DNA of 27,615 bases from a virus. The stretch covers positions 1 through 27,615 of the IMG/VR virus record IMGVR_UViG_3300042388_000159; one strand, given 5' to 3'. Shown in pieces: positions 1-27,615 of this stretch. Under the pieces are notes generated by a model. The model saw nothing but the letters and a program-made list of their open reading frames with translations. It searched no databases and was not told the DNA's origin. The position numbers and the translations under genes were made by a program. The stretch's first letter is position 1, and every line of letters begins with the position of its first letter.

Positions 1-218
1 CCAGCACGGAAAAACATGTTGGCTGCAAACGTTGCCGGGAAGGAACGGTTCAGGGGACCGAAGACCTTCGAGAACTGGTACCACGACGTCACCGCAGTCG
101 GTGCCGTGGGGCCAGACGGCAAGATGGCGAGCATGGCGCCGGTGGCTGCAGCAGGGGACTCCGTTGCCACCGGAACCGCAAGGGTCGTCTCCGTGATGGA
201 GACTCCGGGTCGAGACAT
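1..218 (-). CDS. Contractile tail sheath protein, N-terminal fragment (runs off left edge)
   Basis: The gene starts at ATG 218 behind a strong ribosome binding site (AAGGAGAAGTT directly before the ATG) and stays open to the window edge, giving 72 residues. The protein begins MSRPGVSITETTLAVPVA and continues with a GAMLAILPSGP segment and a TSWYQFSKVFG segment. Established knowledge: tail sheath proteins typically open with an xPGVxxxE motif, followed by a 'G..G....GP...P..V.s...F...FG' pattern, and this fragment follows that order. In a virion the sheath surrounds the tail tube and contracts on infection. It follows the tail-terminator candidate by 20 bases, as expected in a neck-to-tail gene order. 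The C-terminal part is outside the window, so the call rests on the N-terminus alone. Confidence 0.8.
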   Translation of the reverse strand, partial: MSRPGVSITETTLAVPVATESPAAATGAMLAILPSGPTAPTAVTSWYQFSKVFGPLNRSFPATFAANMFFRA

Positions 219-238
219 AACTTCTCCTTATCCTTTGG

Positions 239-907
239 TCATGGGGTTCCGGCTAGTGCGGTCACCGATGCTCTGATGTGCTCGTAGCGGATCGGTGTTG
301 GTCCATCTGGTGTTGGGCTTTGGGGTCCGGTGACGTTGACTTCCCGGACGCGCTGGTACACATCGAGATCGAACGGAGACGCGATCTCAGACGAGACCCG
401 TACCGTGAAGGCGTTCATGAACATCCGCTTTCCGGCTTCGGTTGTGTCCCTCTTGACGACATTGAGCAGGTCCAGACGCCGCACCGTGGTGTTCGGCACG
501 TTGTTCACGATCCGCTCGGTGACCTCCAGGAACCCGAACCTCACAGGAAGACGGCCGCCCAGCATCTGCTCCAGGATCTGCCTGTCGTGACGTGGCTGTC
601 GGGCGAAGGTGGTCACCTGGTAGTCGAGGTTGATGGGCGTTGGGTACCAGGTGTCCCATCCCTCGTCTGCAGACAGGTCGTCGGGCTTGAGGTACCACGG
701 AGCGGACTTACCAGACATCACGCGTTCGGTGGCCTCGGACATATCGATGAGGTCGACGGTGACGAAAGGGAAGGACTGCGCCCGGATCTCAGGGTCTGGT
801 TGCCCGAACCACACCCCGACCGGACGAATAGGGTTCTTGGAGTCGGAGACGGTCATACCTGTCAGTCGGTCCCGTAGGGCCTCGTCCTCGCTGATAATGA
901 AGGTCAC
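239..907 (-). CDS. Tail terminator/tail completion-like protein
   Basis: A 222-residue protein starting at ATG 907, which overlaps the stop of the preceding gene as ATGA. It is soluble, has no signal peptide, and alternates predicted beta segments with helices. The fragment FPFVTVDLIDMSEATER near residue 46 and a long C-terminal segment with DVYQRVREVNVTGPQ are its most distinctive parts. I recognise no catalytic motif. Position is the main argument: it lies directly before the sheath gene and after two small neck-type genes, where myoviruses usually encode the tail terminator or a related tail completion protein. The assignment is therefore from context with only a general resemblance in size and composition. 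A neck protein or baseplate-associated protein is possible. Confidence 0.6.
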   Translation of the reverse strand: MTFIISEDEALRDRLTGMTVSDSKNPIRPVGVWFGQPDPEIRAQSFPFVTVDLIDMSEATERVMSGKSAPWYLKPDDLSADEGWDTWYPTPINLDYQVTTFARQPRHDRQILEQMLGGRLPVRFGFLEVTERIVNNVPNTTVRRLDLLNVVKRDTTEAGKRMFMNAFTVRVSSEIASPFDLDVYQRVREVNVTGPQSPTPDGPTPIRYEHIRASVTALAGTP

Positions 908-1206
908 AGGAAGTCACCTACCGAATCGTGGATAGCACTGACGATTTCCGCGTCGATGACCTGGCGACGGTTCTTGAACTGCCGTACCGCCGGTGATGGT
1001 CGGTCTTCCATGCCGCCGTACTCAGCGGCCACGGCCGACTCGCTGCCGACGACGTCCATTTCGGTGCCATCAGCGGTCACCAGTAGGGACGCCACAGCGT
1101 CCGCGGGCCACGCTGCCTGTGCCGCGTTGTACTGGAGTAGAGCCGTCAGTCGCGGGGAGGCATTAGAGGCCGCAGACTCCACAGCGTCCAGGGCCTTGTC
1201 GATCAA
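904..1206 (-). CDS. Small neck/head-tail joining protein candidate
   Basis: About 100 residues if translation starts at TTG 1206, which overlaps the previous stop as TTGA and has GGAAGAAG upstream. An in-frame ATG at 1248 would add 14 residues but would overlap the upstream gene by 46 bases and has no good ribosome binding site, so I prefer the TTG. The sequence is helical and alanine-rich (LDAVESAASNASPRL) and ends with a basic-acidic segment (QFKNRRQVIDAEIVSAIHD). The stop overlaps the next start as ATGA, so the two genes are probably translationally coupled. No family is recognised. Position between a neck-type protein and the tail-terminator candidate suggests a head-tail joining role. 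Confidence 0.6.
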   Translation of the reverse strand: MIDKALDAVESAASNASPRLTALLQYNAAQAAWPADAVASLLVTADGTEMDVVGSESAVAAEYGGMEDRPSPAVRQFKNRRQVIDAEIVSAIHDSVGDFL

Positions 1207-1394
1207 CGCTGCTTCTTCCCCCGCGTGGCCGCCGAGACTATTCCCCATCCGGCCAGGAAGGCAGTGATGGTGGCGGCTGCGGTTGCTGGTCCGCTGGTGG
1301 TCTTGGCGGGTCCGAAGACACCCTTGAGGAATTCAACTCGCTCTTGCGACGAGTCGAAATCGGCTACACGCTCGTACCAAGGCTTCCAGGCCAT
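1203..1394 (-). CDS. Small protein with hydrophobic C-terminal half, unknown function
   Basis: A 63-residue protein beginning MAWKPWYERVADFDSS at ATG 1394, chosen because TGGAG lies seven bases upstream. A GTG at 1409 would add five residues. The N-terminal half is charged and aromatic. The second half is hydrophobic and rich in alanine, threonine and glycine (TITAFLAGWGIVSAAT) and ends in the basic GKKQR, which could be one short membrane-spanning helix followed by positive residues. It overlaps the next gene by four bases. I do not recognise the family. It could be a small membrane protein or a packed hydrophobic virion component. The 113 bases between it and the preceding gene hold no ORF with a usable start. 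Confidence 0.55.
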   Translation of the reverse strand: MAWKPWYERVADFDSSQERVEFLKGVFGPAKTTSGPATAAATITAFLAGWGIVSAATRGKKQR

Positions 1395-1507
1395 AGCAGA
1401 CTCCAGCACTACCGCAGCAGGGTGACGTTTATCGGCCCCGCATGGACCGCGTCAAGTCCACGGTACGAACAGGAGTCAGCCGCGTCAGGGCTAACTTCGC
1501 TGTGATA

Positions 1508-2092
1508 TCAGGGGTACGAAACGACGCCGCCGTCGTAGATGGTCTCGGTACCCGGAGGCTGATTCACGGGCCCTGCGTCCCAGCCCTCGGGGTCCGGAAC
1601 CCCCATAGTGTCGTTGACCATCTCCTCGGGCTTGACCTGAGTGGACTCCACTAGAACTCCCATGTACTCGAAGCCGATCTGCCCTCTCGGGAAGATTCGG
1701 TTGGGGGTGAAGATCGAGTCCCGGTACCCGATGCGGTCGACCAGGTGCTCGTCAGGGTGCGTCTCAAGGCTGGGAATGATCCGGACCATATCGTCGAAGT
1801 TGATCACAATGCGCAGGGTGTCGACCGTGTAGAAGCCGCGATCGTTCTGGAATAGGTTCGCCTGGTAGATCTCGGCGTTCACGACGGGAACCCGGAAAGG
1901 CTTCCTCCAAACGCGACCCACCGACGGGGAGCCCACGTCGTAGACCGGGTCCGTCCCAGACTCTTCCAGGTCGTAGATGTACCAGTCGACCTGTTGGCCC
2001 ACAGGCCTCTGCAGGTCACGGGAAATGCCACGTCGAATGGACTTGACCTCAAACTCGGCGTCGAACCGGCCCAAGCCGTGTGATCCGCGCAT
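1508..2092 (-). CDS. Conserved neck/head-tail joining-type virion protein
   Basis: A 194-residue protein starting at ATG 2092 with AGGAGGCCTCGC directly before it. It contains WYIYDLEESGTDPVYD, then VWRKPFRVPVVNAEIYQ, then RGFYTVDTLRIVINFDD, then an IFPRGQIGFEYMGVLVES segment and PEEMVND near the C-terminus. From memory, the same sequence order occurs in a conserved family of actinobacteriophage virion proteins annotated as neck or minor structural proteins. That is recall, not a search result. The protein is beta-rich and has no catalytic motif. It begins the neck-tail block after the oxygenase cassette and is followed by smaller joining-protein candidates, the tail terminator candidate and the sheath, which fits a role in connecting head and tail. 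Confidence 0.65.
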   Translation of the reverse strand: MRGSHGLGRFDAEFEVKSIRRGISRDLQRPVGQQVDWYIYDLEESGTDPVYDVGSPSVGRVWRKPFRVPVVNAEIYQANLFQNDRGFYTVDTLRIVINFDDMVRIIPSLETHPDEHLVDRIGYRDSIFTPNRIFPRGQIGFEYMGVLVESTQVKPEEMVNDTMGVPDPEGWDAGPVNQPPGTETIYDGGVVSYP

Positions 2093-2102
2093 GCGAGGCC
2101 TC

Positions 2103-2669
2103 CTATTCCGCCCACCAGTGTCGCACGCGAGGGTGCTCTTCCTCAGGGGGAAGATCGTTCCAGAACGTCCTAACTGTGACCCTCAGGCCAGACTTAACGG
2201 AGGAGGTCTTGTGTAGGTACGGGATAGTTGACGGAAAGAACACGGTGCTGGGTGCTGTGGGTCGGTATTCAATACTGAGCCTAGGAAAGAAGAGAGACCC
2301 CCCTTCGTAGGACCCCGGATTGAGATACGAGACGGACGACGCAATGCGGTAGCGATCCCACTTCTGGTCGTAATGTTCCAAGATGACGCTTCCAGAGGAC
2401 CCGCGCACAAGGAGCAACTCCTCGCGTTGTGTAAGGCGGCATCCAGCGAAGTCTCCGTAGTCCCGCGACAGTGTGGTTAGGTACTCGTCGTAGGCGTCCA
2501 GAACGTCTGCCCTTTCTGGTGGTGCTGCGGACAGATTGACGGCTTGGCTCGCGATTCCCTTGGGCTCTGCTGCGAGGTGCGCCATACCCAACAGGTCCTC
2601 AACGAGACTCGTAGGAATCTCATACTCGGCAACTCCGGGGAAGATCTGGTGTCGCCCAGACGCACTCAA
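2103..2669 (-). CDS. 2-oxoglutarate/Fe(II)-dependent dioxygenase, prolyl-4-hydroxylase-like
   Basis: Fe(II)/2-oxoglutarate oxygenases hydroxylate substrates using O2. The double-stranded beta-helix core is readable here: the iron ligand pair H-x-D in LEHYDQKWD (about H99 and D101 from the chosen start), a central SVSYLNPGSYEGGSLFFPR segment typical of P4H-like domains, a distal histidine in FFPSTIPYLHKTSSV (about H153), and the 2-oxoglutarate-binding arginine about ten residues later in GLRVTVRTFW (about R163). All key residues are present, so the enzyme is probably active. Start: TTG 2669 overlaps the preceding stop as TTGA and has AGAAGGTG upstream. ATG 2717 in the same frame would overlap the neighbour by 52 bases and is less likely. 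It is the last gene of a six-gene cassette. The substrate is unknown: a tail or fibre protein is my guess, not shown by the sequence. Confidence 0.85.
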   Translation of the reverse strand: MSASGRHQIFPGVAEYEIPTSLVEDLLGMAHLAAEPKGIASQAVNLSAAPPERADVLDAYDEYLTTLSRDYGDFAGCRLTQREELLLVRGSSGSVILEHYDQKWDRYRIASSVSYLNPGSYEGGSLFFPRLSIEYRPTAPSTVFFPSTIPYLHKTSSVKSGLRVTVRTFWNDLPPEEEHPRVRHWWAE

Positions 2670-3397
2670 CGGAACACCTTCTGTTGGCGGTGCTGGTGCT
2701 GGTACCCCTGCTCCCACTCTGTTTTAAACACCTGGTCTCGGATCAGCAACTCTTCCTGATCCTCAACAAACACCTCGGACGTCCAAGACTGTCGTAAGAA
2801 CGGAACGACACGCGCGATGGGGGTTCCAGAGGCAATAGTCCCATCGAAGGTCTCCCGCAACAGAAACGCTATGTTGGTTGGGGACCGCCAGGAGTCGGAA
2901 TCGACAATGGCGCTGAAAGTACGGAACATGTCCACACCAAAGCCTTCTGGGTGCGTGATCAGCACGCTAACCCCCCTTGGGGTGTGGATAGTCCAGGGGT
3001 TAATCCACTTGTACGCACAGTTCGTGTCGAAGCCGGGCGGCACTGGGTACCTACCCAACTGCTCCCTGTCGAAAGTCCCAACCGCGCTGAGTACCCGCCG
3101 GGGCGCGGATGTAACAAATACGCGACCGCCAGACGCTCTACGAAAGTTCACGTCTACAGGCAGCCTCAGGATGTAGCCAGACATCAACGAATCTCGCGTA
3201 GGGGAGCAGCGCTTCACAGTTGGGGCAGATCCTCGGCCCTCTGTTCCATAGACAGCGGTTTCCCTCAGCCAGTTGGGTGCCATGGTGGCGGCGGCTGCGG
3301 GATGTGGTGCGTTATCGAAGTACCACTGATCGATAGCCCCAAAGCGCACCAGACCTACCGGTTTGTCCTCAGGGGAGGGGGACGTAGTGCTGCTCAT
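2666..3397 (-). CDS. DUF6065-like protein, copy 4
   Basis: A 243-residue protein that aligns by eye with the genes at 4028-4753 and 4750-5493. Shared landmarks in order: a PNWLRE motif (about 41), TVKRCSPTRDSLMSGY (about 60), a basic-aromatic NPWTIHTPRGVSVLITHP segment (about 133-150), AIVDSDSW (about 163), and GTIASGTPIARVVPF (about 186-200). The order and spacing resemble the uncharacterised DUF6065 family as I remember it, often seen in phages. I could not search to confirm. The chosen ATG 3397 has GGA eight bases upstream and overlaps the previous gene by 29 bases. An ATG at 3433 is possible. The C-terminus (HRQQKVFR) resembles the SRKEYR and SKKYR endings of its two close relatives. Biochemical function is unknown. 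Confidence 0.75.
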   Translation of the reverse strand: MSSTTSPSPEDKPVGLVRFGAIDQWYFDNAPHPAAAATMAPNWLRETAVYGTEGRGSAPTVKRCSPTRDSLMSGYILRLPVDVNFRRASGGRVFVTSAPRRVLSAVGTFDREQLGRYPVPPGFDTNCAYKWINPWTIHTPRGVSVLITHPEGFGVDMFRTFSAIVDSDSWRSPTNIAFLLRETFDGTIASGTPIARVVPFLRQSWTSEVFVEDQEELLIRDQVFKTEWEQGYQHQHRQQKVFR

Positions 3398-4052
3398 TCT
3401 GTTTGTCCAAGGCTCTGAGCGGCGACACGTCATATGCGACCGTTATGCGGGGGCCTCCCCACGACCAGTCGCCCATGGCGTGCGGCCACTTGCTCTCTCC
3501 GAGGATTGCTCGGTTGTTTCTGTTTTCCACTACGACGATATCTCCGTCAATGTTGTAGTGAGTCTGGGAAGGCTCGGCGGTCACCGCGTAGTACCCGTGA
3601 AACTGCGGCGCCCCCAGTGGTGAGTGTATGTGCCAGTCCAACTTTCCGGAATGTGCGTAATTGACGTTGAACCAACCCTGGACCATGAACCGCTGAGATC
3701 GGAAGTTCAACTCGTAGTAGTCGCACGCCTCACGCGTCATCTCTCCGATAGCCAACAGCAGGTCATATACGTTTGATTCATGGAACTGGAACACGTTGTA
3801 GTCTCGCCAGGCAACCGTGGAAAGGGACCCTGAGTCTTCCCACAGGCGCTTTCCGGATTCGGCTCCCGGGGTTGGACGCCCAAGAGCGACTTCACTGTCC
3901 TGGGCCTCAAGGAGTCGGTACTTGGCGAGTAGAAAATCACTGAGGAACTGCGTATTAAGATCCAGGTCTCTAGTGAAGTGCTTGAACGGTTTGCTTGTCC
4001 GCGTGGGCAGCAGGGACCGTCGTCCGGTCAGCGGTACTTTTTGCTGTTCCAC
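3369..4052 (-). CDS. Putative 2OG-Fe(II) oxygenase, 2OG-FeII_Oxy_5-like
   Basis: A 227-residue protein. The N-terminal 100 residues are helical. The second half contains GWFNVNYAHSGKLDWHIHSP with an H-x-H pair (H141, H143), then FHGYYAVTAEPSQTHY, and finally a distal histidine (H191 in KWPHAMGDW) and an arginine (R202 in GGPRITVAYDV) placed as the third iron ligand and 2-oxoglutarate-binding residue of phage 2OG-FeII_Oxy_5-type proteins. This differs clearly from the P4H-like enzyme at 2103-2669, which uses H-x-D. Start: GTG 4052 has a perfect AAGGAG five bases upstream, lying inside the 3' end of the previous gene, so the genes overlap by 25 bases. The H-x-H in place of H-x-D/E makes activity less certain than for its neighbour. 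Confidence 0.7.
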   Translation of the reverse strand: MEQQKVPLTGRRSLLPTRTSKPFKHFTRDLDLNTQFLSDFLLAKYRLLEAQDSEVALGRPTPGAESGKRLWEDSGSLSTVAWRDYNVFQFHESNVYDLLLAIGEMTREACDYYELNFRSQRFMVQGWFNVNYAHSGKLDWHIHSPLGAPQFHGYYAVTAEPSQTHYNIDGDIVVVENRNNRAILGESKWPHAMGDWSWGGPRITVAYDVSPLRALDKQNEQHYVPLP

Positions 4053-4753
4053 ACGTTCTCCTTGTAGTAGCCGTAGATCTTGGTCCTCTTCTTCTCTAGG
4101 AGCATGGCCCCGCTCTCAGCCAACGCATGGTTGGTTTCCAACTTCCAGTCTTCCCGTTTAAACGGGAGCACTGTGAACATAGGGGTACCTGAGGGGATTG
4201 TCCCCTCAAAGTCCTTGCGCAGAAAGAATGTGATGGCGTTGGGAGCCCACCATTGGTCAGTGTCTTGGACTCCGCTGTAGGTGATGAACGGAAGGTCATA
4301 CCGGTTGAGTGGGTGCGTTATCAGACTCGAATACCCCGGAGGTGTTTTGAAGGCCCAGCGCATGTCCCAGATGTAGTGGGTGGGCCAGCAGCCAGCAGGT
4401 ACTGGAACCTCGATGTAGCCCCGGGTTTCAATGGGGCGGACGATGGGGTCCTGCCAAGAGATGTGCGGTCCGTCGTCGTCCACGGCAACATCAATGTCTA
4501 TAGGAGTGACGTAGTGATAACCGGTCGTCAGGGCGTCTAGAAACGGGGCGCAGTGCTTGAAACTCAGGTTGGCGGAGTCACGACCGTTCCTATTGCTGAC
4601 CCCTAAGTCTCGCCTGTCATTCGATGTATGGAACAGGTACGCGTCTCGGTACCAGGCAGGTACCGACTCATAGGCCGGGCGCGGGGGTAGCGTGATGTCG
4701 CGGTACTGGTTGTTTGCGTACGTCTCGATGTGTAGAACTTCGTCCCCGCTCAT
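4028..4753 (-). CDS. DUF6065-like protein, copy 3
   Basis: A 241-residue protein starting at ATG 4753, overlapping the preceding stop as ATGA. Landmarks shared with its neighbours: VPAWYRDA (31-38), SFKHCAPFLDALTTGY (64-79), FKTPPGYSSLITHPLNR (135-151), GVQDTDQWWAPNAITFFL (161-178) and GTIPSGTPMFTVLPFKRE (184-201). It is soluble with no signal or membrane segment. The C-terminal ending NVWNSKKYR closely parallels NFWSRKEYR in the gene just upstream, which supports duplication from a common ancestor. The similarity to DUF6065 is from memory of the family's motif order. No catalytic residues can be assigned. The 3' end of this gene carries the ribosome binding site of the following oxygenase, so the two are probably translated together. 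Confidence 0.77.
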   Translation of the reverse strand: MSGDEVLHIETYANNQYRDITLPPRPAYESVPAWYRDAYLFHTSNDRRDLGVSNRNGRDSANLSFKHCAPFLDALTTGYHYVTPIDIDVAVDDDGPHISWQDPIVRPIETRGYIEVPVPAGCWPTHYIWDMRWAFKTPPGYSSLITHPLNRYDLPFITYSGVQDTDQWWAPNAITFFLRKDFEGTIPSGTPMFTVLPFKREDWKLETNHALAESGAMLLEKKRTKIYGYYKENVWNSKKYR

Positions 4754-5493
4754 CGGTACTCCTTTCTCGACCAGAAGTTGCTCCGGTATCCGCCTGTGAA
4801 TACCGACCTAATCCGAGAAGCCTGTCCGTCAATTAGGTCTGCGTCGTACTCTCCATGAATCGCGCTGCTCCAGGCCTCCCGAGCAAAGGGGACCACGACC
4901 GCTAACGGCGTGCCTTGCTTGATGACTCCTTGGACGCCGCGTCGCATGAGCAACGAGTACGCCCCATCCGGGGCGTACTGATCGGTGTCCATGACCGCGG
5001 GGAGGACCTGCCAAGGGACATCGATTGAGTACGGAGGGTGCGTGATCATGACGCTGTAGCCGGGTGGGGTCAGGTATCCCCACAGCGGGTGAATGCGGAA
5101 GAGGTCCTCGCAGTATTGTGCCCGGTCAAACGGCAACTCCGATACTTGCTGCCTGTCGTGAAGGCTGACGACCTTCCAAGACACGTTGCCCTTGGGCAAC
5201 TGCCATCGAATCCGGTCTCCGGTGGTGTCAATCGAGATATCGACGGGTACCTTAAGTAGGTATCCGGTACTCAGTGCGTCGAGAACCGACGGGCACTTCT
5301 TGATGGTTTGATTGCCTTTACCGCCCTCGATCTTCATCGAGCCGCCCGCGTAGACGTCCTGTTCTCGCCACCATGCGGGGATGTTCTTGGACAGAGGCTC
5401 CGGCTTTGGGGCATACGTAGGGACACCGGGGGCCACCGGGAAGAACTGAATGATTTTGGACGGCTTACTCGAAGTAAACCTAGTACTCAGCAT
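4750..5493 (-). CDS. DUF6065-like protein, copy 2
   Basis: A 247-residue protein, ATG start at 5493, overlapping the previous gene by 14 bases. Landmarks: NIPAWWREQD (38-47), TIKKCPSVLDALSTGYLL (63-80), GYLTPPGYSVMITHP (139-153), AVMDTDQYAPDG (166-177) and GVIKQGTPLAVVVPFARE (189-206). It is the most complete reference copy of the family in this window. The pairing of a 'TPPGYSVxITHP' strand with a 'DTDQ....LL.R....G.I..GTPxAxVxPF' block reminded me of the C-terminal motifs of the dUTPase-like fold, which is treated as a separate hypothesis. No enzyme residues are assignable. The gene lies within the six-gene oxygenase cassette and ends with an ATGA overlap to the next copy. Confidence 0.77.
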   Translation of the reverse strand: MLSTRFTSSKPSKIIQFFPVAPGVPTYAPKPEPLSKNIPAWWREQDVYAGGSMKIEGGKGNQTIKKCPSVLDALSTGYLLKVPVDISIDTTGDRIRWQLPKGNVSWKVVSLHDRQQVSELPFDRAQYCEDLFRIHPLWGYLTPPGYSVMITHPPYSIDVPWQVLPAVMDTDQYAPDGAYSLLMRRGVQGVIKQGTPLAVVVPFAREAWSSAIHGEYDADLIDGQASRIRSVFTGGYRSNFWSRKEYR

Positions 5494-6232
5494 GGTCTGC
5501 GTTCTCGATTCTCGTTGGGGTTACGCGTAGTAGAGCGATTGGTGTGCCTCGCTTTATGACAACTGGATCATCTTCAGCACCCCGCTTCAGGAGGAACGGG
5601 AGGCCGAGAGGACCTGAAGGTGAGTGCGGCCAGGTGAGACGTGCATCTAACGTCCTGAAAGGGAGAGAGTTGTCGTCAACTGGGCTACGCACAACGACAT
5701 CGCAATCGACAGTGGGGCTCCAGTAGATGAGCCACCGGTAGTGTGCGTCGAAATACCGATCGACTGGGAAGTCTCTCCTGTATCTGACTCCAGTAACGCG
5801 TCCTGCGGGCTGGAGCACTGTTCGTGATACAAGGTCCGCGGACTCCGTCCATTCGGTTCCTACGTCGCTGGGAATTCTTCGTGGTCGGATGAAGACATCG
5901 GCAAACAGCCGGACTTCGTACTCACCCCCGGCACTAGGCTCTGGCGCCCAACTGATTTCAGATACGACTCGGTTGTGCGGCCAAAACTCGTCTCCCCGAG
6001 CAAGGGCCTGACGTTGTAGGTCTTCATGAATCTTTCGCTGCCAAGCCTGTTCCTGGCTGAGGTGAGGGCTGACTGGAAGTTCCCCGCGGACGGCGGTTGG
6101 TTGTTGAAACTCGTTGTCGTTGGCCGACATTCTCTTGGACGGACGACCCAGCATGCGCTCACTTGTCTGCGGGAAAATCGAGCGACGCCGAGTTTCCCCT
6201 CCAGGGTCGATTCGTTGGTGATCTGCAGTCAT
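5480..6232 (-). CDS. Divergent DUF6065-like protein, copy 1
   Basis: About 250 residues from ATG 6232. The longer in-frame start at 6280 would overlap the Hint-domain gene by 31 bases, so I rejected it. The N-terminal 85 residues are polar, basic and probably disordered or helical (QEQAWQRKIHEDLQRQALAR). The rest keeps the overall layout of the three following genes in weakened form: a charged beta segment (YEVRLFADVFIRPRR), then WLIYWSPTVDCDVVVRSP in place of the TPPGYS strand, and LPFLLKRGAEDDPVVIKRGT followed by PIALL in place of the C-terminal GTPxAxVxPF block. The CP and DTD landmarks are missing. I treat it as a diverged relative, but this needs a structure comparison. It begins the cassette, 17 bases after the PASTA-Hint gene. 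Confidence 0.6.
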   Translation of the reverse strand: MTADHQRIDPGGETRRRSIFPQTSERMLGRPSKRMSANDNEFQQPTAVRGELPVSPHLSQEQAWQRKIHEDLQRQALARGDEFWPHNRVVSEISWAPEPSAGGEYEVRLFADVFIRPRRIPSDVGTEWTESADLVSRTVLQPAGRVTGVRYRRDFPVDRYFDAHYRWLIYWSPTVDCDVVVRSPVDDNSLPFRTLDARLTWPHSPSGPLGLPFLLKRGAEDDPVVIKRGTPIALLRVTPTRIENADHAEY

Positions 6233-6249
6233 GGCGAACGACTCGTTAC

Positions 6250-7083
6250 CTATGCGTCTTCGGGACCTATGCCGTTCCACGTCAGCATGTGTTCGGTGAA
6301 AAAGAGGTCGTACGGTTCACAGCGAAGTGAGATCACCTCGGTACCTGACGTGAGCGGGACCGACTCGTAAGTGAGGATGGGTTCCCAGTCATTCACGGAA
6401 CCGTCGTAGACGAGATCGGAAGGCTCCAACGAGTCAGCGCGAGTCAGGGTGTAGACATCATTCCTTCTTACAAGAATGTAGTGACTCGGAGAGAACAGAT
6501 CGCCATTGACGATATAGAGTTCGTCGACCGTAGACCTTGCGATGCTGGTGACTTCAGTCTCAACAAGTCCTAGGGACGTGAACGAATCGGACTCCCAGGC
6601 GAGGGATCCGGACATCGCGGCTAGAAGCGCAGCGTCAGCGTCCGTGCCGAGTTCTTCGATGTTGAGTGAATAGAGACGGTCGCCTACCTGGACGTCCTCG
6701 GCTCGGACGAGCCCCTCGGGCGTACGGACCATGGTGTCGGGGGCTACTGAGTAGTCGTGGTTGAACGAAAAGCCGAAGCCACCGTAGAAGCCGAAGCCAC
6801 CGTAGAAGCCGAAGCCACCGTAGAAGCCGAAGCCAGGGTACACATAGTTCCAACGGCTGATCCCGACGGCCGACCCTCGCAGAACCACCGCTCCAGACGC
6901 GACTCCTTGGCTGATGACCTGCGTATCTATGCCGCTGTTGCTGGTGTTTGAGGTGGTCTCGCTACCCAGACTCAGACCGACGTTGGTCAGGGCCGTGATC
7001 GCGTTCGCACGGGTCTGTCCGACAATGTTGGGGACCGTGGTTTTGCGCGGTCCGCCGCGGTCAAGGTTGCGTGATGTCGACAA
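6250..7083 (-). CDS. PASTA domain plus Hint (intein/Hedgehog-type) domain protein
   Basis: A 277-residue protein with an unusual architecture. Residues 15-77 form a PASTA domain (VPNIVGQTRANAITALTNVG, later VISQGVASGAVVLRGSAV), a fold known for peptidoglycan or muropeptide binding. Residues 82-107 are a glycine-aromatic linker of repeated FGFYGG. Residues about 112-271 look like a Hint domain: block A as SVAPDTMVRTPEGLVRAEDV then QVGDRLYSL, block B as an S-x-x-H motif (S198-H201 in FSPSHYILV), and a C-terminal strand EPYDLFFTEHMLTWNG. The usual first-position Cys is Ser112, and the terminal His-Asn pair is replaced by Trp-Asn followed by Gly. Start: TTG 7083 with AGGAGAAG immediately upstream. 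It follows the giant tail fibre, so a virion appendage that contacts the cell wall is plausible. Self-cleavage is possible but unproven. Confidence 0.8.
   Translation of the reverse strand: MSTSRNLDRGGPRKTTVPNIVGQTRANAITALTNVGLSLGSETTSNTSNSGIDTQVISQGVASGAVVLRGSAVGISRWNYVYPGFGFYGGFGFYGGFGFYGGFGFSFNHDYSVAPDTMVRTPEGLVRAEDVQVGDRLYSLNIEELGTDADAALLAAMSGSLAWESDSFTSLGLVETEVTSIARSTVDELYIVNGDLFSPSHYILVRRNDVYTLTRADSLEPSDLVYDGSVNDWEPILTYESVPLTSGTEVISLRCEPYDLFFTEHMLTWNGIGPEDA
6771..6836 (-). repeat. 18-bp tandem repeats encoding FGFYGG
   Basis: Three perfect direct copies of an 18-bp unit (plus strand ACCGTAGAAGCCGAAGCC) occupy 6781-6834, with a partial copy on the left. In the minus-strand gene they encode FGFYGG repeats between the PASTA and Hint domains. 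The unit keeps the reading frame, so copy number could change by slippage without breaking the protein. Confidence 0.95.
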
Positions 7084-7111
7084 CTTCTTCTCCTACTGGT
7101 TGCGAGATCTA

Positions 7112-10100
7112 TTACGACAGGTCACCGGTCAGGACCCACACGTTGGCGGCCCGCTTCGTGAGCGTAGCCCCGGACCACTGCGCGCGAAGGTTCAAACCTG
7201 GCGTCGCATTGATGGTCACACCGCCAGCGGCGGCAATGTTGACGCCACCGGCACCCACCCGCAGGAGGTGGATCTGAGTACCCACCTTGAAGTTGACGGT
7301 AGCGTCTGCTGCAACCGTGAACGTAAGCGCGGAACCGCTGTTCATCTCAATCATTCGTCCGGCGTCGCTCAGAACAAACTGATACGAAGCCGTCTTCTGG
7401 TCAATCACCACGGGGGCGTCCAGAACGTTACCGGCCGCCAGCGTGATGCCACCACCGGTCACTGACAAGCCGCCCGAAGAGATCGTGACAGTGGTGAGCG
7501 TCGGGGAGGTGCCGAACACCAGGGCCCCGCTGCCCGTCTCGTCCGAGATCACTCCGGCCAGTTGGGCGGATGTGGTGGCCGCGAACTGATTGAGCCCGCT
7601 GGTGGTCAGGCCGAGGCCGGTCGTGGCGTGAACGTGGTCCGCTCGGGCGTACCGGAGCGACGTGCCCACGGCAGCGGTGCCGAGTGCCGCGGGGGTTGCC
7701 GCCGAGGCCTGGCCCACAACAAACGCCGTGGTTGCCAACTGGGTGGTGTTGGTGTCTGCAGCGGCGGTTGGTGCTGCAGGAATACCCGTCAGGGTGGGCG
7801 ATGCGATCGGTGCCTTCGCTGCAAGATCCGAAACCAGGCCCGTGATCGCGCTCTGCGCAAGTGCGATGTTCGTGCTGGAGACGCTCGTCACACGACCCTT
7901 GGCGTCAACTGTGATGGCCGGTACCGCAGTAGCGGAGCCGTACACTCCAGCAGTCACTCCAGAATTGGCAAGTGTCAGAGTGATACCAGTCGTTCCCGAA
8001 CCGGTGGCGTCACCAGAGACAGAGATACTCTGGTTGGCCGTCAGGTACGTATTTGTGTCTAGGGACCACGTATCGGCGGCCGTCTTCCGTAGGATGCCGC
8101 TGGTACCTGCGAGGGCCGCGATGGCCGTGAGGTCGGCATCCAGAGGCTGCTTACCGGCCAGCGAATTCGTGAGTGTGGTCGCAAACGACGCATCATCGTT
8201 GATCGCGTCCGCGAGTTCGCTGAGGGTATTCAGGGCCGCGGGAGCGGCACCGATGAGGTCGCTGACGGCCCCAGTGACGAATGCTGTGGTGGCCACCTGA
8301 GTGGTGTTGGTGCCCGCGGTAGCAGTGGGCGCGGTCGGAGTACCAGTCAACTCCGGAGACGCAAGCGACGCCTTACCCGCAAGAGCCGATGCCAGGCCAG
8401 TGACCTGCGACTGCGTGATCGCGATATCTACCGACGACGCTGCCGTCACGCGACCCTTGCTGTCCACGGTGACCTGAGCCACCGAGTCGGCATCACCGTA
8501 GGTTCCCGAGTTTACGCCGCTGTTGGCTAGGGTGGCCGTGATGCTGGTGGCACCGGATCCGGTGATATCACCGCTCAGGGTCACTGTCTGGTTCCCGGTG
8601 AGGTACGTAGACGTGTCCAGCGACCATGTGTTGGCGGCCGTCTTCTTTAGCAGACCGCTGTTCGCCGAGATCTCGGCGATCGCGGTCAGGTCGCCATCGA
8701 GAGGCTGCTTTCCGCTGAGTGCCGTCTGCACCGTGGTGTGGAAGGACGGGTCATCGTTGATGGCCGCGGCCAGTTCGTCAAGGGTGTCAAGGCCAGACGG
8801 CGCTGAACCCCTGAGGCTGCTGATACTGGCATCGGTGTACGTGTTGGCAGCGCTTTCGGCGGCGTCGGCTTTGGAAGTTGCATCGGCAGCGGCGGTGGCT
8901 ACTGCAGCACTTTCGGCAGCGTCCGCGTAGCCCTGAAGTGCGTTCGTGGCTGTAGCGATCTCTGCGTCAGTGTACCCGTTTGCAGCACTCTCGGCGGCGT
9001 CTGCCTTGGACTGAGCCCCGGCCGTGGTTTCAAGGAGCGACGTGTTCGCAATGCCGTGCACGTTGGTGGTGCTGGCGTTGTGGTTGCTCAAGGCCGTTCC
9101 AGCGCCATTCGCGGCGTTGGTAATCTGAGTGTTAAGGTTGGACATAGTGCTGTCGACGGCGCTGTTGATGGTGTTGTTTAGTACGACAACTTCCGCATCC
9201 GTGTAGTTGTTTGCTGCGGTTACTGCGTCGGTCTCCGCCTGATCCGCGTAGTCTTCAAGGTCACTTACTGCAGCCGCGAGATCACTTGCAGCCGTGCTGG
9301 CGACCGACGAAATCTGGCCCGCCACGGAAGTGGAGAACTCCGGGTCGTCATTGATCGCGGCTGCCAACTCGTTGAGGGTGTTCAGGAGTGACGGCGCGGC
9401 GTCGACGAGGCCAGAAACTGCCGCGTCCGCGTACGCCTTGGCGTCCACCTCAGCCTGATCGGCGTAGGCTTCAAGGGCAGCCGTCGCGGTAACAATCTCC
9501 GCATCGGTGTAGGCGTTCGCAGTGTTCACGGCGTCGATCTCAACCTGGTCGGCGTAAGCCTCAGCGGCCTCTCGCTGCCCGAACGCATAGGTCTGAGCAG
9601 CACTCAGTGCGTCTGCCTCAGCCTGATCGGCGTACGCCTCAAGAGCCGTCGTGGCTGCAGAGACTTCGGCGTCCGTGTAGGCGTTCGCTGCCGTGACGGC
9701 AGCACCTTCGGCAGCGTCCGTGTACGCCTCTAGAGCGTCCACTGCGTTAGCGAGCGTGCTATCCGTGTACGTCTGCGCGGCTGATGTGGCCGCTGACTGC
9801 GCTGCGTTCGCCTTGGTTGTGGCGTCAGTGGAGGCCGCAGATATGGCGGCCGCCTGCGCTGCGTTCGCCTTCGATGTCGCATCGGACGCTGCGGTCGATA
9901 CGGCTGCGGCCTGTGCTGCGTTTGCCTTCGACGTAGCGTCTGCTGCGGCAGTAGAGATGGCAGCCGCTTGGGCAGCATTGGCCTTGGATGTGGCATCGGT
10001 CGCAGAGGTGGCTACAGCGGCGGCCTGGGCAGCGTCCGCCTTGGAGGTGGCGTCTGCTGCAGCGGTTGATACGGCCGCGGCCTGGGCTGCATTGGCCTTG

Positions 10101-10789
10101 GATGTGGCATCTGCAGCGGCAGTAGCGACTGCGTCTGCCTCGGCCTGGTCTGCGTAATCTTCAAGATTGGCCACTGCGGTGGCGATATTCGTGGCGACGG
10201 TAGCCGCAAAGTTTTCGTCGTCGTTGATCGCAGCCGCAAGTTCGTTGAGAGTGTTAAGGGCTCCCGGTGCTGCCTGGATCAGGTCAGCGACCTGGGTGTC
10301 GGTGTACGCGTTTGCGGCAGCCTGAGCGGCGTTTGCTTTCGATGTCGCGTCGGCTGACGCGGTAGATACAGCCGCAGCCTGGGCAGAGTTAGCCTTAGAC
10401 TGCGCTCCGGACTGAGTCTCCAGAAGAGCGGTGTTTGCAATGCCGTGGACATTCGTGGTTGCTGAAGTATGCGTGTTGAAGTTGCTGCTCAGCGTGACGA
10501 CGGATGAGAAAAACGCTGGGTCATCATTGATTGCGTCTGCCAGTTCCCCAAGGCTGTTAAGGACCGACGGGGCGTCCCCGAGAATCCCAGCCACTGCTGC
10601 GTTCACAGCGGAGGTCACGTCCTCTGGCCGAGCGTTTGCGTACAGGAGCGTCGTCCATGCCGTGAGACCGTCACCCACCTTAAACTTGCGAGTATCGAGT
10701 TCGATGCCGATCTCGCCCTGAGCCAGGATGGGATTCGCTGCGGTCCATGCAGCCGCGAGTCCTCGACGAATCTGAATCTGAACAGCCAT
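7112..10789 (-). CDS. Long tail fibre with Mtd-like N-terminus and multiple internal repeats
   Basis: A 1225-residue protein, the largest gene here. Residues 1-50 (IQIRRGLAAAWTAANPILAQ, then EIGIELDTRKFKVGDG) match the short N-terminal module shared by many phage appendages and related to the N-terminus of the major tropism determinant, which probably attaches the fibre. Then follow five copies of an 'AP..LN.L.ELA.AINDD..F' module (about 71-97, 172-199, 462-489, 661-688, 845-873), an alanine-rich 19-residue repeat region (about 227-340), further YTDAEVxxATxALExYADQAE helices, and two tandem 150-residue modules starting GKQPLD at about 693 and 879. The C-terminal 180 residues are beta-rich, with a DHVHATTGLGL motif near 1051, and probably form the tip. 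This composition is typical of trimeric fibrous proteins. It should act in host binding. Start ATG 10789 has AGGAG ten bases upstream. Confidence 0.92.
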   Translation of the reverse strand: MAVQIQIRRGLAAAWTAANPILAQGEIGIELDTRKFKVGDGLTAWTTLLYANARPEDVTSAVNAAVAGILGDAPSVLNSLGELADAINDDPAFFSSVVTLSSNFNTHTSATTNVHGIANTALLETQSGAQSKANSAQAAAVSTASADATSKANAAQAAANAYTDTQVADLIQAAPGALNTLNELAAAINDDENFAATVATNIATAVANLEDYADQAEADAVATAAADATSKANAAQAAAVSTAAADATSKADAAQAAAVATSATDATSKANAAQAAAISTAAADATSKANAAQAAAVSTAASDATSKANAAQAAAISAASTDATTKANAAQSAATSAAQTYTDSTLANAVDALEAYTDAAEGAAVTAANAYTDAEVSAATTALEAYADQAEADALSAAQTYAFGQREAAEAYADQVEIDAVNTANAYTDAEIVTATAALEAYADQAEVDAKAYADAAVSGLVDAAPSLLNTLNELAAAINDDPEFSTSVAGQISSVASTAASDLAAAVSDLEDYADQAETDAVTAANNYTDAEVVVLNNTINSAVDSTMSNLNTQITNAANGAGTALSNHNASTTNVHGIANTSLLETTAGAQSKADAAESAANGYTDAEIATATNALQGYADAAESAAVATAAADATSKADAAESAANTYTDASISSLRGSAPSGLDTLDELAAAINDDPSFHTTVQTALSGKQPLDGDLTAIAEISANSGLLKKTAANTWSLDTSTYLTGNQTVTLSGDITGSGATSITATLANSGVNSGTYGDADSVAQVTVDSKGRVTAASSVDIAITQSQVTGLASALAGKASLASPELTGTPTAPTATAGTNTTQVATTAFVTGAVSDLIGAAPAALNTLSELADAINDDASFATTLTNSLAGKQPLDADLTAIAALAGTSGILRKTAADTWSLDTNTYLTANQSISVSGDATGSGTTGITLTLANSGVTAGVYGSATAVPAITVDAKGRVTSVSSTNIALAQSAITGLVSDLAAKAPIASPTLTGIPAAPTAAADTNTTQLATTAFVVGQASAATPAALGTAAVGTSLRYARADHVHATTGLGLTTSGLNQFAATTSAQLAGVISDETGSGALVFGTSPTLTTVTISSGGLSVTGGGITLAAGNVLDAPVVIDQKTASYQFVLSDAGRMIEMNSGSALTFTVAADATVNFKVGTQIHLLRVGAGGVNIAAAGGVTINATPGLNLRAQWSGATLTKRAANVWVLTGDLS
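7706..8713 (-). repeat. Two tandem modules of about 150 residues in the tail fibre
   Basis: The fibre segments at residues about 693-842 and 879-1028 are near-parallel copies 186 residues (558 bp) apart. Both run from GKQPLD and DLTAIA through a T-WSLDT-TYLT strand, SGD-TGSG, TLANSGV, VD-KGRVT, and end in a P-APTA-TNTTQ-ATTAFV segment. The copies are diverged rather than identical at the DNA level, so this is an old duplication retained in the protein. Confidence 0.85.
9770..10111 (-). repeat. 57-bp periodic repeats (19-residue DATSKANAAQAAA units)
   Basis: Six consecutive units begin DATSK (or DATTK) at fibre residues 227, 246, 265, 284, 303 and 322, an exact 19-residue or 57-bp spacing. 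The typical unit is DATSKANAAQAAAVSTAAA. A further isolated unit starts at residue 147 and another near 636. Codons vary between units, so the protein sequence rather than the DNA appears conserved. Confidence 0.93.
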
Positions 10790-10794
10790 GGTGG

Positions 10795-11247
10795 TTACAC
10801 TCCTCCGGCATCGACGACGACGGTGTGCTCTGACGTGGTGTCGCCGCCGCTCATTGTCTTGGCAAACGTAAACTGCTGGTTGGACGAACCTCCGTCGACG
10901 TTCGGGAAGTTGGTCGTTGTGGATCCGCCGTCAAAGGAAACGGCGCTGACGCTGTACGGCGAGTCACCCGAGTACGAGACGGTCTGTTCTTGGATGTATA
11001 GGAATCCGTTGCGGAAGGCGATCTCCCCACCATCTAGCGATTCGGTTAGGCGCAGAAGGTCACTGTCGTTGAAGTCGTCGGAGGTATTTGTGCCTCCGCC
11101 GCCACCGGACACGGTGTTCCAGGTGGCACCGTCGAATACCCGGAGGGAGTGCGTAGAGATGTCATAGTAGAGGTCGCCAGCGTGCTCGCCGATGGGCTCG
11201 GAGCCCACCGCGAGTACGTTGAGAGGTACGTACGATCTCTTGGACAA
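10795..11247 (-). CDS. Small virion appendage protein with fibre-type N-terminal module
   Basis: A 150-residue protein starting at TTG 11247, preceded by GGAAGTCATAG. The first 45 residues (MSKRSYVPLNVLAVG, later GDLYYDISTHSLRVFDGATW) parallel the N-terminus of the 440-residue fibre upstream, including the G-x-x-YY......[VF][YF]DGATW motif. A glycine-rich hinge follows (SGGGGGTNTSDD), then a beta-rich domain with AFRNGFLYIQEQTVSYSGDS and a C-terminal TSEHTVVVDAGGV. It sits between two fibre genes and shares an attachment-like module, so it is probably a short appendage or an accessory that caps or bridges fibres. The C-terminal domain is not recognised. Confidence 0.7.
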   Translation of the reverse strand: MSKRSYVPLNVLAVGSEPIGEHAGDLYYDISTHSLRVFDGATWNTVSGGGGGTNTSDDFNDSDLLRLTESLDGGEIAFRNGFLYIQEQTVSYSGDSPYSVSAVSFDGGSTTTNFPNVDGGSSNQQFTFAKTMSGGDTTSEHTVVVDAGGV

Positions 11248-11263
11248 CTATGACTTCCCAGTT

Positions 11264-12586
11264 CTAGCCAACGACCACGGCGCGGAAGGTGCCCGATGCG
11301 TGGAACGTGAGGGTTACGGTGTTGGCGTCGGTGCGGACGATGTCGCACTCAACCTCAGCGAACGTGGAGGCGTCGTAGACCTGGACGGTCACGTCTCGGT
11401 TGCCCAGGCTGTGCGTCAGGGTCTGGGTGACAGGTCCTGTCGTAACCGTGGCTGTGAAGTCCGAGAAGATCTTCTTGTAGGCCACGACAGTGGTGTCGAC
11501 TGCCACCGCATCGGCGCTGACCGTGAGGCCGGTGCCGACGACGAGGTCGAGGCGGTTCCCGTCCTTGGTGAGTCCGTCCCCAGCGGTGATCTGACCGGCG
11601 CCCGAGAACTGGACGAAGTCGAGTTCGGTGGTGTCGAGGGTCACAGCGCCGTCGCTGACCAGGACCCATCCGGAGTCGGCGTTGACGGTGCCTTCCTCGA
11701 CGAACGTGAACATTCCGGGTCCGACGTTGGCACTGCTGTTAGCGTCAGCGGAACGTGACCACGCACCCGCGGCTACGACGTAGATACCGTTATCCGCGGG
11801 ATCGAACTGATCCTTGACGAGGACGCGGTTTCCAGCCGAAAGGATGACGCCGTCGATCGTCTGGGCACCGCTCAAGGTGATGGGGTCACCAGTGGTGGCA
11901 GCCCGAACGGACAACTTGACGTCGAGGCCCTGGCTGACGGAGTCAACGTAGCCCTTGGTGGCGGCGTCGGTGTCCGCCTGTGGCTCCGCGAGGTTGGTGA
12001 TTCGGTTGTCGTTGGCATCGATGTCGGTGTTGGCGGCTGTGGTAAAGGACTGCAGGGTCTTGTCGTCAACGTAGGACTTAGTGCTGGCGTCCTGCGGGTT
12101 AGTCGGCTCGCCAAGGGAGATGATTTTGAACCCGGAGATGTCCAGGTCGCCGTTGGCCGCCGAGAGGTCGCCGAGTGAGATGCCCGAGTGCTCGTCCGGA
12201 CCATGTGCGTGCTTGTGGTCCGATCGGGCGTAATTGGTCGAGGTGCCGTCGACGTTGGTCCCGGTGTTATCGAGGGCAACCGGAGTACCGAAGTTGCTGA
12301 CCTGGTCCCAGGACGACCCGTTGTCGTAGTACAGGACCTTGGTATCAGTAGCAAAAAAGAAGCGACCAATCGAACCCGCAGCGGGCCGCGCGGCGATCGC
12401 CGAGGCCACGATCTTTCCTACGGGCTGCCAGGTGGCGCCGTCGTAGACAAAGAGGGTGTCCGACTGCGTGTTGTAGTAGACATGGCCCTCGCCCCTAGGC
12501 GTCGGAGCCGAAGCAAGATTCTGGAACTTGACGTTCTGGATCTCAAGGCCATTGAGATCGATGGGCGTGTAGTACTTACGGGCCAT
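11264..12586 (-). CDS. Tail fibre/appendage protein
   Basis: A 440-residue fibre protein. Residues 1-55 contain the short N-terminal module ending VYDGATWQPVG. A second copy-like segment (RFFFATDTKVLYYDNGSSW) follows. Residues about 145-215 have repeated fibre motifs: GFKIISLGEPTNPQDASTKS then YVDD, and RITNLAEPQADTDAATKGYV, the 'N-I-T-N-L-x-P...DAATKxYVD' signature of many phage fibres. Next is a beta domain common in phage fibres (VILSAGNRVLVKDQ, DNGIYVVAAGAWSRSADA, DSGWVLVSDGAVTLDTTELD). The C-terminal 65 residues (LTHSLGNRDVTVQVYD to VTLTFHASGTFRAVVVG) resemble the end of the 92-residue protein at 12599. ATG 12586 follows AGGAG. It probably forms part of the receptor-binding apparatus. 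Confidence 0.85.
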   Translation of the reverse strand: MARKYYTPIDLNGLEIQNVKFQNLASAPTPRGEGHVYYNTQSDTLFVYDGATWQPVGKIVASAIAARPAAGSIGRFFFATDTKVLYYDNGSSWDQVSNFGTPVALDNTGTNVDGTSTNYARSDHKHAHGPDEHSGISLGDLSAANGDLDISGFKIISLGEPTNPQDASTKSYVDDKTLQSFTTAANTDIDANDNRITNLAEPQADTDAATKGYVDSVSQGLDVKLSVRAATTGDPITLSGAQTIDGVILSAGNRVLVKDQFDPADNGIYVVAAGAWSRSADANSSANVGPGMFTFVEEGTVNADSGWVLVSDGAVTLDTTELDFVQFSGAGQITAGDGLTKDGNRLDLVVGTGLTVSADAVAVDTTVVAYKKIFSDFTATVTTGPVTQTLTHSLGNRDVTVQVYDASTFAEVECDIVRTDANTVTLTFHASGTFRAVVVG

Positions 12587-12598
12587 AAGTCAACTCTC

Positions 12599-12877
12599 CT
12601 AAGACAGGTACGCGTTTCCGCTGAAAGGTGCCGAGAAAATGACCCGTAGTCGGTACTTGGAGAGATGCTCAATCTCTCCTTCTGCGATTGACCCCGACGA
12701 ATCCATTGTCGTGACATTGGGGTAGAAGCCGAGATTGTGCTCGATGTCCCAAGTATTGCTCGAAATTCCTTGGACGTGGTGGTAAGCGTATGCGGCGGGC
12801 AAAGTATTTGCCTCGACGACCGCAATCGTTACGATTTGCTCTTGCTCAACTGTGATGGGGATGCTCTCTTCGGACAA
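12599..12877 (-). CDS. Short adhesin-like beta module protein
   Basis: A 92-residue protein starting at TTG 12877, directly after the TAG stop of the connector gene and eight bases after an AGGAG. The N-terminal third is beta-rich (IPITVEQEQIVTIAVVEA). Residues about 33-92 hold a module of the form 'W.I.HNLG.YP.V...DS.G', then 'I......R..V.FSAPFSGNAYLS', which recurs at the C-terminus of the 440-residue fibre. From memory this module ends many phage fibre and spike proteins and may be an immunoglobulin-like or lectin-like tip. It is the first gene of the receptor-binding block. It could be a separate tip protein or a chaperone-like partner for the fibres. Confidence 0.7.
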   Translation of the reverse strand: MSEESIPITVEQEQIVTIAVVEANTLPAAYAYHHVQGISSNTWDIEHNLGFYPNVTTMDSSGSIAEGEIEHLSKYRLRVIFSAPFSGNAYLS

Positions 12878-13996
12878 CTAGACTCCTCCTCGCCAACTCA
12901 CGGAGTACTGTTCCCAACCGGTCGGTGAGAAGTTGCCCTGCGGCGCCTGCTCCCGAGTGACCTGCCGCTTGCAGAAGACCGTGCCCGAGATGTACGTCTT
13001 GACGTTCTCGGAGTCATTGTTGGCGGTCAACTGAACGTCCCAGTACGCCCGCAGTGGCAGCCTCTTGGTCTGATCCGGGGTCAGTGACAGGCGAATCTTG
13101 CCCTGCGCGGCGTCTTCGATGCTGGTCTCGAACTGTGCCGCGTACACGGCCGACTCTGGGTACAGGCGGATCTGCGCCAGCGGGGTGAATCCGGTGACGT
13201 CGATCGAGAAGTCGAGCACGACACTGTAGGAGTCCCCCTGCGTAAGTACGATGTCGTACCGTCCGGATGCCTCCCCAACGGGTGTCGTTCCGTATGTAGG
13301 AATAGGCAGGAAGAGCCGCTGTGGCTTGGATCGGTCGTCGACCTCCTGCGGCATGTACACGGGAACGTACCTGTTCGTCATGCGGCTGATCCTGCGGAAG
13401 GTGAGGACCTCGATCCGCTCGATGCCGATGTTGAGGGCCTTGCAGAGCGTCTCGTACTGCTGCCTACGCTCGACGATCATTTCCATGATCTGGCGATACC
13501 GCTCAGACCGGGGGATACCAACCCCGTCCGGGGTGGAGATATCGATGTCGAACGCGGCGTCGGTGGCCAATGTATAGAGGGCCTGCACCGTACTCAGCAG
13601 CGTCAGTGGATACTCTTCGACGGCCGGAAGGTTGGCCAAGGTCAGTACTCGGCCGAACTGGTCCTGTCGGTTATGGACGTGCTGCTGAACGGACGTGTCT
13701 ATGTACGCATCGATCTCGGAGTCTGTAAAGAATCGGTAGTAGGTCCCCTGGACGGTAATCTCAGCACCCTCGGCGGGAGGGCTGTCCAGTGTGAGCACAC
13801 CGCTGTGCTCCTCGACCTCGGTGTCGTCGGAGACGTCCACACCGTTGACGAATACCTGTACTGAGGCCCCGTTCAGCGGAGAGTACGGTATTTCGTATCT
13901 CTGCAGACCCGCCGAACGGGTGCCCCAGACGAAGGACTTAGGGGGGTCGTTGAGTTCGGTTCTCACGCGAGAACGCAGTGCGTCAACCGTTGCCAC
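12878..13996 (-). CDS. Head-tail connector protein with C-terminal beta domain
   Basis: A 372-residue protein starting at GTG 13996, chosen because GAGGAGGTCTT directly precedes it. GTG 14011 would place the ribosome binding site inside the gene. Residues 1-190 begin MATVDALRSRVRTELNDPP and have a beta insert (VQVFVNGVDVSDDTEVEEHS), then long helices (SERYRQIMEMIVERRQQYET), a layout like head-tail adaptors that bind the portal. Residues about 235-350 form a beta domain (YDIVLTQGDSYSVVLDFSID, IRLSLTPDQTKRLPLRAYWD, later YISGTVFCKRQVT) resembling the 'GDT...LT.eqT' domain seen in many phage virion proteins. It lies between the capsid genes and the receptor-binding block, which supports a connector role. 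Confidence 0.72.
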   Translation of the reverse strand: MATVDALRSRVRTELNDPPKSFVWGTRSAGLQRYEIPYSPLNGASVQVFVNGVDVSDDTEVEEHSGVLTLDSPPAEGAEITVQGTYYRFFTDSEIDAYIDTSVQQHVHNRQDQFGRVLTLANLPAVEEYPLTLLSTVQALYTLATDAAFDIDISTPDGVGIPRSERYRQIMEMIVERRQQYETLCKALNIGIERIEVLTFRRISRMTNRYVPVYMPQEVDDRSKPQRLFLPIPTYGTTPVGEASGRYDIVLTQGDSYSVVLDFSIDVTGFTPLAQIRLYPESAVYAAQFETSIEDAAQGKIRLSLTPDQTKRLPLRAYWDVQLTANNDSENVKTYISGTVFCKRQVTREQAPQGNFSPTGWEQYSVSWRGGV

Positions 13997-14010
13997 AAGA
14001 CCTCCTCGCA

Positions 14011-14056
14011 CCCAGTACCTATAGTGAGGAACTGGGGCGCGGTTGTCTCCCTATAA
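14011..14056 (-). promoter_or_regulatory. Two T7-promoter-like initiation cores with an overlapping hairpin
   Basis: In the gap before the connector gene the minus strand reads TTATAGGGAGACAAC at 14056-14042 and CTCACTATAGG at 14028-14018. Both match the -5 to +10 region or the -11 to +3 region of class III T7 promoters, but the upstream AT-rich specificity part is missing. The second core sits inside an inverted repeat with CCCAGT/ACTGGG arms (14011-14016 and 14031-14036) plus a CCT/AGG inner stem. A promoter for a phage polymerase, a bacterial -10 element or chance are all possible. Confidence 0.35.
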
Positions 14057-14059
14057 GAA

Positions 14060-14431
14060 CTACGCGGTGTAGAGGTAACCCAGGTCTTCGAGATGATCGG
14101 CGAGATCAGTGGGGACCTTGTACTTCACACCGGCCTGAAACGAGTAGTCGTTTCCGTAGCCCCAGGTCATCATCTCGATGTCGGCGACCAGGCGCACGAT
14201 TCGGGTGTTGTCCGCGAGATCGACGTCGCCGACCTCCACGATCTCGTCCACGACCGTCGTGGGCGCGTCCACCTTTGGGTCGCGCACCTCGTTCTTGATT
14301 GCCACAGCCTCTGCCGCAGCAATTGTGGACAACTCTTCCTGACGAGCCGCCAACTCGTCAGCGTTCTTCTTGATGGCCCGAGAGCGTGCCACGCCTGTGG
14401 CATCGGTGGGCTTGGGACGGGAAATGGCCAC
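14060..14431 (-). CDS. Conserved head protein candidate downstream of the capsid gene
   Basis: A 123-residue protein starting at GTG 14431, with AAGGAG upstream at a longer than usual spacing of about 13 bases. An in-frame TGA three codons upstream rules out longer forms. Residues 1-50 are helical and charged (ATGVARSRAIKKNADELAAR). Residues about 75-123 form a compact segment: RIVRLVADIEMMTWGYGND, then FQAGVKYKVPTDLADHLEDL and GYLYTA. The pattern 'V..DI.MM..GYGN...F..G.KYKVP...A..L...GY' is familiar from small phage proteins encoded just after capsid genes, perhaps a head completion or decoration protein. That is recall rather than a search. Function is unproven. Confidence 0.62.
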   Translation of the reverse strand: MAISRPKPTDATGVARSRAIKKNADELAARQEELSTIAAAEAVAIKNEVRDPKVDAPTTVVDEIVEVGDVDLADNTRIVRLVADIEMMTWGYGNDYSFQAGVKYKVPTDLADHLEDLGYLYTA

Positions 14432-14462
14432 GGTGATTCATTCTCCTTGTTCGTAGGTCGAA

Positions 14463-14499
14463 GGGGACGGGAGCAGCCTTGTGAGCCGCTCCCGCCCCC
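14463..14499 (-). terminator. Strong 15-bp stem-loop just after the major capsid gene
   Basis: On the minus strand the arms GGGGGCGGGAGCGGC and GCTGCTCCCGTCCCC pair over 15 positions with two G-U wobbles, around a loop of about seven bases. The same two positions would be A-C mismatches in plus-strand RNA, so the structure is stronger in the direction of gene transcription. It begins 18 bases after the capsid stop. No T-run follows, so it may be an attenuator or mRNA-stabilising element rather than a classic intrinsic terminator. Confidence 0.6.
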
Positions 14500-14516
14500 G
14501 ATAGTGCTGTTTGAAA

Positions 14517-15548
14517 CTAGTTGGTGAGGACCTTGTTGATAGCGATGTCGGTGATGATGCCCTGACCCCAGATGCCGTACCACGCAATGGCGTGCTCGCG
14601 GCCGAAGTCAAGAACGCCGCCGTCGCGCAACTCAACCGGGAGGCTGATGGCGTGACCGAAAGCGTTGTCACCGATCATGATCGCCTCGTAGACGTTCGAA
14701 CCCGCGGTAGCGGTATTGTCAAACGTCGACTCCCACGGAGCCTTGCCGCCCTTGGCGAGGCCGTTGCGGACCTGCGTCGTCTCAATAAACACGACGTCGT
14801 AGAGACGGCCGATCTCACCGAGCATGAAGTTGCCGGGGGCGGCGTACTTCGTGACCTCGATGAACTCGGGAACGTCGCGCAGACGACGTGACTGGTGCGG
14901 GTGCACGAAGCAGACGTAGGTCTCGCCCAGACGCGGGATGTTTCGGGAGGCCAGGGTCTCGACCGAGTCCTTGACAGCCGCGGTCGTGAGGTAGAAGTCA
15001 CCCGAGACACCGGTGACACCGGCCTTGGTGCCGACCGTACCTGCGTTGTACCAGTCGTTGACGCCCGAGACGCCGGAGCGGTCGTAGCCATAGATCTGGC
15101 TTGTGGCGCCACCGAGGGTGTCACGCGACTGGTTGTCGAGGTACTGCGCCATGTTGCGACCGAGGAGACGCGAGGCCGAGGCCATGACGTCGTCGAAGGA
15201 CGCGTTGAGCAGCAACTCCGAGACAGCAACGGCGTAGCCGTGCTCGGCGACGGTGATCTGGATCTGCTCCGCCGTGAGGGCGCGCGTGGTCATACGCACA
15301 CCTTCAGTCAGCGGAGTGTTCTCCGGCTGAAGGTTGATGTAGCGCAGGAAGTTGATCTGCAGACCGGGCGCAACTCCGAGTTCCGTCTTCTTGACGGCAA
15401 ACTGCTCGAAGCGCAGGATGGGCATGGCCTGGAAGAGGATTTCCTTCGACCAGATGACCTGGATGGCCTGCGTCAACTGGCTGTTGGTGCCAGAGTACGC
15501 GGTGGGGGCAGCGGCAAGATTGCCGGTGCCGGTAAGAGCGCTAGCCAT
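14517..15548 (-). CDS. Major capsid protein, N4-gp56 family
   Basis: A 343-residue capsid protein. Landmarks in order: LTQAIQVIWSKEILFQAMPI (25-44), PGLQINFLRYINL (61-73), TPLTEGVRMTTRALTAEQIQ (78-97), ITVAEHGYAVAVSELLLNAS (98-117), LLGRNMAQYLDNQSRDTLGG (128-147), TYVCFVHPHQSRRLRD (about 215-230) and FMLGEIGRLYDVVFIETTQV (about 241-262). Established knowledge: this order (a ‘lteG..p' strand, a 'v.qyG..v..s' strand, a 'vHP....dlr' helix and a 'geiG...d..fiet' strand) defines the N4-gp56 HK97-fold capsid proteins. ATG 15548 follows AAAGGACTAGCGA. It lies directly after the scaffold-like gene. It forms the icosahedral shell that packages the DNA. Confidence 0.93.
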   Translation of the reverse strand: MASALTGTGNLAAAPTAYSGTNSQLTQAIQVIWSKEILFQAMPILRFEQFAVKKTELGVAPGLQINFLRYINLQPENTPLTEGVRMTTRALTAEQIQITVAEHGYAVAVSELLLNASFDDVMASASRLLGRNMAQYLDNQSRDTLGGATSQIYGYDRSGVSGVNDWYNAGTVGTKAGVTGVSGDFYLTTAAVKDSVETLASRNIPRLGETYVCFVHPHQSRRLRDVPEFIEVTKYAAPGNFMLGEIGRLYDVVFIETTQVRNGLAKGGKAPWESTFDNTATAGSNVYEAIMIGDNAFGHAISLPVELRDGGVLDFGREHAIAWYGIWGQGIITDIAINKVLTN

Positions 15549-15586
15549 TCGCTAGTCCTTTCGTAAACGATGGTTTGGGAATTGAA

Positions 15587-16378
15587 CTAGCCGAACAGTC
15601 CACGTCCTCGGCTGGAAGCGCTATCACCAAGCAGCCTTTGTCGGTTCTTCATGTAGTCGGCCATCGACATTCCCCGAATGTCATCGGGGGTATACATACG
15701 GTTGTCCGGGTCGGTATCCAGTGGTCCGGCTGCAGGTGCCGTCACGCGGCTACCTGCCATGTCTCGGCGAGCAGACTGCATGGCCTGCTGCGCCGATTCC
15801 AGGATACGCTCAGAGCGCTCCCGAAGACTGTTAATGCTTGCGTCAATCTCCTCAAGTGAGGATCCGTCAACCAAGTCCAGAAGTTCGGGGATGATCGCAT
15901 CCCGCTCCTGCTCGACGCGCTGCTGACGGTACGACTGCAGTTCCTGGAATCGCTTCTCGGTTTCAAGAAGCGCGAACGCGCGCTCGCGCTCCAGCCTTTC
16001 GGCCTCCAACTGCGCAGTGAACTCCTGCTCCTTCTTAGAGAGAAGGTCGCGGACCTCCATCTCCTCCTCAGCCTTGCGGCGAGCCTCGGCCTCAGCCTGG
16101 GCAACTGCGGAGGCCTCCTCGACCTCGCGCTGCTCCTTTTCGCGCTTAAGGGCGGAAATCTCTTCCTTCATGCGCTCCAACTGTGGGTAAACCTTCGACT
16201 TCTCCTGTTCGCGGACGCGTGCAAGATCCTCGGCGGTGAAAACCTCGAACTCAGGGGAGTTTGTGGTGGGAGCAACTGTCTCGACCACCACGGCACTTGC
16301 GGTATTGACGGCAGTGGGCTCCGGCGCGTTGCCAACAGCCTCCGTAGCACCGTCTTGGAACGTCTGGTCTACTGACAT
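15587..16378 (-). CDS. Capsid assembly scaffolding protein
   Basis: A 263-residue acidic, highly charged protein beginning MSVDQTFQDGATEAVG at ATG 16378, with AAGGA about ten bases upstream. An in-frame TTG at 16429 would add 17 residues. Residues about 45-165 are a long predicted coiled coil rich in Glu, Lys, Arg and Gln (LARVREQEKSKVYPQLERMK, later RKAEEEMEVRDLLSKKEQEF). The C-terminal part (DPDNRMYTPDDIRGMSMADY, later MKNRQRLLGDSASSRGRGLF) looks like a capsid-interacting tail. Scaffolding proteins are usually helical, charged, and encoded between portal and capsid genes, which is exactly this position. It should guide procapsid assembly and then leave. No protease domain is visible. Confidence 0.82.
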   Translation of the reverse strand: MSVDQTFQDGATEAVGNAPEPTAVNTASAVVVETVAPTTNSPEFEVFTAEDLARVREQEKSKVYPQLERMKEEISALKREKEQREVEEASAVAQAEAEARRKAEEEMEVRDLLSKKEQEFTAQLEAERLERERAFALLETEKRFQELQSYRQQRVEQERDAIIPELLDLVDGSSLEEIDASINSLRERSERILESAQQAMQSARRDMAGSRVTAPAAGPLDTDPDNRMYTPDDIRGMSMADYMKNRQRLLGDSASSRGRGLFG

Positions 16379-16434
16379 ATTAGTAACATCCTTTGGCTTG
16401 TCGTCCGTGTGCCCGTAGGCGTGACTCAACTGAT

Positions 16435-16488
16435 TGCACGACGTACGTGCACTTAGGTACAGACAACATCAGGCGAAATGTGTTGTCT
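16435..16488. promoter_or_regulatory. Two adjacent perfect inverted repeats between portal and scaffold genes
   Basis: The 129-base gap between the portal stop and the scaffold start holds two perfect dyads: TGCACG/CGTGCA around ACGTA (16435-16451) and AGACAACA/TGTTGTCT around a 12-base loop (16461-16488). Neither is followed by a T-run on the minus strand. They could be RNA hairpins that control scaffold expression, mRNA processing sites, or binding sites for a dimeric regulator. Confidence 0.5.
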
Positions 16489-16507
16489 CGGTAAAGTGTC
16501 GGAGGAT

Positions 16508-18226
16508 TTAGGAGTCAGGGTCAGTGGCGCGGTGCTGGGGGATCTTGGTCCCGTAGGTGTCCACCACCAACTGCTCGCGGATCTGCTGCTCACCAACCAA
16601 CTCGCCGAGGGTGCTGGAGTCCGGCATTCCGTCTGCGGGAATCCCGTCGCCGATGACGTTTCCGTCTCCAGTCATCATGGGATCCAAAGGAGTTGCCATC
16701 CCGTCAGGCCCGGGCATCATGCCCGTAAGGTCCATGATCTGCTTACTGAGTTCAGTCTTCAGTAGAGTCAAAGAGGCCTCGGCTTTTGCATCTTCCATGA
16801 GTTCAGAACGAATCTCGGCCAACTTCTCCTCAGGGAACTCCTCGCCGAGGGTCCTCAGCGCGCCTTCCTTACTTTCCAGACCCATGCCCATCTTCATGGA
16901 GACCTCATTGAGGACAACCAGTTGGTCCAGCGGCAGCGGCGGCGGGAAATGCGTGAAGGTCGTATACGTGATCGGATCCTGTGGGTTCAGCACGTCCAAC
17001 TGAGTGGGCTTAATCGGCCCGTTACGGGTCGGGTCGTAGACGAGCAGTTCCGGCTCTTTGATTGCAATCGTGAGCAGAACCAGTTCGTTGATCTTCTGTA
17101 CTCCGGTCCCATACTGGGCTGTCTTCTGGGAGTACCGGTTCATGAGTGGCTGGTACTGGATGGAGAGCGCTACACCGGAAGTGTTTGAGATCGGCTGCAC
17201 CTGGCCCAGAGCAGTCTCCGGGATACCCATGATTTCGTGCATCGAACGCTTGAGCACCTCCAGGTACTCAAGGGCTCCCTTTACCCCGTTCCCGCCGCCC
17301 TCCAGGTTGAAGACCTGTGAGTCCTTGGGAAGGCCACCCCACACCTTCTTGGGGCCCTTCTCCAACTGCGATGCCTTGGCACCCACGATGACGGTTACGG
17401 GAGCAGCGTGGTAGTTGATGATGTCGGCGACATCGGTAGCGATCTCGTTGTACTGCCGATTGATAGCGATGATGTCGTGGGCGTCTGATAGCCCCCACGG
17501 AGATCCTGACACCGGAATGTTTGGGATATGGACGACCGGAATAGTCCCCAGGGGGTTAGGTCGGGAGTCGATCAACTCGTCGTTGATGTACTCCTCGATG
17601 GAGTCGTCGGTAAGGATTTCGGTGTACGTGAAGACCTGACGAGTTCCCTCAAGGCTCGTTCCCCAGTACCGGTACTTCAATTTGAAACGGAGCAGTCGAT
17701 CTCGGTCGTGAGGATGGAACTCCGGAAAGCAGAACGACGCATTGAGCGGAAGAATCCTGACGCGGCCGGGATGGCGACGACCTGCGGAGTCCACCCACGG
17801 TTCTTCGTAGGCGACCTTGACGAAGCAGTCTCCAGATACGGCGCCCTGCTGGCCCATCTCCAGAAGGATCTTCTCTTTGTCATTGTCTTGCTGCCAGACC
17901 CGCTCAAGGATGTCGGGAATGAGAGCCTCAGTCGCCTTGGGAGACCGGAAGGAAATGCCGCGACCGAACGTGAACCGGTTGAGGTAGTCGACCATGGTGC
18001 GGTAGTAGTTCAAGACCACCTGAGGCTCACCGGCCTCACGCTTGTACGCGTAGTGATGGCCCAGGTACATCGCCCAGTTCAGCGAGTAGCGATTCAGGCG
18101 TGGGCCGTGTACCTCGAATTCCTCGTCAGCCAGTTCGACGAGTCCCAGGGGACTGATCGAGATCGTGAGGTCAGACGATGCCGCCCGGTACGAGGGAGGT
18201 GAGAAATCTACAGTGCCGAGCGCCAC
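16508..18226 (-). CDS. Portal protein
   Basis: A 572-residue protein starting at GTG 18226 behind AAGGAGTCTAC. It shows the portal layout: an N-terminal part with NYYRTMVDYLNRFTFGRGIS (73-92), a 'GDCFVKVAYEEPWVDSAGR' strand (132-150), a linker with VVHIPNIPVSGSPWGLSDAH (231-250), a core helix (DIIAINRQYNEIATDVADII), then HEIMGIPETALGQVQPISNT (about 330-349) and SGVALSIQYQPLMNRYSQKT, the typical 'G.p...lG......SG.Al...y.pl' region of portals. The C-terminal part is acidic and methionine/proline-rich. It forms the dodecameric ring at one vertex through which the terminase loads DNA and to which the connector attaches. It sits between terminase and scaffold, as expected. Confidence 0.9.
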   Translation of the reverse strand: MALGTVDFSPPSYRAASSDLTISISPLGLVELADEEFEVHGPRLNRYSLNWAMYLGHHYAYKREAGEPQVVLNYYRTMVDYLNRFTFGRGISFRSPKATEALIPDILERVWQQDNDKEKILLEMGQQGAVSGDCFVKVAYEEPWVDSAGRRHPGRVRILPLNASFCFPEFHPHDRDRLLRFKLKYRYWGTSLEGTRQVFTYTEILTDDSIEEYINDELIDSRPNPLGTIPVVHIPNIPVSGSPWGLSDAHDIIAINRQYNEIATDVADIINYHAAPVTVIVGAKASQLEKGPKKVWGGLPKDSQVFNLEGGGNGVKGALEYLEVLKRSMHEIMGIPETALGQVQPISNTSGVALSIQYQPLMNRYSQKTAQYGTGVQKINELVLLTIAIKEPELLVYDPTRNGPIKPTQLDVLNPQDPITYTTFTHFPPPLPLDQLVVLNEVSMKMGMGLESKEGALRTLGEEFPEEKLAEIRSELMEDAKAEASLTLLKTELSKQIMDLTGMMPGPDGMATPLDPMMTGDGNVIGDGIPADGMPDSSTLGELVGEQQIREQLVVDTYGTKIPQHRATDPDS

Positions 18227-18265
18227 GTAGACTCCTTCTCACTCAAGACCGTCTGGTGCGCGAAG

Positions 18266-18502
18266 TCAGTCATCGTCGTCCTTGCGGGAAGTCTTCTTCG
18301 CGGTTTTGTTGCGGTCGCTGGCATCTTTGGCACGCTTCTTGGCGGCGGTTACCGACTTCGCGTCGGCGAACTGCCCTCCGTGATGGACGTACTGCTGATG
18401 TACCCAGCGCCCGGCCGGGATAGAAGGCCATTTGCGGAACTTGCCCTTCGCCTGAATGACAAGGCTGTTCCACAGACGCTGGTTAAGGGGAACCTGTGAC
18501 AT
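18266..18502 (-). CDS. Small basic protein, possibly DUF5872-like
   Basis: A 78-residue basic protein starting at ATG 18502, with GAGG about nine bases upstream. It contains KGKFRKWPSIPAGRWVHQQ then YVHHGGQF (20-46), followed by a lysine-rich tail ending in RKDDDD. The 'KWPS..A..WV...Y...GG.Y/F' pattern is like a short phage motif that I associate with DUF5872, but this is from memory and uncertain. The C-terminal charged tail is probably disordered. It lies between a 135-residue unknown protein and the portal gene. It could be a virion or a DNA-associated protein. The 70-base gap before it contains a small GTTCCG/CGGAAC dyad (18524-18544). Confidence 0.6.
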   Translation of the reverse strand: MSQVPLNQRLWNSLVIQAKGKFRKWPSIPAGRWVHQQYVHHGGQFADAKSVTAAKKRAKDASDRNKTAKKTSRKDDDD

Positions 18503-18572
18503 CAGCAGTACCTCGCATCGACTGTTCCGTAATCTTCTCGGAACCTATCCCGATTGCGGTGCTGTGTAAGCG

Positions 18573-18980
18573 CTAGTCCTCGACGACCGTCGGATTCAGA
18601 CGGTTGTACCGACCACCGCTCCGGACGTCCATCTCGAAGCGAAGTTCGCCCGCATTGGTGAACGCGCCATGAGCGAAGTTTCCGAGGAAGGTCGGGGCCT
18701 CGATCCAGGCCGCCGATCCGACGTGGGCACGCTGGGCCATCGTCTCTTCGGGGTACTTCTCGAAGACGTTTGCGTTGCGGTTGGGGCGACCCGGGGCAGA
18801 GATGTAGCCCTGCATCGCGCCCTTGGCGAACTCCGTGGGGACGTCGGTATCGGTTCCGACGCCCTCCTGGAAGCGCAGCGGCCCGCGCTCGCCGGGAGCA
18901 CCCGGGGAGAACTTGCGGTCGTACATCTGCGGCGCGCGCTCCGGGAACATGGGGGCGGGGCCGATGGTGGGAACGGACAT
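18573..18980 (-). CDS. Hypothetical protein in the head-gene block
   Basis: A 135-residue protein from ATG 18980 with TAGGAG five bases upstream. It is rich in proline, glycine and asparagine (PTIGPAPMFPERAPQMYDRK, later YISAPGRPNRNANVFEKYPE) with a C-terminal FLGNFAHGAFTNAGELRFEM segment. There is no membrane segment or recognisable catalytic motif. Extended, low-complexity sequence of this kind is common in small virion proteins that sit on other proteins. Its place among terminase, holin-like and portal genes suggests a head-related role, but I cannot name a family. It is flanked by a 30-base gap upstream and a 70-base gap downstream. Confidence 0.62.
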   Translation of the reverse strand: MSVPTIGPAPMFPERAPQMYDRKFSPGAPGERGPLRFQEGVGTDTDVPTEFAKGAMQGYISAPGRPNRNANVFEKYPEETMAQRAHVGSAAWIEAPTFLGNFAHGAFTNAGELRFEMDVRSGGRYNRLNPTVVED

Positions 18981-19010
18981 TCAGACTCCTAAGGTTGAGG
19001 TACCTCAGTC

Positions 19011-19367
19011 CTAATGCTGAGGCCTCTCGGGCGAGATGTCAGGATGAACGGCGTCCTCAACTTCTTTGGTCAGGACCCGCAGTTGCTGGATCTCCATTCG
19101 GAGTTCCTTGACGATCAGGTGTAGATCGCGGTTCTCATTACGGAGGGCCTCGATCTCTTGTCGGGCCTCTTCGAGTTCCTTACGAACCTCCGTAAGGACG
19201 TCCGCAATCGCGTCCACGGCCGCACCGGCGCTGTTGACGACGTTGGAGTGCACGTCTGACTTCTGCTTTGGGCGGGTCGTGAAGTAAGTGGCTAGCGCAG
19301 CAATGGGTGCTGCTAGCAGTCCTACCGCGGCAACAAGGAGCGACGTATCCACAGTAATGGTTTCCAT
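19011..19367 (-). CDS. Membrane-anchored coiled-coil protein (possible lysis accessory)
   Basis: A 118-residue protein starting at ATG 19367. Residues about 8-28 are a strong hydrophobic helix (SLLVAAVGLLAAPIAALATY), followed by the positive TTRPKQKSD, so the N-terminus is probably anchored in the membrane with the rest in the cytoplasm. Residues about 45-110 form a long acidic coiled coil (VRKELEEARQEIEALRNENR, then KELRMEIQQLRVLTKEVEDA). It lies 20 bases after the holin-like gene. A single-membrane-span protein next to a holin could be a second holin, an antiholin or a regulator. The coiled coil makes a tethering or oligomerising role plausible. Function is inferred from layout only. Confidence 0.68.
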   Translation of the reverse strand: METITVDTSLLVAAVGLLAAPIAALATYFTTRPKQKSDVHSNVVNSAGAAVDAIADVLTEVRKELEEARQEIEALRNENRDLHLIVKELRMEIQQLRVLTKEVEDAVHPDISPERPQH

Positions 19368-19387
19368 GGCGGGTACCTGAGGATCGA

Positions 19388-19606
19388 CTAGTCGGCGTTA
19401 ATGCCGAAGCGAGGGTCCTTAGGGTCGAGTGCCGAGATGATGATCGGAAGAACTGAGGCGATTCCTGCGGAGACCCATGTGCGAAGGTCCGTGGCGTCCA
19501 CCGAGAAGACGTCTGCGCCGTCTGCGAGAAACAGACCCAAAACGACAGCGAGGAAGACCTTGGCGTATGACCAGGCCATCCGGGCCCAAGGGGAATCAAG
19601 ACTCAT
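19388..19606 (-). CDS. Holin-like small membrane protein
   Basis: A 72-residue protein starting at ATG 19606 behind AGGAGGTTCGC, an excellent ribosome binding site. Two hydrophobic segments are visible, about 11-29 (MAWSYAKVFLAVVLGLFLAD) and about 43-59 (WVSAGIASVLPIIISAL), joined by a short acidic loop and followed by a charged tail (DPKDPRFGINAD). This size and two-helix topology is typical of actinobacteriophage holins, which make membrane lesions that let the endolysin reach the wall. It sits directly after the terminase gene and about 5 kb downstream of the endolysin in transcription order. A non-lytic membrane protein is the alternative. Confidence 0.75.
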   Translation of the reverse strand: MSLDSPWARMAWSYAKVFLAVVLGLFLADGADVFSVDATDLRTWVSAGIASVLPIIISALDPKDPRFGINAD

Positions 19607-19666
19607 GCGAACCTCCTGTCGGTTCCTCTATTGTCGAAGAGGTGCTACCGATGCGTCACTGCAAAC

Positions 19667-21274
19667 TCACGCAAAGAACGGGTTCTCCGAAACCTCTACG
19701 TTGGGAAGAGTCAGATCTGCAGTCAGGCTGCACGCAATGGCCAGTGAGTCCACGAAGTCGTCGTGTGCGTGTGCCTCGTCGGGGGCAGCCACCAACATGT
19801 TGGGACCTTTGAAGTTGACCTCAGCATCCGTCATCTGTTGGTAGAACCTCTTCCATGCGCGAAGGCGACGTGTCTTCGCGTGCGAAGGCCAGCCCACAAG
19901 GCGCCGCTGCATGAGTGCCTGAAGGTGTTTCCAACGTTTCGACTGCTCGCTGGGGCTTGACGTGAGAGAGATGACCTCGGCCCGCGGAAGAAGAATCTTT
20001 AGTCGCTGCGCGACCGCGTCGCCGACTCCGTTCGCGTCTACACCCACAGCCAGAATGTCGTAGTTGGATAGGAAGTTCGTGATTTGGAAGTACTGATCCT
20101 CCCAGTCATCTCCCTGTATCTCTAGCCAGTTAAGAACTCGGTGGTCGAAGTACCCAAACTCATCAGGGCGATCCCAGTCAACCCAGACAACGGTTACGAC
20201 CGTTGAGTCGGTCTTGCGAGCCGGGTCGATACCGACGACGACCGGGGACCTGAACCATGACTTCACGGTCTCCTGAGAGGTATCCCCGAGGTCATCCATG
20301 AGACTGGATGTGACGAACATGCCGCGTTCGAGAAGCCACTTGCAGTTGTAGGACATTTGGAACTCGTCTGAGTCCTCACCGATGCGGAGCATCTCCTTGC
20401 GGATGAACTTGGCGTAGTTCTCGTTGTACTTTGAGACGTCTCGCCAGTTCCATTCGAAGTGGTTCTGCCGCGCAGCCCTTCCAGTTTGACGGCGGCGGTT
20501 GAGTTGAATGGACCGGTAGAAGTTGTTCTTCGACGTGGTTGGTGTACCTGTTTTGACGAAAGTACCGGCGTAGTACGCCAGCATGGGCGCGATGGACTTG
20601 ACGACCACGAAGTCGTCGGCTTCCTGACACTCGTCGACCACCACCAGGTGGAAGGACTTTGACTCGATCTTGGCCCGAGGGTTCGCGGTCATCATCGTGA
20701 GGGTCGAGCCCGACTTCTTGAGGCGGATCGACTTGGTGACCCCGGGTACGCGCCCCGTTTCGTCATCGATCTCCGGATCACCCAGGATCTCCAAGGCTCT
20801 CTCGGAGGTCAGTCGCGTCACGGTACGGCCGAAGAGTGTCTCGGCCTGCCCCTCGGTTGGCGCGAAAAGGCCCACCCAGAATCCGTCCTTGAACTTGCCG
20901 AGAAGGTCCGGGTAGATCTGTGCCAGACGGGGCAGCAAGACCATGAGCGTGGCCACAGTGTTGGCGATGGTCTCGGACTTGCCGGACTGGCGGGCTGCGA
21001 GACCGGTGATCTCTTCTCCGTCCCCGATGATGACGGACTCGATGATGCGCCGGGAGAGTGGTTCTTGATAGGGGTGTAGAGAGTGCCCGACCAGGACCTC
21101 CATGAACTGCATCGTTCGATCGACCAGTTGGTCAACGAAGTCCTTGGACAGTTCGTCTAGAGCCTCCTCAGAGGACTCCTGGTCCAGGGTCTCTTCGAGG
21201 GCTTCGTCTTCGAGGTCGTTTGTCATATCCGTCCGGATGGTGGTCGAGGTGAAGGCCCTCCTAGCCTTCGCCAT
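19667..21274 (-). CDS. terL: Terminase large subunit
   Basis: The packaging motor: an ATPase that pumps DNA into the procapsid, plus a nuclease that cuts concatemers. With the start at ATG 21274 it is 535 residues. The ATPase has Walker A ITGLAARQSGKSETIA (89-104) and Walker B FHLVVVDECQEADD (208-221) with the catalytic Glu next to the Asp. The RNase H-like nuclease shows VVVGIDPARKTDSTVVTVV (345-363, D350), ILAVGVDANGVGDA (407-420, D412) and AHDDFVDSLAIA (503-514). All key acidic residues are present. ATG 21226 is another possible start (519 residues, with GGACGG upstream). The longer frame to 21397 overlaps the preceding gene and is unlikely. No clear small-terminase gene is recognised in this window. 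Confidence 0.95.
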   Translation of the reverse strand: MAKARRAFTSTTIRTDMTNDLEDEALEETLDQESSEEALDELSKDFVDQLVDRTMQFMEVLVGHSLHPYQEPLSRRIIESVIIGDGEEITGLAARQSGKSETIANTVATLMVLLPRLAQIYPDLLGKFKDGFWVGLFAPTEGQAETLFGRTVTRLTSERALEILGDPEIDDETGRVPGVTKSIRLKKSGSTLTMMTANPRAKIESKSFHLVVVDECQEADDFVVVKSIAPMLAYYAGTFVKTGTPTTSKNNFYRSIQLNRRRQTGRAARQNHFEWNWRDVSKYNENYAKFIRKEMLRIGEDSDEFQMSYNCKWLLERGMFVTSSLMDDLGDTSQETVKSWFRSPVVVGIDPARKTDSTVVTVVWVDWDRPDEFGYFDHRVLNWLEIQGDDWEDQYFQITNFLSNYDILAVGVDANGVGDAVAQRLKILLPRAEVISLTSSPSEQSKRWKHLQALMQRRLVGWPSHAKTRRLRAWKRFYQQMTDAEVNFKGPNMLVAAPDEAHAHDDFVDSLAIACSLTADLTLPNVEVSENPFFA

Positions 21275-21297
21275 CCGGGCGGGACTGTCAGTACAAA

Positions 21298-21570
21298 CTA
21301 CCGGCCTAGCGCGCCGTACACCTGGCTGTGGGCGACTCCGTAGACCTTGGAAATCGAAACCGGGCTGAGATGTCCAACCTTGTTGAGGACCCGCCACTCA
21401 TCGGTTCGGGACTCGGTAGGCGTGGCCACCGGCTCTTCCATGCACCACGACGAGCAGTAGACTTTGTTTCGGAGCGCTACCAGCCCGTCTGTCCAACCGA
21501 TGGTCCTGCGGCAAGAGGCGCATCTGACGCCTAGCGGTTGCGGGGCCCGATTCGGCTTGGCGGTACCCAC
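21298..21570 (-). CDS. Small zinc-binding protein with possible DNA-binding C-terminus
   Basis: A 90-residue protein. I choose GTG 21570 because it overlaps the previous stop as TAGTG. Longer in-frame starts would overlap the neighbour further. Residues 1-45 contain a four-cysteine group: CASCRRTIGW, then VYCSSWCMEE, in C-x2-C...C-x3-C spacing, which suggests a small zinc finger. The C-terminal third (RVLNKVGHLSPVSISKVYGV, then AHSQVYGALGR) resembles a helix-turn-helix of the kind found in small terminases and regulators. A DNA-binding role near the terminase gene is plausible. I would not call it the small terminase without a structure or family search. Confidence 0.65.
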   Translation of the reverse strand: MGTAKPNRAPQPLGVRCASCRRTIGWTDGLVALRNKVYCSSWCMEEPVATPTESRTDEWRVLNKVGHLSPVSISKVYGVAHSQVYGALGR

Positions 21571-21800
21571 TACAGCCCCTCGCTTCGGGCGATATCCGTG
21601 AGCCCGTTGATGAGCGAGAAGATGGTGTCGGAGTTGAGAGGAAACCAATATCCGCGTCCGTACTCATCAAGGCTGGGGATGTAATCACGAAGTTCGATCA
21701 CGCGTACGCCTTCCACCTCCACGATACGGACCCGGCACTCCAGATCTGTCGCTTTCGCGATCGTTTGAACAACCCGGGCCGATGCTGGATTCTTTGCCAT
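21570..21800 (-). CDS. Small conserved-looking protein upstream of terminase genes
   Basis: A 76-residue protein from ATG 21800, with GGAAG about eight bases upstream. A GTG at 21803 would add one residue. It alternates beta strands and helices: RVVQTIAKATDLECRVRIVE, VEGVRVIELRDYIPSLDEYG, then YWFPLNSDTIFSLINGLTDI near the C-terminus. It is soluble, with no recognised motif. The stop is fused to the next start as TAGTG, so the two proteins are probably made together. It is the first confident gene after the 478-base region with no clear genes, so it may begin the packaging transcription unit. Confidence 0.62.
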   Translation of the reverse strand: MAKNPASARVVQTIAKATDLECRVRIVEVEGVRVIELRDYIPSLDEYGRGYWFPLNSDTIFSLINGLTDIARSEGL

Positions 21801-21803
21801 CAC

Positions 21804-22281
21804 ATGCTTCCGTCTCGTAGTCGGTATGTTGCTGTTGTGACGAATGCAGACTACCTCACCGCGGGTTCATAGTACAACACCCCTCGCGGGGTACTGACGG
21901 GGCCACACTGAGTACCCACCCGTTTACCCAGCCGCCTACGAGAATTCATGACCGCTTATTCTCACTCGTCAGTCTTGCTGCCGGTCAAGTAGTAGGTTCT
22001 GCGGACAGTCTTCACCCACCATCGTTTCGGGGGAAACACATGTCGATGCTTTGTTCTTTCAGCCCGCTGGACCGTGGGTACGACACCACGGGTACTGACA
22101 GCGACGGCAATGTCCACTTTGCCATTGAGGCTACGTCGTGCGTGACGCCTGATCAAAGGACATTCATTCAGGTGGACTGCTTATGCGGTAGAAGCGGCGC
22201 CGACGAGGCCCTACACAACGAGACGCAGGCCGTCACGACGGTACGCGTCTGGCGAACTGCACACCGGGGCATATTGCCCGA
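21804..22281. other. 478-base region without a confident gene; dyads and weak ORFs
   Basis: This is the longest stretch without a firm gene. It contains an ACCCC/GGGGT dyad with a four-base loop (21879-21892) and a larger GGGTACT/AGTACCC dyad (21889-21895 and 21911-21917), next to a TTGTAC...TAGTCT pair on the minus strand that is a poor promoter match. Weak minus-strand ORFs exist: 32 residues at 21851-21949, up to 64 residues from a TTG at 21962-22156, and 34 residues at about 22172-22271. A plus-strand ORF is listed separately. A packaging site (cos or pac) or a promoter region would fit the location just before the packaging genes, but no cut site can be seen. Confidence 0.5.
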
Positions 22282-22285
22282 TTAG
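22040..22285 (+). CDS. Candidate plus-strand small gene, unknown function
   Basis: An 81-residue ORF starting at ATG 22040 with GGGGGAAACAC upstream, a fair ribosome binding site. It would be the only plus-strand gene in the window. The protein begins MSMLCSFSPLDRGYD and contains DGNVHFAIEATSCVT and FIQVDCLCGRSGADEALHNE, with four cysteines. Codon third positions are mostly G or C, as in the certain genes, though an antisense shadow can also look like this. It converges with the gene ending at 22282. A short minus-strand ORF overlaps it. It could be a regulator expressed separately from the structural genes, or simply not coding. Confidence 0.33.
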   Translation: MSMLCSFSPLDRGYDTTGTDSDGNVHFAIEATSCVTPDQRTFIQVDCLCGRSGADEALHNETQAVTTVRVWRTAHRGILPD

Positions 22286-22512
22286 CCTCGGCGGCGCGCC
22301 AGTTCTGTGGTCGCGGCCAGCAAGACCTGGGCGGCGGTGTGGGCATCTTTCAAGAAGACGTCTTGGGGGTCGCGTAGGTACGCCGTGAGGCTGCGCCCGG
22401 CGGCGTACAGGGCCTGGTCAGACCAGGCCACGATGTCCTCCTGGGTCATCTTGGAAACCCTGCGGTGCACCTTCTCGGGAATCTCCGCCTCAAGAGCCTT
22501 ACGCCTGAACAT
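22282..22512 (-). CDS. Small helical protein, unknown function
   Basis: A 76-residue protein starting at ATG 22512, with GGAGAGAG about eight bases upstream. It overlaps the preceding gene by 14 bases. It appears almost entirely helical: MFRRKALEAEIPEKVHRRVS, then AWSDQALYAAGRSLTAYLRD, then HTAAQVLLAATTELARRRG. Charged residues are spread evenly and there is no membrane segment. I recognise no family. The helical composition is compatible with a small scaffold-like, regulatory or small-terminase-like protein, but nothing in the sequence decides between these. It is the last gene of the accessory block before the 478-base region with no firm genes. Confidence 0.62.
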   Translation of the reverse strand: MFRRKALEAEIPEKVHRRVSKMTQEDIVAWSDQALYAAGRSLTAYLRDPQDVFLKDAHTAAQVLLAATTELARRRG

Positions 22513-22750
22513 CTATCTCTCTCCATCCAATGGCGCCCCGCAGGGCGGTCTCTTCGTCCTGCTGCTCGGTCCAGCGACCCAACACCACGGCCCGCGTGGA
22601 CAGCGGGACCCGGAAGACCAAGGACGCCCCGGCTCTGTACGGGTACTCGATCTCTGTGGTCTGCCCGCGGTCTACTAGTGGGAACCTGCGAGTGGGATAC
22701 CGCATTCCGTGGACGAAGGTCTTCTTTCCGATGTCGTGAACCTCGGGCAC
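22499..22750 (-). CDS. Small beta-rich protein, unknown function
   Basis: An 83-residue protein starting at GTG 22750, which overlaps the stop of the KTSC gene as TAGTG, with AGGAAG just upstream. The sequence is beta-rich and basic: MPEVHDIGKKTFVHGMRYPT, then YRAGASLVFRVPLSTRAVVL, and a C-terminal EETALRGAIGWREIDVQA. No transmembrane segment or known motif is seen. Tight coupling to the KTSC-domain gene suggests they are expressed together and may act together. Function unknown. Confidence 0.6.
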   Translation of the reverse strand: MPEVHDIGKKTFVHGMRYPTRRFPLVDRGQTTEIEYPYRAGASLVFRVPLSTRAVVLGRWTEQQDEETALRGAIGWREIDVQA

Positions 22751-23559
22751 TACTTCCTGGCCTTTCTGGGCTTCTTGCTCTTGGTGGGGTTGATGCGGGC
22801 CGCGCTACGGTCTGTCTGTCCGGTCAGTTGTCCGTCGTAGACCCACTGCCCGGTCCTGGCGATCCGGTAGAGGCCCTCGCGGGCCGCCATGCTGGCGCTC
22901 GCCATACTGGCGGTGCCTCGGGGCTTGGCGTCCAGCACCGCGAAAATGTAGCGGCCCTTCGAGTGGTTGACCTTGAAGGACGCCCATTCGCCCTCGGAGA
23001 CGTCGTAGTAGTTGTAGAACGTTCCGTCTCGGAAAACCACAGTCAAGACTTTGCGGGAGCCGTCGTAGCCTGCGGCAACGGTGCGGGGCCTCTCCGGGTT
23101 GATGCTTGACGTTGGGATGAGCGTGATCGGCGCCGGTTCACGACCCGACCCAGAAACGACGGGCCCTCCGGTGGGTTGGCCAGTGTCCGGATCAATTACC
23201 GTCGTGGCGAGGTTCGCGTAGTTATAGCCGGACTGGTCGTAGTCGAAGTACTCGTCCCAGGTGCCGCCCGTGGTGTCGGAGTCTCCGAACGCGCCCTGCG
23301 CGGTCTTGAACTCTGCGGTCTGCGCCGCGACCGGCAGACCAGCGAAGGGGGACACCACACGGGTGCGGTCCATCAGTGACGCCGCGGCGACAGCATCGTC
23401 TACCGTCATGGCGTAGCCGCCACGGCCGCTGGCGATTCTCTTGGGCACTGCTGTGGGGTCCAACCGTGCCTCGTAGTTACGGCGGATGGACATCTCCTGA
23501 GCCGACGGCAGCCGCACTGAGTTCTTGCGACTGACCCCGTCGGGGTTCACGCGAGCCAT
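22750..23559 (-). CDS. KTSC-domain protein with long N-terminal extension
   Basis: A 269-residue protein starting at ATG 23559, overlapping the preceding stop as TGATG with GAGG upstream. An earlier in-frame ATG at 23631 would overlap the neighbour by 73 bases. Residues about 155-215 match the KTSC domain: STV-like strand AAGYDGSRKVLTVVFRDGTF, then YNYYDVSEGEWASFKVNHSK, then GRYIFAVLD. KTSC domains are about 60 residues and their function is not well known. Isolated copies occur in bacteria and phages. Here the domain is preceded by about 150 polar residues (DEYFDYDQSGYNYANLATTV) and followed by a lysine-rich tail (NPTKSKKPRKARK), so the protein is much longer than the domain. It may be a virion or DNA-associated protein. 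Confidence 0.72.
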   Translation of the reverse strand: MARVNPDGVSRKNSVRLPSAQEMSIRRNYEARLDPTAVPKRIASGRGGYAMTVDDAVAAASLMDRTRVVSPFAGLPVAAQTAEFKTAQGAFGDSDTTGGTWDEYFDYDQSGYNYANLATTVIDPDTGQPTGGPVVSGSGREPAPITLIPTSSINPERPRTVAAGYDGSRKVLTVVFRDGTFYNYYDVSEGEWASFKVNHSKGRYIFAVLDAKPRGTASMASASMAAREGLYRIARTGQWVYDGQLTGQTDRSAARINPTKSKKPRKARK

Positions 23560-23810
23560 CAGGTTTCCTCGCCGGGGCAGTGGTGTGATGCGGCCTCGGT
23601 GTCCTCGATAACGGATCCGCAGGAGGTGCACCGCAGGTACGTCGGAACGCGGTAGCCGTTCTGCGCGGTGGCTCGGGGGTCAGGGTCGTTGGGCTCCACG
23701 GGCTCCACAGGATTGGGGGCCATGACCTCGCTGGGCCAGGGACCTCTCGGCTGATGGGCCGTAGTGGGAATGGCGTGCCCCTGAACCGCTGGCCGCCGAA
23801 TGACTCGCAC
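23559..23810 (-). CDS. Small proline-rich protein with zinc ribbon-like C-terminus
   Basis: An 83-residue protein, start at GTG 23810, five bases after the stop of the previous gene. An ATG at 23723 with AGCGAGG upstream would give a 54-residue form. The N-terminal two thirds are proline-rich (PNPVEPVEPNDPDPRATAQN). The C-terminal part, YLRCTSCGSVIEDTEAASHH then CPGEET, has a C-x2-C and an H-H-C group that looks like a small zinc ribbon. Such proteins are common in actinobacteriophages, and their roles are mostly unknown. It is followed at once by the KTSC gene through a TGATG overlap. Confidence 0.6.
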   Translation of the reverse strand: MRVIRRPAVQGHAIPTTAHQPRGPWPSEVMAPNPVEPVEPNDPDPRATAQNGYRVPTYLRCTSCGSVIEDTEAASHHCPGEET

Positions 23811-23815
23811 GACGC

Positions 23816-24106
23816 CTACTCTTCGGTGCTGTCTGCCTCAGGCTCGTCTTGAACCTCCGGCTCCGGCTGCGATGCTTCCTCGGCCGCGGCCTCGACCTCC
23901 TTGGGAGCAGACCGACGGCGGCGAGGCTTCAGGCTGGACAGGGCCGCGTCACGCTTCTCGGCGAAAGCCTCGGTGGTGGGCAGTGACCCCGCCTTGGCGG
24001 CCTGCTTGAGGAACGAGGGCAGGTGCGCGCTGCAGTATGGCGTGGGCGCAAGTGGCTTCGGGTCGTAAATGTAGACCGCGGGGGAATCGCAGTTGGCGCA
24101 GTTCAT
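23816..24106 (-). CDS. Small zinc finger-like protein with acidic tail
   Basis: A 96-residue protein starting at ATG 24106 behind GAGGAGGTTCTCG, a strong ribosome binding site. Residues 1-27 hold MNCANCDSPAVYIYDPKPLA followed by PYCSAHLP, giving a C-x2-C...C-x2-H set that probably binds one zinc ion. The middle is helical (FLKQAAKAGSLPTTEAFAEK) with a basic patch (SLKPRRRRSAPKE), and the end is very acidic (PEPEVQDEPEADSTEE) and likely disordered. Similar 'MNCxNCxxPAxYxYDP...YCxxHLP' starts are familiar from small actinobacteriophage proteins. Its role is unknown. Confidence 0.72.
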   Translation of the reverse strand: MNCANCDSPAVYIYDPKPLAPTPYCSAHLPSFLKQAAKAGSLPTTEAFAEKRDAALSSLKPRRRRSAPKEVEAAAEEASQPEPEVQDEPEADSTEE

Positions 24107-24225
24107 CGAGAACCTCCTCTGTCACGCCAACGTACTTCAGGACGGATTTTCATAGTGGCTATACGCGTCGCGATCGTTGGTGGTCTACGGCGTGGAAAGA
24201 CCTTCCAACGGCGACTGGCGGCCAA
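24103..24225 (-). CDS. Candidate arginine-rich 40-residue protein
   Basis: An ORF of 40 residues from TTG 24225 fills most of the gap between two firm genes and ends with an ATGA overlap onto the next start. It contains RRWKVFPRRRPPTIATRI and MKIRPEVRWRDRGGSR. No good ribosome binding site precedes the TTG. A shorter 16-residue form from ATG 24153 also lacks one. The ATGA overlap supports translation, but the lack of a start signal keeps confidence low. Confidence 0.33.
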   Translation of the reverse strand: MAASRRWKVFPRRRPPTIATRIATMKIRPEVRWRDRGGSR

Positions 24226-24230
24226 CAGTG

Positions 24231-24395
24231 TCAGTCTTCACGCTTTGAACGGTTGATGGCATTCCTAGTCTTGGTAGAACGGTCCCTGTCACGCTTGGTT
24301 CGGCGGTCTCCGAACTTCTGCACCTTCTGGTTCAGTTGATAGACCCCAGGGGCCCCTTTACCGAACTCGAAGTCAGGACGGCTGGCTTTGCCCAT
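24231..24395 (-). CDS. Small basic protein
   Basis: A 54-residue protein starting at ATG 24395 with GGAG five bases upstream, overlapping the DUF3263-like gene by 23 bases. It begins MGKASRPDFEFGKGAPGVYQ, continues LNQKVQKFGDRRTKRDRDRS, and ends with TKTRNAINRSKRED. It is strongly basic and has no hydrophobic core, so it may be disordered or bind nucleic acid. No family is recognised. Confidence 0.55.
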   Translation of the reverse strand: MGKASRPDFEFGKGAPGVYQLNQKVQKFGDRRTKRDRDRSTKTRNAINRSKRED

Positions 24396-24690
24396 CACGT
24401 CTCCGCACGCTGGATCGGGTCGTCATGCTGGGGCTGGACTCGATGTTCGACCGAGAACGACGCACGACCTCGGGGGCGTACGCCACGGCCTCCGGGTGGT
24501 CGAGGAGACCCACCAGTTTGGTGTAGTAACTGGTAGCGCTCAGCCCCAACTCGGTGCGGATGGCCTCGTCGCGGTGCCCGACCTTGGTCCAGGACTGTCG
24601 ACCGAAGTCCAAGATGCTCTTCTCGTAGTCCGTCAGAGGTGGCCGGGAGGATCGGTCTGCGGAGTCTTCGAAGTCTCCGCGGTTTCTCAT
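24373..24690 (-). CDS. DUF3263-like protein (helix-turn-helix type)
   Basis: A 105-residue protein whose ATG 24690 overlaps the endolysin stop as ATGA. Residues about 17-72 match the DUF3263 pattern: PLTDYEKSILDFGRQSWTKV, then GHRDEAIRTELGLSATSYYT, then KLVGLLDHPEAVAYAPEVVR. Established knowledge: DUF3263 proteins are small, found mainly in Actinobacteria, and look like helix-turn-helix proteins related in layout to sigma-like or small regulators. The C-terminal 30 residues are serine/arginine-rich and probably disordered. It may regulate transcription or, given the helix-turn-helix-like layout, bind DNA for packaging. Its presence is the best host clue in this window. Confidence 0.8.
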   Translation of the reverse strand: MRNRGDFEDSADRSSRPPLTDYEKSILDFGRQSWTKVGHRDEAIRTELGLSATSYYTKLVGLLDHPEAVAYAPEVVRRSRSNIESSPSMTTRSSVRRRDGQSQPS

Positions 24691-25622
24691 GGCTTGACCT
24701 TGCCGAACATCCGCCGCTGCGTGTTTTCGGAGAAGGCTCCGTGCGCGTTCTTCCAGCCCTGCCCCCGCTGGAACATCCTGACAGCGTCCTCCGGGTATCC
24801 CTGATCACCCGCGGGCAGAACGTCCTTGTTGTAGAAGCCGAGGTCGTGCAGGCGGCATGTCACGCGCCAGGCAGCCTTGTTCTTGAGGCCCTCCAGGCGG
24901 GCCTTCTCGACCGCGCTCTGGGTTGGTACGGTGCCGTCCCAGATCTCGTCGGACTTGAGGAATTTCTTTGTCGTGGCCCTCCAGTAGGGCGCGTTGTAGT
25001 TCTGGACCGCGCTGCTTCCTGGGTACTCACGCCAGGCACCGTCAAGGGTGTCGTTCTTTCGACCCACGCAGGGGCTGGGACCCGTGGGGTTCCAGCCATG
25101 ACACCCGTCGGTGTAGCACTTGTGAGTGCCGATGGCCTTGTCTACGTCCCAACCACAGAGATCAGCCAGTGCAGCGAGCGTCCTCCCCGTGTTCTCGATC
25201 TGGTAGTCCGTCAGAGAATCCGTACGGACACCCTTGTCGTCGATCTCGATCCCGAACAGCCGAGTCTGACCAAGGAATCCACGCGATGGGATTCCGAGTG
25301 CGGGGACTGGGCCGCCGTCGCCACAGTGGTAGGCGCTACCGGCGCTAAGGAGGTACGTCTCTCCCGGAGCCTTGCCGACAAGAAGATTGCAGACCGGCTT
25401 GTCGTACGCAGTGACCGCCCAGTAGAGAACACCGTTGATGTTGCCAGGACGGGAATTGGGATTGGCTGTGTGATGAACGACGGCGCCGGTCAAGCCGGGA
25501 GAGCCATCAGGACCTGACCACGGACGACCGATGGTGTCCCATGCTTTGTAGGTCTGAAGATCAACGCCGTAGTCACGGAGCGCGGCCAGCATCTGTGACG
25601 GGCTTGGATTCAGTGTGCTCAT
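24687..25622 (-). CDS. Endolysin: PGRP/N-acetylmuramoyl-L-alanine amidase with peptidoglycan-binding tail
   Basis: A 311-residue lysis enzyme that cleaves cell wall peptidoglycan, probably between MurNAc and L-Ala. Residues about 44-190 form the amidase_2/PGRP domain: GAVVHHTANPNSRPGNINGV (46-65) with the zinc-binding His, SAYHCGDGG (97-105), FGIEIDDKGV (123-132), and IGTHKCYTDGCHGWNPTGPS (164-183), then CVGRKNDT, carrying the second His and a likely Cys ligand. Residues about 240-311 resemble a PG_binding_1 domain (LHDLGFYNKD, EDAVRMFQRGQGW, GAFSENTQRRMFG). No signal peptide is present, so a holin should be needed for release. ATG 25622 overlaps the preceding stop as ATGA. Confidence 0.92.
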   Translation of the reverse strand: MSTLNPSPSQMLAALRDYGVDLQTYKAWDTIGRPWSGPDGSPGLTGAVVHHTANPNSRPGNINGVLYWAVTAYDKPVCNLLVGKAPGETYLLSAGSAYHCGDGGPVPALGIPSRGFLGQTRLFGIEIDDKGVRTDSLTDYQIENTGRTLAALADLCGWDVDKAIGTHKCYTDGCHGWNPTGPSPCVGRKNDTLDGAWREYPGSSAVQNYNAPYWRATTKKFLKSDEIWDGTVPTQSAVEKARLEGLKNKAAWRVTCRLHDLGFYNKDVLPAGDQGYPEDAVRMFQRGQGWKNAHGAFSENTQRRMFGKVKP

Positions 25623-25834
25623 GCGCTTGCTCCGCTGTCGGCGTCCCGCACGTCCTGTGGATCTGGGTCGGCGACGACTGTGTCGGCTGTGAAGGCGCCC
25701 CTGAGGACGTTCCAGCCTCCGTGTGTAGTGAGTTGCTCGTTGGACATGACGTCAGCGAGGTCTTGTCCACCACCGGATCCCAACATCCGCTTGGTTGTGG
25801 GTGTGGCTTTCCGAGTTTTCGGATCTACCGGCAT
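25619..25834 (-). CDS. Small hypothetical protein upstream of endolysin
   Basis: A 71-residue protein beginning MPVDPKTRKATPTTKRMLGS at ATG 25834, where GGAGG lies seven bases upstream. The same frame stays open to a TTG at 25921 (100 residues, extension WEYSTNFAGTGLQTYGTL), which also has AAGGA upstream, so the longer form is a serious alternative. A 26-residue ORF in another frame (25864-25944, starting GTG with a GTGA overlap, MSAKKDCACGSTART) occupies the intervening bases. The protein has a DLADVMSNEQLTTHGGWNVL helix and a polar C-terminus. No family is recognised. It overlaps the endolysin start as ATGA and may be a lysis-related partner. Confidence 0.58.
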   Translation of the reverse strand: MPVDPKTRKATPTTKRMLGSGGGQDLADVMSNEQLTTHGGWNVLRGAFTADTVVADPDPQDVRDADSGASA

Positions 25835-25940
25835 CAGGGCACCTCCGGGTGATGTCTCCCTACTCAGGGTGCCGTACGTTTGAAGACCCGTCCCAGCAAA
25901 GTTCGTGCTGTACTCCCACAAGCGCAGTCCTTCTTGGCGC

Positions 25941-26231
25941 TCACCACTTCACCTTGTTGGCCCAGTAGGCCGCGCTCATCTTGCCCTTAGCGATGTTGTC
26001 GGCATGGCGAGCCTTGAACGACTCGCGGCGGTTTCGGTAGGACTCTGACTCACCGTCCTTCTTCGGAGATCCCTTAGTGCCCTGCTCTCCGAAACGGATC
26101 AACTTGACCTGGTCGCCTTCCTTGGCGACTACGGCGTGAGACTTCGTCGGATGGTCGGGGGTCTTGACTGGCTTGTTGTAGCCCGATGCGCCGATCTTTG
26201 TCAGTCGGGGGTCCTTCTTAGATTCCGCCAT
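25941..26231 (-). CDS. Conserved small basic phage protein
   Basis: A 96-residue basic protein, ATG 26231 overlapping the HNH gene stop as TGATG, with GAAGG upstream. A GTG at 26234 would add one residue. Key segments are SHAVVAKEGDQVKLIRFGEQ (32-51) and SFKARHADNIAKGKMSAAYW (71-90), then ANKVKW. The 'VKLIRFGEQG..........SFKARHA.NI.KGKMSAAYWA.KVKW' ending is one I know from many phage proteins of unknown function, which is recall rather than a search. It is likely to be a compact fold with a basic surface, and may bind nucleic acid. It lies between the HNH protein and the small gene before the endolysin. Confidence 0.75.
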   Translation of the reverse strand: MAESKKDPRLTKIGASGYNKPVKTPDHPTKSHAVVAKEGDQVKLIRFGEQGTKGSPKKDGESESYRNRRESFKARHADNIAKGKMSAAYWANKVKW

Positions 26232-26518
26232 CACTTGGCCCTTCGCTTGTTCTCCTTGCCGATGTTCTCTTTACGAGATACCGCCCGGAGATTCTTGTTT
26301 GAGTCGTTGTTCTTGTTGTTGTCCTTATGGTCGACGTGTGTCGATTTCGGCAAGTTCTTGCCGGTTTTGGACTCGTAATCGGCTCTGGCCTTGTTGGTAG
26401 ACGTAGTAGAGCCGTCTGATTTCCTAATCACGTATATCTTGCGGCCGTCATTCTGCTTTGAACCCTTGTACGGTCCGTAGACCTTGGAGCCGTCGGCACG
26501 CTTCTTGGGCTCAGGCAT
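26231..26518 (-). CDS. HNH endonuclease-like protein
   Basis: A 95-residue protein starting at ATG 26518 with GGTGGGG just upstream. The longer frame to 26623 overlaps the neighbouring small gene and is rejected. The C-terminal part is an HNH-type motif: STHVDHKDNNKNNDSNKNLR (59-78), then AVSRKENIGKENKRR, with D63-H64 at the first position, N77 in the middle NL motif and N85 in the final segment. The N-terminal half has RKIYVIRKSDGSTTSTNKAR. HNH proteins cut or nick DNA using a single metal ion. Phages use them as homing enzymes, or with terminase in packaging of cos-type genomes. The position 5 kb upstream of terminase leaves both options open. Confidence 0.8.
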   Translation of the reverse strand: MPEPKKRADGSKVYGPYKGSKQNDGRKIYVIRKSDGSTTSTNKARADYESKTGKNLPKSTHVDHKDNNKNNDSNKNLRAVSRKENIGKENKRRAK

Positions 26519-26651
26519 ATCCCCACCAGTGCTGGCCGGGATTCTCGTACGTGAAGATCGACGGGCCGGTCTGGTTGAGAGACCTGGCGCGGTGTCGCGA
26601 GATGGGCACAGTGCCCGTAGCACCGAAGAATTCGAACTCGCTGCGTCGCAT
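26511..26651 (-). CDS. 46-residue small protein
   Basis: An ORF of 46 residues from ATG 26651, three bases after the previous stop, with GAAGG six bases upstream. It ends eight bases inside the next gene. The protein begins MRRSEFEFFGATGTVPISRH and ends SIFTYENPGQHWWGYA. Aromatic content is high, and the start, spacing and overlap are all typical of the gene chain here. No family is recognised. It is too short to have its function predicted. Confidence 0.6.
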   Translation of the reverse strand: MRRSEFEFFGATGTVPISRHRARSLNQTGPSIFTYENPGQHWWGYA

Positions 26652-26652
26652 C

Positions 26653-27219
26653 TCAGGCCTTCGGCGCCTTCGGGGCACGGGGCTTTTTGGCCCCCTGTGC
26701 AGGTGCCGCCTTCTTAGCCGCTGCCCGCTTGGCCGGGGCAGTTGACCCCGAGACCGACGTCGGAGAGGCTGAGACGGGCTTGCTGGGGCCGCTGCTTCCG
26801 GCCGCGTGGTCGTAGTTCTCTCGCGTCAACTTCGCGTCGAGCCTCTTGCTCGATCGTGCCTGCTTACCGCGCTCGCGCTCCATGCGGACTTCGTGTTCGC
26901 GATCGGCGGACCTGTTGCTCATCTCGAAGGTTCGCTGTGCCAGACGCTGCTGGCCTTCACCCTCAAACTTCCTGTCCTGCATCGACCGCTCATGATCGAA
27001 CCGATTCTGGTCACGATTGGCGTTTTCGAATGCCTGGGCATGGAAGAGTTCCATGTTGTAGGCGTGCTGCTGAGCGGAACGCTCCACAGCGCTGGAATGC
27101 TCGGTGTTGATGCGGACCTGCTCCCGACGGCGGTCATCCATACCGTCGAACAACTTCCGCAGGGGCTTGACGAGATCGAAGCCGCCGTTGCTGTAACCGC
27201 CGCCTAATGCACCAGACAT
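26653..27219 (-). CDS. Coiled-coil protein with histone H1-like basic tail
   Basis: A 188-residue protein starting at ATG 27219, with GGAGG four bases upstream. The ATG at 27237 has no such signal. Residues 1-20 are glycine-rich (SGALGGGYSNGGFDLVKPL). Residues about 25-130 are a long, highly charged helix, rich in Arg, Glu, Gln and His (RREQVRINTEHSSAVERSAQ, later DREHEVRMERERGKQARSSK). The last 50 residues are a Lys/Ala/Pro/Ser-rich low-complexity tail (PAKRAAAKKAAPAQGAKKPR), typical of proteins that bind DNA non-specifically or condense it. It could be an internal virion protein ejected with DNA, a nucleoid-binding protein or an assembly factor. No family is recognised. Confidence 0.68.
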   Translation of the reverse strand: MSGALGGGYSNGGFDLVKPLRKLFDGMDDRRREQVRINTEHSSAVERSAQQHAYNMELFHAQAFENANRDQNRFDHERSMQDRKFEGEGQQRLAQRTFEMSNRSADREHEVRMERERGKQARSSKRLDAKLTRENYDHAAGSSGPSKPVSASPTSVSGSTAPAKRAAAKKAAPAQGAKKPRAPKAPKA

Positions 27220-27260
27220 GGAACCTCCTGCAACCATGGTGGCTGCAGAAGGGCCCCACG

Positions 27261-27389
27261 TCAGGCCTTACGTACCGGGGGCAACTGGATCTCCAGCATG
27301 TTCTCGTACAGGGTCACATACGGGGCAAGCACGTACCCGCTGCTGGTCAGCCGCAGCGCGTAGAATGTGAAGGACCAGCCTACAGACAC
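27261..27389 (-). CDS. 42-residue small protein candidate
   Basis: An ORF from GTG 27389 overlapping the preceding gene by ten bases, with only AAGAA upstream. The protein begins MSVGWSFTFYALRLTSSGYV and ends with VTLYENMLEIQLPPVRKA. It looks like a real beta-rich peptide and fits the dense gene chain, but is short and its start signal is weak. No family is recognised. Confidence 0.45.
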   Translation of the reverse strand: MSVGWSFTFYALRLTSSGYVLAPYVTLYENMLEIQLPPVRKA

Positions 27390-27615
27390 TTCTTGGGGAA
27401 CTGCGCGTAGTAGCGTTCAAAGGGAATGACGATCCAGTTCTGGTGATGCCAACTCGACCATCCTCCGTACGCCGAGAAGTCGTACGACACCTGTCCCTTA
27501 TGGACTCGAAGGCCCCAGGGCTGCCAGTTCATATCGCGGACCATCTTGCGCATGGCGGTGAAACTCTGAACCGGGTCGTAGATGTTGTCGGGCCAGTACT
27601 TGGTCCCGCTCCAGG
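27380..27615 (-). CDS. C-terminal fragment of an unidentified protein (runs off right edge)
   Basis: The minus strand is open from the window edge to a TAG at 27380, giving 77 C-terminal residues. They contain SGTKYWPDNIYDPVQSFTAM, RKMVRDMNWQPWGLRVHKGQ, VSYDFSAYGGWSSWHHQNWI and the ending PFERYYAQFPKKCL. The segment 'DPVQSFTAMRKM....W.PWG' resembles the end of lysozyme-like transglycosylase domains, where a helix is followed by a 'GW.pWg' motif, so a wall-degrading enzyme is possible. The remainder, rich in Trp, Tyr and His, is not recognised. Without the N-terminal part the assignment is open. Confidence 0.65.
   Translation of the reverse strand, partial: WSGTKYWPDNIYDPVQSFTAMRKMVRDMNWQPWGLRVHKGQVSYDFSAYGGWSSWHHQNWIVIPFERYYAQFPKKCL

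Follow-up and report, generated by a model that had tools for sequence, protein, structure and literature searches.

A candidate tail-tip maturation cassette combining dUTPase-fold proteins with two types of 2OG/Fe(II) oxygenase beside an aromatic-repeat Hint gene in a phage genome

Here we describe a block of six phage genes in which four DUF6065-like proteins, predicted to have a dUTPase-type fold, are interleaved with two different 2OG/Fe(II) oxygenases. The block lies in a stretch of 27,615 nucleotides (hereafter the window), positions 1 to 27,615 of IMG/VR record IMGVR_UViG_3300042388_000159, and we consider it somewhat probable that it is a dedicated maturation cassette, which hydroxylates aromatic/proline repeats in the tail-tip protein encoded at 6250-7083, a protein that ends in a Hint domain. 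The association of a repeat-Hint protein, dUTPase-fold proteins and 2OG oxygenases is conserved across many phage contigs. In the mechanism we infer, the PASTA domain (elsewhere fn3) would anchor the repeat protein in the tail-tip or receptor-binding block, the oxygenases would hydroxylate residues of the repeat, and the C-terminal Hint domain would cleave or transfer autocatalytically, so that the repeat is freed or capped. Aromatic-rich, proline-poor repeats would be the target of the H-x-H enzyme, and prolines or other residues of the repeats that of the P4H-type enzyme; the dUTPase-fold proteins, which probably form trimers and have an altered active site, may be repeat-specific partners in recognition, assembly or a second activity.

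Read as open reading frames, the block consists of six consecutive genes, all on the minus strand, spanning window positions 2103-6280 in the order copy 1, copy 2, copy 3, H-x-H oxygenase, copy 4, P4H-like oxygenase. The junctions overlap by 14, 4, 25, 65 and 52 nt from copy 1 to the P4H-like gene, lengths that refer to the longest open reading frames and may shrink if the real starts give shorter genes. The original prediction had the block in this position and order, and that much was borne out; its range of 2103-6232 does contain the six genes but omits the gene directly upstream, the PASTA-repeat-Hint gene, which is the key partner. The start at 6232 that it used for copy 1 is also possible, the longest frame beginning at 6280. 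Six further IMG/VR contigs carry the cassette at 99-100% identity, so it is not an assembly accident. Further upstream, and as context rather than as part of the proposed cassette, lies a tail fibre of 1225 aa (7112..10789, minus strand; Mtd_N E 3.4e-12), and a fibre of this type also precedes the repeat-Hint gene in three other loci (L031, L442 and L443). The order PASTA-repeat-Hint, DUF, DUF, (DUF), H-x-H is found again in L323, L345 and L458, DUF here and below standing for a DUF6065-like gene.

The proposed substrate (6250..7083, minus strand) is a protein of 277 aa with a TTG start and the architecture PASTA-(GFGFYG)n-Hint. Its PASTA domain, at residues 16-73, is assigned at 32.2 bits against a cut-off of 23.2 (E 1.1e-7). 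The aromatic repeat, read from the sequence as GFGFYGGFGFYGGFGFYGGFGFSF at residues 84-107 (6763..6834, minus strand), is identical in five further contigs of the same phage. The Hint-like domain (6274..6750, minus strand) was recognised by alignment with relatives: it has Ser112 at the nucleophile position (YSVAPDT), a His block (SPSHYIL) and a C-terminal LTWN-G with the Asn position present, and scores 14.5 bits with Hint_2 against a cut-off of 28.4 (E 0.049). Two relatives, L114 and L363, weakly match Intein_splicing (L114 at E 9e-5, under the family cut-off), and L114 also weakly matches PT-HINT/Hint_2. Hedgehog/intein (Hint) and bacterial intein-like domains likewise place an autoprocessing-type domain C-terminal to a structural domain; here, however, the Hint-like domain comes after the aromatic repeat of a phage tail protein, in most members the nucleophile position is occupied by Ser, and the scores lie under the Pfam cut-offs. 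This architecture occurs upstream of cassettes in many phages, and the regular cassette partner is a protein with PASTA or fn3 plus aromatic repeats, with or without Hint. Between the two targets originally suggested, the results thus favour the FGFYGG protein as candidate substrate, and the alanine-rich fibre has no specific support.

Both oxygenases can be placed, one by fold and one by family. The H-x-H protein (3369..4052, minus strand, 227 aa) matches no Pfam family. Across an alignment of its family H141, H143, H152, H191 and R202 are invariant, and H141-x-H143...H191 with R202 holds in 74 members in place of the canonical HxD/E...H triad, a three-histidine variant of it. Its AF2 model (pLDDT 89) retrieved 3bvc, 2rg4, ThoJ, PHD1/2 and the P. 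putida P4H with EF-Tu in Foldseek, and by its predicted double-stranded beta-helix fold it is a 2OG/Fe(II) oxygenase of a new family absent from Pfam. ThoJ is a peptide-tailoring hydroxylase. The presence of peptide or protein hydroxylases (ThoJ, PHD1/2, P. putida P4H) among the nearest folds was counted for the cassette reading. Compared with the 2OG-FeII_Oxy_5 (PF13759) proteins 3bvc and 2rg4 and with ThoJ of thioviridamide biosynthesis, which are its nearest folds, the H-x-H family stands apart in having no Pfam match, its own invariant residues and a pairing with aromatic-repeat tail proteins. A search of 120 genomes of one phylum did not find the family, and, having no positive control, is uninformative. 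The P4H-like protein (2103..2717, minus strand, 204 aa) narrowly enters PF13640 (2OG-FeII_Oxy_3; 27.4 bits against a cut-off of 27) with the motif H115-x-D117...H169...R179. Collagen P4H and the bacterial P4H that acts on EF-Tu (4iw3) are likewise PF13640-type enzymes with an HxD...H...R motif and take protein or peptide substrates, and here Pro-rich repeats co-occur with P4H-type arrays. The present enzymes differ in being encoded among phage tail genes, in having dUTPase-fold partners, and in the neighbouring repeat protein, whose repeats are (FFPPFFP)n or (GFGFYG)n where collagen has Gly-X-Y and which ends in a Hint domain.

Copies 2 (4750..5493, 247 aa), 3 (4028..4753, 241 aa) and 4 (2666..3433, 255 aa), all on the minus strand, belong to phrog_7084 by significant full-length matches (E 4.4e-36, 9.5e-29 and 4.6e-28, respectively) and match each other at E 1e-30 and 1e-23, which by sequence makes them clear paralogues, far beyond chance. 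Copy 1 (5480..6280, minus strand, 266 aa, GTG start) has no database match, joins the family by profile similarity only and resembles copy 2 weakly by BLAST (E 1e-4, a single comparison); because its residues 120-250 align to the 115-member family profile (hhalign probability 91, E 9e-7), it is a divergent relative, and by eye it has lost the K/C and D-x-D positions conserved elsewhere in the alignment. The similarity among the copies leaves standing the original idea that the six genes form a single system. The name DUF6065-like is correct, and 60 of 117 relatives match PF19541 (best E 8.6e-9), but the resemblance is distant: copy 3 scores 12.1 bits against a cut-off of 26.6 and the other window copies do not match. 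The role of that family had been unexplained, and its fold is here predicted to be dUTPase-like. A profile of the family searched against PDB sequences gave nothing meaningful; with the AF2 model of copy 3 (pLDDT 92), the top 50 Foldseek matches in the PDB were all dUTPases, dCTP deaminases or dUTPase complexes (best match 3ecy, E 1.1e-4, TMt 0.71), and on this model the DUF6065-like copies have a dUTPase-type fold. With copy 3 and the homologue from L012 as queries, haloarchaeal myoviruses were the only deposited phages matched, and cultured relatives are therefore few; a paper on the virion proteins of HF2 identifies four major bands by name, from which nothing follows for the DUF6065-like protein.

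Such a fold brings to mind nucleotide chemistry, in which the DUF6065-like proteins would be enzymes of dUTPase/dCTP-deaminase type and the oxygenases would hydroxylate bases or nucleotides in a DNA-hypermodification or pool-sanitising module. In common with that superfamily the family keeps a D-x-D near motif 3 and GTPIAQ at the motif 4 position, the stretch PxGY...VDxDY...GTPIAQ lying in register with dUTPases (E 0.0027, probability 11); two of 117 relatives weakly match PF00692, the active dUTPase family (E 0.021); and the gene adjoins RNR or thymidylate synthase in Hafunaviridae, with a D2 relative between MazG and RNR in Roseobacter phage CRP-6. Against this, no window copy matches PF00692, five phage records searched gave no match to it either, inspection of the alignment shows neither motif 2 (RSG) nor the Gly-rich motif 5 to be conserved, and the family is set apart by an additional segment at the N-terminus in which W, K, C and D are conserved. 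Since the strongest partner is moreover a repeat-Hint tail protein, not a nucleotide gene, and the closest folds to that of the H-x-H protein are those of PF13759-like proteins and peptide hydroxylases, we hold nucleotide chemistry to be unlikely. The original suggestion that the DUF6065-like proteins are themselves the substrate is not supported, because they are well-folded, dUTPase-type by their model, and the repeat protein is a better candidate.

The maturation cassette reading draws on searches seeded in several ways. H-x-H-seeded loci, chosen without regard to repeats or DUF genes, encoded a tail protein with aromatic repeats next to the oxygenase or close by in 62 of 64 cases, against 0 of 62 control tail-gene loci (46/46 without a DUF gene, 16/18 with one; Fisher 1e-31 for 46/46 versus 0/62, on loci that are not independent, and with repeat-detector thresholds that were fixed after examples were seen and differed slightly from one analysis to another). 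Among the H-x-H loci without a DUF gene, the spacing was measured in 41, and in 36 of them a gap of 16-78 bp separates the end of the repeat gene from the oxygenase. Seeding with Hint gave 59 distinct loci, 55 with aromatic repeats, and DUF and/or 2OG genes followed in 55 of the 58 with at least 2 kb downstream; a first Hint seed had found both in 17 of 29, and among its negatives that were inspected L442 and L443 run out at the locus edge. With the window P4H as the only seed, DUF6065-like genes were interleaved in all eight non-self loci (DUF/2OG arrays), and in 64 loci with both families 65 DUF-2OG neighbour pairs were observed where rotations give 26 ± 3.6. The association in related phages is thus present, and the single-system idea gains support from it. 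Counting against the cassette reading, many DUF-2OG cassettes have no aromatic-repeat gene within the stretch seen per locus, 15 of 64 having one. A matched tail-gene set, in which the two families were not associated (2/18 versus 3/62, p 0.31), led us to reject the idea that DUF and 2OG genes are universally linked.

Repeat chemistry also tracks enzyme type. In the Hint-selected loci, at least two P4H-type genes occur at 14 of 15 with Pro-rich repeats and at 1 of 47 with Pro-poor repeats, and an H-x-H gene at 0 of 15 and 21 of 47, respectively. Pro-rich repeats thus go with P4H-type arrays and Pro-poor aromatic repeats with H-x-H enzymes, in loci that are related to each other and represent few independent lineages: single-linkage clustering merged nearly all of them, and on the Hint tree the Pro-rich/P4H match amounts to two pairs on supported branches and five in all, too few to test. 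The six genes might instead have come together by chance, in a hot spot for cargo genes that lies between the tail fibres and the neck genes, with the oxygenases as auxiliary metabolic genes. 2OG genes are common in cyanophages without such a partner, where 2-oxoglutarate drawdown to tune host nitrogen regulation has been suggested (PMC3037559), one phage group has DUF without 2OG genes, and the cassettes vary, some also holding halogenase, GT or SGNH genes. Interleaving above rotation, overlapping frames, partners recovered by three seeded searches and the matching of repeat and enzyme type nevertheless make chance improbable.

The same variable cassettes bear on another rival reading, that the enzymes decorate a secondary metabolite or the capsule; this has been proposed for cyanophage clusters with 2OG dioxygenases, an amino-acid halogenase and carbamoyltransferases (PMC7824862). 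Some DUF cassettes (L093, L077) do combine flavin halogenases and glycosyltransferases with 2OG genes, in keeping with that published inference, but halogenase, carbamoyltransferase and GT genes are all missing from the window cassette, and its constant neighbour is a repeat-Hint tail protein, so decoration appears very improbable here. The cyanophage clusters likewise hold several 2OG oxygenases together, some with a halogenase; they were taken as metabolite or capsule decoration or nitrogen control, and no repeat-Hint partner was reported for them (PMC7824862; PMC3037559).

The DUF-oxygenase association is not obligate. In many phages a DUF6065-like gene has a Gly-rich adhesin or an (FGA)n-Hint protein as its neighbour, and no oxygenase was found in the vicinity. 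Bacterial DUF6065 loci have no common neighbour except a repeat-rich protein in some. An alternative is that the DUF6065-like proteins stand outside any modification chemistry and either help low-complexity tail-tip adhesins to assemble, as chaperones, or cap them in the virion as trimers, with the oxygenases as optional extras. DUF genes lie 12-50 bp downstream of (FGA)n-Hint genes without oxygenases, Gly-rich adhesins occur in 55 of 112 DUF-only loci (the Gly-rich gene usually ending a few hundred bp upstream of DUF), copy 1 has dispensed with the conserved polar residues, and dUTPase-fold proteins are typically trimeric. Gly-rich ORFs are common in control loci too, however (27/62), and the strict conservation across phages of K66, C68, D73, D164, D166, Q194, K199 and R200 resembles a functional site; we regard the chaperone or cap role as possible but on balance doubtful.

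We tentatively suggest, as a prospect that may hold, that the cassette belongs to an undescribed and widespread phage system, in which a fn3/PASTA aromatic-repeat-Hint tail protein is joined by matched oxygenases (H-x-H enzymes where the repeats are rich in Phe/Tyr, arrays of P4H where they are rich in Pro) and dUTPase-fold partners to give a hydroxylated, perhaps adhesive, tail tip; no publication that we found describes such a system. Phage 2OG oxygenases have often been taken as auxiliary metabolic genes (PMC3037559). The present reading gives a testable role to these enzymes and to the DUF6065-like proteins, both common in uncultivated viruses, and provides the latter with a predicted fold. 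If it is true, phages would post-translationally hydroxylate their own receptor-binding apparatus, with the oxygenase type matched to the repeat chemistry and an autoprocessing domain attached, which would add a new layer to host-range and adhesion biology and may yield peptide hydroxylases that come paired with repeat substrates already known.

In the window, an IMG/VR virus contig of 27,615 bases, six open reading frames (ORFs) run without gaps on the minus strand from 6280 to 2103, in the order given by the original prediction: three DUF6065-like proteins (copy 1, 266 aa; copy 2, 247 aa; copy 3, 241 aa), an H-x-H oxygenase (3369-4052, 227 aa), a fourth DUF6065-like copy (255 aa) and a prolyl hydroxylase-like (P4H-like) oxygenase (2103-2717, 204 aa). 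Taking the longest ORFs, the five junctions overlap by 14, 4, 25, 65 and 52 nt, and, given a GTG start, copy 1 overlaps the preceding gene (6250-7083, minus strand) by 31 nt. The block recurs at 99-100% identity in six other contigs, one of them 76 kb long. Downstream lies a gene with weak similarity to a tail-sheath stabiliser. Upstream is a 1225-aa Mtd_N fibre, followed by further tail or virion-type proteins, the major head protein, portal, terminase and endolysin.

The P4H-like protein scores above the PF13640 cut-off and has the H-x-D...H...R motif. A Pfam profile search found no family for the H-x-H protein; H141, H143, H152, H191 and R202 are invariant in an alignment of 74 members, and its model (pLDDT 89) matches 2OG/Fe(II) oxygenases, including 3bvc, 2rg4, ThoJ, PHD1/2 and the P4H of a bacterial P4H-EF-Tu co-crystal. 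Because of these matches, by fold or motif, both are predicted 2OG oxygenases. A second, shorter H-x-H paralogue (L031:4673-5236 and L019:8829-9389 among our comparison loci; also L039, L045, L065 and L103) occurs in these cassettes; it has entirely lost the H-x-H motif and is probably a pseudo-oxygenase. Separately, phrog_2297 and phrog_274, both named DNA endonuclease (V), match the 2OG-oxygenase-like proteins at 2103-2717 and L012:7649-8206, and for these members the names look wrong.

Copies 2, 3 and 4 are similar to one another and belong to phrog_7084; copy 1 is, by profile comparison, a divergent relative lacking the K/C and D-x-D residues conserved in other members. PF19541 (DUF6065) is matched by 60 of 117 relatives, with the window copies not above cut-off. 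For an AlphaFold2 model of copy 3 (115 homologues; pLDDT 92, pTM 0.87), the best 50 PDB matches were all dUTPases, dCTP deaminases or dUTPase complexes (top match E 1.1e-4, TM 0.71 on target), and the viral structure library added many annotated dUTPases. In sequence the support is weak, but the motifs I-x-x-P-x-G-Y, G-V-x-D-x-D and G-T-P-I-A-Q fall in register with those of dUTPases (hhalign E 0.0027, probability 11), and two members match PF00692 weakly. Since dUTPase motifs 2 and 5 are not conserved, ordinary dUTPase activity is unlikely. An ordinary dUTPase is present as well in six bacteria that have DUF6065-like genes. Nucleotide chemistry as a reading of the cassette retains some weight, since relatives in haloviruses and Roseobacter phage adjoin ribonucleotide reductase (RNR), thymidylate synthase or MazG genes. 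One distant relative, D2 (phrog_17480; L409, Roseobacter phage CRP-6 gp27), lies between MazG and a B12-dependent RNR, a hint that this branch may be involved in nucleotide chemistry. In a conserved cassette (L031, L045, L103), two DUF copies flank another unexplained family of ~240 aa, D3 (e.g. L031:3232-3963), whose profile similarity to the DUF family is very weak.

In the product of 6250-7083, the repeat GFGFYGGFGFYGGFGFYGGFGFSF lies between a PASTA domain and a Hint-like domain in which Ser, His and Asn occupy the expected positions. Its counterparts head cassettes elsewhere, as fn3-(TPFGF)n-Hint, PASTA-(GGFYHGFGHY)n-Hint, PASTA-(NPPPYYNPYD)n-Hint, fn3-(FGA)n-Hint, fn3-(FGVFGFSP)n with or without Hint, fn3-(FFPPFFP)n and fn3-(HFPP)n. 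Among loci picked by H-x-H homology only, 62/64 held an aromatic-repeat ORF, against 0/62 control loci, the contigs being related and the detector's thresholds having been chosen after examples were seen, with slight changes between runs. Repeats such as (YNFYNYSN)n, which contain neither Gly nor Pro, are among the few that the first detector overlooked; the common feature is therefore aromatic residues. A scan that selected loci only by a Hint domain, run once the idea was already fixed, found aromatic repeats in 55/59 loci (contigs again related and thresholds slightly altered) and, where enough sequence was available, DUF (47) and/or 2OG (35) genes downstream in 55/58, the DUF mostly following the Hint gene at a distance of 12-50 bp. 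With an earlier Hint seed, 17/29 loci had both; in two negatives that were inspected, the locus breaks off at a second repeat-Hint gene, and others are short downstream. The window's order of repeat-Hint, DUF, DUF, (DUF), H-x-H was found again in independent contigs. One phage encodes two different repeat-Hint proteins with a common (TPFGF)n repeat (L442:3847-6591 and 10674-12053), which suggests that both could be served by a single cassette. In several bacteria a DUF6065-like gene adjoins a repeat or low-complexity protein (L423:4562-5110, L226:5113-5496, L424:3352-4155), including (NSSS)n and, 24 bp upstream in L424, tandem RMGSGELPPRVAKHVKATQV; this is a possible cellular parallel of the phage repeat partner.

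Pattern and protein scans of IMG/VR found the dUTPase-fold family in 177 non-redundant loci, of which 65 also carry 2OG genes. In the 64 loci with both (the window's phage left out), 65 DUF-2OG neighbour pairs were observed, against 26 +/- 3.6 after rotation of the DUF pattern (maximum 36 in 1000 rotations). With the window's P4H as the sole seed, 8/8 non-self loci had DUF6065-like genes next to, or between, arrays of 2OG genes. The link is not universal: when the seed was a small, unrelated tail gene, DUF occurred in 18/80 loci and 2OG in 2/18 DUF-positive vs 3/62 DUF-negative loci (p 0.31). Genes for flavin-dependent (tryptophan-type) halogenases also occur in or beside DUF6065-like/2OG cassettes (L093, L077, L087, L120, L193, L022, L102); in L093 (2997-11007) there are three of them, alongside four 2OG genes and a single DUF.

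Among Hint-selected loci, at least two P4H-type genes accompany 14/15 Pro-rich repeats (at least 25% Pro) vs 1/47 Pro-poor ones, and H-x-H is present with 0/15 vs 21/47; (FGA)n repeats mostly have DUF alone. Because the Hint tree holds few independent changes, it is suggestive, not proven, that repeat type tracks enzyme type.

We found no description of such a system in the open-licence literature. Collagen offers a case of dedicated multi-enzyme hydroxylation of repeat proteins, from which the phage case differs in repeat, genome and partners. From co-localisation, the most likely reading is that the cassette hydroxylates the tail-tip protein on its repeats, after which Hint might cleave or transfer. 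The dUTPase-fold proteins would be partners for tail adhesins of low complexity, required whether or not oxygenases are present.
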